DNA from: Afipia felis ATCC 53690
Lineage (GTDB): Bacteria; Pseudomonadota; Alphaproteobacteria; Rhizobiales; Xanthobacteraceae
Length of the DNA: 64,000 nt
Assembly (NCBI RefSeq): GCF_000314735.2
Contig: NZ_KB375270.1
Location: 3,850,001 to 3,914,000, forward strand
Direction of reading: 5' to 3'
Under the pieces are notes generated by a model. It worked only from the letters and a program-made list of their open reading frames with translations. It ran no database searches and was not told where the DNA came from. Positions 1 to 64,000 of this stretch are shown here, one piece after another (within the stretch, counting starts at the first letter, position 1; every line of letters starts with the position of its first letter). The translations under genes were made by a program, and so were the position numbers.

Positions 1-172
1 TTAAACGCCTCCATCAACCGGCAATTTCCGGCCCGGAGGGTGGAAAAAGTCCTTTTGCGGCCGCCTGTTATCGCTGGCTTTGGCGAACCGGGGAGGGTGG
101 GAAACAAATCGGCCGGGGAAACGTAGAGTGTGGCGTTCGGATTTCCCCGTTTCGGTCCCGGAGACCTTGCCT

Positions 173-604
173 ATGGCTGCCCCCACACAGACTGCGTGCG
201 ATCTGGTGACGGAACAAAGCCCGCACACATTTGAGATTACCCTGGACCGTCTTGAAATCGCGGTGAGAGATAACGGTCTTAAGGTATTTACCCGTATCGA
301 CCATGCGGCTGCGGCGGCCGGCGTGGGCCTCAAGATGCCGCCGGCGACGGTTCTGATCGTCGGCAGCCCGCAAGGCGGAACGCCGCTGTTTCTGCAGCAC
401 CCTACGCTGGCGATAGACCTGCCGCTGAAAATGCTGGTCTGGCAGGATCAGGCCGGGCAGGTTTACCTCAGCTACAATGATGCGGCCTACATGTCGGCGA
501 TTTTTGCGCGCCACGGCTTCGATGCGCAAGGCGAAAAGCTTCGGGCCGCGGCGAAGGGATTAGAAGGCAAGCTCGCCGCGGCAACGGCAGCGGCGATCAA
601 ATAA
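173..604 (+). CDS. DUF302 family protein
   Basis: The product of 143 residues matches the DUF302 fold in length and pattern: an amphipathic start, the strand 'GLKVFTRIDHAAAA', then 'LIVGSPQGGTPLF' and 'LPLKMLVWQDQAGQVYLSYND', which are the conserved blocks of that family. The biochemical role of DUF302 proteins is not established. I place the start at the ATG at 173 because the family begins a few residues before its first helix; an upstream in-frame ATG at 80 would add 31 arginine-rich residues with no family similarity. No signal peptide is visible from the 173 start, so the protein is probably cytoplasmic. It stands alone, with a tRNA-like gene on the other strand downstream. Confidence 0.75.
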   Translation: MAAPTQTACDLVTEQSPHTFEITLDRLEIAVRDNGLKVFTRIDHAAAAAGVGLKMPPATVLIVGSPQGGTPLFLQHPTLAIDLPLKMLVWQDQAGQVYLSYNDAAYMSAIFARHGFDAQGEKLRAAAKGLEGKLAAATAAAIK

Positions 605-629
605 TTCCGAAGATCGCGGAGAGGGAAGC

Positions 630-706
630 TGGAGGCCCGGCCTGGATTCGAACCAGGATAAAAAGCTTTGCACAGCTCTCGCGTAAGACGTTTCCGCCAC
701 CGGGCC
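630..706 (-). tRNA. Atypical tRNA-Cys-like gene (GCA), non-canonical arms
   Basis: Read on the minus strand this 77-base unit has a perfect 7-bp acceptor stem (GGCCCGG/CCGGGCC), discriminator U73, an encoded CCA end and a perfect 5-bp T stem with loop TTCGAAT. GCA in the anticodon position plus U73 are the known identity elements for cysteinyl-tRNA synthetase. The rest is unusual. The D loop (AAACGTCTT) lacks the GG pair that docks on the T loop, and the anticodon arm folds as a 6-bp stem with a 6-base loop, or a 5-bp stem with an 8-base loop, instead of 5 bp with 7 bases. It may be a diverged minor tRNA, a tRNA-like RNA or a decaying copy. Confidence 0.5.
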
Positions 707-818
707 GTACGTAGTCTAATCGCGACACAATGACCCTGTCATAGCCAGATGTGCGTCAGGGTTAATCCCGGGGTCGGGGTCTGGTTAACTCGTGAGGCGA
801 CAGATTTCCTGACCGGGT

Positions 819-1508
819 TTAGCGGGGCCGGGCCACGAAGGTCTTGCGTGCGGGATTGGTCCCGACATTGCGCGGCGCCAGCGTCGCGGCAAAGTCCGCA
901 TCCGCGAGTTTGCGGAGCATGTCGTCCGTGCGGTAGCTGTACAGGCCGATCTTGTGCCGGAGCGAGCGGTAATTTGATAGCGCCATGCGGGTGATGCCGG
1001 TGACTGCGTCGATCAAAAATCCGTTTTTTGCCGCGAATTTCAGCAGTGCCGCAGCGTCGGTGGCAGCGCCGACGTCTGGATCGAGAATGTCGCCAAGCAC
1101 GAAGCGGCCGTCCGGTTTCAGGAGGCGGCGAAACCGCACGAAAGCGGCGTCGAGATCTTCCGGCGTCATGTACTGGGCGACCGAAATCATCACGATGAGA
1201 TCGAGCGAGGCATCAGGCAGGGCTGTCAGGTCGTCGGGCGATAGTGCCTCGATATTGGGCACGGCAGCAAACCGGTCTGCCAGGCGCGCCCGCACACTCG
1301 GCGCGGGTTCGGCAAGGATGAGACGACTGCATTTCGCTGCGACACGATTGGCGGACATGGCCTCGCCGCAGGAATAGTCGAGCACCGTGGCTTCGGGCGA
1401 GGCGATGTAGCCGATGATGTCATCGGCGATGAGATTGAAATGAGCCTGCCGGTGGGCGTCGCTCACATAAATCGAAGGTGCGGAATCATAGAAATCAATC
1501 CAGGCCAT
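819..1508 (-). CDS. SAM-dependent class I methyltransferase
   Basis: The 229-residue product has the class I methyltransferase order: motif I 'VLDYSCGEAMSANRVA', an acidic residue after the second strand ('LILAEPAP'), then 'LDLIVMISVAQYMTPEDLD' and 'LLKPDGRFVLGDI', the post-motif signature of small-molecule or lipid methyltransferases. The substrate cannot be told. The start chosen is the ATG at 1508 ('MAWIDFYDSAPSIYVSD'); the open frame continues upstream for 67 codons but that part is low-complexity and would run into the promoter and 5' end of the divergent dps gene. Motif I lacks the usual GxGxG spacing (DYSCGEA), a deviation seen in many methyltransferases of this type. Confidence 0.8.
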   Translation of the reverse strand: MAWIDFYDSAPSIYVSDAHRQAHFNLIADDIIGYIASPEATVLDYSCGEAMSANRVAAKCSRLILAEPAPSVRARLADRFAAVPNIEALSPDDLTALPDASLDLIVMISVAQYMTPEDLDAAFVRFRRLLKPDGRFVLGDILDPDVGAATDAAALLKFAAKNGFLIDAVTGITRMALSNYRSLRHKIGLYSYRTDDMLRKLADADFAATLAPRNVGTNPARKTFVARPR

Positions 1509-1635
1509 GAACTTCCGGTAATGGTTTCGGACAGGGGTTCCGGCGCCGGAACAGGCACCTATGTCGTGAGTTGGTGGTCGTCGAGCCGGATTTCCCCGGC
1601 GGCGCAACTCACTCCTATTAGCAGGAAGGTCCGTC

Positions 1636-2160
1636 GTGAGCAAAAACAAGAACTCCGTAGCGTCCGAACTGGATACGCCAACCGATCTGCCACAGGCGGC
1701 AGTCGACAAGATTTCAGTGGCGGTGAATACGCTGCTGGCCGATGCTTTCGCGCTCTATCTGAAGACGAAGAATTTCCATTGGCACATCAGTGGGCGGCAT
1801 TTCCGCGATTATCATCTGCTGCTCGACGAGCAATCGGATCAGATTTTCGCGACCACAGACCAGTTGGCTGAACGCGTTCGCAAGCTTGGCGGCACCACGC
1901 TGCGCTCGATCGGGCAGATCGCCAAGCTGCAGACGATCAAGGACAACAACGAGGCTTATGTGCCGCCGCGCGAGATGCTGCGCGAACTCATGAACGACAA
2001 CAAGCATATGGCGAAGGCGATGCGCGATGCGCACGAGATCGCCGACAAGGGCGGTGACGTTGCGACCGCAAGCATTCTCGAGAATTTCATCGATGAAACC
2101 GAGCGGCGAACCTGGTTCCTGTTCGAGGCGACTCGTCAGGAAGGCGGCAACGAGGCGTGA
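1636..2160 (+). CDS. dps: Dps-family DNA-binding ferritin-like protein
   Basis: Dps proteins form 12-subunit shells that oxidise Fe(II) with hydrogen peroxide and protect DNA under stress. This 174-residue protein carries the diagnostic ferroxidase helix 'KNFHWHISGRHFRDYHLLL' followed by 'DEQSDQIF', which supplies the inter-subunit His, Asp and Glu iron ligands, and a ferritin-type four-helix length. The N-terminal tail is short and has few lysines, so DNA binding may be weak. The start is GTG at 1636 behind the Shine-Dalgarno-like AGGAAGG at about 1623. It is a single-gene unit ended by a strong terminator at 2189. Confidence 0.93.
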   Translation: MSKNKNSVASELDTPTDLPQAAVDKISVAVNTLLADAFALYLKTKNFHWHISGRHFRDYHLLLDEQSDQIFATTDQLAERVRKLGGTTLRSIGQIAKLQTIKDNNEAYVPPREMLRELMNDNKHMAKAMRDAHEIADKGGDVATASILENFIDETERRTWFLFEATRQEGGNEA

Positions 2161-2188
2161 GCGGCTTCGCTGTCCCGATGAATCCGGG

Positions 2189-2220
2189 AGCGTCCCCAGC
2201 GATGGGGACGCTTTTGTTTT
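2189..2220 (+). terminator. Rho-independent terminator of dps
   Basis: The arms AGCGTCCCC and GGGGACGCT form a perfect 9-bp stem around a 6-base loop, followed by TTTGTTTT. It lies 28 bases after the dps stop codon. Confidence 0.9.
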
Positions 2221-2236
2221 GCGGGGCAGGCTCGCT

Positions 2237-2998
2237 TTACGCGGCTTCCTGTTGCTGGTTGGCGCGCCGCGAGAACCACAGGATGCACACGAGCATGAAT
2301 GCAGCGAGCAATGCGGACGCATAGAAGCGGCTGAAGGCCAGCCCGCCATCCGCGACGGGTTTGTCGAGGAAATCGCCGACGGTCGCACCCAACGGCCGGG
2401 TCAGGATGAATGCGCTCCAGAATAGCAATGTGCGCGACACGTTCGTCAGGAAATAGGCGGCCACGATGACCAGCAGTCCCGCCGTGAAGACGAGCGCGCC
2501 GCCTTCATAGCCAAGGCCGGTGGCGGCCATCCAGTCGCCGAGCGCGGTCCCGAGGGTCTGTGAGAACAGGATCGTGATCCAGTAGAACATCTCGACTTTG
2601 GGTGAGGTGATGGTGCTGACCGATACCGAGCCGGCGGTGCGGTACCAGATCGCAAGAGACGCAAGCAGGAGGGCGAACAGGATCGTCGCGCCGCCGGCAT
2701 AGCCGATGCCCAGCGAGCGATCCGCGAAGTCCGCCATCGTCGTGCCGGCGGTCGTGGTCGCGACGATCACGGCCCAGTAGAGAAGCGCGTGAAAACGTTT
2801 CGCGGACATCTGCAGGAGAACCGCGGCCACGAAAAGCCCGATAAAGATGAGGCTGCTGACGGCATAGCCGAGGTTCATGGACATCGATACGGCGTCTCCG
2901 GCCGTCTCACCCAACGTCGTCGCGGCGATCTTGATGATCCAGAACGCCAGCGTGACCGCAGGCACTTTGCTGGCGTGATCGTCCGCGATCTTGTTCAT
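2237..2998 (-). CDS. COG4705-type polytopic membrane protein with four internal repeats
   Basis: The 253-residue product is almost entirely hydrophobic with about eight membrane segments. It is built from four copies of a unit of about 60 residues: an aromatic pair with Trp (about residues 20, 75, 140 and 194), then a TLGTxxGD-like motif (residues 27-35, 82-90, 147-155 and 201-209), then in the first three units an LGYxGG-like turn. The pattern fits the uncharacterised membrane-anchored family COG4705. The conserved acidic residue closing each motif lies inside predicted membrane segments and could line a cation path, but no substrate is known. Transcribed alone on the minus strand, convergent with dps. 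Confidence 0.75.
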   Translation of the reverse strand: MNKIADDHASKVPAVTLAFWIIKIAATTLGETAGDAVSMSMNLGYAVSSLIFIGLFVAAVLLQMSAKRFHALLYWAVIVATTTAGTTMADFADRSLGIGYAGGATILFALLLASLAIWYRTAGSVSVSTITSPKVEMFYWITILFSQTLGTALGDWMAATGLGYEGGALVFTAGLLVIVAAYFLTNVSRTLLFWSAFILTRPLGATVGDFLDKPVADGGLAFSRFYASALLAAFMLVCILWFSRRANQQQEAA

Positions 2999-3241
2999 GA
3001 ATGTCTCCGTTCAGGGGTGACCGGTGCTGCCCGGAGGAGAGGTCACAGATAAAAAATGTTGGTTGTGAGACGGGGCCGTTTCACAACGCGGTGATGTGTT
3101 CGACGATGACGCTTCCTATTCGCCGAAAGGTGAATTCGGCGCGGCCGCGTCCAGTGTGGCGGGAGACGGCAAACCGCCTTTGCCTTGGACGCAGCCTTCC
3201 GCTAAGGCATGGCGCGATAGGATCAGCCTGCGGGTTCTTGC

Positions 3242-4252
3242 ATGAGTTCGACGGTGTCACGCGCCGATGTTGTTCGCCCGATCGCCGTTCTCGTCGATCG
3301 TGAGGGCCTCGGCGACACGCTTCTGAAGTTGCCGTTCCTGCGCGCGATCTCGCGCGCCTATCCGGACCGGCCGGTCTGGTGGATCGCGACCCACACCACC
3401 TCGATGGCGCGGGAGATGAAGCCGTTTGTCGGCGACATGATTTCGCATGTCGTCGAGAATGCCAACATCACGACCCCGATGGGCACGGTGATCCGGCAAT
3501 TGCGAACATTCCCGCCGTTCGATCTCGTGTTCGACATGCGCACGCGACTCATCACGGTGGCGCTCGCGCGCACGGTCCTGAAGCATCGCGGCTTCTATTG
3601 CTGCCTGCCGGGCTATGCGCTCTCCGACAAGCGTCCGCCCGGCCGCTGGTCGCGACCGGAAGGAATCGCCGCGCGGGCGCTGTCGATGGCGGAGGCCGCC
3701 TTGCAGCGCGAACCGGAATGGCAGGGTCGTTTTCAACTCAGCGAACGCATTCGTGCACGCGCCGCGCAGACGCTGCCGGACGGCCCGAAATATATCGGCA
3801 TCGCCATTGGTAGCCGCGAGGTGCGCAAGAACTGGCCGCTGGCGAATTACGTCGCGCTGGCCGAGCGACTCGCCGCGCAGGGTCTGACGCCGGTGTTCTT
3901 CACCGGCCCGCAGGAGCGCGCCATTGCGGATGAGTTGGGGACCGCGATTCCGTCGGCGCTGTTTCCGCAAGCCGATGCGGACGATGCCGACGCGGCTTCG
4001 CTGGAATATGCCATTGCGCTCGGCGAACGCGTGAATGTTGCGGTGGCCAATGACAGCGGCATGGGACATCTGCTCGGCGCGCTCGGCGCACCGCTCGTCA
4101 GCCTGTTCGGGCCGACGAACCCTGCGCGCTGGGCGCCGCTGACAAAGCGCGGCGTCGTGATTCGCGCGCAGGACCATGGTGGCGAGACGATGGAGGCGAT
4201 TCCCGTCGATGCGGTGGTCGCTGCCGTCGAATGTTTATTGCGTGAGGTTTGA
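3242..4252 (+). CDS. Glycosyltransferase family 9 (heptosyltransferase-like)
   Basis: The 336-residue protein fits GT9, the family of ADP-heptose:LPS heptosyltransferases. Visible are the N-terminal 'DREGLGDTLLKLPFLRAI' motif (usual form GxGDxL), a central switch 'KYIGIAIGSREVRKNWPLANYVALAERL', and the donor-site block 'VAVANDSGMGHLLGALGAPLVSLFGPTNPARWAP', which carries the family's D-S-G-x-x-H and FG(P/S)T signatures. It probably adds a sugar to lipopolysaccharide core on the cytoplasmic face of the inner membrane. Its 3' end overlaps the convergent GT4 gene by 18 bp. The acceptor is unknown. Confidence 0.87.
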   Translation: MSSTVSRADVVRPIAVLVDREGLGDTLLKLPFLRAISRAYPDRPVWWIATHTTSMAREMKPFVGDMISHVVENANITTPMGTVIRQLRTFPPFDLVFDMRTRLITVALARTVLKHRGFYCCLPGYALSDKRPPGRWSRPEGIAARALSMAEAALQREPEWQGRFQLSERIRARAAQTLPDGPKYIGIAIGSREVRKNWPLANYVALAERLAAQGLTPVFFTGPQERAIADELGTAIPSALFPQADADDADAASLEYAIALGERVNVAVANDSGMGHLLGALGAPLVSLFGPTNPARWAPLTKRGVVIRAQDHGGETMEAIPVDAVVAAVECLLREV

Positions 4253-5335
4253 AGGCGGCGGCAGCGCGAGCACGGAGCGGTAGATCGGCTCGATGTCGGC
4301 GAGCAGCACGCTCTCCAGACGGCCCGCATGCTCTGACCAGTCGATGCCCTGCTGATAACGCAACGCTGCCTCATGCTGGCTGCGCCAGAGAGCGTCGTCG
4401 GTCAGAAGCCGCACGGCGTCGGCGCCGAATTTGGCGTCGTCGTCATGGACGAAGCCCGTCAGCCCGTCGATCACGCGCTCGGGCATCACCGTGATGTTGG
4501 AGACGATGGCGGGCAGGCCGAGCGCCTGCGCCTCGGCGACGGCGAGACAGAACGCTTCCGCCTTATGGCCGGGGTAAAGCATCACGCGTGCGCTGCGCAT
4601 CGCGGCAATCAGCGTCTCGCGGCTCTGCGGCGTGTGCACGTGCACCGAGGCTTTCACCTCCGCCGGCATTCCGGGCGGCAACGTCGTGCCTTCCCAGAGT
4701 TTCCATGCGTCGTCACCGTCCTTGAGCGCGTTGATGCCGTAGACATCGAGCACGGCGTTCGGCACGCGCGGCAGAATGTATTTCGCCCAGATTTCGACGA
4801 CGCGCCGCAGATTGCGGGTCGGATGCGAGGCGAAAATCGCGCGCGGCGGGGGCGGGGCCGCAAGCGGGGCATGGCCGCGAATGTCCTCGGGCAGGCCGTG
4901 CGGCAGCACGAACATCGGATTGTGTTGCGGCAGCACCGGCGAATACTTCTTCGCCTGATGCAGGCTGATGAGAATCGGCACCGGACGGTGCAGCCACAGA
5001 CGCCAGAACTTCTTGTAGTGCTTGAGCTGGTTCACCGGCCACAGCACCCAGAGCGCATTGCGGCGCGGCTTGCGCACGAAGCCCAGCAATTCCGGCTGAT
5101 GGCAGGCGATATAGAGATCGCAGGTGTCGGGCCGTTCGCCGTCGAGCGGCCGCCACATCACGCCGCGATCCATCACTGGCGTGTCGCAGTTCGAATACAC
5201 CGTGACCTGATGGCCGCGCTTTGCGAGTTCGCGCGCGCACTGGATGACGCTGGACTCGGTGCCGCCGAGCGGGCGGCTTTCGAGATCGCGGCCGTCGTAG
5301 CGCAGCGTCTTGTCGGCGAAGACGATGGTGGCCAT
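4235..5335 (-). CDS. Glycosyltransferase family 4 (GT-B fold)
   Basis: The 366-residue protein has the GT4 layout: an N-terminal acceptor domain with 'PLGGTESSVIQCARELAKRG', a linker, then the C-terminal donor domain with 'RAIFASHPTRNLRRVVEIW' and the catalytic-site block 'VMLYPGHKAEAFCLAVAEAQALGLP', where the E-x7-E nucleotide-sugar motif appears as EAFCLAVAE. It starts 9 bp after the carA stop on the same strand and has a GGAG-type ribosome site, so it is probably co-transcribed with carA. With the convergent GT9 gene it suggests a small cell-surface saccharide locus. Confidence 0.85.
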   Translation of the reverse strand: MATIVFADKTLRYDGRDLESRPLGGTESSVIQCARELAKRGHQVTVYSNCDTPVMDRGVMWRPLDGERPDTCDLYIACHQPELLGFVRKPRRNALWVLWPVNQLKHYKKFWRLWLHRPVPILISLHQAKKYSPVLPQHNPMFVLPHGLPEDIRGHAPLAAPPPPRAIFASHPTRNLRRVVEIWAKYILPRVPNAVLDVYGINALKDGDDAWKLWEGTTLPPGMPAEVKASVHVHTPQSRETLIAAMRSARVMLYPGHKAEAFCLAVAEAQALGLPAIVSNITVMPERVIDGLTGFVHDDDAKFGADAVRLLTDDALWRSQHEAALRYQQGIDWSEHAGRLESVLLADIEPIYRSVLALPPPSNLTQ

Positions 5336-5344
5336 CGGCTCCGC

Positions 5345-6535
<1,191 letters not shown>

Positions 6536-6745
6536 AAGCCCATGACATAGCCCGCACGCTGCGGCGCGTCAAAGGCCAAACGTGCGCTGTCCATGCGCTT
6601 TCCTCATGTTTGCCGCCCGCGCTCCGCGCCCCAAGCAGGGGGCGGTTGTGGGACGGCAAAAAACCCCGTAAATCCAACGCGGATTTGACGGCGCCTCCGC
6701 GCCTTGAGCAAATATGGGCGCTTTCGCGCCCACGGGAGATTGACC

Positions 6746-7201
6746 ATGCTGCGCGACGACATCGGCAACGCCGTGAAAGAGGCCATGAAGGCCAAGGAGG
6801 AGCGCAAGCTCTCCACGCTGCGGATGGTGAATTCGGCGATCAAGAACGCCGATATCGAGGCGCGCGGGCAGGGCAAGCCGCCTCTGTCCGACGAGGACAT
6901 CCTCGGCCTGTTGCAGAAGATGATCAAGCAGCGCCATGAATCGGTCGAACTGTACGACAAGGGCGGACGCGCGGAGCTGGCCGCGCAGGAACGCGAGGAG
7001 ATCGCGGTGATCTCCGCCTATCTGCCCAAGCAGATGTCGGACGACGAGATGAAAGCCGCCATCGCCGCCATCATCACGGATACCGGCGCCGCCGGCATGA
7101 AGGACATGGGCAAGGTGATCGGCGCGCTGAAAGCCAAGTACGCCGGCCAGATGGATTTCGGCAAGGCGAGCGGGATGGTGAAGGCCGCGCTGACGGGCTA
7201 G
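6746..7201 (+). CDS. GatB/YqeY domain-containing protein
   Basis: The 151-residue protein is a stand-alone YqeY domain: 'MLRDDIGNAVKEAMKAKEERKLSTLRMV' then 'ILGLLQKMIKQRHESVELYDKGGR' and 'EIAVISAYLPKQMSDDE', which are the family's conserved blocks, and the C-terminal 'GKASGMVKAAL'. The domain resembles the tail of GatB, and the free protein has been suggested to act in tRNA amidation or tRNA binding, but this is not proven. The start at ATG 6746 has GGGAG about 8 bases upstream; the longer frame from 6704 lacks similarity. Position between carA and dnaG is common in rhizobial relatives. Confidence 0.9.
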   Translation: MLRDDIGNAVKEAMKAKEERKLSTLRMVNSAIKNADIEARGQGKPPLSDEDILGLLQKMIKQRHESVELYDKGGRAELAAQEREEIAVISAYLPKQMSDDEMKAAIAAIITDTGAAGMKDMGKVIGALKAKYAGQMDFGKASGMVKAALTG

Positions 7202-7202
7202 T

Positions 7203-7721
7203 TCATTCGCCCGGGATTTTGATACCGAGTTTTTTGAGAGCCGCCAGCATCTGTGTTGGCGGCTCCATTTTGATCTGAAGCGGTTTTCCGGTCTCCAGCA
7301 GGCTCTTCATGCTGGAGAGGATCGCCGGCCAGCCGGTGCGCCCGCCGGAGAGAATGTCGTCGCTGATCGGACGGTCGTGAGACTGGGTCAGCGTCAATTT
7401 CACGCTCGCGCCAGCCTGTTCGATGTCATAAGTCACGAGCGCGGAGCCGAGCGCCTCGACGATCCCGGGCCAGTTGACGTCCCATGTGATCGTGAGTTTG
7501 CGCGGCGGATCGTACTCGAAAACCTTGCCGCTGATGTGTGTCGATCCGTCTGGCGCGCGCACGATGAAGTTGCCGCCGACCTTGCTGTCGAGTTCGACGG
7601 CAAAGCCGTGGAAGTACTGACGGCTGAATTCGGCGGACGTCAGCGCCTGCCAAACCTTTTCCGGCGTCGAGGCGATGTAGATCGCGTAGACGATTGCGGG
7701 TTTGAAGGCGCTGATATCCAT
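7203..7721 (-). CDS. SRPBCC / AHSA1-like protein (second of the pair)
   Basis: The 172-residue product has the START-like (SRPBCC, AHSA1) pattern: 'IYIASTPEKVWQALTSAEF', 'GSTHISGKVFEYDPPRKLTITW' and the C-terminal helix 'GGRTGWPAILSSMKSLLETGKPL'. Members bind hydrophobic ligands or activate Hsp90-type ATPases; the ligand here is unknown. The start at ATG 7721 follows GAGGACA by about 5 bases. The gene before it ends at 7729, so the two are tightly linked, and their C-terminal helices (WPxxLSSxKSxLETGKP) are near-identical, indicating a local duplication. Regulated by the ArsR gene upstream. Confidence 0.85.
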   Translation of the reverse strand: MDISAFKPAIVYAIYIASTPEKVWQALTSAEFSRQYFHGFAVELDSKVGGNFIVRAPDGSTHISGKVFEYDPPRKLTITWDVNWPGIVEALGSALVTYDIEQAGASVKLTLTQSHDRPISDDILSGGRTGWPAILSSMKSLLETGKPLQIKMEPPTQMLAALKKLGIKIPGE

Positions 7722-7728
7722 GATGTCC

Positions 7729-8175
7729 TCACGCATGCTCGAAGGCGAGCGGCTTGCCGGTTTCGAGAATGCTCTTGAGGCTCGAGAGCACGAGCGGCCA
7801 GCCGGTCGAGATGCTCGGCAGCGTCTTGCTGTCCGCCGCGAAGCCTTCGTGTGTCACGGTCAACTTGACGCCGTCGTAGGACGGCTCGATGACATAGGTC
7901 ACGCGCGAGGGCTTCTCTTTCCTCATGTCCTCGTCGAACACGGACTGCCAGCTATAGGCGAGCCTGCGCGGCGGATCGGATTCGAGGATGACGCATTCGT
8001 TCTTCACCTCGCCATCCCGGTCCATGTGCATGCGCGAGCCGACCTTCCAGTCGGACGTCAGGCTGCAGCAGTACCAGTATTTCTCGGTGAACGCCTTGTC
8101 GGTGAGTGCGTGCCAGAGCTTCTCGGGCGTGGTCTTGATGTAGGTGGTGTAGACGAATTCCGGTTTACTCATCAC
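7729..8175 (-). CDS. SRPBCC / AHSA1-like protein (first of the pair)
   Basis: The 148-residue protein carries 'YIKTTPEKLWHALTDKAFTEKYW', 'ILESDPPRRLAYSW' and the C-terminal helix 'ISTGWPLVLSSLKSILETGKPL', all typical of the AHSA1 branch of the SRPBCC superfamily. Its first codons overlap the end of the ArsR gene (stop at 8165), so translation is coupled. ArsR plus SRPBCC operons are widespread and usually autorepressed; the physiological ligand is rarely known. Start could be ATG 8175 or 8172. Confidence 0.87.
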   Translation of the reverse strand: MMSKPEFVYTTYIKTTPEKLWHALTDKAFTEKYWYCCSLTSDWKVGSRMHMDRDGEVKNECVILESDPPRRLAYSWQSVFDEDMRKEKPSRVTYVIEPSYDGVKLTVTHEGFAADSKTLPSISTGWPLVLSSLKSILETGKPLAFEHA

Positions 8176-8479
8176 GCTTCTCCAGTTTTCGTTTCAGTTC
8201 GCTGAGGGCTTCGAGTTTTCCGTGCTCGAACTTCCTGATCCATCGTTCGCCGATCTGATGGATCGGCACGGGGTTGAGGTAGTGCAGCTTCTCGCGGCCA
8301 TGCTTGATGGTGGCGACGAGATTGGCGTCTTCCAGAATCGCGAGATGTTTGGTGACGGCCTGTCGCGTCATGTCGAGGCCGTTGCAAAGCTCAAGCAATG
8401 TCTGACCGTTGCGGGCATGAAGCCTGTCGAGCAGCAAGCGCCGCGATGCGTCCGCCAGTGCCTTGAAGACCTCATCCAT
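8165..8479 (-). CDS. ArsR-family winged-helix repressor
   Basis: About 104 residues from the ATG at 8479: 'MDEVFKALADASRRLLLDRL', then 'TLLELCNGLDMTRQAVTKHLAILEDANLV' as the recognition helix-turn-helix, and 'GREKLHYLNPVPIHQIGERWI' as the wing. This is the SdpR-like branch of ArsR that controls SRPBCC genes. It has no metal-binding Cys box (ELCVCDL is replaced by ELCNGLD), so metal sensing is unlikely. A perfect palindrome sits 13 bases upstream of the start and is probably its own operator. A TTG at 8497 is an alternative start but lies inside that palindrome. Confidence 0.88.
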   Translation of the reverse strand: MDEVFKALADASRRLLLDRLHARNGQTLLELCNGLDMTRQAVTKHLAILEDANLVATIKHGREKLHYLNPVPIHQIGERWIRKFEHGKLEALSELKRKLEKRDE

Positions 8480-8492
8480 GCTGAGGATAATA

Positions 8493-8510
8493 GGCAACCA
8501 AATGGTTGCC
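8493..8510. promoter_or_regulatory. Putative ArsR operator palindrome
   Basis: The arms GGCAACCA and TGGTTGCC flank a 2-base centre with no mismatch. The site ends 13 bases before the ArsR start codon. The core AACCAAATGGTT resembles sites reported for ArsR/SdpR-type regulators of SRPBCC genes. Autoregulation is inferred from position. Confidence 0.7.
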
Positions 8511-8527
8511 TGTCAAGAGGCGTGATC

Positions 8528-8580
8528 TCTCATGCTGTCATCCCGCCGCAGGCGGGGACCCAGCGGGATTTCCGCGAGAA
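8528..8580. repeat. Possible dispersed intergenic repeat with GC hairpin
   Basis: The stretch starting TGTCATCCCGCCGCAGGCG contains CCCGCC...GGCGGG around GCA and continues GACCCAGCGGGATTTCCGCG. Short elements opening with GTCATCCCG and followed by GGGACCCAG are common between genes in many alphaproteobacteria. Only one copy is visible in this window, so copy number is not shown here. Confidence 0.35.
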
Positions 8581-8734
8581 CAGGTGGCTGTTGGAACGGG
8601 GACGCGGTGCGCGAAGGCGCTCAGAAACAGGAAGAAGAAACTCTGGCTCCCAGCCGGAGCCTGTCATCGGGTCGGCGGAGCCGGACCCGTTAGCGGGGAC
8701 GGCGCGGGAAAATGCGAAGCGGCGTCCGCGCTGC

Positions 8735-8962
8735 TTATTTGAACTGCGCGCGGCACGCCGGGGTGAGGCGCTGTTTGTTGGCTTCCATGCAAGCAGTGAT
8801 ACGCCTAACGTTCGGAATGTACTCGCCGCAGAATTTCTTCGCATCCGCGCGGCAGGCGCGGCGCTGTTCAAGGGTGCCGGCCGCGTGCGCGGCGCCGGCG
8901 CTCATGAACGCCATCAGAGCGAGAGCGGCAAGGGACCAAATTCTGACTGCTGATAGCTTCAT
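8735..8962 (-). CDS. Small secreted cysteine-rich-repeat protein
   Basis: The 75-residue precursor starts with a Sec signal peptide (positively charged start, hydrophobic 'WSLAALALMAFMSAGAAHA', cleavage after AHA). The mature part of about 48 residues reads 'RRACRADAKKFCGEYIPNVRRITACMEANKQ' then 'LTPACRAQF', with four Cys spaced as in the Cys-rich GLG1 repeat (C-x7-C-x12-C-x10-C). It probably forms two disulfides in the periplasm. Function unknown. Single gene with nothing co-directional close by. Confidence 0.75.
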   Translation of the reverse strand: MKLSAVRIWSLAALALMAFMSAGAAHAAGTLEQRRACRADAKKFCGEYIPNVRRITACMEANKQRLTPACRAQFK

Positions 8963-8992
8963 GGAATTCAGCTTTCTCTGTGTGGCCCAGCG

Positions 8993-9793
8993 TCAGCGTT
9001 TCACCATGCCCTGCGCCAGCAGGCGACCCTCGATTTCATGCAGGATACGCGCGAGCCGCTCGGCCCACTCGATCTGGCCGGCTTCTTCCGCAATCAGATC
9101 CTGCCGGATCTCGATTCCGGAATTGATCAGTCCTCTCCGCTCGCCATGCACGGGGATTGTGTAGTCGGTGGCGTCATTCACCGCGTAAGGCTCGTTGTCG
9201 CCGACCAGGAAATGGCCCTCGGCACGCAGCAGCTTGAGCAATAGCGGCGGCAGGCCGTTGCCGTTCTGGTAGAGCGTGCCGACATGCCAGGGCCGCGCGA
9301 CGCCGGCATAGAGCGGTGTGAACGAATGCAGTGATATCAGAATGGTCGGGTGTTTTTTTTCGGCGCAGCGGTCGAGCACCTGCGCGATGCGCGCGTGATA
9401 GGGCGTGAAGATCTCGCGTCTGCGCGCGGTGATCTCGTCAAAATTCAGGCCGTCATTACCGGGAATATGCGTGGCCTCGCTGATGAGCGGGATCGAGCCC
9501 GGACTCTCGAATGGCCGGTTGCAATCGATGACCAGCCGCGAATATCGCTGTGCGATCAGATGTGCGCCGGTGGCCTCTGCCAGCCGCCGCGCGACACCGG
9601 CGATGCCGACGTCCCATGCGATGTGCCGCTCCAGATCGCTCTCCGTGAGGCCGAGACGGCCGAGACGCTCCGGAATGCGTCTGCCGTAATGATCGCAGGT
9701 GAGAAGAAAGGGAGATGTGCTTTCCGCGTTGTCTTCGCGCACGGGCGAGACTTCATCGGTATCGAGCAGGAGGGGTGAGACAGGTGAGTGCAT
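8993..9793 (-). CDS. N-formylglutamate amidohydrolase family protein
   Basis: The 266-residue protein fits COG3931 / FGase: 'LLTCDHYGRRIPERLGRLGL', 'HIAWDVGIAGVARRLAEATGAHLI', 'RLVIDCNRPFESPGSIPLISE', and 'HPTILISLHSFTPLYAGVARPWHVG', with conserved His, Asp and Arg residues of the carboxypeptidase-like zinc fold. The classical member releases formate and glutamate in histidine degradation, but members outside hut operons, like this one, act on unknown N-acyl amino acids. It ends a minus-strand pair with the MFS gene 10 bp upstream, so co-transcription is likely. Confidence 0.85.
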   Translation of the reverse strand: MHSPVSPLLLDTDEVSPVREDNAESTSPFLLTCDHYGRRIPERLGRLGLTESDLERHIAWDVGIAGVARRLAEATGAHLIAQRYSRLVIDCNRPFESPGSIPLISEATHIPGNDGLNFDEITARRREIFTPYHARIAQVLDRCAEKKHPTILISLHSFTPLYAGVARPWHVGTLYQNGNGLPPLLLKLLRAEGHFLVGDNEPYAVNDATDYTIPVHGERRGLINSGIEIRQDLIAEEAGQIEWAERLARILHEIEGRLLAQGMVKR

Positions 9794-9803
9794 GGGTCCC
9801 TCG

Positions 9804-10988
9804 TCAATCGCGCCGGGATAGTTCCCCCAGAAACAGTATAAGCGTGATTGCGGGAAAGCATAGACCGATCATTGCGACGCTGGCGTGGCCGCCATGGCTC
9901 ACCGCCCAGCCGCTCAGGGCAGAGCCGATCGCGCCGCCGAGGAAGAACAGCGCGATGTAGAGGGCGTTGACGCGGCTGCGGATGTCCGCGCCGAGTCCGT
10001 AGATGGTGCGTTGCCCAACGAGCATATTCATCTGCACGCCTGCATCGAGAATGATGCCCGCGAAAACCCATAATGTGAGCGAATGGCCGCTAACCCAGAC
10101 CAGCCCGAAGCCGATTGCGACCGCGACGATGGCGGCGAATGTCAGCGCATCGCCATGCCCCTTGTCGGCCAGGCGGCCCGCGACCGGTGCGATGAAGGCC
10201 CCGGCGGCGCCGCTCAGCAGGAAAAGCGATAGCATTGTATGGCTCAGCGAAAACGGCGGCTGCAGCAGAATCAGCGGCGCGGCCGTCCAGAACAACGAGA
10301 ACGCGCCGTACATCATGCCCTGATAGGCGGTCCGCCGCTGCAGCTCCGGCGTGTCACGCAAGAGCGACCACATCGAGCCGAGCAATTTTCCGTAATTGAG
10401 CGTGTGCTCCGGCCGCCGTCGCGGCAACGTGATCGCGAGCATCGCCACGACACCGAGCATCGCCACCGCCGAGGCGAGATAGACGCCGCGCCAGCCGATG
10501 AAGCCCGAGACCAGCGTCGAGACCGGACGTGCCAGCAGGATGCCGAACAACAGCCCGCTCATCACCGTGCCGACGATCTGGCCGCGCTTGTGTTCGGGCG
10601 CGAGGTGAGCGGCGACCGGCAGCACCATCTGCGTGGCGGTCGCGGTGATACCGAGCAGCAGCGAGGCTGCGATGAAAACGGATGCCGTCGGCGCGAACGA
10701 CGACAGAGCGAGGCTCGCAATCACCGCGCCTAGCGCCGTGAGAATGAGCGTCTTGTTTTCGAGCAGGTCGCCGAGCGGCGCGAGAAAGATCAGGCCGATC
10801 ACGTAGCCGATCTGGATCATCGTCACGATCAGGCCGGATGCGGAAATATCGAGGTGAAAGGCCTCGCTGATCGGGCCGATCAGGGGCTGCGCGTAATAGA
10901 GATTGGCGACCGTGACGCCGCAGGCGATGGCAAATGACAGGATGATCCAGAATCCGGGATCGCTCGTTTCCGAGGTCGTCTTCATCAA
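9804..10988 (-). CDS. MFS transporter (12-TM efflux type)
   Basis: The 394-residue protein has 12 predicted membrane helices. The motif A loop between TM2 and TM3 reads 'GLIFLAPLGDLLENKTLIL', typical of the DHA-type drug or metabolite exporters, and a second related loop 'VAGRLADKGHGDALT' sits in the second half. Substrate not identifiable. It precedes the amidohydrolase-family gene on the same strand with a 10-bp gap. Confidence 0.87.
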   Translation of the reverse strand: MMKTTSETSDPGFWIILSFAIACGVTVANLYYAQPLIGPISEAFHLDISASGLIVTMIQIGYVIGLIFLAPLGDLLENKTLILTALGAVIASLALSSFAPTASVFIAASLLLGITATATQMVLPVAAHLAPEHKRGQIVGTVMSGLLFGILLARPVSTLVSGFIGWRGVYLASAVAMLGVVAMLAITLPRRRPEHTLNYGKLLGSMWSLLRDTPELQRRTAYQGMMYGAFSLFWTAAPLILLQPPFSLSHTMLSLFLLSGAAGAFIAPVAGRLADKGHGDALTFAAIVAVAIGFGLVWVSGHSLTLWVFAGIILDAGVQMNMLVGQRTIYGLGADIRSRVNALYIALFFLGGAIGSALSGWAVSHGGHASVAMIGLCFPAITLILFLGELSRRD

Positions 10989-11157
10989 CAGCTTTCAGAG
11001 CGGCAGGACGGGACGCGCTCGATAAGCCATTGGAACAATTGATGCCAGTGAAATGCCTGTGAATAGCGGCGACAAAGGCAGCGGCTTACCCCCGGTTTTG
11101 GGAAAAGCCGTCCGCGTCCTATATTGATGGTCGGCTGACAGGACTCCATTCAAATCC

Positions 11158-13152
11158 ATGCGCTTCACGCCCCAATTTCTCGACGATCTGCGCGCGCGGC
11201 TTCCGGTGTCGGAAGTCGTGGGCAAGCGCGTGAAGTTGAAGCGGGCGGGTAAGGAGTGGAAAGGGCTGTCGCCCTTTCATCAGGAGAAAACGCCGTCCTT
11301 CACGGTCAATGACCAGAAGGGTTTTTATCACGACTTCTCGAGCGGCAAGCACGGCAACATCTTCGACTTCGTGATGGAGACCGAAGGCGTCGGCTTCGTC
11401 GAGGCGGTGGAGCGCCTCGCCTCGATGGCGGGCATGGCGCTGCCTGCGGTGACGCCCGATGCTGCGCGCCACGAACAGCGCCGCCGCACGCTGTATGACG
11501 TGATGGATCTCGCCGCGAAGTTCTTCGCGGAAACTTTAGCCTCGCGCACCGGCGCGAAGGCGCGCGGCTATCTCGCGGACCGTTCGATCTCGCCTGCGAC
11601 GCAGTTGCAGTTCCGCATGGGCTACGCGCCCGGCGAGCGCTTCGCGCTGAAGGAGCATCTTGGTTCGCAGGGCGTCAGTGCCGAGGACATGATCGAGGCC
11701 GGATTGCTGATCGCGGGCGATGACATTCCGGTGCCGTACGATCGCTTCCGTGATCGCGTGATGTTTCCGATCACCGATGCGCGCAACCGCATCATCGCGT
11801 TCGGGGGGCGTGCGCTCGAGAAGGATGTGCCCGCGAAGTATCTGAACTCGCCGGAGACGCCGCTCTTCCACAAGGGCGACAATCTCTACAATCAGGCGAT
11901 GGCGCGGCAGGCTGCGCATGACGGCTCGCAGGTTGTCGTCGCCGAAGGTTATGTCGATGTCATCGCGCTGGTCGGCACGGGATTCGCCGCCGCGGTCGCA
12001 CCGCTCGGCACCGCGCTAACCGAAAACCAGCTCACGTTGTTGTGGAAGATGGCCGACGAGCCGTTGTTGTGTTTCGACGGCGACGGCGCGGGCCAACGCG
12101 CGGCGTTTCGCGCGGCCGACCTCGCGCTGCCGCACCTCAAGCCCGGCAAGAGTCTTCGTTTCGCGATGATGCCGGAAGGGCAGGACCCCGACGATCTCGC
12201 GCGCAATGGCGGCCGCGCCGCGATCGACGAAGTGTTCGCAGGCGCGCGGCCGCTCGCCGACATGATCTGGACGCGCGCGACCGAGGGCGGACAGTTCGCG
12301 ACGCCGGAGCGCCGCGCAGCGCTGGAGGCGCAGCTTCAGAACCTCACCAACGGCATCCAGGACGAGACCGTGCGGCGCTACTACCGGCAGGATTTTGCTG
12401 AGCGGTTGCGCCGGATGTTCGCACCCGAGGGAAGCGCACCGGGCGGCTACGGTGGGGCGCGGGGTGGCTTCCGGAGCGAATCACCGCGGCGTTTTCCGGG
12501 CCGGGGCGGCTTCGGGGCCGGTTCCGCCGGGCGGCCGGGCAGCCGGGCCAATCTATCCACAGCCGCGCTGGGCCGGGGGCCGTATCAGGCCGCGAGCCCG
12601 CAACTGGCGAATTCGCCGTTGATGCGCGGCCAGCGTGGCGCGCTCTCGCGCCGCGAGGCGCTGATCCTGCAGTCGCTCGTCAACCACCCCTGGCTGCTGC
12701 ACGACCATCTCGAGGAGATCGCGGGTCTCGAACTTGCCCACCCGGATGCTGTGAAATTGCGCGCCGGCATTATCGCGGCGTTTGCCAATTATGGCACGAC
12801 CGACGATTCGGAGGCCGAGCGCGACCGGATCGCCGCGTGGCTGGAAAAGAACAATTATTCAGAGCAAATTCAAAGGGTTGAGAAAGCGCTCACCACCAAG
12901 GATGTGTGGGGAACGCAGGCTGGCGCTGCGCGCGAGGATGTTTTGTCGACCTGGCAGCAACTCGTTGCCTTGCATCGGCAATCCCACGCCCTACTTAGGG
13001 AATTGAAGGATGCCGAACAGGCGCTCGGACATGACAACACTGAGGCGAACATCGCCTGGTTGCGGGATGTCAAAGCGAGGCTTGCGGCGGCGGACGGGAC
13101 CGAGGCGCTGATTGAAGGCTTCGGGGAGTCCTCGGGGCGGTTCCGCGCCTGA
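11158..13152 (+). CDS. dnaG: DNA primase
   Basis: DnaG makes RNA primers at the replication fork. The 664 residues show an N-terminal CHC2-like domain, the RNA polymerase core, a TOPRIM domain with 'VVVAEGYVDVIALVGTGFAAAVAP' (in two parts) and 'LLCFDGDGAGQRAA' (acidic metal-binding cluster), a glycine/arginine-rich linker at about 425-475, and a C-terminal DnaB-binding helical domain. The zinc-finger region is degenerate: the residues aligning with the usual three Cys are Ser38, Asp59 and Ser62, while His41 stays. rpoD follows, the ancient dnaG-rpoD neighbourhood. Confidence 0.97.
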   Translation: MRFTPQFLDDLRARLPVSEVVGKRVKLKRAGKEWKGLSPFHQEKTPSFTVNDQKGFYHDFSSGKHGNIFDFVMETEGVGFVEAVERLASMAGMALPAVTPDAARHEQRRRTLYDVMDLAAKFFAETLASRTGAKARGYLADRSISPATQLQFRMGYAPGERFALKEHLGSQGVSAEDMIEAGLLIAGDDIPVPYDRFRDRVMFPITDARNRIIAFGGRALEKDVPAKYLNSPETPLFHKGDNLYNQAMARQAAHDGSQVVVAEGYVDVIALVGTGFAAAVAPLGTALTENQLTLLWKMADEPLLCFDGDGAGQRAAFRAADLALPHLKPGKSLRFAMMPEGQDPDDLARNGGRAAIDEVFAGARPLADMIWTRATEGGQFATPERRAALEAQLQNLTNGIQDETVRRYYRQDFAERLRRMFAPEGSAPGGYGGARGGFRSESPRRFPGRGGFGAGSAGRPGSRANLSTAALGRGPYQAASPQLANSPLMRGQRGALSRREALILQSLVNHPWLLHDHLEEIAGLELAHPDAVKLRAGIIAAFANYGTTDDSEAERDRIAAWLEKNNYSEQIQRVEKALTTKDVWGTQAGAAREDVLSTWQQLVALHRQSHALLRELKDAEQALGHDNTEANIAWLRDVKARLAAADGTEALIEGFGESSGRFRA

Positions 13153-13438
13153 CAGGACAGGGATTCGGCGGCACGGGCTTCCGATTTGTGCGAAAATGAC
13201 TCGCCAAAACGAGGATTTACCCGCAAATACAGGGTTAATCGAAGCTTAACGGCCTGTAGGCCAAAACGGCGGCTGAATCGTAGGACAGGTCAAAGGGTGG
13301 CGTAGGGTGCGCGCCGCCTTTTCCGTGTCAGACCGTTGACCTGATCGGCGCGGGCCTCACGCCCGGCGCGATCAACAAATTCGAATTCCGCGCAGGGCGC
13401 AAGCCTCGCGTGCGGCGTGCGTTTCAGGAGCGACAAGT

Positions 13439-15568
13439 ATGGCCATCAAGGCGAAGACGGCAGCAGTCAAGGACAAGGAAAAAGAACAGAAGGCCGCCGA
13501 GACGCCCGAGAAGGATTCCGCCGACGCGCCGTCGCCTTTGCTCGACCTCTCCGACGCCGCCGTCAAGAAGATGATCAAGCAGGCGAAGAAACGCGGCTTC
13601 GTCACCTTCGACCAGCTCAACGAAGTGCTGCCCTCCGACCAGACCTCGCCGGAGCAGATCGAGGACATCATGGCGATGCTCTCGGACATGGGCATCAACG
13701 TCTCCGAGGCCGATGACGCCAACGACGAAGACGAAGAGAAGGACGATTCCGACGACGACACCGACAACGAGCTTGTCGAGGTCACCTCCAAGGCCGTCAC
13801 CGAAACCAAGAAGTCCGAGCCGGGCGAACGTACCGACGACCCGGTGCGCATGTATCTGCGCGAGATGGGCACGGTGGAGCTTCTGTCGCGCGAAGGCGAA
13901 ATCGCCATCGCCAAGCGCATCGAGGCCGGCCGCGAGGCGATGATCGCCGGGCTGTGCGAAAGCCCGCTGACCTTCCAGGCCATCATCATCTGGCGCGACG
14001 AACTCAACGAAGGAAAGATCTTCCTTCGCGACATCATCGATCTTGAAGCGACCTATGCCGGTCCCGAGGGCAAGAACGGCGTGAACCCTGCGATGATCGC
14101 AGGCCCGACCGGCCCCGACGGCCAGCCGACCGCGGCCGTCGTCAACGGCGACGGCACCGTGCAGGTGATCGGTCAGCAGCAGGCAGCCCCCGCGCAGACC
14201 GCGCCGCAGGCCGCGACCCCGTTCCGCCCGGCGCCCGCCGCCGGCGACGATGCCGCCGCGTCCGACAATGACGGCGACGAGGACGATGAGTTCGAGAACC
14301 AGATGTCGCTCGCCGCGATCGAGGCCGAGCTGAAGCCGCGCGTGGTCGAGACCTTCGACAAGATCGCATCCGAGTACAAGAAGCTGCGCCGCCTGCAGGA
14401 GCAGGACATCGCCAACCAGCTGCAGAGCGAGTCGCTCTCGCCGTCGCAGGAACGCAAGTACAAGAAGCTGAAGGACGAGATCATCGTCGAGGTGAAGTCG
14501 CTGCGCCTCAATCAGGCCCGCATCGATTCCCTCGTCGAGCAGCTTTACGACATCAACAAGCGCCTCGTTTCGTACGAAGGCCGCCTGTTCCGTCTCGGCG
14601 ATTCACACGGCGTCGGCCGGGAAGACTTCCTCAAGAACTACGTCGGCTCGGAGCTCGATCCGCGCTGGCTCAATCGTGTGTCGAAGCTCGCCGCCAAGGG
14701 CTGGAAGAATTTCGTCGCGCACGAGAAGGACAAGATCAAGGACCTGCGCCACGAGATCCAGCAACTCGCAGCATTGACCGGCCTCGAGATCGGCGAATTC
14801 CGCAAGATCGTGCTCGGCGTGCAGAAGGGCGAGCGCGAGGCGCGGCAGGCGAAGAAGGAAATGGTGGAGGCGAACCTCCGCCTCGTCATCTCCATCGCCA
14901 AGAAATACACCAACCGTGGCCTGCAATTCCTCGACCTCATTCAGGAAGGCAACATCGGCCTGATGAAGGCGGTGGACAAGTTCGAGTATCGCCGCGGCTA
15001 CAAGTTCTCGACTTACGCGACGTGGTGGATTCGTCAGGCCATCACCCGCTCGATCGCCGACCAGGCGCGCACCATCCGCATTCCGGTGCATATGATCGAG
15101 ACGATCAACAAGATCGTGCGCACCTCGCGTCAGATGCTGAACGAGATCGGCCGCGAGCCGACGCCGGAAGAGCTCGCCGAAAAGCTCGGCATGCCGCTGG
15201 AGAAGGTGCGCAAGGTTCTCAAGATCGCCAAGGAGCCGCTGTCGCTCGAGACCCCGGTGGGCGACGAGGAAGATTCGCACCTCGGCGATTTCATCGAGGA
15301 CAAGAACGCGATCCTGCCCATCGATGCGGCGATCCAGTCGAACCTGCGCGAGACCACGACGCGCGTGCTGGCTTCGCTCACGCCGCGCGAGGAGCGCGTG
15401 CTGCGCATGCGCTTCGGCATCGGCATGAACACCGACCACACGCTGGAAGAAGTCGGCCAGCAGTTCTCGGTCACGCGCGAACGTATCCGTCAGATCGAGG
15501 CGAAGGCGCTGCGCAAGCTCAAGCACCCGAGCCGGTCAAGGAAGCTGCGGAGCTTCCTGGATAACTAA
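13439..15568 (+). CDS. rpoD: RNA polymerase primary sigma factor (sigma-70)
   Basis: The 709-residue sigma factor contains region 1.1 near residues 30-90, an acidic Asp/Glu stretch, region 1.2 ('[22 protein letters not shown]'; in two parts), a long non-conserved insert with a Pro/Ala/Asp-rich segment (about 220-285), region 2 with '[17 protein letters not shown]' for -10 recognition and melting, region 3, and region 4.2 with '[17 protein letters not shown]' for -35 recognition. The ATG at 13439 follows CAGGAGCGACAAGT. The 287-bp spacer after dnaG suggests a separate promoter. It ends at a strong bidirectional terminator. Confidence 0.97.
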
Positions 15569-15594
15569 GCGCATACATCATGTGACAAACAAAA

Positions 15595-15627
15595 AACGGC
15601 GGGCCGAAAGGTCCGCCGTTTTGATTT
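15595..15627. terminator. Bidirectional terminator after rpoD
   Basis: AACGGCGGGCC and GGTCCGCCGTT form an 11-bp stem (one G-U) around a GAAA tetraloop. It is followed by TTGATTTG on the plus strand and by a T-rich run (TTTTTTGTTTG) on the minus strand, so it can serve both rpoD and the convergent small gene. Confidence 0.88.
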
Positions 15628-15651
15628 GTGAGTAATTGTAAATCCGTGCGG

Positions 15652-15942
15652 CTAGCCTGCCGCGCATTTTTTGACGAAACGTCTGCGCTCCAGCAAGTGC
15701 AGCTTGCGCTGCTTGGCCTGTGCCTTGCAGGTCTTGACCTTGCGGGCGCGGTGCTGGGCTTTCTCCAGCGCCTGCTGATCAGCATTTTGCCGGCGTGCGG
15801 TGCCTGCGCGTTCCTGCGTGGTCAGTTGATCGCGCCGTGCCTTGGCGCTGTCGTTGATGGATTGCGCGAAGCCGATGCTGGTGGACGACACCCCCAGTAT
15901 CAATGCGCTGCATAGCAACAAAATTCGCGATGACGATTTCAT
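15652..15942 (-). CDS. Small secreted basic protein (PsiF-like)
   Basis: The 96-residue precursor has a Sec signal peptide ('RILLLCSALILGVSSTSIGFAQ') and a mature part of about 70 residues rich in Lys, Arg, Gln and Ala. It ends with 'CKAQAKQRKLHLLERRRF' then 'VKKCAAG', a pair of Cys in a basic helix as in PsiF-type repeats. Start at ATG 15942; the upstream frame has no signal-like features. Function unknown, periplasmic location inferred. Confidence 0.65.
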   Translation of the reverse strand: MKSSSRILLLCSALILGVSSTSIGFAQSINDSAKARRDQLTTQERAGTARRQNADQQALEKAQHRARKVKTCKAQAKQRKLHLLERRRFVKKCAAG

Positions 15943-16123
15943 ATGAGCCCCCCCAGTACGGCGTGAATCGTACCACGCTTGGCGGGAGCGAGTCTTTGGA
16001 CCAAAGGTGGGGATGTGACAACAGCACGACCCCACCGTCTATACGCAAAGCGAAGACGTAAAGTTCGTTGCTCGTTTTCGGCGTCGCGCCGGTGCCTACG
16101 AGCGAGGCCCTGCAACAATAACT

Positions 16124-16157
16124 CGAAAAACAAAAAGCCCGGCGCGAAGCCGAGCTT
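16124..16157 (-). terminator. Terminator of the porin gene
   Basis: Read on the minus strand AAGCTCGGC and GCCGGGCTT pair around a TTCGC-type loop with one G-U, followed by TTTGTTTTTCG. It lies about 40 bases past the porin stop codon. Confidence 0.8.
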
Positions 16158-16194
16158 GGTTGTCTGAATTCATCTTGCGATGCGGTCGTCGCGA

Positions 16195-16893
16195 CTAGAA
16201 CCTATAATTCACGCGGACCAGCCCCATGTCGATGTTCTCACCAATGTGCTCAACGAAATTGTCTGTAGCATCAGCAGGATTAACAACGGTGACGTTCTTC
16301 TTGCCCAGGAAGATATGATTCCATTCGACCCCAACCGACCAGTTGCGGGCAAAGCCATATTCGAGACCGACGCCAACCGCGCCACCCCAACGGGTTACAC
16401 TGCCATTATAATCTCTCGGAGGTGATATCTGGGGGTTGCTGTATTTGAAGCCGACCACTGCCGCGCCGCCCTTAGCGTAGAGCAGCACATTGTCCCAAGC
16501 ATAGCCGACCTGACCGGTGAAAAGACCAAACGAATCGATGTGAGTTTTGTCGTTGTAGTCAGGGTAGCTCAGATCAATGCTGCTACCCTTGAAATTGGCC
16601 CAGTTGCCCTGAGCTTCGAGACCAAAGACCCAGTTCGAAGACTGCCAGCGGTAGCCGAGTTGGCCGCCCACCGTGCCGCCGGTGGCGTTGTGGCATCCAC
16701 CGGGGTCGCCCTGATAATCCCAGCAGCTATGCGAAGAACCAAAACCGCCGTTAGCGCCAACGTAGAAGCCGCTCCAGTTATAGATCGGGGCGACAATTGG
16801 GGCCTTTGTGTAAGGCCGCGCAGCAAGGTCGGCAGCGGAAGCCATCGAAACCATCGCGCATAACGCAACAGAGCTCAAAAATAACTTTTTCAT
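16195..16893 (-). CDS. Outer-membrane beta-barrel protein (Omp25/Omp31 type)
   Basis: The 232-residue protein starts with a signal peptide ('MKKLFLSSVALCAMVSMASA', cut before ADLAARPY), then 'IYNWSGFYVGANGGFG', the classic opening strand of the 8-stranded Omp25/Omp31 family of rhizobiales. Alternating strands follow, and the C-terminus ends in Phe ('MGLVRVNYRF'), the BAM recognition signal. 'CWDYQGDPGGC' in the first loop could form a disulfide. Start at ATG 16893; the open frame reaches 17070 but the extension lacks a leader. It has its own terminator and a long AT-richer upstream region. Confidence 0.9.
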   Translation of the reverse strand: MKKLFLSSVALCAMVSMASAADLAARPYTKAPIVAPIYNWSGFYVGANGGFGSSHSCWDYQGDPGGCHNATGGTVGGQLGYRWQSSNWVFGLEAQGNWANFKGSSIDLSYPDYNDKTHIDSFGLFTGQVGYAWDNVLLYAKGGAAVVGFKYSNPQISPPRDYNGSVTRWGGAVGVGLEYGFARNWSVGVEWNHIFLGKKNVTVVNPADATDNFVEHIGENIDMGLVRVNYRF

Positions 16894-17103
16894 AGAAAGC
16901 CCCATCAATTCAATAAATCTAGCTTTCACCTTTAGGGGGACCGTCACAACCACTGCGTAAAGAGAATCACGGAGTGATGCTTTTAAAGCACGCTGCACCG
17001 GTCCAGATGTCTGCCGCTCGCTGGCATCAAGGGGGCTCGGCGAAGGAAGACGGTGATCTTCGCGGTTCACTCTGATTTTCTGCTTTTTCGGAAGGCGCTT
17101 GAC

Positions 17104-17640
17104 CTTTCTGGATTTAGGTTTATATTCCTATACATCCCGTCTCACTCCCGAGGGGCGGCTCGCGATCGTCACTTGTCGCGGGGCGGGATGCGGTGGTTCG
17201 CGCCGCAGCGTTCGATTGTCGCCGATCGACCGCATCGTGAGGCCGGCGCAAATCGGCTGATGGTGCGGACGTGAGGCGTCTGACGGCATCGCTGCGTCCG
17301 GATGGCCCAAGTTGCATGATCCTGGCGCGGCAGCCCGCGCCTTCGACTTACGGTGGTGCCAGCACTGGACACCGGGGGTGATGCAAAGCAAGCCATGACC
17401 CCACCGCGTGCGGAACGCCGGGTGTGTTCGGCGCTTTCGTGGTGGACTTACTCGTGCGCTTGTTTTCATCGCGCATGAGGCTGCGGATGCGTCACGCATC
17501 CGGCGTTCCGTGCGCCCTCGGTTTTGAGGGGAAACGGTTAGAGCTTCGGGCGCGCCCGCGCCGTCACAAGAACAGGGCCGATGTCGCGCACCCCGCGCAT
17601 CGCTACCCTTTTCGGGCACGGATGGGGCAGGCTCCGCACA
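17104..17640. repeat. Non-coding block resembling a Bradyrhizobiaceae dispersed repeat
   Basis: This is most of the 837-bp gap between the porin and the lytic transglycosylase. I see no credible gene in it. The open frames on both strands are arginine-, serine- and histidine-rich with no leader or family pattern. The text (for example CATCCCGTCTCACTCCCGAG and GCGGGATGCGGTGGTTCGCG) resembles a long intergenic element that I remember from many Bradyrhizobium, Nitrobacter and Rhodopseudomonas genomes, where it produces spurious 'hypothetical proteins'. Only one copy is in the window, so this rests on memory. Confidence 0.4.
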
Positions 17641-17729
17641 GATTACGTCATCCTCCCGCCCCGATTCGCCATGCTATAAAGACATCCGAAATTTCCCGCC
17701 CGCCTGTCCCGGCAGCCAAAGAGGTTTTC

Positions 17730-18569
17730 ATGCGCACTTTGTCCCGTACATTTTCTCGCAAATTGTCTCTTCTGGCGCTGTCGCTCGGCCTTTTCGGCGT
17801 GGGCTCAGTGTCGTCCGCGTCCGCCGCGCAATGCGGCGGCGATTTCAACGCCTTCATCTCGAGCTTCTCGCGCGAGGCCGTGGCCGCGGGCATTTCGCCG
17901 AACGTCGTCAGCCAGGCGTTTGCGGGCGTGACGCTCGATCAGGCCGTGCTGCAGTTCGACCGCCGCCAGCGCTACACCTTCAACAAGACCTTCGAACAGT
18001 ATGTCTCGACCCGCGTCGGACCCGGCCGTATCAAGACCGGCCGCTTCATGATGCAGAAGAACGCCTCGCTGCTGTCGCGCATCGAGCAGCGCTTCGGCGT
18101 GCCGCCGCAGATCATCGTCGCGATCTGGGGTCTGGAAACGGATTTCGGCAAGGGCGACATGGGCAAGCGGCCGGTGATCAAGACGCTCGCGACGCTCGCG
18201 CATGATTGCCGCCGCTCCGAGCTGTTTCAGGGCGAACTGCTCGCGGCGCTGAAGATCGTGCAGCGCGGCGATCTGCGGCTCGACGATCTCGTCGGCGCGT
18301 TCGCGGGCGAGATCGGGCAGACGCAGTTCCTGCCGTCGAGCTACATTAAGTACGGCGTCGATTTCGACGGCAACGGCCACGTCGACCTGCGCCACAGTGT
18401 GCCGGACGTGCTCGCCTCCACCGCGAACCTTCTGCACACCTCGGGCTTCAAGGCGGGCGCCGACTATCACGAGGGCAGCGCCAATTTCGACGCCATGCGC
18501 GAGTGGAACAGGGCGGTGATCTATCGCAAGACGATCGCCTATTTCGCCGACAAGCTGGCCGGGCCGTAG
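17730..18569 (+). CDS. Lytic murein transglycosylase (MltB/SLT_2 type)
   Basis: These periplasmic enzymes cleave peptidoglycan to 1,6-anhydro-muropeptides. The 279-residue precursor has a signal peptide ('LSLLALSLGLFGVGSVSSASAA'), then the SLT_2 domain with catalytic Glu136 in 'AIWGLETDFGKGDMGKRPV', the block 'GAFAGEIGQTQFLPSSYIKYGVD' (in two parts) and 'FDGNGHVDLRHSVPDVLAS'. The start at ATG 17730 follows AAAGAGGTTTTC. There is no lipobox, so it is likely soluble. Single gene. Confidence 0.9.
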   Translation: MRTLSRTFSRKLSLLALSLGLFGVGSVSSASAAQCGGDFNAFISSFSREAVAAGISPNVVSQAFAGVTLDQAVLQFDRRQRYTFNKTFEQYVSTRVGPGRIKTGRFMMQKNASLLSRIEQRFGVPPQIIVAIWGLETDFGKGDMGKRPVIKTLATLAHDCRRSELFQGELLAALKIVQRGDLRLDDLVGAFAGEIGQTQFLPSSYIKYGVDFDGNGHVDLRHSVPDVLASTANLLHTSGFKAGADYHEGSANFDAMREWNRAVIYRKTIAYFADKLAGP

Positions 18570-18810
18570 GAAGCAGCGCCGCTTCTGCAGGGTTAACGAG
18601 GCGCGAACGCGGCTCGTATCTTCATTAATTCAAAACCACGCCAAAAGGTGCTATGGAACAGTGAGGGTCCGTTAAGTTCCCACAGCGCATGTTCCCCGAA
18701 AGAAACCGGCGGAACACCCGCACGGGGGCAGGGAATATGCGTCAGGCAGGACACCCACGGCATGATCCGCGCGACAAGACGCGGACGCGCGACAGCTTCG
18801 GAGGTTGCGC

Positions 18811-19998
18811 GTGCTGAACGTCGTCACGCTCTGGCTCGTGTTCGTCGTCAACTTTATCGCGCTCGGCGTGGTGTGGACCTACGTCGCGCGCTCCTATCCA
18901 AATTTCGAGGCGGCGCGGTTCTGGGCCGCCGGAGCGCTCGTCGCCTCCGCCGGCGCGGCGTTGTCCGTGCTGCGGATGTATGTCGATCCCGTTGCGCCGC
19001 TCTATCTCGGCGCCGTGATGATGATCGCCTCGACGTGCTTCGTCGCGATGGGCGTCGAGCGGTTCTACGGTCTGCCGGTCTCGTGGCGGACACATGTCGC
19101 GCTTGTCGGCCTTTGTGCGTTCGGCATCGCGTTCTTCGTCTGGCACGCCAATTCGCCGATGCGGATCATCATCTACTCACTCGGCCAGGCGCTTTCGATC
19201 GCGATCTCGGTCATGCTGGTCTGGCGGCATGGCGCGCGCCATCCAGGCGCACGGTTTGCCGGCGTGGTCGGTATCATCCTCTCTGCGGTCGTGATCGCGC
19301 GTTGCGCCCTGCGATTGTCCCAGCCACCGGACAATATTTATATGATCCACTTCTCGCCGCTCCAGTCGATCATCGTTCTGGTACTGGTGTTCCTGTCGAT
19401 CGTATGGAATTTTGGCTTCCTGCTGATGGCTGTTGATCGGCTCCGCGCTGAGGTCGCCGATCTCGCGCTGATCGACGATCTCACGGGCGTCGCCAATCGC
19501 CGCCGGCTGCTGACGTCTCTTGCCGAGGAGTGCGCGCGGTCGGATCGCGCGATGCAGCCGTTTTCGGTGCTGCTGATCGATCTCGATGGCTTCAAGGAAA
19601 TCAACGACAGTCACGGTCATGGGGCAGGCGACGAATGCCTGCGGCAATTCACCCGCATGATCCAGCAACGACTTCGTACCGGCGATCTGCTGGCGCGTCT
19701 GGGTGGTGACGAATTTTGCGCCGTGCTGCCTGCGACCGCTTCGCACGAAGCGTCGTGTGTCGCGCGCGATGTGCTCGATCTGTGCGCCTCGGCGCAGGTC
19801 TTCTGGAATGGGACGACGGTCAGGTTGTCGGCGTCGATCGGTGTGGCCCAATGGCGGCCGGAGATCGGTCATGATTTCAGTCGATTGATCGGTGCGGCGG
19901 ACGAAGCGCTCTATGCAGCGAAGCGCGATGGGCGGAGCCGCTATACGGTTTCAGCTCTGTCATCCGAAACCGAAGCCTGGATGCGTCAAAGCGCATAG
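18811..19998 (+). CDS. Membrane-bound diguanylate cyclase (GGDEF)
   Basis: Makes c-di-GMP from GTP. The 395 residues contain a membrane sensor of about six to seven helices (1-215), a short coiled linker, and a GGDEF domain starting at 'LALIDDLTGVANRR' with the active-site loop 'RLGGDEF'. Five residues before it the inhibitory I-site RxxD (RTGD) is present, so product inhibition is likely. There is no EAL domain. The sensor resembles no ligand-binding family I can name. The GTG at 18811 has CGGAGG 6 bases upstream; a TTG at 18805 overlaps that ribosome site. Confidence 0.92.
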   Translation: MLNVVTLWLVFVVNFIALGVVWTYVARSYPNFEAARFWAAGALVASAGAALSVLRMYVDPVAPLYLGAVMMIASTCFVAMGVERFYGLPVSWRTHVALVGLCAFGIAFFVWHANSPMRIIIYSLGQALSIAISVMLVWRHGARHPGARFAGVVGIILSAVVIARCALRLSQPPDNIYMIHFSPLQSIIVLVLVFLSIVWNFGFLLMAVDRLRAEVADLALIDDLTGVANRRRLLTSLAEECARSDRAMQPFSVLLIDLDGFKEINDSHGHGAGDECLRQFTRMIQQRLRTGDLLARLGGDEFCAVLPATASHEASCVARDVLDLCASAQVFWNGTTVRLSASIGVAQWRPEIGHDFSRLIGAADEALYAAKRDGRSRYTVSALSSETEAWMRQSA

Positions 19999-20078
19999 GT
20001 GTTATCCGCGCAAAAGCCCGCGTGAACATAATTGCCGATTGCGCGTTGTCGTGGGATTCCAACCCCGAGGGTTTGACG

Positions 20079-20333
20079 ATGAGCGATCCGCGTATCAAGG
20101 AACACATGGAAGTGATCGGCGCCGACGGCGTGCATGTCGGCACCGTCGACCGCGTCGAAGACGGCCGCATCAAGCTAACCAAGGCCGATAGCGGTATGGG
20201 GAGCCACAAAGGCCACCATCATTACATCGATCTGGGCTTGGTGGCGGATGTCGAAGGCAAGAAGGTTCGGCTGTCGGCCAATGCCGCCGTCGCCGTGACG
20301 CTCGAGGAAGAGGGCGGCCGCAAGGCGGTCTGA
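20079..20333 (+). CDS. DUF2171 family protein
   Basis: The 84-residue protein reads 'IKEHMEVIGADGVHVGTVDRVEDGRIKL' (PRC-barrel-like strands), then 'GSHKGHHHYIDLGLVADVEG' and 'KKVRLSANAAVAVTLEEE', the DUF2171 pattern. The fold is a small beta barrel of unknown role, sometimes linked to stress. The His-rich turn (SHKGHHHY) could bind metal. The start at ATG 20079 is chosen because the family begins just before 'IKEHM'. A hairpin at 20364 likely ends transcription. Confidence 0.8.
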   Translation: MSDPRIKEHMEVIGADGVHVGTVDRVEDGRIKLTKADSGMGSHKGHHHYIDLGLVADVEGKKVRLSANAAVAVTLEEEGGRKAV

Positions 20334-20363
20334 ACTCATTCACACTCGCGATATTGATCGGAT

Positions 20364-20390
20364 CCCGCGTCGCTTCGGCGCGGGCCATTT
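20364..20390 (+). terminator. Terminator-like hairpin after the DUF2171 gene
   Basis: CCCGCG pairs with CGCGGG across a 9-base loop that can add CG/CG pairs, followed by CCATTT. The T run is short. Confidence 0.5.
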
Positions 20391-20487
20391 CTGTTGTGGG
20401 TTATCTTCCGCCATAATTTGCGCCTGCCGGTGTGGAAGGTGTTTGATCGAAAAGAGCGGGGCCAAGTAGAATTACGGGACTAGGATT

Positions 20488-21045
20488 GTGACAGCGAAGT
20501 CAGATACTTTTTTCACCCACCCCCAAAGCGCGCCTCGCCACCGCAAGCCGCCGCCGATCATCGATCAGGACGGCAACGAGGTTCATAGCGGTGGTCGTTT
20601 CGGTGGCGGGCAGTTCGGTGCTGGCTCGTCCGGCACGGCGTTCAGCGGCACCGCTTTTAACGGCACGGTTTTTGGGAATATCGGGTTCGGCCCGCTCACC
20701 CGCGAGCAGCGCTTTGCGCGCATTGAGGCGCTGGCGCGACTGATGGATGTCGCCTTCGTCCTGCCGGGGACCAATGTGCGCTACGGCATCGACGGGTTGA
20801 TCGGCCTCATTCCCATCGTTGGCGATCTTTTGACGACTGCGATGTCGCTCTGGCTGGTGCGCGAGGCGCGGGCGCTCGGTGCGCCGGCCCATGTCGTCGC
20901 GCGAATGCTCGGCAATGTGGCGCTCGATGGTGTCGTCGGCATCGTGCCGTTCGTCGGCGATGCGTTCGACGTCATGTTCCGCGCTAACATGCGCAACATC
21001 CGCATCCTGCGGCGCTGGATGGACAAGCAGCCGCGGATGGATTGA
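20488..21045 (+). CDS. DUF4112 domain-containing membrane protein
   Basis: The 185-residue protein has a Gly/Thr/Phe-rich N-terminal stretch (about residues 30-65, repeated GTAFxG / GTVFGN units), then the DUF4112 domain: 'RFARIEALARLMDVAFVLPG', 'GIDGLIGLIPIVGDLLTTAMS' (in two parts) and 'DGVVGIVPFVGDAFDVMFRANMRN'. The two 'G-x-IP-x-VGD' membrane hairpins are the family hallmark. Function unknown. GTG start at 20488. Confidence 0.82.
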   Translation: MTAKSDTFFTHPQSAPRHRKPPPIIDQDGNEVHSGGRFGGGQFGAGSSGTAFSGTAFNGTVFGNIGFGPLTREQRFARIEALARLMDVAFVLPGTNVRYGIDGLIGLIPIVGDLLTTAMSLWLVREARALGAPAHVVARMLGNVALDGVVGIVPFVGDAFDVMFRANMRNIRILRRWMDKQPRMD

Positions 21046-21075
21046 GCGTCGAAGGATTGAAAGTGAGCTGAGGCC

Positions 21076-21366
21076 TCAGGCCGCGTCGGTCGCTTCCGCT
21101 TCGGCCTTTTCTTCTTCCTGGTCGCGTCGGCGCGGCAGCGGGAAGGCGCTGCTCTCATAGAGCGAGCGAATGCCGTTCTGATCGAAGCGGGCTTCGTCCA
21201 CCTGCAGATAGGCGCCGTTCAGCGAATCCGCAGGCAGTTGTTCGATTGCGAATTGCACGGCCTCGGCCGCGGTGCCGAACCGGCGATAGGCGAAGCCTGC
21301 ACGCTTCTTCTTCCGGATTGCTGCGGGAAAAAGTTCGGCTTCGGTATTGTAGTTGAATGCCGCCAT
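21076..21366 (-). CDS. Conserved hypothetical protein (acidic C-terminus)
   Basis: The 96-residue protein has an ordered N-terminal part ('AELFPAAIRKKKRAGFAYRR', 'AAEAVQFAIEQLPADSLNGAYL', 'VDEARFDQNGIRSLYES') and a charged tail rich in Glu and Ala. It looks like a soluble small alpha/beta protein common in rhizobial genomes; I know of no function. ATG 21366 is preferred over ATG 21390 because the sequence pattern begins with 'MAAFNYNTEAELFP'. No partner genes. Confidence 0.6.
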   Translation of the reverse strand: MAAFNYNTEAELFPAAIRKKKRAGFAYRRFGTAAEAVQFAIEQLPADSLNGAYLQVDEARFDQNGIRSLYESSAFPLPRRRDQEEEKAEAEATDAA

Positions 21367-21517
21367 CGTTTTCGGCCTCTCATCATTCAAGTTGGGTTGC
21401 TAGCCATTTGCCGCGGCTGCCACGCTGAAGCGATACGCGCCGCGCTTTTTCATTGACCCCTAATATAGGCTCTTTCCGCCCAGAATGCGACCTCCGATTC
21501 GTAGCATGATGAACGAA

Positions 21518-21550
21518 GCCTCCGCGCGGTTCGAATGCGCGGAGGCCTTT
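21518..21550 (-). terminator. Hairpin downstream of msrB
   Basis: GCCTCCGCGC and GCGCGGAGGC form a perfect 10-bp stem about 60 bases after the msrB stop. The following T run on the minus strand is weak (TTCGTTC). Confidence 0.55.
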
Positions 21551-21606
21551 GAATCAATCACTTAGTAGGTTTGGAACCCCGATAAGGGGCAAATATGCGC
21601 GATCGC

Positions 21607-22017
21607 TTACTTCGGTTCGAGTTTCAGCGCCGCCGAATTGATGCAATAGCGCAGGCCCGTTGGCCCCGGCCCGTCGTCGAAGACATGGCCAAGATGACCA
21701 CTGCAGCGGGAGCAGAGCACTTCGGTCCGGATCATGCCATGGCTCGTGTCGTGCTCCTCGTCGAGGCTTTCGGCCCCCACCGGTGCGCTGAAGGCAGGCC
21801 AGCCGCAGCCGGAATCGAACTTGTCGTCAGACGAAAACAACGGTTGACCGCAACCGGCGCACACATAGGTGCCGGGATCGAACGAAAGATCGTATTCGCC
21901 GGTGAAGGGACGCTCGGTCGCCTTCTCGCGCAGCACCGCGTACTGTATCGGCGTGAGTTCGTCGCGCCATTCCTGCTCCGATTTTTCGACGTGTCCGTTC
22001 TGGGTTTTGGCTGTCAT
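21607..22017 (-). CDS. msrB: Peptide-methionine (R)-S-oxide reductase
   Basis: Reduces Met-R-sulfoxide in proteins. The 136 residues hold the zinc site C53-x2-C56 and C102-x2-C105, Cys71 as probable resolving residue in 'DSGCGWPAF', and catalytic Cys125 in '[14 protein letters not shown]'. No signal peptide, so it should act in the cytoplasm, unlike the msrA product in the same operon. It starts 11 bp after msrA ends. Confidence 0.95.
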
Positions 22018-22028
22018 GCGTTCCTCAT

Positions 22029-22751
22029 TTAATTGGTCGCCTTCGTGTCGCGGACCAGCACCGGCTTGTCGCGATAATCGGCGGCGAACAGTTTTTTCAG
22101 ATTATCGACCTTCGGGATGTCGTTGAACGCAATGTAAGGTTGATAGGGATGCAGCGTTAGATAGTCCTGATGATAATTTTCGGCCTGATAGAAGCCGTTC
22201 ATCGGTTCGATCCGGGTGACGATGGGCTTTTTGTAGACCTTCGCCGCATCGAGTTCGGCGATGTAGTCCTTTGCGATTTTCTGCTCCTCAGGCTGCGAGG
22301 TGAAAATCGCCGAGCGATACTGTGTGCCGCTGTCCGGCCCCTGACGGTTGAGCTGGGTCGGATCGTGTACCACGGAGAAATAGATCTGCAGAATCTTGCC
22401 GAGGCTGATCTGCTTGGGATCGTAAGTGATCTTCACGGACTCGGCGTGGCCGGTCGAACCGGTTGAGACGGTGTCGTACCGGGCACTGTCCGCCGAGCCG
22501 CCTGCGTAGCCGGAGACAGCCTGAATGACGCCTTTGGTGTGCTGGTAGACGCCCTGCACACCCCAGAAGCAGCCGCCTGCGAGAACGATTGATTTCGGTT
22601 CGCCCGAGGTCATGGCAGTTGCCGCTGCATCGGTTTTCGGCGGCGGAATCGTGAAGGGCTCGGCCGACGCGCTGAATGATGCGCCTGCGAATGCGGCGAG
22701 TGCCACTGCGCCGAGCGCAGCGAAAGCGGTACGACGGGAGGAATGCTTCAT
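22029..22751 (-). CDS. msrA: Peptide-methionine (S)-S-oxide reductase, exported
   Basis: The 240-residue precursor has an N-terminal export signal with a twin-Arg start ('[20 protein letters not shown]'), so Tat or Sec export is expected. The MsrA domain follows, with catalytic Cys61 in '[15 protein letters not shown]', '[15 protein letters not shown]', '[12 protein letters not shown]' and '[12 protein letters not shown]'-like '[13 protein letters not shown]'. It repairs Met-S-sulfoxide, probably in the periplasm. It is the first gene of an msrA-msrB operon. Confidence 0.94.
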
Positions 22752-22858
22752 AGGGAGCGTCCTTCGATTGCGGATGAGAGCGATCAGGCCCTTACGATGA
22801 TACGCGCTTCCGCACCCATTGTTACGCGGCCGCGGGCAGAATCGTCATGCCGGGAACA

Positions 22859-23968
22859 TTAAACCACGACGCTTAACCGCTTCGCGGCACGGGTGATGCC
22901 GGTATAGAGCCAGCGCGCACGGCTGTCCTGAAATGCGAAGCTCTCGTCGAACAGTACGACGTCATCCCATTGCGATCCCTGCGATTTGTGAACGGTGAGC
23001 ACGTAGCCGTAGTCGAATTCGTCGTAGGGCTTGCGCTGATCCCATGGCAAATCCTCGATTCCGCCGTTGAAGCAATCGGCGCGGACCGACACCTTGGTGA
23101 CCTTGGCGCCGAAATCCTCCTCTGGCGACAGGCGCATGGTGATGATTTTGGACTTCGATTGCGCGCGAGCCTTTACGCGCCACAGGCCGCCGTTAAAAAG
23201 TGCCTTTTTGCGATTGTTGCGCAGACAAACGAGCTTGTCGCCGGCAACCGGCAGTGCATCCTCGATTCCGTTCTTCTGCCGCACGCGCATGTTGTAGGCG
23301 CGGCGGGTGTTGTTGCGGCCGACCAGAATCTGGTCCGCAGCCATGACACGGTCGGGATCAAGCGCGTTGCGGCTCACCACTTCGCTATCGCCGAACTGGC
23401 CCGTTTCCAGCGTGCGGCCTTCACGCACCGCCATCGACATGCGCACGATCGGATCGTTTTGCGCCTGACGATGCACTTCGGTCAGCATGGCGTCCGGCTC
23501 GGCTTCGGTGAAGAAACCGCCGCCCGCGATCGGTGGCAATTGCGCGGGATCGCCGAGCACTAACAAAGGACAGTCGAACGACATCAGGTCGCGACCGAGG
23601 TCGGCATCGACCATCGAGCATTCGTCGATGACGATGAGCTTTGCTTTCGAGGCGGGCGCATCGTCCCACAGTTCAAAGCTCGGCTGTTCGTCGCCCGTCT
23701 CGCGGGTCCGATAGATCAGCGAATGGATCGTCGATGCGTTATCGCAGCCCTTGTTGCGCATCACCAGCGCAGCCTTGCCGGTGAAGGCGGCGAACTTAAC
23801 CTCGCCGTTGACGGCGTCGGCGATATGGCGCGCGAGGGTGGTCTTGCCGGTACCGGCATAGCCGAACAGGCGGAACACTTGTGGGGTATCGCCTCGGCCG
23901 GGCTTCGCCTTGAGCCAGGCGCTGACAGCGGACAGCGCGTGGTCCTGATGGGGAGTAAAAGTGGGCAT
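22859..23968 (-). CDS. RecD-like superfamily I DNA helicase
   Basis: The 369-residue protein has Walker A 'LFGYAGTGKTTLARHIADAV', Walker B 'KLIVIDECSMVDADLG', motif III 'LLVLGDPAQLPPIAGGGFF' and the C-terminal UvrD_C_2 / RecD block 'DYGYVLTVHKSQGSQWDDVV' followed by 'RWLYTGITRAAKRLSVVV'. That is the short stand-alone RecD2/Dda-like type often annotated as ATP-dependent exoDNAse. It lacks a RecB or RecC partner here. The start at ATG 23968 fits the conserved opening 'FTPHQDHAL'; the longer frame to 24031 is unsupported. Confidence 0.88.
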   Translation of the reverse strand: MPTFTPHQDHALSAVSAWLKAKPGRGDTPQVFRLFGYAGTGKTTLARHIADAVNGEVKFAAFTGKAALVMRNKGCDNASTIHSLIYRTRETGDEQPSFELWDDAPASKAKLIVIDECSMVDADLGRDLMSFDCPLLVLGDPAQLPPIAGGGFFTEAEPDAMLTEVHRQAQNDPIVRMSMAVREGRTLETGQFGDSEVVSRNALDPDRVMAADQILVGRNNTRRAYNMRVRQKNGIEDALPVAGDKLVCLRNNRKKALFNGGLWRVKARAQSKSKIITMRLSPEEDFGAKVTKVSVRADCFNGGIEDLPWDQRKPYDEFDYGYVLTVHKSQGSQWDDVVLFDESFAFQDSRARWLYTGITRAAKRLSVVV

Positions 23969-24142
23969 GGGGACCGATATAGAGACACTTGGTCGCGCGG
24001 TATAGTCACCCGGGAATGGCAGCGCTCGCATGGCGCATTTTGAGGCGGGATATCACGACAAACTGTCACCCGCGGGGTACCCGGAGCACATATAATCTCC
24101 GCCGAAATACCGGCCTCTCTGTGACAGCATGGATGCGCGACA

Positions 24143-24532
24143 ATGGAACGAATCATTTTGCAGATCGCGATCGGGGTCGTGGCAATTGTACTGATCGGCG
24201 CGGGCACTGCGGGAGCGATGCTCGGTGTAGATCTGATCCATGGCCGTAACGGTGGGTTGGTTGATAGCTATTTCCGCTATCTCTCGGCGATGACGGCCGC
24301 GATGGGCTTGATGTTCGCGATGACGATTCCTCATGTCGAAACTCATCGCGAGCGGATCGGCACGTTGTCGTTTCTGATTTTCATTGGCGGCCTCGCGCAC
24401 CTCTATACATTCAGTATCCGGCCGACGCCGACGGTGGGGACGTTATTCATGCTGTTCATGGAGTTGATTTTCGTTCCGCTGTTGTGGCTCGGCCAACGGC
24501 ACATCGCGCACAAAGCCGCGAGTCCATCATGA
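24143..24532 (+). CDS. DUF4345 family membrane protein
   Basis: The 129-residue protein has four hydrophobic helices. The pattern 'VDLIHGRNGGLVDSYFRYLSA' then 'MFAMTIPHVETHR' and 'FIGGLAHLYTFSIRPTPT' matches DUF4345, a family of four-helix membrane proteins of unknown role. It may be followed by a very small membrane protein gene at 24576. Confidence 0.75.
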   Translation: MERIILQIAIGVVAIVLIGAGTAGAMLGVDLIHGRNGGLVDSYFRYLSAMTAAMGLMFAMTIPHVETHRERIGTLSFLIFIGGLAHLYTFSIRPTPTVGTLFMLFMELIFVPLLWLGQRHIAHKAASPS

Positions 24533-24575
24533 GATTCGTCCTCTCGCGATCAGGATTCGGGGAGTGGCGCTGCTG

Positions 24576-24728
24576 ATGGCGAAGCGAATTGCGCTCGGTG
24601 TTGCGGCGATTGTGATCGCCGCTGTCGCTGTCATCTTTGCGCTACAGCTCTACCGCCACCTGACCGGCGGCGCCGACGACGAACCGGGCGTTATCTTCGA
24701 GCGAACAGACCGGCCTTCGCGGGCTTGA
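24576..24728 (+). CDS. Small single-pass membrane protein
   Basis: A 50-codon frame: positively charged start, one hydrophobic helix ('IALGVAAIVIAAVAVIFAL'), then an acidic soluble tail ending 'VIFERTDRPSRA'. GGGGAG lies upstream, and a GTG at 24564 is an alternative start. It sits 43 bp after the DUF4345 gene and is convergent with the nsrR-type gene. Supported by composition only. Confidence 0.5.
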   Translation: MAKRIALGVAAIVIAAVAVIFALQLYRHLTGGADDEPGVIFERTDRPSRA

Positions 24729-24735
24729 TACGGCC

Positions 24736-25188
24736 TCAGGCCCTGCGCGCCCCAAGAGCGAAGAGCGGCCGGGTCGTGGAGTCTTTCGGAGAGACAATGA
24801 GGTCGGCGAGGGTATAGCCGTCGAGTGTCTCGAGGAAGGCGGTCAATGCCTCGTTGAGCGCGCCTCGCAGCCGGCAGCGCGGCGAGATCACGCAATGATT
24901 ATCGGTCGTCATGCACTCAACCAGCGCGAAATCCGGTTCGGTTGCTCGCAGGACATCGCTGAGACGTATACGATCGGGACGCTTGGCGAGTGTGAGACCG
25001 CCGGACCGGCCGCGAACGGCTTTCAGATAGCCGGCGCGGGTCAACTGGTTGGCGACCTTCATCAGATGGGCTCTGGAAATTCCATAAGCCTCCGCGGTCT
25101 CCTCGATGGTAATGAGGCGACCATCCTGAACGACTGCCGCATACATCAGAATGCGCAACGCATAGTCTGAAAAGTTTGTCAGTCGCAT
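24736..25188 (-). CDS. nsrR: Rrf2-family iron-sulfur regulator (NsrR type)
   Basis: NsrR is a nitric-oxide-sensing repressor whose Fe-S cluster is destroyed by NO. The 150 residues begin 'MRLTNFSDYALRILMYAA' and include the winged helix 'ETAEAYGISRAHLMKVANQL' and 'VRGRSGGLTLAKRPDRIRLSDV' (in two parts). Cys92, Cys99 and Cys105 are spaced C-x6-C-x5-C, as expected for the cluster ligands of NsrR. The divergent genes encode a small membrane protein and a DUF1971 protein, a family seen in NO/nitrate-induced operons. A half-palindromic site lies between. Confidence 0.85.
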   Translation of the reverse strand: MRLTNFSDYALRILMYAAVVQDGRLITIEETAEAYGISRAHLMKVANQLTRAGYLKAVRGRSGGLTLAKRPDRIRLSDVLRATEPDFALVECMTTDNHCVISPRCRLRGALNEALTAFLETLDGYTLADLIVSPKDSTTRPLFALGARRA

Positions 25189-25232
25189 GAACAGGATCCC
25201 TAGAAGACCATCACTTTATCACATTCGGTATA

Positions 25233-25255
25233 AAGATGCATCCTAAGTATTCTAA
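25233..25255. promoter_or_regulatory. Candidate NsrR operator
   Basis: AAGATGCAT at 25233-25241 matches one arm of the published NsrR palindrome (AAGATGYAT...ATRCATCTT). The second arm is degenerate (GTATTCT). It lies 45 bases upstream of nsrR and 115 before the divergent genes. Confidence 0.4.
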
Positions 25256-25370
25256 TATTCGGGAAATCGGGGCGGGGGTTGAATAAAACAGGTATTTTGT
25301 ATATATCTTTATTGGGGCGATGTCGGAGAATGATACCGGCGTCGCTAGTTTCTCAGAAAGGGTGTCTCCG

Positions 25371-25517
25371 ATGCCTAAATCTGCAATTGGAACATACAAG
25401 AAGCTCGCAACAGACGGCGGACATGACCCTGAGGGCGGCAGTTCGCTTCTGCCAATGCTGATCAGCGGTTTGATCCTGATTGTGATCGGGATGCTGGTCG
25501 TCGCGGCGATGTCCTGA
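25371..25517 (+). CDS. Small membrane protein, predicted NsrR target
   Basis: A 48-residue product with a polar start ('YKKLATDGGHDPEGGSS') and one hydrophobic helix ('LLPMLISGLILIVIGMLVV'). AGAAAGGG lies about 8 bases before the ATG at 25371. It is 23 bp upstream of the DUF1971 gene, so the two are likely co-transcribed from the intergenic region shared with nsrR. No named family. Confidence 0.65.
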   Translation: MPKSAIGTYKKLATDGGHDPEGGSSLLPMLISGLILIVIGMLVVAAMS

Positions 25518-25540
25518 GACGCGTTTGGAGAAAAGACATC

Positions 25541-25846
25541 ATGCCCATTCCTGATCGGCTGCCGGATGGATTCGCAGCTTATGGACGTTCGCCGGAGTTC
25601 AACTCTGAAGGCCTGCCACCCAAGCTGCAGGCGGGCCATGCCACGAAGGCAGGGACTTGGGGGCTGCTTCACGTGCTGGAGGGGGCGCTACTCTATAAGC
25701 TGGAACCGCCGCATCAGGATGAGCGACTGGTGCGAGCGGGGGAGACTGTCGTGATCGAGAGCGAAGTCGCCCACCGTGTCCGGTTCGTTGAGCCGGGCCG
25801 GATGTTTGTCGAGTTCTATCGCCACATAGACGCGGCCAAATCCTAA
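25541..25846 (+). CDS. DUF1971 domain protein (TehB/YeaR-like cupin)
   Basis: The 101-residue protein has the DUF1971 pattern: 'LPDGFAAYGRSPEFN', 'PPKLQAGHATKAGTWGLLHVLEG' (in two parts), 'LVRAGETVVIESEVAHRVRFVEPGRMFVEFYR'-type cupin strands with conserved His in 'EVAHRVRF'. E. coli YeaR, of this fold, is induced by nitrate and NO. Together with the neighbouring NsrR-type gene this suggests a role under nitrosative stress; the reaction is unknown. GGAG precedes the start. Confidence 0.8.
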   Translation: MPIPDRLPDGFAAYGRSPEFNSEGLPPKLQAGHATKAGTWGLLHVLEGALLYKLEPPHQDERLVRAGETVVIESEVAHRVRFVEPGRMFVEFYRHIDAAKS

Positions 25847-26089
25847 TCTTCAACGGTTGCTGGCCGAGCAAGTCATAGCTTGCTGAATTTGTCGTCAACT
25901 TGCCGCGTTCCCGCGAGCGAGCCTGCGATTCCATTGGACACGCCGGACTTAGTCGGAAATAGCTATTCCATCGTGTCCTCCGGGTCGATGGCCTCTCGTT
26001 TTCCGAAGCGCAATCGATCCTGACAAATAGCCCGCAGACCGAGGCATGGCGATCGGCCTGCCGAGGCTGTCATTGATGAGTGTGCTCGG

Positions 26090-27835
26090 ATGTCGCTGAG
26101 AGCTTGGCTGCGGGCGAGGGTGCGGACAAACGAGTTTTTCCTCGTCTTCTTGGCGGTTGTTCTTGGCATCGGAACCGGGTTTGTCGTGACGCTCATGAGC
26201 GAGCTCGCGCAGCTTGCTCATGTGCTGATTTATGGAATCCGGATCGACGTCCGGCTGAGTGCTAATGACGTCATCAATCCGTGGGTCGCGGCTGCCTCGC
26301 TTGTAGTCGGCGGATTCATATTGGGACTCATGGAGTGGTACCGGCGCCGCAGAAAGATATCGGCCGCCGTCGATCCGGTGGAGGCCAATGCGTTGCGTGG
26401 CGGTAGACTGTCCCTGCGCGACAGTCTCATCGTTAGTTTGCAGACCCTGATTTCAAATGGGTCCGGCGCCTCTGTGGGACTGGAGGCAGGCTATACCCAG
26501 ATCGGCGCCGGATTGTCGTCCCTTGGAGGCCGCTTTTTAAATCTTCGCCGTAACGATTTGCGCATCATCGTCGGAGCGGGTGCCGCCGCGGCCATTGCTG
26601 CAGCGTTCGATGCTCCGCTCACGGGTGCTTTTTATGCCTGCGAGTTGATCGTCGGCACTTATACAGCTGCGAGCGCGGCACCCATTCTGGCGGCGGCAAT
26701 CTCGGGAACGCTGGTGGTGCGATGGCTCGGCACCAACACCTATTCTTTGAATGTTCCGGATCTGGTGATGAGTGATCTGCGCCAATACGGCCTGATGCTC
26801 GTTCTGGCCATCCTCGTCAGCGGCATTGGCATTCTTGTCATGCGGGCAGCGCCGCTGGTGGAACGTGTCTTCGGGCACAAGTTGCTGCCGGTCTGGCTCC
26901 GCCCGATGATTGGCGCGATGTGTATTGCGGCCATGGCGGCAGTCACGCCCCAGGTGCTTGGTGCCGGGCATGGCGCGATGGTTCTGGACTTGTCGCGTGA
27001 CATGCTTCCCAGCCACATCGCCCTGTTGATCGTTCTCAAGCTTGCAGCCTGTCTGATCTCTCTGGCGTCGGGATTCCGGGGCGGGTTGTTTTTTGCATCG
27101 CTGTTTATCGGTTCTCTGATCGGCAAGCTGTTTGCGACGGTCCTTCACTTATACATTCCGGAGCTGGCGTTTCATGTCGATCCGAACGTCAGCGCTCTGA
27201 CGGCAATGGCTTGCCTTGGCGTTGCGATCGTCGGCGGCCCGCTCACGATGTCCTTCCTTGTGCTGGAGATGACGCACAGCCTTGAGATTACGGCAGGTGT
27301 GCTGGCGTCATGTCTCGTCACGAGCATGATGGTGCGCCAGTTTTTCGGGCACTCGTTCTCGACATGGCGATTGCATCTGCGTGGCGAAACGATCCGGGGC
27401 GCGCACGATGTCGGCTGGCTGCGAAGCCTCACCGTGTCGCGTCTGATGCGCACGGATGTGAAAACCGAGCCGCGCCAGGCGACGGTCGACGTTTGTCGCC
27501 ATCTGCATCCGCTAGGCTCGACCCACGCCATCTTCCTGCTCGACGAAGATCGACATTATGCAGGAACCGTACTGCTGGCGGATTTGTTCTCGAGCGACTA
27601 CGACATTGGCGCGGATACACGTGAGGTCTCTACGCTCGCAAAATATCTCGAGATGACGTTGACACCATCGATGAACGTCAAGGTTGCGATGGCCTGCTTC
27701 GACAAGGCCGAATCTGAAATCCTGGCGGTCACGGATGAGACCACGCACGAAGTTCTCGGCTTCCTGACAGAAGCGTTTGCGCGCAAGCGATACGTCGACG
27801 AAATCAATCGCGCGACCGAAGAGGTCTTTCAGTAA
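26090..27835 (+). CDS. ClC-family chloride channel or exchanger with CBS tail
   Basis: The 581-residue protein has about ten membrane helices and the ClC anion-path segments: 'GSGASVGLEAGYTQIGAG' (Glu in the place of the gating Glu of GREGP), 'AAAFDAPLTGAFYACELIVG' (selectivity and proton-glutamate region), and 'SGFRGGLFFASLFIGSLIG' (GxFxP-like, with the Pro missing). Residues from about 430 form a CBS-like regulatory region. The gating Glu is present while neighbouring motif residues differ from the classical Cl-/H+ exchangers, so ion selectivity is uncertain. Single gene. Confidence 0.87.
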   Translation: MSLRAWLRARVRTNEFFLVFLAVVLGIGTGFVVTLMSELAQLAHVLIYGIRIDVRLSANDVINPWVAAASLVVGGFILGLMEWYRRRRKISAAVDPVEANALRGGRLSLRDSLIVSLQTLISNGSGASVGLEAGYTQIGAGLSSLGGRFLNLRRNDLRIIVGAGAAAAIAAAFDAPLTGAFYACELIVGTYTAASAAPILAAAISGTLVVRWLGTNTYSLNVPDLVMSDLRQYGLMLVLAILVSGIGILVMRAAPLVERVFGHKLLPVWLRPMIGAMCIAAMAAVTPQVLGAGHGAMVLDLSRDMLPSHIALLIVLKLAACLISLASGFRGGLFFASLFIGSLIGKLFATVLHLYIPELAFHVDPNVSALTAMACLGVAIVGGPLTMSFLVLEMTHSLEITAGVLASCLVTSMMVRQFFGHSFSTWRLHLRGETIRGAHDVGWLRSLTVSRLMRTDVKTEPRQATVDVCRHLHPLGSTHAIFLLDEDRHYAGTVLLADLFSSDYDIGADTREVSTLAKYLEMTLTPSMNVKVAMACFDKAESEILAVTDETTHEVLGFLTEAFARKRYVDEINRATEEVFQ

Positions 27836-28142
27836 GAGCTTGCTTACGGATCGCCTCAGCGTGTTTTCGATTTGATTTTTTGTGCGCGCGGAACGCGGGA
27901 AGGTCGCGTCGCTGCGGCACTAAACCTGCGCAATCATTGTCAAAAAAGAAAATGCCGGTGGCTGTTGAAGTCATCAGCATCTTGCTTTGTGCAATGCGAA
28001 GTAATCGCCTCAGGCGATCGGTTCGTTCGTAAAAATCAATCGATAAGTATTTGATTTTACGTTGAAAATGCGCCTTTGACTCGTTCTAATCGGAAACTCG
28101 GATTAGCCGATGGGCGGTCCAAATGAGGAAGGTCGGACCAGG
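27836..28142. other. Intergenic region before the SoeABC-like operon
   Basis: This 307-bp stretch has no credible gene. It is AT-richer than its neighbours, especially 28031-28080, and carries an inverted repeat (28032-28058) described separately. It must hold the promoter of the downstream three-subunit enzyme; a clear -35/-10 pair could not be assigned. Confidence 0.6.
28032..28058. promoter_or_regulatory. Inverted repeat upstream of soeA-like gene
   Basis: AAAATCAA and TTGATTTT are perfect 8-base arms separated by 11 bases, about 85 bases before the soeA-like start. The arms contain ATCAA/TTGAT, the half-site letters of FNR/FixK boxes, but in the opposite orientation and with a longer spacer, so the regulator is unknown. 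Confidence 0.4.
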
Positions 28143-31139
28143 ATGAGTTTGATCGGGGATGCAGCGGGCCACAGGGGCCTCATGCTCAATCGCGATGTCG
28201 AAGCCGAGCAGCAGCAGGCGCCCGCCGAGCGGGATATGCTGGAAATGCTCGCGGGTCCGCCAGAGGTGGTCGACACCCAGCCCGTGGTTGGCGACGAGGT
28301 GAAGTACACCACCTGTTACATGTGTGCCTGCCGTTGCGGCATCAAAGTCCATATCAAGGACGGCCGCATTCGCTACATCGAAGGCAACAAGGATCACCCG
28401 GTCAATCGCGGCGTACTGTGCGGCAAGGGTTCGGCCGGCATCATGCAGCAATATTCCCCCGCCAAGCTGCGCAAGCCGTTGCTGCGCACCGGCGAGCGCG
28501 GAAGCGGCGAATTCAAGGAGATCGAGTGGGAGGAAGCGCTCAGTCTCGCGACCAAGTGGCTGGGCGATATCCGCAGCACCGATCCCAAGAAGCTCGCCTT
28601 CTTCACCGGGCGCGACCAGAGCCAATCACTCACCGGCTGGTGGGGAATGCAGTTCGGCACACCGAACTTTGCCGCGCATGGCGGCTTCTGCTCGGTCAAC
28701 ATGGCGGCGGGCGGTCTCTATTCGATCGGCGGCGCATTCTGGGAATTCGGTGAGCCCGACTGGGAGCACACCAAATACTTCATGCTGTTCGGTGTCGCCG
28801 AAGACCACGACTCCAATCCGATCAAGATCGGTCTTGCCGAACTTAAGAAGCGCGGCGCCAAGTTCATGTCGATCAATCCGGTCAAGACCGGCTATTCCGC
28901 GATTGCGGACGAGTGGGTCGGCATCCGCCCCGGCACCGACGGCCTCTTTGTCTTCGCGCTGATCCACTGCCTGCTGCACGCGGATATCGTCGATCTCGAT
29001 TTTCTTGCGCGCTACACCAATGCGACGTGGCTTGTTGTACAGAATCCGGGCGGCGCCGACCACGGCCTGTTCGCACGTGACGCCAGCGGTGCACCACTCG
29101 CGTGGGACAGCAAGACGGGCAAGGCCGTCCCCGCCAGCGGTACGGATTTCTCGCCCGCGATCGTCGGAAACTTCCAGCTCGAAGATGGTCGTCGCGTGAC
29201 GCCGTCATTCCAGCTGCTTGCCGACCGCTATATGAGCGACGAATATTCGCCGGAAGCGGTTGCGGAGCGCTGTGGCGTGCCGGCGGAACGCATCCGTCGC
29301 ATTGCCAATGAGATTGCCGAAGCATTCAACGAACCGGTCGTGCTCGATCAGCCATGGACCGATTGGGCTGGGCGTCGTCACGAGAAGATGGTTGGTCGCC
29401 CGATCGCGATGCACGCCATGCGTGGCATCTCGGCTCACTCCAACGGATTCCACACATGTCGCGCGCTGCATGTGCTGCAGATGCTGCTCGGCGCGGTCGA
29501 TACCCCCGGTTCGTGGCGCTACAAGGCGCCGTATCCGAAGCCGCTCCCCGGTGGCCCGCGGCCTGCAGGCAAGACCAGCGCGCCGAATACGCCACTCGAC
29601 GGCATGCCGCTCGGCTTCACAATGGGGCCGGAAGACCTGCTGGTCGATGAGAAGGGCGGCCCGATCCGTCTCGACAAGGCCTATTCGTGGGAAGCGCCGC
29701 TGTCGTCTCACGGCATGATGCACATGGCGATTCACAATGCATGGGCGGCGGATCCTTATCCGGTCGACGTGCTGTTCATGTACATGGCCAACATGGCGTG
29801 GAATTCGTCCATGAACACGGCCGGCACCATGCAGATGCTGACCGACAAGAACGAGGACGGCAGTTACAAGATTCCGAAGATCATCTATTCGGACGCGTAT
29901 GCATCCGAGATGGTGTCGTATTCCGACCTCGTGCTGCCGGACACGACCTATCTCGAGCGCTGGGATTGCATCTCGCTGCTTGATCGTCCGATCGGGAGCG
30001 CGCATGGCCCGGCGGATGCGATCCGTCGTCCGGTGCTGAAGCCCGACCGCGATGTGCGTCCGTTCCAGGATGTGCTGATCGAACTCGGCGCGCGCCTCAA
30101 GCTGCCGGGCTTCACCAATGAGGACGGCTCGCCGAAATATCCCGGCGGCTATCCCGATTATATCGTCAATCACCAGCGCAAGCCGGGCATCGGTCCGCTG
30201 GCCGGTTTCCGCGGCGAGGATGGCGAGACGCCCGGCAAGGGTGCGCCGAACAAGAACCAGCTCGATCGCTACATCGAGAATAAGAGCTTCTGGCGGCTCG
30301 AGCTGCCGCACGACGAAGTCTATTTCAAACACGGCAACAAGAACTATCTCGAACATGCCGTGAAGCTCGGCATGATCGACAGCGCCAACCAGATCGTGTT
30401 GCATCTCTACAGCGAGCCGCTGCAGAAATTTAAGCTGGCCGCGGAAGGGCATGGCCCGATCCAGCCGCCGGAGCGTGACCGCGAGCGGGTCAAGAATTAC
30501 TTTGATCCGCTGCCGATCTGGTACCAGCCGCTGGAAGAACAGGCAGTGTCGGCAACCGAATTCCCGCTCTCGGCGATCACCCAGCGTCCGATGGCGATGT
30601 ACCATTCGTGGCACTCGCAGAACGCTTGGCTACGCCAGATATTCTCGAAGAACTTCCTCTACATGAACCGTGAGACGGCAGAGAAGCTTGGCCTCGCTGA
30701 CGACGATTACGTCTGGGTGACGAGCTATCACGGTCGCATCCGCGTGCCGGTACGTACCATGGAGGGCGTCAACCCGAACACGGTATGGACGTGGAACGCG
30801 ATCGGAAAGCGCAAGGGTGCATGGAATCTGCCGTCCGGTGCACCGGAAGGTACGGAGGGCTTTCTCCTCAACCACGTCATTTCCGAGCTGTTGCCCGAGA
30901 AGGACGGTTATCGTCATTCCAACTCCGATCCGGTAACCGGGCAAGCCGCTTGGTACGACGTGCGCGTGCGCGTCGAGAAGGCCGCCGCCTCCGAACATAC
31001 GCCGCTGCCGGAATTCCCGGTGCTCAAGCGTCCGCCGCACATGCCGGAGCGTCCGGCCGTGCTTCGCTTCGACGCTGAAGGCCGCAAGAATCCGTGGGAT
31101 CCGCTTCCGGCCCGCAAATCATCAGGAGCCGCAAAGTGA
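28143..31139 (+). CDS. soeA: Molybdopterin oxidoreductase catalytic subunit, SoeA-like
   Basis: The 998-residue protein is a DMSO-reductase-family subunit. Cys58, Cys61, Cys65 and Cys93 bind a [4Fe-4S] cluster, bis-MGD-binding domains follow, and Cys183 ('HGGFCSVNMAAG') is the likely Mo ligand, as in polysulfide/thiosulfate reductases and SoeA. It has no Tat signal, which fits SoeA, the cytoplasmic sulfite-oxidising subunit, and not PsrA/PhsA. The B and C partners follow directly, with a GTGA overlap to the B gene. The start at ATG 28143 has GAGGAAGG 10 bases upstream; ATG 28110 is possible. Substrate assignment (sulfite) is an inference from architecture. Confidence 0.72.
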   Translation: MSLIGDAAGHRGLMLNRDVEAEQQQAPAERDMLEMLAGPPEVVDTQPVVGDEVKYTTCYMCACRCGIKVHIKDGRIRYIEGNKDHPVNRGVLCGKGSAGIMQQYSPAKLRKPLLRTGERGSGEFKEIEWEEALSLATKWLGDIRSTDPKKLAFFTGRDQSQSLTGWWGMQFGTPNFAAHGGFCSVNMAAGGLYSIGGAFWEFGEPDWEHTKYFMLFGVAEDHDSNPIKIGLAELKKRGAKFMSINPVKTGYSAIADEWVGIRPGTDGLFVFALIHCLLHADIVDLDFLARYTNATWLVVQNPGGADHGLFARDASGAPLAWDSKTGKAVPASGTDFSPAIVGNFQLEDGRRVTPSFQLLADRYMSDEYSPEAVAERCGVPAERIRRIANEIAEAFNEPVVLDQPWTDWAGRRHEKMVGRPIAMHAMRGISAHSNGFHTCRALHVLQMLLGAVDTPGSWRYKAPYPKPLPGGPRPAGKTSAPNTPLDGMPLGFTMGPEDLLVDEKGGPIRLDKAYSWEAPLSSHGMMHMAIHNAWAADPYPVDVLFMYMANMAWNSSMNTAGTMQMLTDKNEDGSYKIPKIIYSDAYASEMVSYSDLVLPDTTYLERWDCISLLDRPIGSAHGPADAIRRPVLKPDRDVRPFQDVLIELGARLKLPGFTNEDGSPKYPGGYPDYIVNHQRKPGIGPLAGFRGEDGETPGKGAPNKNQLDRYIENKSFWRLELPHDEVYFKHGNKNYLEHAVKLGMIDSANQIVLHLYSEPLQKFKLAAEGHGPIQPPERDRERVKNYFDPLPIWYQPLEEQAVSATEFPLSAITQRPMAMYHSWHSQNAWLRQIFSKNFLYMNRETAEKLGLADDDYVWVTSYHGRIRVPVRTMEGVNPNTVWTWNAIGKRKGAWNLPSGAPEGTEGFLLNHVISELLPEKDGYRHSNSDPVTGQAAWYDVRVRVEKAAASEHTPLPEFPVLKRPPHMPERPAVLRFDAEGRKNPWDPLPARKSSGAAK

Positions 31140-31894
31140 CGTCGCTTCCCACACCTGTGCCCGGCCAGAAGAAGCTGGGACTCGTCATCGATCTGGACAC
31201 CTGCGTCGGCTGTCATGCCTGCGCGGTGAACTGCAAGGAGTGGAACGCGAGCGGTCATTCCGGCCCGCTCAGCGATTTCCAGAGCAAGTCCGACGGTGTC
31301 TGGTTCAACCGCGTCCACACCTATGAAGCGGGGCAGGGCGAGGCATCGCGGACTGTGAACTTCCCGCGCTCCTGCCTGCATTGCGAGGAGCCGGCCTGCG
31401 TCACCGTGTGTCCGACCGGCGCTTCCTACAAGCGCACCGAGGACGGCATCGTTCTCGTCAACGCGGATACCTGCATCGGCTGCAAGCTGTGCTCGTGGGC
31501 ATGTCCTTACGGCGCGCGCGAGTTCGACGAGGACGACGGCGTGATGAAGAAGTGCACGCTGTGTGTCGACAAGATCTACAACGAGAATTTGCCCGAGGAG
31601 GACCGCGTCCCGGCCTGCGTCGCGACTTGCCCGGCAAGTGCCCGGCATTTCGGCGATCTCGGCGATCCGGACTCCGATGTCTCGCGTCTTGTTGCCGAAC
31701 GTGGCGGTTATGAGCTGATGCCGGAGCTCGGCTACAAGCCGGTCAACCGCTATCTGCCGCCGCGGCCGCGCAAGAACGGTTCGTGCGGTTCGCAGAACGA
31801 CATTTCGCTCGTGGATATCGTGGCGAAGAAGACGGCCTCAGAAGGCAAAGGCGCAGCCTTGCTTCGCTGGGCCGATCGCGTCCTATCGCGGTGA
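31136..31894 (+). CDS. soeB: 4Fe-4S ferredoxin subunit, SoeB-like
   Basis: The 252-residue electron-transfer subunit has four Cys-rich clusters: 'CVGCHACAVNCKEWN', 'CLHCEEPACVTVCPTGA', 'CIGCKLCSWACPYGA' and 'CTLCVDK' with 'PACVATCPASA'. This is the DmsB/PhsB/SoeB arrangement of four [4Fe-4S] clusters that wires the Mo subunit to the membrane anchor. The start is GTG 31136, which overlaps the soeA stop (GTGA), with AGGAG a few bases upstream. Location is cytoplasmic, as there is no signal. Confidence 0.85.
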   Translation: MTSLPTPVPGQKKLGLVIDLDTCVGCHACAVNCKEWNASGHSGPLSDFQSKSDGVWFNRVHTYEAGQGEASRTVNFPRSCLHCEEPACVTVCPTGASYKRTEDGIVLVNADTCIGCKLCSWACPYGAREFDEDDGVMKKCTLCVDKIYNENLPEEDRVPACVATCPASARHFGDLGDPDSDVSRLVAERGGYELMPELGYKPVNRYLPPRPRKNGSCGSQNDISLVDIVAKKTASEGKGAALLRWADRVLSR

Positions 31895-31903
31895 GGTGAA
31901 ACG

Positions 31904-32851
31904 ATGCATCCCGCACTCTCCGTCATCGTTTTCACCACGGCCTCCGGCGCTGGCTACGGCTTGCTCGTCTGGTACGGCCTGATGTCGGCATTCTCCGGAA
32001 CGCCCGGAGATCGTCTGCTCGCACTCGTCGTGCTGCCGCTCGCGCTTGCGCTGGTCACGGTCGGGCTGTTGTCTTCGACCTTTCATCTTGGTCGCCCCGA
32101 ACGCGCGTGGCGCGCGTTCTCGCAATGGCGCACGTCCTGGCTTTCGCGCGAGGGCGTCTGCTCGTTCGTGACCTATATTCCGGCGGGCCTGCTGCTGCTG
32201 GCATGGATCATCTCGCCCGCGCCGGGCGCGCTTGCGGTGGCGCTGGGCCTCATCACGGCGGTCGCGTCGCTCGTTACGATCTATTGCACAGCGATGATCT
32301 ATGCGTCGCTAAAAACTATTCACCAGTGGCACAACGCCTATGTGGTGCCGAACTATCTCGCCCTCGGTCTCTATAGTGGTGCGCTGCTGCTGGCCACGAT
32401 TCTGCATCTGCTCGGCCACGGCTCGCAGGGCGTCGATATCGTCGTACTGGTCGCGGGTCTTGCGGCGCTGATCGCCAAGCTGAGTTACTGGCGTTTCATC
32501 TCGACAACGCGCCATCCGAGCAGCCCGGAGAGTGCGACAGGTCTCGGCAACATCGGCAAGGTGCGTCTGTTCGAAGCGCCGCATACCGAAGAAAACTATC
32601 TGATGCGCGAAATGGGTTTCTCCATCGCCCGCAAACATGCCGAGAAGCTGCGCAGCATTTCGCTGCTCGCGCTGTTCGCTGCCCCGCTCGTTCTGGTGCT
32701 GATCGCGATCCTGATCAGCGGCGCTGCTGCTGCGATCACGCTGGTGGTCGCGGTTCTGCTGGCCGCGCTAGGCGTGCTGGTCGAACGCTGGCTATTCTTC
32801 GCGGAGGCGCGTCACGTCGTGACGCTGTTCTACGGCGCGCGTGCTGCGTGA
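31904..32851 (+). CDS. soeC: DmsC-family membrane anchor, SoeC-like
   Basis: The 315-residue protein has about eight transmembrane helices and opens with 'HPALSVIVFTTASGAGYGLL', the DmsC signature; 'STFHLGRPERAWRAFSQWR' is the conserved first loop. DmsC proteins anchor the A and B subunits and exchange electrons with quinone. It follows soeB by 9 bp with GAGGTGAAACG before the ATG. Together the three genes predict a quinone-linked enzyme on the cytoplasmic side of the membrane. Confidence 0.87.
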   Translation: MHPALSVIVFTTASGAGYGLLVWYGLMSAFSGTPGDRLLALVVLPLALALVTVGLLSSTFHLGRPERAWRAFSQWRTSWLSREGVCSFVTYIPAGLLLLAWIISPAPGALAVALGLITAVASLVTIYCTAMIYASLKTIHQWHNAYVVPNYLALGLYSGALLLATILHLLGHGSQGVDIVVLVAGLAALIAKLSYWRFISTTRHPSSPESATGLGNIGKVRLFEAPHTEENYLMREMGFSIARKHAEKLRSISLLALFAAPLVLVLIAILISGAAAAITLVVAVLLAALGVLVERWLFFAEARHVVTLFYGARAA

Positions 32852-33131
32852 TGCATTTCACGGATTGATCGTTCTGAGATGATCGATCCGAAGCCAAAAC
32901 GTCGCACGCCGCGACCCCCAACTCGCGGCGTAGCGGCGCTTTCTTCGTTGATGCATGATGATGTCGATACGCGCCACGCGGCGCAAGCCTGTTCGTATCG
33001 CGCGAATTCAAAATTATTCTGTATCGCTCAACAATTTCTTCGCTAGGATCATCAAACAAGAAGTCTGACGACTTTCGCACGGGAATGGCGGACCCAATCG
33101 CCGCACCGACAGTGCAAAAGGAGCTCAGAAC
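32852..33131. other. Intergenic region after soeC with hairpin
   Basis: No credible gene is seen in the first 280 bases. At 32906-32931 ACGCCGCGA and TCGCGGCGT form a perfect 9-bp stem around CCCCCAAC; there is no clean T run, so it is a weak terminator or mRNA end structure. A small frame with a strong ribosome site follows at 33132. Confidence 0.5.
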
Positions 33132-33338
33132 ATGACGCAGTATCGCCAAAGGCGGCTGCGCCGAAAGCCTTGGGAGGGGTGCAGGTACATGACGGTGCTC
33201 GTCATGCGGGATGTTGTCCCGCAATGCAGACATTTTTTCTCTCCCGAAATTCTTCTGAAGATTTGCGGCCTCGCGGAGCAGGAGGCTGCGGGTTTGACTG
33301 CTGGAAGGGATTGCCAGTCACGCGCAATCCGTAAGTAA
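33132..33338 (+). CDS. Possible small ORF or leader with strong ribosome site
   Basis: AAAAGGAGC at about 33116-33124 is one of the best Shine-Dalgarno sites in the window and is 7-8 bases from the ATG at 33132. The 68-residue product is basic at the start ('YRQRRLRRKPWEGCRYM') and contains four Cys. It has no known family and unusual codon use. It ends 45 bp before the binding-protein gene and could be a leader that regulates it. A chance frame is still possible. Confidence 0.35.
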   Translation: MTQYRQRRLRRKPWEGCRYMTVLVMRDVVPQCRHFFSPEILLKICGLAEQEAAGLTAGRDCQSRAIRK

Positions 33339-33383
33339 ACAGTCCGCTCGAGAACCAATCATCAAAAGTGAGGTCGAGATATC

Positions 33384-34376
33384 ATGAAATGGATCCGTCA
33401 GATATTCGCTGCAGGCCTTGTCTCTCTTATGACAGCGCCTGCCTTCGCCGCGCCTGTCAACGTGCGCATCGCCAAGCAGCCGGGCGTCGGTTATCTGCCG
33501 CTGATGGTGATGGAACACGAAAAGCTGTTCGAGAAATACGCCAAACAGGCCGGCGTCGATATCACCACGGAATGGCTGAAGTTCACCGGCGGTTCCGCGA
33601 TGAACGAAGCGCTTCTGTCCGGCAATCTCGATATCGCGACGGGCGGCATTCCGCCGCTTCTGACGATCTGGTCGAAAACCCAGAACAACTACAAGGTGAA
33701 GGGAATCGCCTCGATCTCCTCGCATCCGCAGTTTCTGGTGACAACAAATCCCAAGGTGAAGACGCTGGCCGACTTTTCGGAGGGTGACAAGATAGCGCTG
33801 CCTGCCGTTAAAATCTCGAACCAGGCGGTTATGATCCAGATGGCGGCTATCAAGCAGATGGGCGAGGCGAAGGCCTTTGCGGTTGACCCTTATACGATCT
33901 CGATGGGCCACGGTGACGCGATGGCGGCCATGCTTGGCGGCACCATCAATGCTCATTTCGGCCAGTCGCCTTTTCAGGATATCGAGTTGAAGGACCCGCG
34001 GGTTCACGTGGTGCTGAACAGCTACGATGCCGTTGGCGGCCCTTATCCGATCGCCGTGGCCTATGCGACCGACCGCTTTATTCAGCAAAATCCGAAACTG
34101 CTGAAAGCTTTCGTCGACGCGCTGAAGGAAGCGCAGGGCATGATCCGTTCGGATATCAACTATGCCGCGAAGGTCTGGATCGAGATGGACGTCAAGAAAT
34201 TCAGCAAGGATGATGCTCTTGCCATTCTCAAGAATCCCAAGATGGTCTGGGATGCAGCGCCTCAAAATACGATCACCTTTCTCAAGCACATGAATAAGGT
34301 GGGACTTGTTGAACGGACGACCGACAACTGGAAGGACGTCTATTTCCCGGCGATTTACGATTTGAATGGGTCATGA
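33384..34376 (+). CDS. ABC transporter substrate-binding protein (SsuA/TauA/NMT1 type)
   Basis: The 330-residue precursor has a Sec signal ('FAAGLVSLMTAPAFAAP') and the NMT1/THI5-like periplasmic binding fold: 'GVGYLPLMVMEHEKLFEKYAK', 'FTGGSAMNEALLSGNLDIATGGIPPLL' and 'TDRFIQQNPKLLKAFVDALKEA'. Close relatives bind alkanesulfonates, taurine, nitrate or thiamine precursors. No permease or ATPase gene lies beside it, so it must use components encoded elsewhere. Its place after SoeABC fits organosulfonate uptake, but this is inference. Confidence 0.82.
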   Translation: MKWIRQIFAAGLVSLMTAPAFAAPVNVRIAKQPGVGYLPLMVMEHEKLFEKYAKQAGVDITTEWLKFTGGSAMNEALLSGNLDIATGGIPPLLTIWSKTQNNYKVKGIASISSHPQFLVTTNPKVKTLADFSEGDKIALPAVKISNQAVMIQMAAIKQMGEAKAFAVDPYTISMGHGDAMAAMLGGTINAHFGQSPFQDIELKDPRVHVVLNSYDAVGGPYPIAVAYATDRFIQQNPKLLKAFVDALKEAQGMIRSDINYAAKVWIEMDVKKFSKDDALAILKNPKMVWDAAPQNTITFLKHMNKVGLVERTTDNWKDVYFPAIYDLNGS

Positions 34377-34452
34377 GTTGAGCGTGTACCGCGCCGCGTA
34401 ATCGCGGCGCGGTACACGATTTTTGAAGTTGGTAACGGCGGATTTGTCTGGA

Positions 34453-35652
34453 ATGTCCTATACTCATTGCGTCATCGGCGGCGGCATTGTCGGGCTCGCC
34501 ACCGCGACCGAAATCATGCGCAGGGATCCCAAGGCGCGCGTGGTCTTGATCGAAAAGGAAAATGGCTTCGCCTTTCATCAGACCGGCCACAACAGTGGTG
34601 TCATCCACGCCGGCATCTATTACGCTCCCGGATCGCTGAAGGCTCAGCTTTGTCGCGAGGGAGAGAAGGCGACCAAGGAATTCTGCACGGCCCACGACAT
34701 CCCGTTCGAGACTTGCGGCAAGCTCATCGTCGCGACCGACGCCGTCGAAATGGAGCGGATGCAGGCGCTGATTGGTCGTGCCAAACAGAACGATATTTCG
34801 ATCGAAGAGGTCTCAGCCTCTCGTCTCCGGCAGCTTGAACCGAATATCACCGGCGATGGTGCTATTCTCGTCCACACCACCGGTATCGTCGATTATCGCC
34901 AGATATGCGAGGCGATGGCGGAAGAGCTTCGGCAGAACGGTGCGCGGGTCGTGACAGGCGTTGCCGTCACGCAGATCGAAGAAGGCGGGCAGAACGTCTC
35001 CATCACGCTCAGCAACGGTGAGCGGCTGACTGCGGATCGGCTGATCGCTTGCGCGGGCCTGCAGTCGGACCGCATCGCCCGAATGGGCGGACTCAATCCG
35101 ACGCATCGGATCGTGCCGTTCCGCGGGGAGTATTTCACGCTGCCGCCATCGCGCTCCTCGATCGTCAAGCATCTGATCTATCCCGTCCCGGATCCAGATC
35201 TGCAGTTTCTTGGAATCCACCTCACCCGGATGATCGATGGCCGCATCACCATCGGCCCGAATGCGGTGCTTGGATTTCATCGCGAGGGTTACGCAAAAGG
35301 TAGCGTGAACCTTCCCGATGTCTTCAGCATGGCGAGCTTCGGCGGGTTCTGGCGGCTGATATTGCAGCACTATCGTGCGGCGCTGAGCGAATTCGGAAAC
35401 TCCATCTCGCGACGGCGCTATCTCGACTTGTGTCGAAAATATTGTCCGGGGCTGACGCTCGCAGATATGGGGCAGCCGGGGGCGGGAATCCGGGCGCAGG
35501 CCGTCATGGCCGATGGTTCGTTACTGCAGGATTTCCTGTTCTTGAACACCAGCCGCCAGATGCATGTCTGTAACGCTCCATCGCCGGCGGCGACATCGGC
35601 CATCCCCATTGCGAGGAAGATCGTGGATCAGCTCGATCTGGCCTCGGCATAG
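34453..35652 (+). CDS. FAD-dependent 2-hydroxyacid oxidase, LhgO-like
   Basis: The 399-residue protein has an N-terminal Rossmann dinucleotide motif 'CVIGGGIVGLATATEIMRR' and the L-2-hydroxyglutarate oxidase/dehydrogenase pattern 'FHQTGHNSGVIHAGIYY', 'GSLKAQLCREGEKATKEFC' and 'VPFRGEYFTLP'. LhgO oxidises L-2-hydroxyglutarate to 2-oxoglutarate and passes electrons to the membrane. The substrate could be another 2-hydroxyacid. Start at ATG 34453 begins the conserved strand; a TTG at 34423 would add ten residues. It is followed by the ThDP enzyme after about 100 bp. Confidence 0.83.
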   Translation: MSYTHCVIGGGIVGLATATEIMRRDPKARVVLIEKENGFAFHQTGHNSGVIHAGIYYAPGSLKAQLCREGEKATKEFCTAHDIPFETCGKLIVATDAVEMERMQALIGRAKQNDISIEEVSASRLRQLEPNITGDGAILVHTTGIVDYRQICEAMAEELRQNGARVVTGVAVTQIEEGGQNVSITLSNGERLTADRLIACAGLQSDRIARMGGLNPTHRIVPFRGEYFTLPPSRSSIVKHLIYPVPDPDLQFLGIHLTRMIDGRITIGPNAVLGFHREGYAKGSVNLPDVFSMASFGGFWRLILQHYRAALSEFGNSISRRRYLDLCRKYCPGLTLADMGQPGAGIRAQAVMADGSLLQDFLFLNTSRQMHVCNAPSPAATSAIPIARKIVDQLDLASA

Positions 35653-35748
35653 CGATCACGTGACAGAGGTCGTATTCCGGAAATCTGAACATCGTCAGGA
35701 CCACGATCGAATTGTCGGCTCGGACAAGAAAAACATGAAAGGGACTTT

Positions 35749-37356
35749 GTGATGCGCGGCGCGGACCTTCTTGCACAAACGCTCAAAGCGGCCGGAACGA
35801 GCCGGATTTTCTCGCTGTCGGGCAACCAGATCATGCCGGTCTACGACGCATGTTTCGAGCTCGGTATCGAGATCGTTCACACGCGGCATGAGGCGGCGGC
35901 TGTTTTCATGGCGGAAGCTCATGCCCAACTGACCGGTGAGGTCGGCGTTGCGCTGGTGACCGCCGGCGGCGGATTGGGGAACGCAGTGGGGCCTCTGTTT
36001 TCCGTCGGTGAATCCGAAACGCCCGTTCTGCTGCTGAGTGGCGACTCGCCTGTGGCGCAGGATGGCCGCGGCGCGTTTCAGGAAATGAGCCAGTGTGCGG
36101 TCACCGCGCCGTTGACCAAGCTGTCGGTACGCCCAACCAAGGCTTCCGCGCTCGGACACGAGACGGCGCGTGCGATCCGCACCGCGCGTTCGGGCCGGCC
36201 CGGCCCGGTTCATATCGCTCTGCCTTTTGATGTGGTCGAAGCCGATGCCGGGACCACCGAAGTGCCGCCGGCGTCGGCTTTCGCGCGGGTGCCGCAATGG
36301 TTGGGTGACGAGGATGCGAAACGGATCGCGCAAGCCATCGTGTCGGCGCAGCGGCCGGTTCTGATTTGCGGGCCAGCTATGAACCGCACCCGCAGCGGAG
36401 ATTTGACCGAACGTCTCGCGTCCGCGCTCGATGTGCCGGTGATTGTGATGGAAAGCCCGCGCGGGCTGAGGGATCCTTCGCTGGGTGAGATCGGCAAGGT
36501 GCTTGGCGAGGCCGATTTGATCGTCAGCCTCGGCAAGAGGATCGACTTCACGATGGCATTTGGTGCAGCTCAGTCGTTTCATCCCAACGCGAGCTGGATC
36601 GTCGTCGACGCGAAGACGAGTGAATTCGACCGCGCGTATCTGAATCTCGGCGCGAGGTTGAAGATGGCCGCCGCCGCTGACCCTGTCGATGCGGCGAGCC
36701 AATTATCTGCTCTTGGCAAGGGAGCCACGAGTCATGCGGAATGGCGCAAGCGCGTGGCCGAGCGATTGGCGGTACGCAATCCGTCTGGGCCGGGTGCAGG
36801 AAACGAGCCGATCACTTCAGCGGCGCTGTGTGAAGCTGTGCAGCGCCAGATCAAGTCGGCTGCAGGCTCAGTCGCGGTCTGCGACGGCGGCGAATTCGGG
36901 CAGTGGGCGCAGGCGATTACTTCAGCCGATCAGCGCGTTGTTAATGGCGTGTCTGGCGTCATCGGTGGTGGACTGTGTTACGGGCTCGCGGCGGCGTTGG
37001 CGAAGCCCAAACATAAGGTATTCGCGCTGATGGGAGACGGTACTGCTGGCTTCCATTTTGCCGAGGTCGAAACTGCTGCGCGTCATGGTGCGGCTTATGT
37101 CATCGTCATAGGCAACGACATGCGCTGGAATGCTGAGCATCAAATTCAGTTGCGCGAATACGGACCCAATCGCCTGATCGGTTGTCAGCTGAGCGATGCG
37201 CGCTACGACCTCGCAACTGCAGCGATGGGCGGCCACGGCGAGTATGTCACCCGTCTGGACGAACTCGACGCGGCTTTGTCGCGCGCGGTGGCGAGCGGCA
37301 AGGTGGCATGCGTCAACGTGATAATCGATGGCGCGCCGGCGCCTGCCGGGCACTAA
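35749..37356 (+). CDS. Thiamine-diphosphate-dependent lyase/decarboxylase
   Basis: The 535-residue protein has the acetolactate synthase/2-hydroxyacyl-CoA lyase layout: an N-terminal pyrimidine-binding domain with catalytic Glu47 in 'HTRHEAAAVFMAEAHAQLTG', a central domain, and a C-terminal pyrophosphate domain with the 'MGDGTAGFHFAEVETAARHG' motif (GDG-x~26-N; closing Asn in 'IVIGNDMRWN'). The reaction cannot be fixed. Candidates include 2-oxoacid decarboxylation (for example sulfopyruvate) or 2-hydroxyacyl-CoA cleavage. RBS-like AAAGGGAC precedes the start. Neighbours suggest action on a 2-hydroxy or 2-oxo acid. Confidence 0.8.
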   Translation: MMRGADLLAQTLKAAGTSRIFSLSGNQIMPVYDACFELGIEIVHTRHEAAAVFMAEAHAQLTGEVGVALVTAGGGLGNAVGPLFSVGESETPVLLLSGDSPVAQDGRGAFQEMSQCAVTAPLTKLSVRPTKASALGHETARAIRTARSGRPGPVHIALPFDVVEADAGTTEVPPASAFARVPQWLGDEDAKRIAQAIVSAQRPVLICGPAMNRTRSGDLTERLASALDVPVIVMESPRGLRDPSLGEIGKVLGEADLIVSLGKRIDFTMAFGAAQSFHPNASWIVVDAKTSEFDRAYLNLGARLKMAAAADPVDAASQLSALGKGATSHAEWRKRVAERLAVRNPSGPGAGNEPITSAALCEAVQRQIKSAAGSVAVCDGGEFGQWAQAITSADQRVVNGVSGVIGGGLCYGLAAALAKPKHKVFALMGDGTAGFHFAEVETAARHGAAYVIVIGNDMRWNAEHQIQLREYGPNRLIGCQLSDARYDLATAAMGGHGEYVTRLDELDAALSRAVASGKVACVNVIIDGAPAPAGH

Positions 37357-37431
37357 CTACCTGATCGGCAATGATGGTAGCAGCCGTCATTGCCGAAACC
37401 ACCCGGCGCAAATGCAGCCGGTGGAGAGTGT

Positions 37432-38538
37432 TCAACTCGCCTTTACCTCTTTCGCCGTCAGGGCGTACCTGAAATTATCTGAATCGAGGCAGTCGAGCAG
37501 GAGCGAAGCCCGTTCCGCCTGGGGATACATCAGGAAACCGAGCTTGGGATGCTTGGCTCCAGGCAGCGCGATATCGTGCGCTGTGTTGTAGGCGATCCAG
37601 TTGCCTTCCCATGCGCCGAACAAGGTGTTTCGTGCGGCGACGACCTTCGGATCGTTGATCGCGAGATTCGTCGGCGGCTCCTCGAGCATCACCTTGCGGA
37701 CGTCGGCGGGATCGACCGGGACCCATCCGTGACCTTCGAGGAAAACCTCGGCGCGACAATGCTGCGCCTTGGTCACGTTGGCTGATCCGGCACCGAGGCT
37801 TTTGTAGCCGAATTGAGATGGCAGCACGCGCAGGCCGTAAACATCGCGGGCAGGGACGCCGGCAGCGCGGGCGAGGCCAACATAGAGGGCATTGAGATCG
37901 GCGCACTTGCCGCCCAGATTGCCACTCTTGAGCATCGCGGCGACATCGCCCACGCCGCAGCCGCGGGTTGAAGCCACACGCGCCGTATTTTCGACGACCC
38001 ACTCATAGATCGCGCGGGCTTTCTCTATGTCGGTGCTGGCCCTGGCATCGGTGACGATCTTGTCGGACACGGACTTGACGATTCCATCGATCGGGATGAG
38101 GTCGGTGCCTTCCAGGTTCAGCTTGCGTTCGGCGTCGCTGAGCGTTGCGGCATTGCCGGGTTTGCCGAGATCAATCGCGCGATCGCGTATCGAGGCGCGG
38201 CTGGTGACTTCGATCGACGGCATGAACTCGTCGTCTTTCCAGATCACGTGCAGCATCTCGGCGCCGTATTTCGCGTCGCGCACGCGCGTAATGCTGGCGG
38301 CGTTGCTAGCCCATGTGGAATCGCCCGGCCGCATCCATTCGCTTTCGGTGACCGAGGGGAGTGGAATCCATGCCTGCATTTTGCCTTCCGGCTTGTCGAC
38401 CTCCAGCTTGGTGACGAGGTCGACCGTCCGCCACGCGCCGGGCTTTGGTGCGAACACGACTTCTGAGCGGGCTGTGCCGGGGAAGGTTGCCGCAAGTGAA
38501 AGGGCAGCCGTGCCCTTCAGGAATTCTCGCCGTTGCAT
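37432..38538 (-). CDS. Tat-exported transglutaminase-like protein
   Basis: The 368-residue precursor has a textbook Tat signal (RREFLKG at residues 3-9, then 'TAALSLAATFPGTARS'). The second half holds a transglutaminase-like cysteine protease fold: catalytic Cys in 'NLGGKCADLNALYVGLARAAGVPARDVYG' (in two parts), His in 'AQHCRAEVFLEGHGW' and Asp in 'VPVDPADVRK'. Such periplasmic proteins cut or crosslink peptides; the target is unknown. The TlpA-like gene lies 24 bp upstream on the same strand, so they form a unit. Confidence 0.83.
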   Translation of the reverse strand: MQRREFLKGTAALSLAATFPGTARSEVVFAPKPGAWRTVDLVTKLEVDKPEGKMQAWIPLPSVTESEWMRPGDSTWASNAASITRVRDAKYGAEMLHVIWKDDEFMPSIEVTSRASIRDRAIDLGKPGNAATLSDAERKLNLEGTDLIPIDGIVKSVSDKIVTDARASTDIEKARAIYEWVVENTARVASTRGCGVGDVAAMLKSGNLGGKCADLNALYVGLARAAGVPARDVYGLRVLPSQFGYKSLGAGSANVTKAQHCRAEVFLEGHGWVPVDPADVRKVMLEEPPTNLAINDPKVVAARNTLFGAWEGNWIAYNTAHDIALPGAKHPKLGFLMYPQAERASLLLDCLDSDNFRYALTAKEVKAS

Positions 38539-38562
38539 GATATTCTCCTTTGGATGTTCGGG

Positions 38563-39327
38563 TCATTTGTCGTGGATTGTTCCGAGATGTGGTCGGCCTG
38601 CAGAGGGATTGAGAGATTCAATCGCAGTTAGAACGTCAGGGCGGGACCAATCGAGGTCACCTTCGACGAAAAGCCTCGGCATGAGAGCAGCGTCGAGTAC
38701 GAAGGTGGTCGGCAGCGCGCTGACATCCCAGGATTTGCTCACCTTGCGATCGCGGTCGAGCAGAACCGCGAAGTCGACCGGCTGCTTGGCGAAGAATGTC
38801 CGCACGCGGAGGTCAACTTCGGCGACGTCAACGGCGACGATGATGAGCGGCTTATTGTGAGTCGCGGCAGCCAGCCGCTGCAACGATCCGATCTCGCGGA
38901 CGCACGACTCGCACCATGTTGCAAAGAAGTGGACCAGAACGATCTTGCCTGCGAAGGCTTGTAGGTCGTGTCGTTCGCCGTGCAAATCGTCCAATAAGAA
39001 TGTGGGTTTCTTGTCTCCGGGCCAGATTTTCAGAGAGTTTGGTGTGCTGCTCGACGCAGCCTCGGAGGATGCTGTTGCTGCTGGCATGGCAAAACAGCCC
39101 AGCGCACAGGCGACACCGAGAAGCACGATGCTGAATCTAGCGATAGATCGAAAGGTGAAAATAGAATGGACGGTAGAGGCAGAGCACGCTTTTAAATATA
39201 TCGCACCTCGAACAAATGCGTTGCCGCGCTGCGCGAATATATCGCGTTTGTTCTGTCTGATTTGAAGGCCCCGGCCCGCGGGAGCGGTTTGCGCCGCCAC
39301 GTCGCTACTCTGGGGCGTATTCAGCAC
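38563..39327 (-). CDS. TlpA/ResA-like thioredoxin-fold protein
   Basis: The thioredoxin domain carries the redox pair in 'VHFFATWCESCVREIGSL' (WCxxC) and cis-Pro in 'SALPTTFVLD'. A hydrophobic segment 'IVLLGVACALGCFAM' before it suggests a membrane anchor or signal, placing the domain in the periplasm. The start is uncertain. GTG 39327 gives 254 residues but its first 45 codons cover an inverted-repeat region that looks regulatory, and no good ribosome site is visible; a GTG near 39131 would be an alternative. Possible partner of the exported transglutaminase-like protein. Confidence 0.72.
   Translation of the reverse strand: MLNTPQSSDVAAQTAPAGRGLQIRQNKRDIFAQRGNAFVRGAIYLKACSASTVHSIFTFRSIARFSIVLLGVACALGCFAMPAATASSEAASSSTPNSLKIWPGDKKPTFLLDDLHGERHDLQAFAGKIVLVHFFATWCESCVREIGSLQRLAAATHNKPLIIVAVDVAEVDLRVRTFFAKQPVDFAVLLDRDRKVSKSWDVSALPTTFVLDAALMPRLFVEGDLDWSRPDVLTAIESLNPSAGRPHLGTIHDK
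39195..39253. promoter_or_regulatory. Direct and inverted repeats in the tlpA-like/fdoG divergent region
   Basis: AATATATCGC occurs at 39195-39204 and again at 39236-39245, exactly 41 bp apart (about four helical turns). Interlaced with these, GAACAAATGCG (39210-39220) and CGCGTTTGTTC (39243-39253) form an 11-base inverted repeat with one mismatch. The arrangement suggests cooperative binding by a dimeric regulator. The regulator is unknown. Confidence 0.45.
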
Positions 39328-39493
39328 ATCGTCAAACGAGCTGTGCTGCGACGAAATGACTTAACGTTGCCTTGTCAGCATCGCGCGAGCTCTAAAGGTG
39401 CATTTTAAATGAATGGATAATTGAGCAGACGCAACGAGATGCCGCTTTGCAGCAAGACGTAAAAAGTAGCAGCACTTCGAGTGGTTGAGGCAG

Positions 39494-39523
39494 TGACTGA
39501 CAAAACCGTAGCTTTGACAGTCA
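39494..39523. promoter_or_regulatory. Inverted repeat overlapping a putative fdo promoter
   Basis: TGACTGACAAA and TTTGACAGTCA are 11-base arms with one A-A mismatch around an 8-base centre. The right arm includes TTGACA (39514-39519), which can serve as a -35 box with TATTTC about 17 bases further as a poor -10. The fdoG start is 82 bases downstream of the repeat. An operator role is inferred. Confidence 0.5.
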
Positions 39524-39570
39524 CTTGAACTGGGCATATTTCTGTTTTGACTAACTCTAAAGTCGGCTGT

Positions 39571-39583
39571 CCCCCGGCGGGGG
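39571..39583 (+). promoter_or_regulatory. GC hairpin just before the fdoG ribosome site
   Basis: CCCCC and GGGGG pair around GGC, ending 8 bases before GGAGGAA. It could influence translation start of fdoG. Confidence 0.35.
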
Positions 39584-39604
39584 CCAACTCGGAGGAAACG
39601 TTCC

Positions 39605-42600
39605 ATGAATATGGAACTGTCGCGGCGCTCGTTTATGCTCGGGGCCGGCGCGGGTTTGGTCGGAACAAGCCTTGGCGCTCTTGGATTTGGTGAAATCGAA
39701 GTTGCCCATGCACTTTCAATCCGGCCTTTCAAACTTGCGCAGACCAAGGAAGTTCGCAGCCAGTGTCCGTACTGTGCAGTTTGCTGCGGAATGTTGATCT
39801 TCTCTGCCGAGAGCAAGGAAGAAAAAGGCAAAATGGAAGTCACCCACATCGAGGGTGACGTGGATCATCCGGTCAATCGCGGCACACTTTGCCCCAAGGG
39901 TGCAGGCGCCCTCGATTACATCAAATCAAAGACGCGGGTGAAGTACCCGATGTATCGCAAGCCCGGAAGCAACGGCTTCGAACGGGTGAGTTGGGATTTC
40001 GCGATGGAGCGCATCGCGAAGCTGATGAAAGAAGATCGCGACGCCAACTGGGTCGAGAAGAATCGCGACGGCGTCACTGTCAATCGGTGGCTGACGACCG
40101 CATTCCTCGCCGGCAGTTCGGTAGCCAATGAAGGTGGATGGGCAACATTCAAGGTCTCGCGTGGCCTTGGTCTGTTGCAGATCGAAAACCAAGCAAGGAT
40201 TTGACACGGACCGACGGTGGCCAGTTTGGGCCCCACATTTGGTCGCGGTGCAATGACGAATTCCTGGACGGACATCAAGAACGCTGATCTCGTCTGGATT
40301 ATGGGTGGTAACGCAGCGGAAGCGCATCCCTGCGGATTCAAGTGGGTCACCGAGGCGAAAGCCGAACGTGGAGCCAAGCTGATGGTGGTTGACCCCCGGT
40401 TCAACCGGTCGGCGGCCATGGCGGATCACTATGCGCCGATCCGTTCGGGATCGGATATCGCGTTCCTGTCTGGCGTCGTCAACTATCTGCTGACGAACGA
40501 CAAGATCCACAAGGAGTATGTGCGCCACTACACCAATGCGGCCTTCATCGTGAAGGACGAGTTCGCGTTCAACGAAGGCCTGTTCACGGGCTATGATGAG
40601 AGCAAGCGTTCGTATGACCGCAGCTCATGGGAATACAAGTTCGGACCTGACGGATTCGCTATACGCGATATGACGTTGCAGGACCCGCGCTGTGTATTCC
40701 AGCTCATGAAGAAGCACTTCGCACAGTATTCGCCGGAGCTGGTGGAGCGGGTTTGCGGCACGCCGAAGGACAAATTCCTGAAGGTTGCCGAATGGGTCGC
40801 TTCGACCGCTAATGGCGAGCGGGCGATGACCATCATGTACGCGCTCGGCTGGACCCAGCACAGTCACGGTGCCCAGAACATCCGCACCGCGGCGATGATC
40901 CAGCTTCTGTGCGGCAACATCGGTATCCCCGGCGGCGGCGTTAACGCATTGCGCGGTCATTCCAACGTGCAGGGCATCACCGATGTCGGCACCCTGACGG
41001 CGGCGATTCCGGGCTATCTGGCCTTGCCGACCGAACAGGAGCCGACGCTGGAGTCGCATCTTGGCAAGCGGACCTTCAAGCCACTGACCCCGAACCAGAC
41101 CAGCTACTGGCAGAACTATCGCAAGTTCTATGTCAGCTTCCTGAAGACGCAGTTCGGAGCCAATGCGAAGCCGGAGAATGAGTTCGGCTATAATTATCTG
41201 CCGAAACTCGACGGCATCTATGACTGCATCAAGATGTTCGACCTGATGCATCAGGGTAAGACCAACGGTCTTCTCTGTCAGGGGTTCAACCCTCTGATGG
41301 CAATTCCCAACTCGAACAAGAGCCGGGAAGCGTTGTCGAAGTTGAAGTTCCTGGTCAGCATGGACCCGATCGAGACAGACACGGTTCGGTTCTGGGAGAA
41401 CCATGGCGAGTTCAACAATATCGATCCCGCCAAGGTTCAGACCGAGGTGTTCATGCTGCCGGTGACCTCCTTTGCGGAGGAAGAGGGCAGCGTCACCAAC
41501 TCGAGCCGCCTGATCCAGTGGAAATGGAAGGCAGCCGATCCGTACTTCGAGTCGCGTACCGACACTGAAATCCTCTCGGATCTCTTCGTGCGCATGCGCA
41601 AGATGTACGAGAAGGATGGCGGCAAGGGTAAGGACGCGATCCTCGCGGTGGACTGGAGCTACAAGGATCCGCTCCACCCGGCCGTTGAGGAACTCCAGGC
41701 CGAACTGAACGGTAAGGCGCTGGTGGACCTCAAGGATGCGGACGGAAAGGTGGTTCGCGCCGCCGGCCAGCGGCTCGCCAGCTTCGGCGAGATGCGCGAC
41801 GACGGTTCGACTGACGGCTGCATGTGGATCTACACCGGCTTCTACGGTCCGACCGGCAACATGGCCCAGCGGCGCGACAACTCCGACCCTTCGGGTCTGG
41901 GTGTCTATCCGAACTGGGGCTTCTCGTGGCCGGCTAACCGCCGTATTCAGTACAATCGTGCTTCGGCAGATCCCGACGGCAAGCCGTGGAGCGAAGCCAA
42001 GAAGTACATGTACTGGAACGGCGAACGCTGGACCGGGCCGGATGTGCCGGACTATGTGCCGACGATTCCGCCGAGCCGTGCGGTCGGACCCTTCATCATG
42101 AACGCGGAAGGCGTATCGCGTCTCTGGGTTCGTGGCTTGATGGCCGACGGTCCGTTCCCAGTGCACATGGAGCCGTTCGAGTCACCTGTGGGTAACCTTG
42201 TGTTCCCGAAACTCAAGGGCAACCCGGTGGCGCGGGCGTTCAAGAACGATCTGGAGGCGCTTGGCACGTCCAAGGACTTCCCGATTGTCGGCACCACGTA
42301 TCGTCTCACCGAACATTTCCACTACTGGACGAAGGGTGTGCATGCCAATGCGGTCATGCAGCCTGAGTTCTTCGTGGAAATCTCCGAGCAACTCGCGAAG
42401 GAGAAGGGGATCAAGCACGGACAGATGGTCCGGATCAGATCCAACCGTGGCGAAGTCAAGGGCAAGGCAGTTGTCACCAAGCGCCTCAAGCCGTTCATGA
42501 TCGACGGCAAGCCGGTGCATCAGGTGGGATTGCCGCTCAACTTCGGCTTCATCGGCGAGACCAAGAAGGCTTCACCGATCAACAGCCTCACCTCCGCGAT

Positions 42601-42679
42601 CGGCGACTCGAACTCGCAGACGCCGGAATACAAGGCGTTCCTCGTCAATATCGAACCCATCCCGGGTCCGGTGGCTTAA
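39605..42679 (+). CDS. fdoG: Selenocysteine formate dehydrogenase catalytic subunit (FdoG/FdnG type)
   Basis: The gene is read through TGA 40202-40204 as selenocysteine, giving 1024 residues with Sec200. The flanks, 'ENQAR-I-Sec-HGPTVASLGPTFGRGA', match the Sec site of E. coli FdnG/FdoG nearly residue by residue. Other features: Tat motif SRRSF (6-10), [4Fe-4S] ligands Cys54, Cys57, Cys61 and Cys96, and bis-MGD domains to the end. It oxidises formate at the outer face of the inner membrane and passes electrons to FdoH. GGAGGAA lies 9 bases before the ATG. Automated callers will split it into two genes at the TGA. Located with its B and C subunits and all sel genes. Confidence 0.96.
40205..40248 (+). 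promoter_or_regulatory. Bacterial SECIS hairpin in fdoG mRNA
   Basis: Right after the Sec UGA, GACC pairs with GGTC as the outer helix, GTGG with CCAC and CC with GG as the inner helices, leaving an AGTTTG apical loop with the G-T expected for SelB contact. Position and loop match the E. coli fdn/fdo element. Pairing was done by eye. Confidence 0.8.
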
Positions 42680-42694
42680 AGGGAGGGCAAAGAC

Positions 42695-43633
42695 ATGTTT
42701 ACACCTGTTCCTAACCCGACCACCAAGCCGGCTCCCGCGAAGTTTGGCGAGCAGGACCTGATCCGCCGTTCGGCATCTACCGTCACTCCGCCTGCCAAAC
42801 GGCAGACGGAAGTGGCGAAGCTGATCGACGTGTCGAAATGCATTGGCTGCAAGGCCTGCCAGGTGGCGTGCCTCGAGTGGAATAATCTCACCGAGGAAGT
42901 CGGCATCAATACGGGTGTCTATGACAACCCGCACGATCTGACGGAAAACACCTGGACGCTGATGCGTTACACTGAGTACGAGAATGCCGAAACCGGCAAT
43001 CTCGAGTGGCTGATCCGGAAGGATGGCTGCATGCATTGCGAGGATCCGGGCTGCCTCAAGGCTTGCCCGGCACCCGGCGCCATCGTGCAGTACTCCAATG
43101 GCATTGTGGATTTTGTCCACGACAAGTGCATCGGCTGCGGCTACTGCGTGAAGGGGTGTCCGTTCAACATCCCGCGCCTGTCGAAGGCCGACTCCAAAGC
43201 CTACAAGTGCACGCTCTGCGTTGACCGCGTCGCGGTCGGGCAGGGACCGGCATGTCAGAAGGCGTGTCCGACACAGGCGATTGTGTTCGGCACCAAGGAC
43301 GAGATGAAGCAGTGGGCTGACCACCGCATCAAGGATCTCAAGTCGCGCGGCTTTAGCAATGCCGGCCTCTACGATCCTCCGGGTGTCGGCGGCACACATG
43401 TCATGTACGTGCTGCAACATCTCGACAAGCCGCAGATCTACGCCAACCTGCCGAACAACCCATCGATCAGTCCGATCGTTGAGGTTTGGAAGGGCGTGAC
43501 CAAGTACGCCGGTCTCGCCGCTATCGGTGCCTTTGCCGCCATCGGATTCCTGCATCATGCCATCGCCGGCCCCAACAGGGTGTCGGAGGAGGATGAGAAG
43601 AACGCCGAGCGGTTGACGGAGAGACAGCCATGA
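42695..43633 (+). CDS. fdoH: Formate dehydrogenase iron-sulfur subunit
   Basis: The 312-residue beta subunit has four ferredoxin-type clusters: '[15 protein letters not shown]', '[14 protein letters not shown]', '[13 protein letters not shown]' and 'CTLCVDR' with 'CQKACPTQA'. A single membrane helix '[17 protein letters not shown]' near residue 280 anchors it from the periplasmic side, as in FdnH. It follows fdoG by 15 bp with AGGGAGGG before the ATG, and its stop overlaps the fdoI start (ATGA). It has no signal of its own and should be exported with FdoG by Tat. Confidence 0.95.
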
Positions 43634-44301
43634 GCGAGTTGGAAGTCGACACGGGCGACAGCGTTCGCCCGGGCAAGCCAGTCATCGTCGACCGCTATAC
43701 CGTCGGCGCGCGCATCAACCACTGGATCACGGCGATCAGCCTCGTGCTGCTCGCTTTGTCCGGCCTCGCACTGTACAGCCCTAGCCTTTATTTTCTGACG
43801 GGTGTGTTCGGCGGAGGGCAGTTGACGCGGGCACTCCATCCCTGGATCGGCGTGGTGCTGTTCTTCAGCTTCATGGGGCTGTTCTTCCGTTTCTTCCGGC
43901 TCAATCTCTGGAAGAAGAACGACAGCGTCTGGCTGAGCCGGTTGCGTGACGTGTTGGCCGGTGACGAGAACAAGCTGCCTGAAGTCGGCAAATACAATGC
44001 CGGGCAGAAGGTGGTGTTCTGGTCGATGTCGCTCCTGATCCTCGTTCTGATCGTCTCCGGCCTGATTAGCTGGGACGCGTATTTCGCAAGCTATTTCACT
44101 ATCGAACAGCGGCGGATTGCGGTCCTGGTGCATTCGGGGGCTGCGATTGTAGCGATTTGTGTCTGGATCGTTCACGTCTACGCGGGCATCTGGGTGCGCG
44201 GCACGATCGGGGCGATGACGCGTGGTCAGGTCACGGGCGGCTGGGCCTGGCGGCATCATCGCAAGTGGCTGAAGGATTTGGTCACGACGACCAAGCACTG
44301 A
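43630..44301 (+). CDS. fdoI: Formate dehydrogenase cytochrome b556 subunit
   Basis: The 223-residue gamma subunit has four membrane helices and the haem-ligand histidines in '[16 protein letters not shown]', '[13 protein letters not shown]', '[15 protein letters not shown]' and '[13 protein letters not shown]', as in FdnI/FdoI. It carries electrons from FdoH to quinone. The ATG overlaps the fdoH stop by 4 bases, so translation is coupled. A long hairpin follows before fdhE. Confidence 0.94.
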
Positions 44302-44309
44302 AAATGAAT

Positions 44310-44342
44310 GCGGCGCCGGCATGATGTGCATGTCGGCGCCGC
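44310..44342. other. Long stable hairpin between fdoI and fdhE
   Basis: Arms of 14 bases (GCGGCGCCGGCATG and CATGTCGGCGCCGC) pair with a single G-U around an ATGTG loop. No T run follows, so it is more likely a 3'-end stabiliser that sets different levels of structural and accessory gene mRNA than a terminator. Confidence 0.6.
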
Positions 44343-44451
44343 GAGAGGATTGAGATTATGTGGAAGTGTGCTCATCAGGCGAACGAGGTTCTTTATTGCC
44401 CCGCAATGTCTGATGAAACCACGTGACCCGTGAGGTTCGTGAGGGTAAATA

Positions 44452-45366
44452 ATGTCCAGCGTCGATCCGACTGCGCCTGATCCATCCGTCATCAGCAACA
44501 TTCCGACGCCGCAATTTGCGCGGCTCCCAGATCCGAGCCAGTTATTCTCGGTCCGCGAGGCGCGGTTCGCCGCCCTCGCCGAGGGGCATGACCTTGCGCC
44601 TTATCTGAAGTTCCTGTCTGGGCTATGTGGAGTGCAGGCGGCCATTCAGGACGGCTTGCCGGAACCGGATGCGATTGCGTCGGAAGCACTGGAGCGCGCT
44701 CGTCAACATGGCATGCCGCCGCTCGACCGCGGTCATTTCATAGCCGATGCTGCTTTCGTTGCGACGCTGGATCGGCTGCTTGCGGCGGCAGCCGATATCG
44801 ATATGCCGACGCAAGCCCGCGCGGCGCTCGAAAAGGTCACGAAAGCGGATGCCGACGGGCGCGCGCGCATGGTCGAGAACGTGTTGGCGGAGGCCATTCC
44901 GGTGGAGGCGCTCGCCGAGCACATCTTTGCGGCTGCTGCGCTTCAAGTCCATTTCGCCCGCCTTGCTGCACGGCTCGACGCCAAGAGCCTGCAACCGGTC
45001 GGCGATGGCGTGTGTCCGTCCTGCGGGGGAGCGCCGACGGCGACCGTGCTCGTCAACTGGCCGCGCACACCGGGGGCGCGCTATTGTTCCTGCTCGTTGT
45101 GCGGAACGCTTTGGAATTACGTGCGCTCGAAATGCACGCTCTGTGGCTCGACCCGCAAAATCCTGTTTCAGGAAATCGAGGGCGCGGGCAACATCAAGGC
45201 CGAGACCTGCGATGACTGCCATGGCTATATGAAAGTGCTCAATCATCAGAAAGATGATCGCCTTGATCCGGTAGCCGATGACGTCGCGACGCTGGGGCTC
45301 GATCTGCTGGTACGCGAGCTCGGCTTCCGTCGCGGTGGCGTTAATCCATTTCTGATCGGCTACTAG
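44452..45366 (+). CDS. fdhE: Formate dehydrogenase accessory protein FdhE
   Basis: FdhE is a cytoplasmic rubredoxin-like chaperone needed for assembly of Tat-exported formate dehydrogenases. The 304 residues contain an N-terminal helical half and the four C-x2-C knuckles 'CPSCGGAP', 'CSLCGTLW', 'CTLCGSTRK' and 'CDDCHGYMK' that bind iron. The start at ATG 44452 follows GTGAGGGTAAATA. It lies between the structural genes and selA, separated from fdoI by 150 bp with a strong hairpin. Confidence 0.94.
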   Translation: MSSVDPTAPDPSVISNIPTPQFARLPDPSQLFSVREARFAALAEGHDLAPYLKFLSGLCGVQAAIQDGLPEPDAIASEALERARQHGMPPLDRGHFIADAAFVATLDRLLAAAADIDMPTQARAALEKVTKADADGRARMVENVLAEAIPVEALAEHIFAAAALQVHFARLAARLDAKSLQPVGDGVCPSCGGAPTATVLVNWPRTPGARYCSCSLCGTLWNYVRSKCTLCGSTRKILFQEIEGAGNIKAETCDDCHGYMKVLNHQKDDRLDPVADDVATLGLDLLVRELGFRRGGVNPFLIGY

Positions 45367-45376
45367 GGAGTCCGAT

Positions 45377-46792
45377 ATGGACGCAGGGATTTCCCCCTCC
45401 ATCCGAATTCCGTCCGTCGATGAGATTTTGAAAACGCCGCAAGCTCATCAGGCGATCGAACGTTTCGGACGGAAACGCACGGTGGATGCGATACGTCATG
45501 TGACCGCGGTCGTGCGCCGTGAAATCGGTGCGGACGCGGTGCTCATGCCCGCTCCTGAGGCCATCGCGGCCGATGCCCTTGCGTGGCTTGAGGCCGATGC
45601 CCGCCCGAATGCGCGGGCAGTGTTCAATCTCACCGGCACGGTCCTGCACACCAATCTGGGCCGCGCCATTCTCGCGGAAGCAGCGATCGAGGCTGCGACG
45701 GTCGCGATGCGCGAAGCGATGGCGCTGGAATTCGATCTGGCGCAGGGCAGGCGCGGCGAACGCGACGCTCTGGTTCGCGGTCTGCTGTGCGAGTTGACCG
45801 GCGCCGAGGATGCGACGGTGGTGAACAACAATGCCGCCGCCGTGCTGCTCGCGCTCAACACCTTGGCCAAGGGAAAAGAGGCTATCGTTTCGCGCGGCGA
45901 GTTGATCGAGATCGGCGGCGCCTTCCGCATGCCGGAGATCATGGCGCGCGCCGGTGCCAGGCTGGTCGAAGTCGGGACCACCAATCGCACGCATGAAAAG
46001 GACTATGCGGCGGCGATCAACCCGAAGACCGGGTTGATTCTCAAGGTCCATACATCAAACTACCGCATCGAGGGCTTCACCAAGTCGGTGTCTGGCAAGG
46101 CGATCTCTGCGCTGGCGCGCGCGAGTCACGTTCCGCTCCTGAACGATCTTGGCTCCGGCACGCTGGTTGATCTGTCGTGCTATGGGCTGATGCATGAGCA
46201 GACCGTGGCGGAGGCGGTGGCCGAGGGCGCGGACCTCGTGACGTTCTCCGGCGACAAGCTGCTCGGTGGCCCACAGGCCGGATTCATCGTCGGGCGTCGG
46301 GATTTGATCGCGCGACTGAACCGCAACCCGATGAAGCGTGCGCTGCGTATCGACAAGATCCGTCTTGCGGCGATCGAAGCGACGCTGCGGCTTTATCGCG
46401 ATCCGGACCGGCTGGCTGCACGTCTGCCGACATTGCGCATGATGGCGCGGCCGCTTGCCGACATCGAGGCCGCGGCGCAGCGTGTGTTGCCTGCCATCGC
46501 GGCCGCCGTGGGTTCTCGCTTTGACGCTGACGTGATCGCCTGCACAAGCCAGATCGGTTCGGGCTCGTTGCCGAGCGAAGTGATTCCAAGTGCGGGCATC
46601 GCGTTGCGCGTGGCCAATACGCGCGGCAAGGGCCGTGCCCTCCTGGAATTAGCGACAGCCCTTCGGACGCTGGATCAACCTGTCATCGGCCGCATCGAAA
46701 ACGATGCGTTTATCCTCGATTTGCGCTGCCTCGAAGACGAGGCCGCGTTCGTGCGCAATCTCGCGACCTTGCGAACAGGGGGCCGAGGCTGA
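45377..46792 (+). CDS. selA: L-seryl-tRNA(Sec) selenium transferase
   Basis: SelA turns Ser-tRNA-Sec into Sec-tRNA-Sec using selenophosphate and PLP in a decameric ring. The 471 residues have the family blocks 'NLTGTVLHTNLGRAILAEAA', 'VVNNNAAAVLLALNTLAKGKE' (in two parts) and the PLP-binding Lys294 in 'VTFSGDKLLGGPQAGFIVG'. An N-terminal tRNA-binding domain is present ('IRIPSVDEIL'). It starts 10 bp after fdhE with AGGGAG, and its stop overlaps the next start (TGATG). Confidence 0.96.
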   Translation: MDAGISPSIRIPSVDEILKTPQAHQAIERFGRKRTVDAIRHVTAVVRREIGADAVLMPAPEAIAADALAWLEADARPNARAVFNLTGTVLHTNLGRAILAEAAIEAATVAMREAMALEFDLAQGRRGERDALVRGLLCELTGAEDATVVNNNAAAVLLALNTLAKGKEAIVSRGELIEIGGAFRMPEIMARAGARLVEVGTTNRTHEKDYAAAINPKTGLILKVHTSNYRIEGFTKSVSGKAISALARASHVPLLNDLGSGTLVDLSCYGLMHEQTVAEAVAEGADLVTFSGDKLLGGPQAGFIVGRRDLIARLNRNPMKRALRIDKIRLAAIEATLRLYRDPDRLAARLPTLRMMARPLADIEAAAQRVLPAIAAAVGSRFDADVIACTSQIGSGSLPSEVIPSAGIALRVANTRGKGRALLELATALRTLDQPVIGRIENDAFILDLRCLEDEAAFVRNLATLRTGGRG

Positions 46793-47616
46793 TGGGCTTG
46801 CGCGGATTCCTTGCACAGTTACGGCAGCGGCGCGATGTGGATGCGCCAGTTGAGGCTGTGGGGGAGGCGTTGGTCGCTGAGCGGATGGCACAGGCTTATG
46901 AGGCCGCCGAGGCGAACGACTACGAATCTGCGCTGGCAATCTGGGGGCCACTTGCGCATCAGGGCATTACGCGCGCGCAGAACAATATCGGAAAATGTTT
47001 CAGCGATGGACTTGGCGTCGATCGCGATAGCGCGCTTGCGCTGCGCTGGCTGACGCTTGCGGCCGAAGGTGGTGATCCTGTCGGCCAGCGCAACCTTGCC
47101 GAAGTCTATTTCAAGGGCGAGGGAGTTCAGGCGAACGCAGTCCGGGCCGCCGAACTATACCGAACGGCGGCGGAAGCAGGCGACGGTCCCGCGCAAGACA
47201 TGTTGTCGTGGATGCTGGTTGAAGGCGAAATGATCCCTGGCGATCTGTCTGACGCAAAGCATTGGGCGGAAGCCGCAGCGGCGCAGGGCATCGTGCCTGC
47301 CATGACACGGCTCGGCATGATGTATCACAACGCGCTTGGCGTCGAACGCGACGCGGCTGCAGCTGCACGCTGGTGGGACAAGGCCGCTGTGCTCGGAGAC
47401 GCAGATGCACAGGCGATGCTGGGTGCGGCATATCAGCTCGGCGCCGGGGTGCCGCGTGACGGTGTTGCCGCGCTGATGTGGCTGTTGCGGGCGCAGGCCG
47501 GCGCAAGCCTGCTGGCGGAGCCCTTCATCCATCCGACATTCGCGGCATTGTCGGTCGCGGAGATCGAGCGTGCCAGGAGGCTCGCGGGCCTGCCATTGCC
47601 GGAGCCTGCATTATGA
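46792..47616 (+). CDS. Sel1-repeat (tetratricopeptide-like) protein between selA and selB
   Basis: The 274-residue protein consists of about six Sel1-like repeats, for example 'ALRWLTLAAEGGDPVGQRNL', 'AAELYRTAAEAGDGPAQDML' and 'AARWWDKAAVLGDADAQAML'. It has no signal peptide or membrane helix, so it should be cytoplasmic. Its start overlaps selA's stop and its stop overlaps selB's start (ATGA), so it is a translationally coupled member of the sel operon. Sel1 repeats are protein-interaction modules; the name has no link with selenium. A scaffolding role for SelA or SelB is only a guess. Confidence 0.85.
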   Translation: MGLRGFLAQLRQRRDVDAPVEAVGEALVAERMAQAYEAAEANDYESALAIWGPLAHQGITRAQNNIGKCFSDGLGVDRDSALALRWLTLAAEGGDPVGQRNLAEVYFKGEGVQANAVRAAELYRTAAEAGDGPAQDMLSWMLVEGEMIPGDLSDAKHWAEAAAAQGIVPAMTRLGMMYHNALGVERDAAAAARWWDKAAVLGDADAQAMLGAAYQLGAGVPRDGVAALMWLLRAQAGASLLAEPFIHPTFAALSVAEIERARRLAGLPLPEPAL

Positions 47617-49712
47617 TCGTCGGCACCGCTGGGCATATCGATCACGGCAAGACCTCGCTGGTACGGGTGCTGACGGGCGTCGACACCGACCGCCTCAAGG
47701 AGGAAAAGGCGCGGGGCATTTCGGTTGATCTCGGCTTCGCCTATCTGCCGATGCCGGCGGGCGGCATTCTTGGCTTCATCGACGTGCCGGGACATGAGCG
47801 TTTCGTTCACAACATGCTTGCCGGTGCAACCGGAATCGATTTCGTTTTGCTGGTGATTGCAGCCGATGACGGTGTGATGCCGCAGACGATCGAACATTTG
47901 GCAATCGTCAATCTGCTCGGCATCAATGTCGGCGCGGTCGCGATCACCAAATCGGATATGGTGGATACCGAGCGTCTCGCCGAGGTTCGCGTCGAGATTG
48001 CAAACCTGCTGGCTTCGACGGTGCTGCATGATGCGCCGATGTTCCCGGTATCCAGCGCGACCGAGGCGGGCGTCGCGGAATTGCGCGCGCATCTTTTCGC
48101 GGCGGCGGCAGCATGGTCCGGCCGCTCGGCGCAGGGGCGTTTCCGTCTTGCGGTCGATCGTTCTTTTACGTTGTCTGGCGCGGGGACCGTGGTGACTGGA
48201 ACGGTGCTCTCTGGCAGTGTCTCGGTCGGAGATCAGGTTGTCATCAGCCCGTCGGGTCGATCGGCGCGCGTGCGTGCTATCCATGCACAGAACCGTGCCG
48301 CTGAGCGCGGACAGGCAGGAGATCGCTGTGCGCTCAATCTTGCAGGCGATCAGATCAGCAAGGATGCGATCAGCCGTGGTGACGTCGTGCTCGATCCGCA
48401 TCTGCATGCGCCGGCCAATCGGATCGATGCGAAATTTCAGGTGCTGGCCTCGGAAACGCGGCCCGTCACGCAGTGGATGCCGGTGCGGTTGCATCACGCC
48501 GCGGCCGAGATCGGTGCGCGGGTGGTGTTGCTGGGCGACGATCCGGTGACGCCCGGCGGCGAAGCTTTCGTCCAGCTTGTCACCGACCAGCCGATCGCCG
48601 CGGCGGCGGGGGATCGCTTCGTGCTCCGCGATACCACGGCGCAGCGGACCATCGGCGGGGGTGTGCTGGTCGATCTCCGCGCGCCGGCGCGCAAACGTCG
48701 TACACCCGAGCGAATTGCGCAGCTTGAAGCAGGCGCGATTGCCGATCCGGACAAAAGCCTATGGGCGATGTTAACCGCCGCCGGTTATATCGACTTTACC
48801 GCCTTCGTTCGCGACCGTGCGTTGTCGGCGAGCGAGCGCGACGCGATGATCCAGCGCCTTAGCCTGCTGCGGCTGCCGACTGCGAAAGCCGAATACGTGA
48901 TCGCGCCGGCTGCGTGGCTTCGTCTGAAGACCGCGATCCATGCAACGCTGACGGCCTTTCATGCCAACCATCCGAACCTGTCCGGCATGGGGTTCGAACG
49001 CCTGCGGCTGCAGCTTGAACCACGCTTGGCGGCGCCGGTGTTCGCGGCGCTGCTGCAGGGGCTTGCACGCAACAAGGAGGTAGGCCTCGATGGCGCATGG
49101 GTTCGCTTGCCGGGCCATGAGGTGCGGCTGTCGCTGGTCGATGAAGCAGTGTGGAGCAAGATCGCACATTATATTGGCGGCGAGAGTCGTTTCCGGCCAC
49201 CACGCGTGCGGGATATTGCGGGCTATACCGGCATTGCCGAGCCAGAGGTGAGGCGCGTTTTCAAGCTGATTGGCCGCATGGGCAAGGTCGATGAGATTGC
49301 CCACGATCATTTCTTCCTGCGCGGAACAGTCGCCGAGATCGTTCAGATCATGACGGATGTGGCGGTCGCTGCGCCCGATGGCTATTTCACTGCGGCACAG
49401 TTGCGCGACCGCCTCGACAATGGCCGCAAGGTTGCGATACAGATTCTCGAATTCTTCGACCGGCATGGCGTTACCATCCGCCACGGTGATTTGCGTCGCG
49501 TCAATAAGCATAGGCTTGATCTGTTCGGCAGAGCGTCTGATGAGTTGCCGACGTCAGCAAAGGTTGCGAAGATCGAAGTTAACGGAAGAGCATCGTTCCC
49601 GGTGGGGCGTCCGGACTTCAAATCCGGGAGGGGCCGCGAGACGGTCCTTGGTGGGTTCGACTCCCATTCTCTTCCGCCAAATCCTCTCTCATCGAAATTG
49701 GGTGTGCGATGA
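47613..49712 (+). CDS. selB: Selenocysteine-specific elongation factor SelB (frame extends through selC)
   Basis: SelB delivers Sec-tRNA-Sec to UGA codons by binding the SECIS hairpin. The GTPase part has G1 '[17 protein letters not shown]', G3 'DVPGHE' and G4 'TKSD'; beta-barrel domains 2 and 3 follow, then winged helices from about residue 370 that bind SECIS. The domain pattern ends near residue 640 ('HRLDLFG'). The frame continues to residue 699, and residues 658-689 are encoded by the tRNA-Sec gene. Its stop at 49712 overlaps the next ATG (ATGA), like other junctions in this operon. The start at ATG 47613 overlaps the Sel1 gene's stop. Confidence 0.94.
49584..49679 (+). tRNA. selC: tRNA-Sec (UCA)
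   Basis: A 96-base gene starting GGAAGAG and ending CTCTTCC-G-CCA. It has a 6-bp D stem (CGTTCC/GGGGCG, two T-G pairs), an anticodon arm CCGGA-CTTCAAA-TCCGG with anticodon TCA, a long extra arm (AGGGGCCG/CGGTCCTT) and T arm GTGGG-TTCGACT-CCCAT, all diagnostic for bacterial tRNA-Sec. The eighth acceptor pair would be C-T, so the usual 8+5 arrangement has a mismatch at the junction. CCA is encoded. It lies wholly inside the selB reading frame, 30 bases before the next gene. Confidence 0.96.
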
Positions 49713-50215
49713 CGACGCAGCAGCTCTCCAACTTTCTCGATGGCTTTGAACGCTCCGCGCATGAGGCGAGCGTGAACGAGGAAAATTACCGGCGCGAGAT
49801 CTCTGCCCGCCTCAAGACGCTCGCGGAGGAACGAGCCTTCGGTTTTCGCAGGCTCAATCTGATGCGGACCGTCGTGGCGGCGATTCAGAAATGCGAGACC
49901 GAGGACGATGCGATCGTTGAAGGCTCGGCGGCGTTTCTGCGGGAAGTCGGTTGGTCGGCGGAGAACGAATCCCAGCAGGAGGCGCTGGAGAGGTTTCAGC
50001 CAGTCATCCGCACATGCTGGCGGATCAAACAGGCGGGCGGCGAGGAGGGGGCTAACGGCGAGGCGAAGCCTGAAGCAATCCCCGAGGCGAACCCGGACGA
50101 TATCGGCAAGCAGTTGAGTGAATTCGAAAACTGGTTCGGCAAAGCGCGCAATGGCCCGTTCCTTAGCGTACTTGAGCGAGAGATCGTGGAGCTGCCGCTT
50201 GTCGAAATCTGCTAG
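49709..50215 (+). CDS. Unknown protein encoded directly after selC (first of pair)
   Basis: The 168-residue product has a helical, charged N-terminal half ('LSNFLDGFERSAHEASVNEENYRREISARLKTLAEER'-like composition), then 'EGSAAFLREVGWSAEN', a Glu/Ala/Pro linker (about residues 110-130) and 'LSEFENWFGKARNGPFLSVLEREI'. I recognise no family. There is no signal or membrane helix. Its ATG overlaps the selB-frame stop, and its end overlaps the next gene by 17 bp, so it appears to be part of the sel transcript. Link to selenocysteine is positional only. Confidence 0.65.
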   Translation: MTTQQLSNFLDGFERSAHEASVNEENYRREISARLKTLAEERAFGFRRLNLMRTVVAAIQKCETEDDAIVEGSAAFLREVGWSAENESQQEALERFQPVIRTCWRIKQAGGEEGANGEAKPEAIPEANPDDIGKQLSEFENWFGKARNGPFLSVLEREIVELPLVEIC

Positions 50216-50609
50216 GGAGCGTCGTGGCAAACTCGATGACGCTCTGTTTGACGATTGGGTCGTCAAGGAATATCGGCGTGCCAATGGTTTTACGGCGCTG
50301 ATCGTGCTGGTTTCGACGGCAAATCTCGGCGTTGTGCCGTTGCGCTCGACCTTCACGCATATAATCGGCGATGAGATCAACTGGCATCAGTTCAGCATGC
50401 TGATGCGCGGGGCGGGCGTGGCCTGGGACGCGGTTCTAATCATGCCGGTTAGCGATGAGGACGGCGGGCCCATTGAGGATCACCGCGCGGCGGAAGAGTT
50501 GCGCGCGCTGGAAGATCGCCTCAACGAGGACCGCATGGTCGCCAATGAGGGGCACTTTTTCGACAATTGGGGTCGCCGCATGAAGGTCGAACCCGCGACG
50601 GCGAATTGA
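50199..50609 (+). CDS. Unknown protein (second of pair)
   Basis: About 136 residues from TTG 50199, with GGAG 7 bases upstream; no ATG or GTG fits better before the conserved-looking part. The sequence 'ALFDDWVVKEYRRANGFTALIVLVSTANLG' then 'DEINWHQFSMLMRGAGVAWDAVLIMPVSDEDGGP' looks like a small alpha/beta domain. No family recognised. It overlaps the 3' end of the preceding unknown gene, suggesting coupled translation, and stops 2 bp before the convergent selD end. Confidence 0.55.
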   Translation: MSKSARERRGKLDDALFDDWVVKEYRRANGFTALIVLVSTANLGVVPLRSTFTHIIGDEINWHQFSMLMRGAGVAWDAVLIMPVSDEDGGPIEDHRAAEELRALEDRLNEDRMVANEGHFFDNWGRRMKVEPATAN

Positions 50610-50611
50610 TG

Positions 50612-51661
50612 TCACGCTATGACGCGCACCTCGGCCGGCCCGGCTGCGGTGTAGCCGATGATCCGGGCGGCGCTGTAGCCCGCGCGGTGAATTGTCTCGA
50701 GCGCGGCCTGGGCGTGATCAGCGGCACAGGAAACTAACAACCCGCCCGACGTCTGCGGATCGACCAACAGGTTGCGCTGCCAGTCGGGCAAACCCTCGGG
50801 CAGGCGAATGGCATCGCCATAGCTTGCCCAGTTTCGTGTGGATGCACCGGTGACGTAGCCCTGCTGCGCGAGCTGGGCCGCGTGCGTGAACAGTGGCACC
50901 TCGGTGGCTTTCAGCGCGACGGTGAGCTTCGAGCCGCGTGCGAGCTCCAGCGCATGGCCGAGCAGGCCGAACCCAGTAACGTCGGTAATGGCGTGAACGG
51001 CTTCATCGTTGGCAAGCTCACTGCCAATACGGTTGAGTTGTGTCGTCGAGGCAAGCATTTCGCCGTAACCCTCGCCCGGCAGATCGCCCTTCTTGATGGC
51101 GGCGGAATAGATGCCGACGCCGATGGCCTTGGTCAGGATCAGCGCGTCGCCGGGCTTCGCATCGGCATTGCGGCGCACCTGATCGGGACGGCAGAGGCCT
51201 ATGACGGCAAGACCGTAGATCGGTTCCGTCGCGTCGATCGAGTGACCGCCGGCAACCGGAATTCCGGCCGTCGCACAGACGCTATTGCCACCTGCGATGA
51301 TGTTGCGCACGTCATCGATTGTGACCTTGTTGAGCGGCATGCCAAGGATCGCGAGCGCCATGATCGGTTTCGCGCCCATGGCGTAGATGTCGGAGATCGC
51401 GTTGGTTGCGGCGATGCGGCCGAAATCGAAGGGATCGTCCACCACCGGCATGAAGAAATCCGTGGTGGCCACCACGCAGGTGGAGTCATCGACTTTCCAC
51501 ACCGCGGCGTCGTCACCGGTCTCGACCCCGACCAGCAGTTGACGGAATGGCGCGGCGGCGGGCTGGTTGGCGAGCAACTCCTGCAAGACGGAAGGCGCAA
51601 GCTTGCAGCCGCATCCGCCACCGTGGGCAAGGCTCGTCAGGCGCACGATGGGAGCATTCAT
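50612..51661 (-). CDS. selD: Selenide, water dikinase (selenophosphate synthetase)
   Basis: SelD makes selenophosphate from selenide and ATP, the Se donor for SelA and for 2-selenouridine in tRNA. The 349 residues begin with the active-site Gly-rich loop '[17 protein letters not shown]', where Cys17 is the catalytic residue (a plain Cys, not Sec) with Lys20. '[21 protein letters not shown]' (in two parts) carries the Mg/ATP aspartates, and '[19 protein letters not shown]' and '[11 protein letters not shown]' are typical. It is convergent with the sel operon and so under separate control. Confidence 0.97.
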
Positions 51662-51809
51662 TGTCAGGTCTCCTGCGGATTGCGCCGCGCAGCGGCAGCC
51701 TCACCAGCATTCCGCGCACTGCGCGGAGCGGAGAGCGACAACATACTCCGAAATCATACGCCCGATCGGGCAAGAGATGCAAATGTGCCGTAGCGCCGCA
51801 TCACTGGCG

Positions 51810-51840
51810 GCACTCCCGCGGATTAATTTCGCGGGAGTGC
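51810..51840. terminator. Hairpin after the PepSY-like small gene
   Basis: GCACTCCCGCG and CGCGGGAGTGC form a perfect 11-bp stem around GATTAATTT, 11 bases past the minus-strand stop at 51851. T runs on either side are short, so efficiency is uncertain. Confidence 0.6.
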
Positions 51841-51850
51841 TTGATTAATC

Positions 51851-52117
51851 TTATCTTACAATCTCGCCGGACGTCGGATCGAGATAGAGCGATGTTTTCG
51901 CGCCGTTGCGGTCGAATCCTTTGATCTTCCAGCAGCCCTTGCTCTGTTTCGTCTCACGGACCGCATAGCCGAGCGATTCCGCTTTTGCGACGACTTTCTC
52001 GATCGGCATCCACTGGCTTGCCGGGACAGGAGCGCAGCGCATTTTGTCGGCAAACGCCGGTTGGACGGCTGCGGTTGTGAGCAAAGCGAGGGTAGCTGAG
52101 ATGAGGATCGGTTTCAT
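51851..52117 (-). CDS. Small periplasmic PepSY-like protein
   Basis: The 88-residue precursor has a signal peptide ('LISATLALLTTAAVQPAFA') and a mature domain 'MPIEKVVAKAESLGYAVRET', 'GCWKIKGFDRNGAKTSLYLDP', 'TSGEIVR', which is the PepSY_2 pattern (amphipathic helix plus three strands). Two Cys (in 'MRCAPVP' and 'KGCWK') may form a disulfide. Function unknown. It is divergent from two small genes and the two-component system that follow; proteins of this kind often belong to such regulons. Confidence 0.78.
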   Translation of the reverse strand: MKPILISATLALLTTAAVQPAFADKMRCAPVPASQWMPIEKVVAKAESLGYAVRETKQSKGCWKIKGFDRNGAKTSLYLDPTSGEIVR

Positions 52118-52257
52118 GAGATTCTCCGTGATCAGATAGTATCGATTCGGTCCTTATGGCTGATGGAGGCTGTGGTTCTCCTGATAAGCGCTGTCAGGGA
52201 GCTGTCAGGAGCGCTCAGATAAGTTGGCTCTAGGGTCAAACCTTTCGGGAGAGAACC

Positions 52258-52506
52258 ATGCCGGCAGCTCTGGCTTTTCTTTTCATAGCGGTGCCGTTTC
52301 TTGCGGCATCGGCGCTCGAATTCGAGGGGTTCATTGCGCTCGTTTTGCTGTTCTGCGTTGCCGCCGGGCTCGCCGGTCCGCCTCAGAATGGTGCGTCGGC
52401 CGCGGCGGCCCGTTTGCGGCGGCAACGTCAGGCGCAGGCGCGAGATGAAGCACTGCGCGCGGAGATCGCGGCGCGGCCCCGGTTGCCGGATTTGTCGCGA
52501 ATTTGA
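52258..52506 (+). CDS. Small membrane protein of unknown function
   Basis: The 82-residue product has two hydrophobic segments ('ALAFLFIAVPFLAASAL' and 'GFIALVLLFCVAAGLAG') and an Arg/Ala/Gln-rich soluble tail. GGGAGAGAACC precedes the ATG at 52258. It is the first frame in the direction of the PepSY/two-component genes, 58 bp before the next. No family recognised. Confidence 0.55.
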   Translation: MPAALAFLFIAVPFLAASALEFEGFIALVLLFCVAAGLAGPPQNGASAAAARLRRQRQAQARDEALRAEIAARPRLPDLSRI

Positions 52507-52563
52507 TAAAGTGATGCCTGCCCACCCTCACGATCAGAAGATCGAACAGGCTCGACCGGAATC

Positions 52564-52893
52564 TTGATGATGCTTTGTACGAACCTGAAGTCCCTTGCGT
52601 TGCTGGCGACGCTCATGATGGTGGTCATGATGGGTGCAAGGCAGCCTGTGTCCGCGGCCGATTGCAAGCGCAGTCAGGACTGCGCGCTTGATGCCTTCAA
52701 GGGCGGGGAAATCAAACCGCTCCCTGATGTGCTCGCGGTAGTGCGCGAGAAAATTCCCGGCGAAGTGGTCAAGGTCGAGCTTGATCGTGAGAAAGGCGTC
52801 TGGGTCTACGAAGTCAAAATTCTTACGCCGTCCGGAAAGCGCCGGAAGGTCGAAATTGACGCCAGCACGCTGGCGATCGTCAAAATGGATTGA
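52564..52893 (+). CDS. PepSY domain periplasmic protein
   Basis: The roughly 107-residue precursor has a signal peptide ('LALLATLMMVVMMGARQPVSA') and a PepSY domain: 'PLPDVLAVVREKIPGEVVKVEL', 'DREKGVWVYEVKILTPSGKR', 'RKVEIDASTLAIVKMD' (blocks shortened at their joins). Start may be ATG 52567 or 52570. PepSY proteins next to two-component systems are thought to modulate signalling or protease activity in the envelope. Its stop overlaps the response-regulator region, so it is the first gene of that operon. Confidence 0.85.
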   Translation: MMMLCTNLKSLALLATLMMVVMMGARQPVSAADCKRSQDCALDAFKGGEIKPLPDVLAVVREKIPGEVVKVELDREKGVWVYEVKILTPSGKRRKVEIDASTLAIVKMD

Positions 52894-52895
52894 TC

Positions 52896-53561
52896 GTGCG
52901 CGTTCTGGTTGTCGAGGATGAACCGCGGATTGCTGCCGATCTCAAGAAGGCCCTCGAGAGGACGCTTTATGCCGTCGATGTCGCACATGACGGTGAAAAA
53001 GCCTGGTTTCTTGGTGAAACTGAGGATTACGATGCCATCGTGCTCGACCTCGGCCTGCCACGCCTCGATGGTCTGTCGGTTTTGAGACGGTTGAGGGATG
53101 CCGGGATTGCGACGCCGATCCTGATCCTGACTGCGCGTGACGGCTGGCGGGAGAAGGTCGAAGGCATCAATGCTGGCGCCGACGACTATCTCGTCAAGCC
53201 GTTTCAGATGGAGGAGTTGCTCGCGCGGCTTGGCGCGATCACGCGCCGTGCTGCTGGTCATGCTTCGCCAGTTATCAAGGCTGGTGAACTCGAGGTCGAT
53301 ACCCGCGCACGCGTGGCGATGTTGAGCGGCCATCAGCTTGCGCTATCGGCAATGGAATATCGGCTGCTTGCCTATCTTCTGATCCACCGCGGACAAACCA
53401 TGTCCCAAGGAGAGCTTCTCGAACATCTTCATGATGGCGACACCGATCGTGATGGCAATGCGGTCGAGGCGCTTGTTGCCCGCTTGCGCAAGAAGCTTGG
53501 TTTCCCGCTGATTGAAACGCATCGAGGGCGTGGCTACTGCATCCCTGCGGATGCTCCATGA
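52896..53561 (+). CDS. OmpR/PhoB-family response regulator
   Basis: The 221-residue regulator has a receiver domain with acidic pocket 'VEDEP', phospho-acceptor Asp51 in 'VLDLGLPRLDG', Thr in 'LILTARD' and Lys in 'YLVKPF', then a winged-helix DNA-binding domain ('ALSAMEYRLLAYLLIHRG', 'VEALVARLRKKLG', 'ETHRGRGYCI'), close to QseB/PhoP types. The GTG at 52896 gives the canonical 'MRVLVVEDEP' start. It is followed by its kinase with a 4-base overlap. Target genes probably include the nearby PepSY genes. Confidence 0.93.
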   Translation: MRVLVVEDEPRIAADLKKALERTLYAVDVAHDGEKAWFLGETEDYDAIVLDLGLPRLDGLSVLRRLRDAGIATPILILTARDGWREKVEGINAGADDYLVKPFQMEELLARLGAITRRAAGHASPVIKAGELEVDTRARVAMLSGHQLALSAMEYRLLAYLLIHRGQTMSQGELLEHLHDGDTDRDGNAVEALVARLRKKLGFPLIETHRGRGYCIPADAP

Positions 53562-54919
53562 GAACGCATTCGCTGTTGTTCCGTCTTGGCTCGGCCGCCA
53601 CGATCTTGATTGCGCTGGCGCTGGCCTTGGCGGGCTTCGGGCTGTGGCTGATCTTCAATCAGGAAATCGAGCGGCGCGCGACGAACGAACTCGACCAGAT
53701 TGTGAAATTCGTAGCAGCGCAGGTACGGATTGATACCGATGGCGCGCCGGTTGTGGATGGCGCGCCCGCCGACCAGCGGTTTGAGGAACCCTATGGTGGT
53801 CTCTACTGGCAGGTCAGCACGCGAGAGGGACAGCGTGCACGCTCGCGTTCGCTGTGGGATACGATTCTACCTGAGCCTGAAGGTGCTCTTGATAGTCAAC
53901 GCCATGTCACCGATCTGGGCGGCCCGGCGGGAGCGCCGTTGCTCGCGGTGGTGCAGGCGATAACCGTGGCCGCGCCAAGCGGGCAGGACGTGCCGTTGCA
54001 AATTATTGCCGCCATCGATCGCGGCGATCTTGCGGCGGCACGTCATACGTTTCTTCGCCTGCTTGCCCTCTCTCTGATTGCGCTCGGCCTGCTTCTGATC
54101 GTTGCGATGGCGATCTTCATCCGCCTGGCGCTACGCCCGTTCGATCATCTCGGGCAAGGGCTGAAGGCCATCCGCGCCGGAGAAAGTCACGCTCTCGCGG
54201 GAACGTTTCCGGACGAGGTGCAACCTGTTGTCGATGATCTCAACCGGCTGGTCCAATTTCAACGCACGGCTGTCGAGCGCGCGAAGCAGCATGCGGGCGA
54301 TCTCGCCCACGGCTTGAAGACGCCGTTGACGGTTCTCGGTGCGCTCGCGCGGCAGGCCGCGGAAGACGGTCGTAACGATATCGCACAGTCGATCGACGGT
54401 GAGGTGCATCAGATGCGGCGGCAGGTCGATCGCGTTCTCGCGCAGGTGCGTGCCAATGCGGGACCGACGCTCGGTGGAAAGACAGTTGCGGTGAAGTCTG
54501 TTGCCGCGAAAGTCGTGCATGCGTTCGAGCGGCTTGCCGAGGACAAGATGTTGCGCTGGACGATCGATGTTGCTCCCGATGCGCGGTTTCCCGGAGCGGA
54601 AGATGAACTCACGGAAATTCTCGGTAATCTTCTAGATAATGCCTGCAAGTGGGCGCGGAGCGAGATCCTTCTCACTGCTAACCTCTCTAAGGGAGTCCTT
54701 GATCTCTGCGTGGATGATGACGGTCCAGGGTTGTCGGCTGAGCAGGCCTCGCAGATTGGGCGAGGACAGCGTTGGGACGAAACGCAGCCCGGAACAGGCT
54801 TGGGGCTTGCGATTACGCGTGATCTTGCTGAAGCCCGCCGCGGATCGCTTGTTATGGTGCGTTCGGATATGGGCGGTGCCCGCGCGCATGTCAGGATTCC
54901 GCTCGATCCGATTGCGTAA
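53558..54919 (+). CDS. Sensor histidine kinase (PhoQ/QseC-like)
   Basis: The 453 residues comprise a membrane helix (11-33), a periplasmic sensor of about 130 residues, a second helix (167-190), a HAMP linker, a dimerisation domain with His251 in 'AGDLAHGLKTPLTVLGAL', and a catalytic domain with N box 'ILGNLLDNACKWARSE', G1 'VDDDGPGLS' and G2 'GTGLGLAI'. The H box reads H-G-L-K-T-P instead of the common H-E-L-R-T-P, as in PhoQ-like kinases. Ligand unknown. Confidence 0.93.
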   Translation: MRTHSLLFRLGSAATILIALALALAGFGLWLIFNQEIERRATNELDQIVKFVAAQVRIDTDGAPVVDGAPADQRFEEPYGGLYWQVSTREGQRARSRSLWDTILPEPEGALDSQRHVTDLGGPAGAPLLAVVQAITVAAPSGQDVPLQIIAAIDRGDLAAARHTFLRLLALSLIALGLLLIVAMAIFIRLALRPFDHLGQGLKAIRAGESHALAGTFPDEVQPVVDDLNRLVQFQRTAVERAKQHAGDLAHGLKTPLTVLGALARQAAEDGRNDIAQSIDGEVHQMRRQVDRVLAQVRANAGPTLGGKTVAVKSVAAKVVHAFERLAEDKMLRWTIDVAPDARFPGAEDELTEILGNLLDNACKWARSEILLTANLSKGVLDLCVDDDGPGLSAEQASQIGRGQRWDETQPGTGLGLAITRDLAEARRGSLVMVRSDMGGARAHVRIPLDPIA

Positions 54920-55069
54920 AGTTTTATCGAGCCACCTCGTGTCGGCGAGGCGTTGCCGAAATCCACGTGCCATCGATTCTACTGGAATAAGTGGCCCCGG
55001 CCTGTTTTACATATTGTTCGGGAACCCAATCCAATTCCAGTCGGCTGGAATGTGAACTAAGTTATTGAG

Positions 55070-55654
55070 ATGACTGCAATAACCCAAGAGATATCCAGCT
55101 ATCTTTCGCATACGGTTCGCGTCATCGATTCCGTTCAGGGGCTGTGTGCTGAAATAGAGGCCGCGAAGGACATGTGGATTTCTGCATTGTCCAATGGAGG
55201 GAAGGTCTTTTTTTGCGGGAACGGAGGCTCTGCGGCGGACGCTCAGCATTTGGCGGCGGAATTGATGGGACGTTTTTTGATCAATCGCGAACCAATGGCG
55301 GCTGTATCCCTGACGGTCGATACGTCGGCTCTTACCGCGATCGGCAATGACTATGGTTATGACAAAGTGTTCTCCCGGCAGTTGCGCGGTCTGGCGCGAC
55401 CAGGCGATGTGCTCGTCGGGCTTTCGACCAGCGGCAATAGCGCCAATGTCGTCGGTGCCCTTGAAGCCGCGCGCAGCATGGGAGTCAAAACCATCGGCCT
55501 GACGGGACGGGGCGGCGGTCGCATGGCTTCGTTGAGCGATGTGCTGATCGCCGTCGATCATGACCGGACCAATCATATTCAGGAAGCGCACATCGTCATC
55601 GGACATATGATCTGCGCATTCGTCGAGGCCAAGCTTTGCTCCGCCAAGCCGTAA
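55070..55654 (+). CDS. gmhA: Sedoheptulose-7-phosphate isomerase
   Basis: GmhA converts sedoheptulose 7-phosphate to D-glycero-D-manno-heptose 7-phosphate. The 194-residue SIS-domain protein shows 'NGGKVFFCGNGGSAADAQHLAAELMGRF' (in two parts), 'DTSALTAIGNDYGYDKVFSRQL', 'VGLSTSGNSANVVGALEAAR' and 'IVIGHMICAFVEAKL', all family hallmarks including catalytic Glu and His positions. It is the first gene of a heptose operon and overlaps the next gene by 19 bp. Confidence 0.95.
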   Translation: MTAITQEISSYLSHTVRVIDSVQGLCAEIEAAKDMWISALSNGGKVFFCGNGGSAADAQHLAAELMGRFLINREPMAAVSLTVDTSALTAIGNDYGYDKVFSRQLRGLARPGDVLVGLSTSGNSANVVGALEAARSMGVKTIGLTGRGGGRMASLSDVLIAVDHDRTNHIQEAHIVIGHMICAFVEAKLCSAKP

Positions 55655-56874
55655 TCCTGTGTGGTGGATTGGGCACGCGCCTGGGTGGTCTCACCGCGCA
55701 TACGCCAAAGCCGTTGCTGCCGGTGAACGGCACGCCGTTTCTCGACATCCTTATTCAGGAAATCGTCCGATACGGCTTTCGCGAAGTCCTGCTTCTGGCC
55801 GGTCGGTATGGCGAACAAATTCGGGCGCAGTATCAGGACCGGGCCATGTTTGGAGCGCGGGTACGGGTCATGATCGAGCCTGAGCCGTTGGGCACCGGAG
55901 GAGCCTTGCGTTTCGCGCTTGATGCTCTTGATTCGGAATTCCTGCTGGCGAACGGCGATTCCTGGATCGATGCCGATCTCACGCAATTTTCCCGCGCATG
56001 GAAAGAGAAGCAGGCCGGTCATCCCGAAGCGCTCGCGCAGATCCTTCTCCATTCGATCGAAAATCCTGAGCGTTTTGGGGCTGTCGAAACCCGCGACAGC
56101 CAGGTCGTGGCTTTTCAGGAAAAAGGCTCTTACCTCGGTGGAGGTCCGCAGCTCATCAATGCCGGCGTCTATGTTTTTCGTCGAGAAGCGATCGTCGAAG
56201 CATCGCCGGGCAAGGCAATCTCGCTTGAGCGCGAGATACTTCCCGCCCTCGTGGCGCATGGTCATGTGCTGTGTGCTTCAGCTAGCGAAAACCATTATTT
56301 TGTCGATATCGGCGTTCCAGACAGTTATCGAAGCGCGCAGATCGATTTGCCAAAAGCACGAAAGAAGCCGGCGATCTTCTTCGATCGTGACGGCACGCTG
56401 AATCGTGATGTGGGTCATACGCATCGCGTCGAGGATCTTCACTGGATGCCGGATGCACGAGAAGCCGTCGCTTATGCGAACGCGAAGGGCTTCTATGCTT
56501 TCGTGGCAACGAACCAGGCTGGAGTTGCCAAGGGATTCTATCCGGAATCCGCTATCGTACAGTTTCATGATGCAATGCAGGCCTCTCTGTTCGAGATCGG
56601 CGGCCACATCGATGCCTTTGAATGGTGCCCGCATCACCCCGATGGCGTCATCGCTGAATATCGAAAGCAGTGTGAGCGCAGGAAGCCCGGCAACGCGATG
56701 CTCGCTGATCTGATGACGGCGTGGCCGGTCGATTTATCTCGCTCTATCATGGTCGGAGATGCAGAAAGCGATATGCACGCGGCCTCGGCTGCGGGTATCA
56801 AAGGTGTGCGATACAGCGGAGGATCGCTTCTTGCTCTCCTGAAGCGTGAATTCGAGGAAGTGGGCGGGACATAG
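55636..56874 (+). CDS. Fused heptose-1-phosphate nucleotidyltransferase and heptose-bisphosphate phosphatase (HddC-GmhB)
   Basis: The 412-residue protein joins two pathway steps. Residues 1-235 are a sugar nucleotidyltransferase ('AVILCGGLGTRLGGLTAHTPKPLLPVNG', in two parts, with GGxGTRL and KP motifs). Residues 240-412 are a HAD phosphatase of the GmhB type ('KPAIFFDRDGTLNRDVGH', 'VATNQAGVAKGFY', zinc-site 'CPHHPDG', 'MVGDAESDMHAASAAGI'). GmhB removes the 7-phosphate of heptose 1,7-bisphosphate and HddC makes GDP-heptose from the product. The start is TTG 55636 inside gmhA. With gmhA and hddA it completes the GDP-D-glycero-alpha-D-manno-heptose route. Confidence 0.88.
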   Translation: MLRQAVILCGGLGTRLGGLTAHTPKPLLPVNGTPFLDILIQEIVRYGFREVLLLAGRYGEQIRAQYQDRAMFGARVRVMIEPEPLGTGGALRFALDALDSEFLLANGDSWIDADLTQFSRAWKEKQAGHPEALAQILLHSIENPERFGAVETRDSQVVAFQEKGSYLGGGPQLINAGVYVFRREAIVEASPGKAISLEREILPALVAHGHVLCASASENHYFVDIGVPDSYRSAQIDLPKARKKPAIFFDRDGTLNRDVGHTHRVEDLHWMPDAREAVAYANAKGFYAFVATNQAGVAKGFYPESAIVQFHDAMQASLFEIGGHIDAFEWCPHHPDGVIAEYRKQCERRKPGNAMLADLMTAWPVDLSRSIMVGDAESDMHAASAAGIKGVRYSGGSLLALLKREFEEVGGT

Positions 56875-56877
56875 CCG

Positions 56878-57873
56878 ATGTGGATTTGCAAGACACCTCT
56901 TCGCGCCAGCTTTTTCGGCGGAGGAACGGATTATCCTTCCTATTTCAATTCACGCCCCGGTGCGGTGCTGGGTGGTACCATCGACAAATATGTGTTCATC
57001 CAAGCGCTTCCGCTTTCTCCGATCGCCGAACAGAAATTCCGCGTGACATATCGCGCGACTGAGAGTGTCGATGAAGTCGATGCCATCAAGCATCCGGTCA
57101 TTCGTGAGGCTTTGAAGCTCTACGGCTGGCATGAGCCTTTGAACATTGCCACGATGTCGGATTTACCTGGAGGAACCGGACTCGGGAGTTCTTCGGCCTT
57201 CACGGTCGGGTTCATCAACCTCCTGCATCAGATGCGAGGGTGTGAACTGACCCGGTACGAGCTTGCGCGACACGCCATCGATATGGAGCAGGTCGTGCTC
57301 AAGGAAAAAGTTGGTATCCAGGATCAGGTGCACGCGGCATTTGGCGGGTTTGCACGCTATGAGTTCAATGGTGGATCGATCTCCATTGAGCCACTGCGGT
57401 TGACCACACATCGTCTTGCGCTGTTCAACGCTTCGCTTCTCCTCGTCTACACGGGCGCCCAGCGCAACGCATCCGACGTCACCGTCGAGCAGCAAGATCG
57501 AACAGCCGCAGGACTAAACCTCAGCTATCTGAACGAAATGTATGAGATGACCAAGGTCGGCGCCAGAATTCTAGAGTCTGATGGTGACGATCTCGCGGCT
57601 CTCAAAAGATTTGCGGATTTGCTCGATCATGGCTGGAAATTGAAGCGGCAACTGGGGGCCACAGTCTCGAACTCGTCGATAGACGAGATTTACATGGCCG
57701 GCAGAGAACTCGGCGCATGGGGCGGAAAGCTTCTGGGAGCGGGCGGCGGCGGATTTGTACTGTTCATGGCAGATCCATCGCTTCACCCGCTATTCTCAAG
57801 GCGCTTTGGTGCGGGCAATGTTATCCCCGTATCCATGGTTACAGGCGGTTCTGTCGTCCTGCAGGTGAACTGA
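56878..57873 (+). CDS. hddA: D-glycero-alpha-D-manno-heptose 7-phosphate kinase (GHMP family)
   Basis: The 331-residue GHMP kinase starts with 'CKTPLRASFFGGGTDYPSYF', contains the ATP loop 'DLPGGTGLGSSSAFTVGFIN' and ends with 'GGKLLGAGGGGFVLFMADP', the motif 3 of the family. This branch includes HddA and related fucokinase-like enzymes. It starts 4 bp after the fused hddC-gmhB gene. It phosphorylates heptose 7-phosphate at C1, giving the substrate for the GmhB domain encoded upstream. Confidence 0.92.
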   Translation: MWICKTPLRASFFGGGTDYPSYFNSRPGAVLGGTIDKYVFIQALPLSPIAEQKFRVTYRATESVDEVDAIKHPVIREALKLYGWHEPLNIATMSDLPGGTGLGSSSAFTVGFINLLHQMRGCELTRYELARHAIDMEQVVLKEKVGIQDQVHAAFGGFARYEFNGGSISIEPLRLTTHRLALFNASLLLVYTGAQRNASDVTVEQQDRTAAGLNLSYLNEMYEMTKVGARILESDGDDLAALKRFADLLDHGWKLKRQLGATVSNSSIDEIYMAGRELGAWGGKLLGAGGGGFVLFMADPSLHPLFSRRFGAGNVIPVSMVTGGSVVLQVN

Positions 57874-58093
57874 GCGAATATGCCATTCGCCTTTGATCTG
57901 ATCCTTTTGATTGGAATAGCGCGCCTGTTCGGCCATGTCGGTTGTGGGCGCGAGGATGCAGCAAAGGTTCTCCCAGGGAGTATCTGGTCGACTACCAGAA
58001 GACTGCGTATAGCGGCAGCGTGGTGAGTTGGTTTATCAGCCCGAAATTGCAATAATTGATCTGGCGGAACGTCGCAATAAGAGAAGAGTTGGT

Positions 58094-61000
58094 ATGGAGC
58101 ATCTCGATCTAACCGAGCAACACGAAGAGCGGCCGAAGGTCGAACGGGTCATATTGGTGACGCCAGCGGCTCCGGGCAGCAAGGGGGACGAGGGAATGCT
58201 CCTCGGGGCGCTGCGGATTTTGAATTCCGTGCCTGTCCATCTGCTCAATCCCGAGACGGGTCCTCTATGGACGGATGTGTTGAGCAAAAGCGATGACATG
58301 TCGTTTGTCACTGAGCACCAAGGCGCGTTTGCTGATTTTCTTCCGAGTATCCGGCCCACCGATGCCGTTTTTGTCGTGGGAGCGGACGTCATTGACGGGA
58401 CCTGTGGGCCTGATCCATCTCTTGTTAGGCTGAGTTTTTTGAAGGAAGCGCTGGTACGCGGTGCTCGTGGTGCGATTGCATGCTCCTTTCGATCGGGTGT
58501 TGATCCAGCCATTGTAAATTATTTGAAAGACTTGCCAGATTCGAGCGTATTTCTGCGGGATGTCAAATCGCTTGAAAATTTTTCTACTCAGGTGGACTCA
58601 AGAGCTGAATTCTTTCCTGACCTGTCTTACTTCGCGGCTCCGTCGGAGTTGCAGAGCCGGAGTTGTGATCCGGACCTGGTCGCATGGATTGCCGGAATAC
58701 ATGAGCGCGGCGGAAAGGTGATCGGTCTGAATTTTAGCGAGCAAATGTTTCGTTCGCTTTCGGACGATCATGACAATGCTGCACGATCCTCACTGGTGAC
58801 GAATGTTATCAATGAAATTTTGAAGACTGTTCCTAGTGCTTGCTTTGTTCTGATTTCAAACGACAACCGGGATTGGCCTAATCATCTTTCAGACGTCGCG
58901 TATCAGGAATTTGCGGCAGAGTCTCTGAAAGACATCGTCGGCATCGATGGGTTCCGCATCCAGGATCCAAGTAGATCGTACCTCGATAATATTGTTCTGA
59001 TGGGATTCCTTGATCTTTTGGTAACGGGGCGGATGCATCTCGCGCATGCTGCCGTCCGGCAAGGCACTATTCCGTTGATTATGATGGGTACAGGACGTGG
59101 ATATACGTCAACGGACAAGATGCGCGGAATGTATGAAACGGTCTTTGAAGCCGATTCCGGCGTCGTCAACGAAATCGAGGGATTGGGAGCTGCCATCCGT
59201 TGGGCGGAAGAGCGGATGCCTGATCTCAAGACCCGGCTCGGGAAGTGGAATAAAATTTCGCGATTCGAGGAAGAAGTCTTGCGTCCGATGCTTGTCCGCT
59301 CGCTCGGATTATCTAAGGAGCCTTCGAGCGGAGGTGAGATGCTCGTTGCGAGCCTGCGCAAGCGGGATGCCGAGACTCGTTTGACGCTGAAACGGTATGA
59401 GCCATCTGTGGAAATAGAGCCGGCGCAGGCGGCAACCGAAACTCAGATATTAACGGAGGAGCGAGACAGGCTGCGTGTGGCAACGGACCTGCTGATGACG
59501 GAAGGGGACCGGCTCTCGGATGAATTGTTTCGAGCCTATCGCCGGCCGTGGAAGCCGATTCGGCGCACCATCCAGCGTGGATTTCTGAAGTTGATTCTGG
59601 TCTTCCGCCCGCTGTTGTCGGAGCGGACAGCCGATCGATTTCGACGTTCCATTCAGAAGCGCAAGCCGTCCTTGATTCTCTCACAATGGGCTGAGTTCAA
59701 GGCATACGTTGGAAATTCAGCGAGTCTTCAGACGTCAACGGCTTCAGGACGCATGAAAGCCAAGTTCTGGAAGGTCGTTAAATATCGTCTGTTGCGCCTG
59801 TTGTCCAAGTTGGCTCGACCATTCTCGCGGCGGCAGGCTGAAAAATTCCGTCGATCCGCGGACAAGCGCAATCCGTGGCGGTCGAATCTGCCTGTTGCTC
59901 CGGTCGTTCCAGCGGTCGTGCAAAGCGTAGATATGATGGATGCGTCCCGCGCGTCCCGTATCTTCGTTGCGGACTATCGCTTGCCGCGCGCAGACACGTC
60001 TGCTGGAGAGCGAGCGACGGTCGGGTTGATTTCTGATTTGTGCGCTGTCGGGTATGAGGTTGTCTTTGCTCCGACAGATATGAATGCGACGTCGCCTTAC
60101 CTTGAAGAGCTGCAGGGGTTGGGTGTCGAGGTTATTACGCGCGAGAGCGGTTACACTTATGCGAGTGACTACATCCGCGAAAAGGGCAAGCAGTTCGGGA
60201 CATTCTATTTCATCCGTGTGGATGTCGCAGAAGATCTGATTGCCGCCGCTCGTGAGGCCGCGCCTGAGGCACGTACTATTTTTCATGCGCCGGATCTTTA
60301 CTCCCTGCGTGAGAACCGTGCGGCGGGATTGAGTGGGGATCCCACGGAGAAAAGGACCGCAGAGAAGACCAGAGCCCGCGAAACGGCGATCATGCGGGCT
60401 TCCGATCACGTGGTGCTCGTGAGCCCTGCGGAAGTTCCTCATGTGAAGGACATCGTATCGATCGATAAGATATCGGTTTTTCCGGCGCTTTATAGTTCGA
60501 TCGTTCCTAATCCGCCCGGCTATCGGGAGCGCCAGCATCTGTTCTTTATCGGTGGCTTTGCGCACACGCCGAATGTCGGTGCAGTAAAGTGGTTCGTCGA
60601 TGAGATATGGCCCGCTATTCATGCGGCGTTGCCGGAAACCGAATTTCATATCATCGGCGCAGAGGCGCCGGAAGATATCGTGAAGCTTGGAGAGCGTCCG
60701 GGAGTGCGCTTTGTCGGTTACGTCCCCGATCTCGCTCCAGTGCTGGCGACCTACCGGCTCAGCGTCGTGCCGCTTCTGTATGGCGCCGGCATCAAAGGGA
60801 AGCTTGGAACTGCAATGGGTGCCGGCGTTCCGTCGGTTGTCACCACCATTGCTGCGGAAGGCATGAATGTTGTCGACGGGGCTCATGCGCTTGTCCGCGA
60901 TGAGCCAGCTTTATTCGCGGAAGCGGTTATTCGTCTGTACCAGGATGAAAATCTGTGGGAGCGGATTGCGCGTGGTGGCCGAGCACTGGTGGAGGACAAT

Positions 61001-63112
61001 TTTGGCGATGCCGCCAACCAAGCCTCGTTCCTTCGTCTTCTCGACCGGGCTGGTGTGTTGCCGCTCGATCTTTACGTCAAATATTGTCAGGGCGTTTCAC
61101 CTTCGCCATTTCCTAGCCTCGATCCGGAGCAGGCGGTCGATGTGTCGATCATTATACCGGTTCATAACCAATGGACTTTGACAAAGGCCTGCTTGAGTTC
61201 AGTGCTGCATGCTTGCCGGGGTACGGGTATCGATTGTGAGGTGATCCTTGCCGATGATGCCTCGACCGACGACACTCTCCGCGCCGCGGAATTTTTCCCC
61301 GGCCTGAAAATTGTCCGTCAGGATCAAAATCTGGGTTTTCTGGGCAATTGCAACGCAGCCGCTGCAGGTGCACGAGGACGATATCTTCTCTTCCTCAACA
61401 ATGACACCGTAGTGATGCCAAACTGGCTGACGGCTCTGATGGCGGCTGCGACGAGATACCCCGACGCCGCGATCCTGGGCTCCAAACTGATTTATCCGGA
61501 CGGTACCATTCAAGATGCCGGCTCAGTTCTTTTTGCAGATGGTTCTGCCGCGAATTTAGGGCGAGGGCAGAATCGCTACGATCCGCGGTTTTGTTTCGAC
61601 CGGGATGTTGATTACGCGACAGGTGCATCGATCCTTGTAGTGCGAGCGTTTTGGGATGACGTTGGTGGCTTCGATGAGCGTTATATTCCAGCCTATTGCG
61701 AAGATTCCGATCTGGCTATGGCTGCGCGCGCGCATGGTCTGCATGTCACCTATATCCCCAGTTCGGAGGTCGTTCACTTCGAACATGGCAGCTACGGTGC
61801 TCAGGCTAGCGTGACTCCGCAAGCTTATCAGATCGAAAACGGTAAGAAATTGTTCGACAAGTGGAGCGTGCAGTTTGCCAGAGACCATCTGCCTGCTTCG
61901 GCGCTGCAAGATGCTGAAGCAATTCACGCCGAACGGCGGTCTTCGCGCGAAACGCGCAGGCATAAGAAGCTCAATATTCTGTATTTCAGCCCTTTTCCCT
62001 CGCACCCGAACAACCACGGAAACCAGGTCAGAATTCAGTCCCTTGGGCGTCATTTCAAACAGTTAGGGCATAAGGTTCATTTTGTTTTGCTTGAAAGCGG
62101 CATGGTGAACGACAATGCCATCAAGTTCATGCGTAGCACATGGGATACGTTCGATCTGCTACAGAATAGCAGGTCGCTGGAATCGGACGGCAACCCGATT
62201 CCCTTCGATCATTGGTATCAGGAGGGGCTTGGAGAAGAGATCGCGGGGCTGTGCCGGAAATACGACATCAATCTCGTTCTCTGTTCTTATGTCTTCCAGT
62301 CGAAACTGCTCGAGTATGTTCCTGTGCATATTCTTAAGGTCATCGACACCCATGACAAGATGGGGGACCGGTATGAAATGTTGCGCAAGAACGGACAGCC
62401 TCTCGAATTCTTTTCGTGCTCACCGCAGGAGGAAGGAGAATATTTGCGGCGCGCGGACGTTGTTGTGGCAATGCGAGCAGAAGAAGCCAGCTATTTCGAT
62501 GACGTTTCAGGCCGCGCCACATCCATCGTTATTCCTCACATTGAGAGGCGGCGATTTGTCGATCGCAACTTCTCAAAGATTGAGAATGTTGGCGTTGTAG
62601 CGAGCCCTAACCGGATCAATCTCGCGGTTGTCTCGGAATTGGTGAAAACGTTGGTGGCTCGGGAGCAGCATGCACCTATCCCGTTTACGCTGCATATTGC
62701 GGGTCAGATACGCGAGATGGTGCGGTCGCTGCCCAGCAGGGAGCAAGAGTGGTTCGATCGCCCCTGGATTAAACTGCATGGTTTCGTGCCCAATATTGGA
62801 GAGTTTTATCGGGCGGTGGATGTGGTGATCTCGCCGGTCACGATGGGAACTGGCATCAACATAAAAACCGTCGAGGCTCTGGCTTACGGCATGCCGCTCT
62901 TGTCCACTGCGTGGGGCAGTAAAGGAATTGAAACATCCGAGCCGATGCATCGGCACGCCGATCTCGATTCGCTGTCTCAAAGCCTTTTCGATATCTGTCG
63001 TAGCCCATTGCGCCTTCAGCAGCTTGCTGCTGCAAGCCGGACGACCTATGAAAAATTCTATAACGATACTGTTCAGTCGATCGATCTGCTGATGCGAAAA
63101 GTGAGAGCCTAA
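58094..63112 (+). CDS. Giant multidomain polysaccharide enzyme: pyruvyltransferase + GT4 + GT2 + GT4
   Basis: The 1672-residue protein contains four domains. About 17-405 is a polysaccharide pyruvyl transferase-like domain ('AAPGSKGDEGMLLGALRIL', 'VTGRMHLAHAAV'). About 405-615 is a basic linker with two copies of an amphipathic motif ending FRRSxxKRxP. About 620-1010 is GT4 ('FAHTPNVGAVKWFVDEIWPA', 'GAGIKGKLGTAMGAGVP'). About 1015-1285 is GT2 ('DVSIIIPVHNQWTLTKACL', 'LFLNNDTVV'). About 1290-1672 is a second GT4 ('MGTGINIKTVEALAYGMP'). It has no membrane helix. The start ATG 58094 has GAGAAGAG upstream; TTG 58028 is possible. It likely builds a surface glycan containing the heptose made upstream. 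Confidence 0.88.
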   Translation: MEHLDLTEQHEERPKVERVILVTPAAPGSKGDEGMLLGALRILNSVPVHLLNPETGPLWTDVLSKSDDMSFVTEHQGAFADFLPSIRPTDAVFVVGADVIDGTCGPDPSLVRLSFLKEALVRGARGAIACSFRSGVDPAIVNYLKDLPDSSVFLRDVKSLENFSTQVDSRAEFFPDLSYFAAPSELQSRSCDPDLVAWIAGIHERGGKVIGLNFSEQMFRSLSDDHDNAARSSLVTNVINEILKTVPSACFVLISNDNRDWPNHLSDVAYQEFAAESLKDIVGIDGFRIQDPSRSYLDNIVLMGFLDLLVTGRMHLAHAAVRQGTIPLIMMGTGRGYTSTDKMRGMYETVFEADSGVVNEIEGLGAAIRWAEERMPDLKTRLGKWNKISRFEEEVLRPMLVRSLGLSKEPSSGGEMLVASLRKRDAETRLTLKRYEPSVEIEPAQAATETQILTEERDRLRVATDLLMTEGDRLSDELFRAYRRPWKPIRRTIQRGFLKLILVFRPLLSERTADRFRRSIQKRKPSLILSQWAEFKAYVGNSASLQTSTASGRMKAKFWKVVKYRLLRLLSKLARPFSRRQAEKFRRSADKRNPWRSNLPVAPVVPAVVQSVDMMDASRASRIFVADYRLPRADTSAGERATVGLISDLCAVGYEVVFAPTDMNATSPYLEELQGLGVEVITRESGYTYASDYIREKGKQFGTFYFIRVDVAEDLIAAAREAAPEARTIFHAPDLYSLRENRAAGLSGDPTEKRTAEKTRARETAIMRASDHVVLVSPAEVPHVKDIVSIDKISVFPALYSSIVPNPPGYRERQHLFFIGGFAHTPNVGAVKWFVDEIWPAIHAALPETEFHIIGAEAPEDIVKLGERPGVRFVGYVPDLAPVLATYRLSVVPLLYGAGIKGKLGTAMGAGVPSVVTTIAAEGMNVVDGAHALVRDEPALFAEAVIRLYQDENLWERIARGGRALVEDNFGDAANQASFLRLLDRAGVLPLDLYVKYCQGVSPSPFPSLDPEQAVDVSIIIPVHNQWTLTKACLSSVLHACRGTGIDCEVILADDASTDDTLRAAEFFPGLKIVRQDQNLGFLGNCNAAAAGARGRYLLFLNNDTVVMPNWLTALMAAATRYPDAAILGSKLIYPDGTIQDAGSVLFADGSAANLGRGQNRYDPRFCFDRDVDYATGASILVVRAFWDDVGGFDERYIPAYCEDSDLAMAARAHGLHVTYIPSSEVVHFEHGSYGAQASVTPQAYQIENGKKLFDKWSVQFARDHLPASALQDAEAIHAERRSSRETRRHKKLNILYFSPFPSHPNNHGNQVRIQSLGRHFKQLGHKVHFVLLESGMVNDNAIKFMRSTWDTFDLLQNSRSLESDGNPIPFDHWYQEGLGEEIAGLCRKYDINLVLCSYVFQSKLLEYVPVHILKVIDTHDKMGDRYEMLRKNGQPLEFFSCSPQEEGEYLRRADVVVAMRAEEASYFDDVSGRATSIVIPHIERRRFVDRNFSKIENVGVVASPNRINLAVVSELVKTLVAREQHAPIPFTLHIAGQIREMVRSLPSREQEWFDRPWIKLHGFVPNIGEFYRAVDVVISPVTMGTGINIKTVEALAYGMPLLSTAWGSKGIETSEPMHRHADLDSLSQSLFDICRSPLRLQQLAAASRTTYEKFYNDTVQSIDLLMRKVRA

Positions 63113-63154
63113 CCGAGGGTTGTCCTAACGGCGTTGTCGATACAGGAAGCAGGC

Positions 63155-64000
63155 ATGGTCTCCGAGGGCCAATTCGTCAGATTGGCTTGTCCGCAGGGAA
63201 CGGCGCATTACTTGCGGGCATCCTGCCGCCCGCGGGTGACGCCTTTTATCCGCGTGTGGAAAAACAATCCTGCCTCAGTGCCGATTTTTATTCCTGCAGC
63301 TTCAGAAACAGAAGCTTGCATCAGTGCCCTCGCCGGGAATGTCGATCTGTATTTTCAGAAAGATGAAATTGACGTTCACGCATGGCGATCCTGGTCTTTG
63401 TTGGATAATCTTAAGTGGACGAAGCTGTCGCGATTTCATGAATCTACGAAATTTGAAGGCGACGGGATCGTTATTCAGCCGTTCCTGCATCGCTCACCTC
63501 AGGCGCTCGATGTGGTGCGCGCGGCTAGGACACTTGCCGAATGGGGCTTTGGTGTCTCAACGCGTGCTCTACAGGATACCTTGTCCTATGAACTTCTCGA
63601 TCATGCCGCCGCCGCAAGCCGTCGCTGCTCGAGCGAATTTCCTGCAGCGGCCATCGTTGTGCATCTTTACTACGATGAGCTCTGGCCGGATTTCGAGAGC
63701 AGACTCTTGCGCCTCTCGGTTCCGTTTCAGCTGCTTCTGACAACGAACGGAGAGTGTCCCGAGCTTTCAGCGAAAGTTTACGCACGGTTTCCGGATGCAA
63801 AAATTCTGGCCTATCCTAATCGGGGCCGGGACGTCGGGCCATTCATTCAGCTTTTGCGTGACGGGCACCTAGATCCCTACGGCCTCATTTGCAAGGTCCA
63901 CGGTAAGCGCTCGGCCGCATCCGGACCGCGCGCTGTTTTTGGCGATATATGGCGTCGTTCGGTGCTAAATGATTTGCTGGGATCCGATGCGCAGGTGAGA
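63155..64000 (+). CDS. RgpF-type rhamnan-synthesis protein, partial (runs off the window)
   Basis: An open frame of 282 codons from ATG 63155 (AGGAAGC about 6 bases upstream) continues past the window end. The later part, 'AAIVVHLYYDELWPDFESRL', 'FQLLLTTNGECPELSAKVYARF', 'YPNRGRDVGPFIQLLRDG' and 'ICKVHGKRS', matches the RgpF family (rhamnan synthesis protein F), with the diagnostic NRGRDVGPF and K(V/I)H-x-K motifs. The first 150 residues may be a separate N-terminal region. It is 42 bp after the giant glycosyltransferase and belongs to the same glycan locus. Confidence 0.85.
   Translation, partial: MVSEGQFVRLACPQGTAHYLRASCRPRVTPFIRVWKNNPASVPIFIPAASETEACISALAGNVDLYFQKDEIDVHAWRSWSLLDNLKWTKLSRFHESTKFEGDGIVIQPFLHRSPQALDVVRAARTLAEWGFGVSTRALQDTLSYELLDHAAAASRRCSSEFPAAAIVVHLYYDELWPDFESRLLRLSVPFQLLLTTNGECPELSAKVYARFPDAKILAYPNRGRDVGPFIQLLRDGHLDPYGLICKVHGKRSAASGPRAVFGDIWRRSVLNDLLGSDAQVR

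Follow-up and report, generated by a model that had tools for sequence, protein, structure and literature searches.

In Afipia felis ATCC 53690, the selB reading frame passes through the whole of the tRNA-Sec gene selC, and among relatives that share this overlap the tRNA keeps a constant phase and the selB stop keeps its position behind the tRNA. We give a probability of roughly 0.6 to the reading that one transcript serves two overlapping products, being either translated through to the end of selB or cut to yield an excised tRNA-Sec. The arrangement is already known, as the nested selB-selC pair is a member of one published for Hyphomicrobiales and other Alphaproteobacteria. What is added here beyond Mukai 2021 is the quantification, the constant phase despite many indels and the stop held behind the tRNA. 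All coordinates refer to the window, the 64,000-nt stretch of contig NZ_KB375270.1 that was analyzed (3,850,001-3,914,000, forward strand).

39605..42679, + strand: fdoG-like frame with one in-frame TGA, upstream of selB; named from sequence and place
46792..47616, + strand: Sel1-repeat protein (Pfam Sel1, 130.2 bits), sharing an ATGA overlap with the selB start
47613..49712, + strand: selB frame, 699 residues from the ATG at 47613 to the TGA at 49710-49712
49533..49583, + strand: spacer in the selB frame, 17 codons, from residue 640 (end of the LDLFGR stretch) to the tRNA
49584..49679, + strand: selC (tRNA-Sec), 96 nt with encoded CCA; SelB residues 658-689 in frame
49680..49712, + strand: post-tRNA stretch, 33 nt, ending in the selB TGA (from translation)
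49709..50215, + strand: ORF1, 168 aa, its start overlapping the selB stop (ATGA)
50118..50609, + strand: ORF2 frame, 163 aa from a putative GTG start at 50118, overlapping the end of ORF1

The selB frame and its nested tRNA-Sec gene

ARAGORN called a tRNA-SeC(tca), with a UCA anticodon, at 49584-49679, and Rfam RF01852 matched 49584-49675 with 76.9 bits (gathering cut-off 47); the agreement of the two rules out a tRNA-calling artefact. ARAGORN also called a tRNA with an incomplete anticodon (gc) at 630-706 on the minus strand of the window, which is possibly odd or degenerate. The initial annotation had described a selB frame open through all of selC and ending at 49712, and translation confirmed this. 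There are 657 selB codons 5' of the tRNA, which starts in register at the first position of codon 658, so that 42 residues lie between the tRNA start and the stop, the same number by codon count as originally described. The SelB model TIGR00475 was matched with 409.3 bits (cut-off 242.25) over model positions 1-578 of 581, and Pfam identified GTP_EFTU, GTP_EFTU_D2, Beta-barrel_SelB, SelB-wing_2 and SelB-wing_3. Since the TIGR00475 match covers residues 1-629 only, the last ~70 residues are an extension, in which the tRNA-derived part reads GRASF...SLPP. The closest named SelB among the matches listed was that of Afipia sp. 1NLS2 (91% identical).

The open frame of a single genome is weak evidence, because the tRNA-Sec of the window has no stop in any of the three forward frames and 60 random codons at 60% GC stay open with a probability of ~0.14. 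Judged from the sequences, it is the comparison of relatives, not this open frame, that exceeds chance.

Mukai 2021 (PMC8124441) reported nesting of selC within selB for diverse Rhizobiales, as well as for some further Alphaproteobacteria; the extension there opens on Gly (GGA) and closes on Pro (CCA), the tRNA length is mostly a multiple of 3, and in many cases the selB stop overlaps the start of ORF1 or ORF2. The same paper proposed, without statistics or experiment on nested selB-selC, that tRNA processing leaves a nonstop selB mRNA and lowers SelB, making SelB and tRNA-Sec alternative products. The A. felis locus has the whole tRNA-Sec in the selB frame on the same strand, the Gly (GGA) start and Pro (CCA) end, a 96-nt tRNA, and an overlap of the selB stop with the next ORF start (ATGA, 49709-49712); nothing essential differs from the published arrangement. 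It resembles Azorhizobium caulinodans in that paper in its tRNA phase, 96-nt tRNA, stop/start overlap, adjoining Sel1-like and fdo genes, and proposed nonstop mechanism. Reviews repeat the Mukai proposal and name no experiment in the passages concerned (PMC13188914, PMC9312934), and PMC12685816 cites Mukai 2021. Among the matches listed from titles and abstract starts of the open-licence literature, no experimental follow-up of nested selB-selC was found. A similar mechanism has been hypothesized for the Armadillidium vulgare mitochondrion, where tRNA-Lys is nested in cox1 (cited in PMC8124441). There, too, the tRNA lies wholly within the coding region in direct orientation; that mitochondrial genome, however, is compact and the host gene unrelated, whereas the host gene in A. 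felis encodes the very factor that carries this tRNA.

Searches of ORF1 and ORF2 against Pfam, NCBIfam and PHROGs found nothing at E 0.001. Homologues of ORF1 lie directly 3' of selB-selC in many relatives, followed by homologues of ORF2, and we infer from its position that ORF1 of the window is the ORF1 of Mukai. When 49000-50700 was scanned for sigma-70 promoters, none was predicted (0.5 expected by chance), a count that bears neither way on a separate promoter for selC. Upstream, the in-frame TGA of the fdoG-like frame indicates that the operon most likely encodes a selenoprotein, and this frame is likely a selenocysteine-containing formate dehydrogenase served by the system.

Phase and stop position among relatives

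Relatives came from three sources. A search of genome contigs for SelB supplied the best 80 of 293; a search for tRNA-Sec across 297 genomes of the order added at least 29 new loci, from the best matches; and when 385 genomes of the class were searched for the SelB C-terminus, 51 gave a match, with loci taken for 30. We scanned 148 records (the window and L001-L147), a pair being a SelB match reaching residue 600 with an ARAGORN tRNA-Sec no more than 700 nt downstream on the same strand. No pair was present in 42 of the 148, including six own-genome tRNA loci without this selB upstream, and the 106 pairs obtained were reduced to 104 by removing two repeats of the window copy. The sample is skewed to close relatives of the window. 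The SelB tree was built on 97 distinct rows, and the seven sequences identical to one of them all belong to stop-before pairs; this is a quick tree with long rows (L093, L110, L089, L001 and others), and the counts drawn from it are parsimony minima on one tree.

The selB frame ran through the tRNA in 41 of the 104 pairs, stopped inside it in 3 and stopped before it in 60. The initial annotation had held that relatives with a stop before selC would count against it. Such a stop is found in 60/104, including the second pair of the same genome, which shows that the overlap is not essential, though not thereby meaningless. The selB stop lies directly before the tRNA in L058 and one base before the tRNA GG in L001 (1497-1501), L044 and L119, as if in these four loci the frame had shifted and then been closed at the tRNA border. 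A plasmid search returned 110 records with relatives, mostly from Sinorhizobium, Ensifer and Roseomonas. In one of the records, a Phyllobacterium zundukense plasmid (L150), the DNA at 1414-3492 encodes a SelB C-terminus, and the gene table, which is declared incomplete, lists no selB in the interval from selA to the downstream ORF; annotation may drop nested selB genes.

The tRNA phase was identical in all 44 overlapping pairs (41 through and 3 with the stop inside), and the 60 stop-before pairs were distributed over phases 2, 0 and 1 as 34, 14 and 12. By parsimony, spacer length (6 to 93 nt) changed at least 21 times and phase 0 times among the overlapping rows; the stop-before rows had 36 and 15 such changes, respectively. 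Drifted frames would mostly have been visible, because 60 of 88 frame shifts introduced at the start of the spacer still reach the tRNA and, of the 44 overlapping tRNAs, 41, 40 and 43 lack a stop in phases 0, 1 and 2. The chance of 0 phase changes in 21 is ~2.4e-4 if non-triplet changes are as frequent as in the control rows and 1.4e-8 at a two-thirds rate, both being rough since the parsimony counts are minima.

Behind the tRNA, a stop in the selB phase fell within 36 nt in 39 of the 41 through pairs. The two remaining phases of these loci, where open through the tRNA, had such a stop in 3/37 and 2/40, a contrast that is flattered in ORF1-bearing loci by ORF1 itself, which partly keeps other phases open. 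In the control, the same phase of non-overlapping pairs, the count was 10/40 (Fisher 2e-11 against 39/41, with relatedness ignored). The length of the post-tRNA stretch has changed at least 20 times on the tree. Eleven through loci have no ORF1 or ORF2 homologue nearby and no frame of at least 50 codons starting at the stop; here the near stop was present in 11/11, and the other phases had one in 0/11 and 2/11. Frame and stop thus look to be under selection as far as the sequences tell. The constant phase and the stop held behind the tRNA give translation through the tRNA a higher likelihood than it would have from the open frame by itself.

The A. felis genome holds three tRNA-Sec genes. Two further sets go beyond the published arrangement, one a second selB-selC pair, without overlap, and the other a distant selB accompanied by a tRNA-Sec of its own. 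In the second pair, selB2 (53.5% identical) ends in a TAA one base before the first GG of the tRNA-Sec, or directly before the tRNA by ARAGORN's 97-nt call; selD2 is convergent, and no matches to ORF1, ORF2 or Sel1 were found within 14 kb. This organism can thus have a tRNA-Sec gene without the overlap. The third tRNA-Sec (G000:C1:2281617-2281708) lies upstream of the distant selB3 (L149 2760-4559; 34% identity over part), so that three selB/tRNA-Sec sets coexist in one genome; genomes with two tRNA-Sec genes, and selABC operons, are described in PMC5330540. Beside selB3 is a near-identical copy of selA (99.2% DNA) and selD (100%). This copy (L149 9817-12408) matches window 45331-46801 and 50614-51728, with the Sel1-selB-selC-ORF1-ORF2 block missing between them, and is either a recent duplication with block loss or an assembly matter.

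Tail peptide, downstream gene and alternative readings

A passive overlap would also give an open frame: selB would have lost its stop ahead of a tRNA open by chance in all frames, the tail would be tolerated noise, and tRNA-Sec would be made as usual with no special regulation. This fits the window tRNA, where an open frame costs little, and the other overlapping tRNAs, which are mostly open in every phase, as well as the gain or loss of the overlap at least six times on the SelB tree. The sister-pair substitutions, in which clear peptide constraint was not seen, also agree with it. A passive tail should permit drift of phase, however, and both the constancy over at least 21 length changes and the hold on the stop relative to the control speak against it, leaving it unlikely.

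The peptide was examined in two ways. Pooled over six close relatives (15 non-independent pairs), pN/pS was 0.19 in the SelB core, 0.39 in the spacer (shifted frames 0.96 and 1.30), 1.69 in the tRNA in the selB frame (shifted 1.76 and 0.42) and 0.43 in the post-tRNA stretch (shifted 0.41 and 1.06). In eight sister pairs, substitutions by codon position were 323/213/960 in the SelB core, with no codon periodicity in the spacer (27/23/31, P 0.20) or the tRNA (6/6/7); the post-tRNA stretch gave 12/6/8 in six pairs, two of the eight having been dropped for unequal lengths. Lacking such periodicity, the peptide seems little constrained, and it looks as though frame and stop are kept and the peptide not clearly so. 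That the tail is a functional part of SelB, such as an extra RNA- or ribosome-contacting segment, is accordingly very improbable in our estimate. In the alignment, which held 35 of the 41 through rows, the tRNA encodes 32 residues, 19 of them invariant or conserved to at least 90%, but this follows from the tRNA itself, and the rest of the tail differs between rows in both length and sequence.

A further reading is that the overlap mainly couples translation of ORF1 or ORF2 to that of selB by a stop-start junction, the tRNA merely being passed through. Such coupling was also noted by Mukai 2021 (PMC8124441). A homologue of ORF1 or ORF2 lies nearby in 30 of 44 overlapping rows against 7 of 57 others (3 of the 60 others were excluded for short contigs), and an ATG overlapping or abutting the stop, with an ORF of at least 100 codons, occurs in 21/44 against 2/60, one of these two, in L001, lying over its tRNA. 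In four independent pairs, with which 0.05 is unreachable, the tight start leans with the overlap (1.8, against 0.1 on average), but the homologue is unlinked to it (0.8, against 0.9). ORF1 of the window has no Shine-Dalgarno-like word, as coupling would have it; nevertheless, 11 of the 21 coupled starts carry one (6.6 expected). The 11 through loci without such a downstream gene retain both the overlap and a stop close behind the tRNA, which rules out ORF1 coupling as the sole reason; at least three of them (L035, L054, L123) have a convergent SelD-like frame, judged by eye from its start. Coupling to ORF1/ORF2 may be a benefit of the overlap without being its sole cause, and as its main function it is quite doubtful.

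The ATGA junctions named in the initial annotation (fdoH/fdoI, in its naming, Sel1/selB and selB/next ORF) are all real in the sequence, ATGA being found at 43630, 47613 (Sel1/selB) and 49709 (selB/next ORF). They had been offered as a sign that the tail is translated. Dual coding is backed by the constant phase and the kept stop, but the junction is weaker evidence than was claimed, because an ORF1/ORF2 homologue is absent nearby in 14 of the 44 overlapping rows. It is conceivable, if only tentatively, that ribosomes traverse the tRNA and that selection keeps the frame and a near stop, not the peptide, even where there is no coupled gene.

Proposed mechanism and its meaning

Under the preferred reading of one transcript with two alternative products, the extension is presumably translated in the cell. 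A ribosome on selB would continue through the tRNA-Sec sequence, adding ~70 residues before stopping at 49712, where it could re-start on ORF1. If folding of the tRNA came first, tRNA-Sec would be released by RNase P and 3' processing, and what remained of the selB message would lack a stop codon. As the release leaves selB nonstop, each transcript would yield either full-length SelB (and ORF1) or tRNA-Sec. The feedback through RNase P cutting that the initial annotation suggested is plausible, and it had been proposed in print in 2021 (PMC8124441). The regulatory mechanism as a whole is offered here as a proposal.

A nested gene of this kind would serve the same end as autoregulation of SelB in E. 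coli, namely limiting SelB relative to Sec-tRNA. In E. coli, SelB binds a SECIS-like element in the leader of its message, whereas the nested model works by excision of the tRNA from the message end. E. coli SelB autoregulation is also cited by Mukai 2021 (PMC8124441).

Frame and stop, rather than the tail peptide, are the features to which these results point for tests. If the proposal is true, the overlap would be a built-in either/or switch in which each excised tRNA-Sec costs one SelB message, and the supply of the carrier would be tied to the supply of its tRNA.
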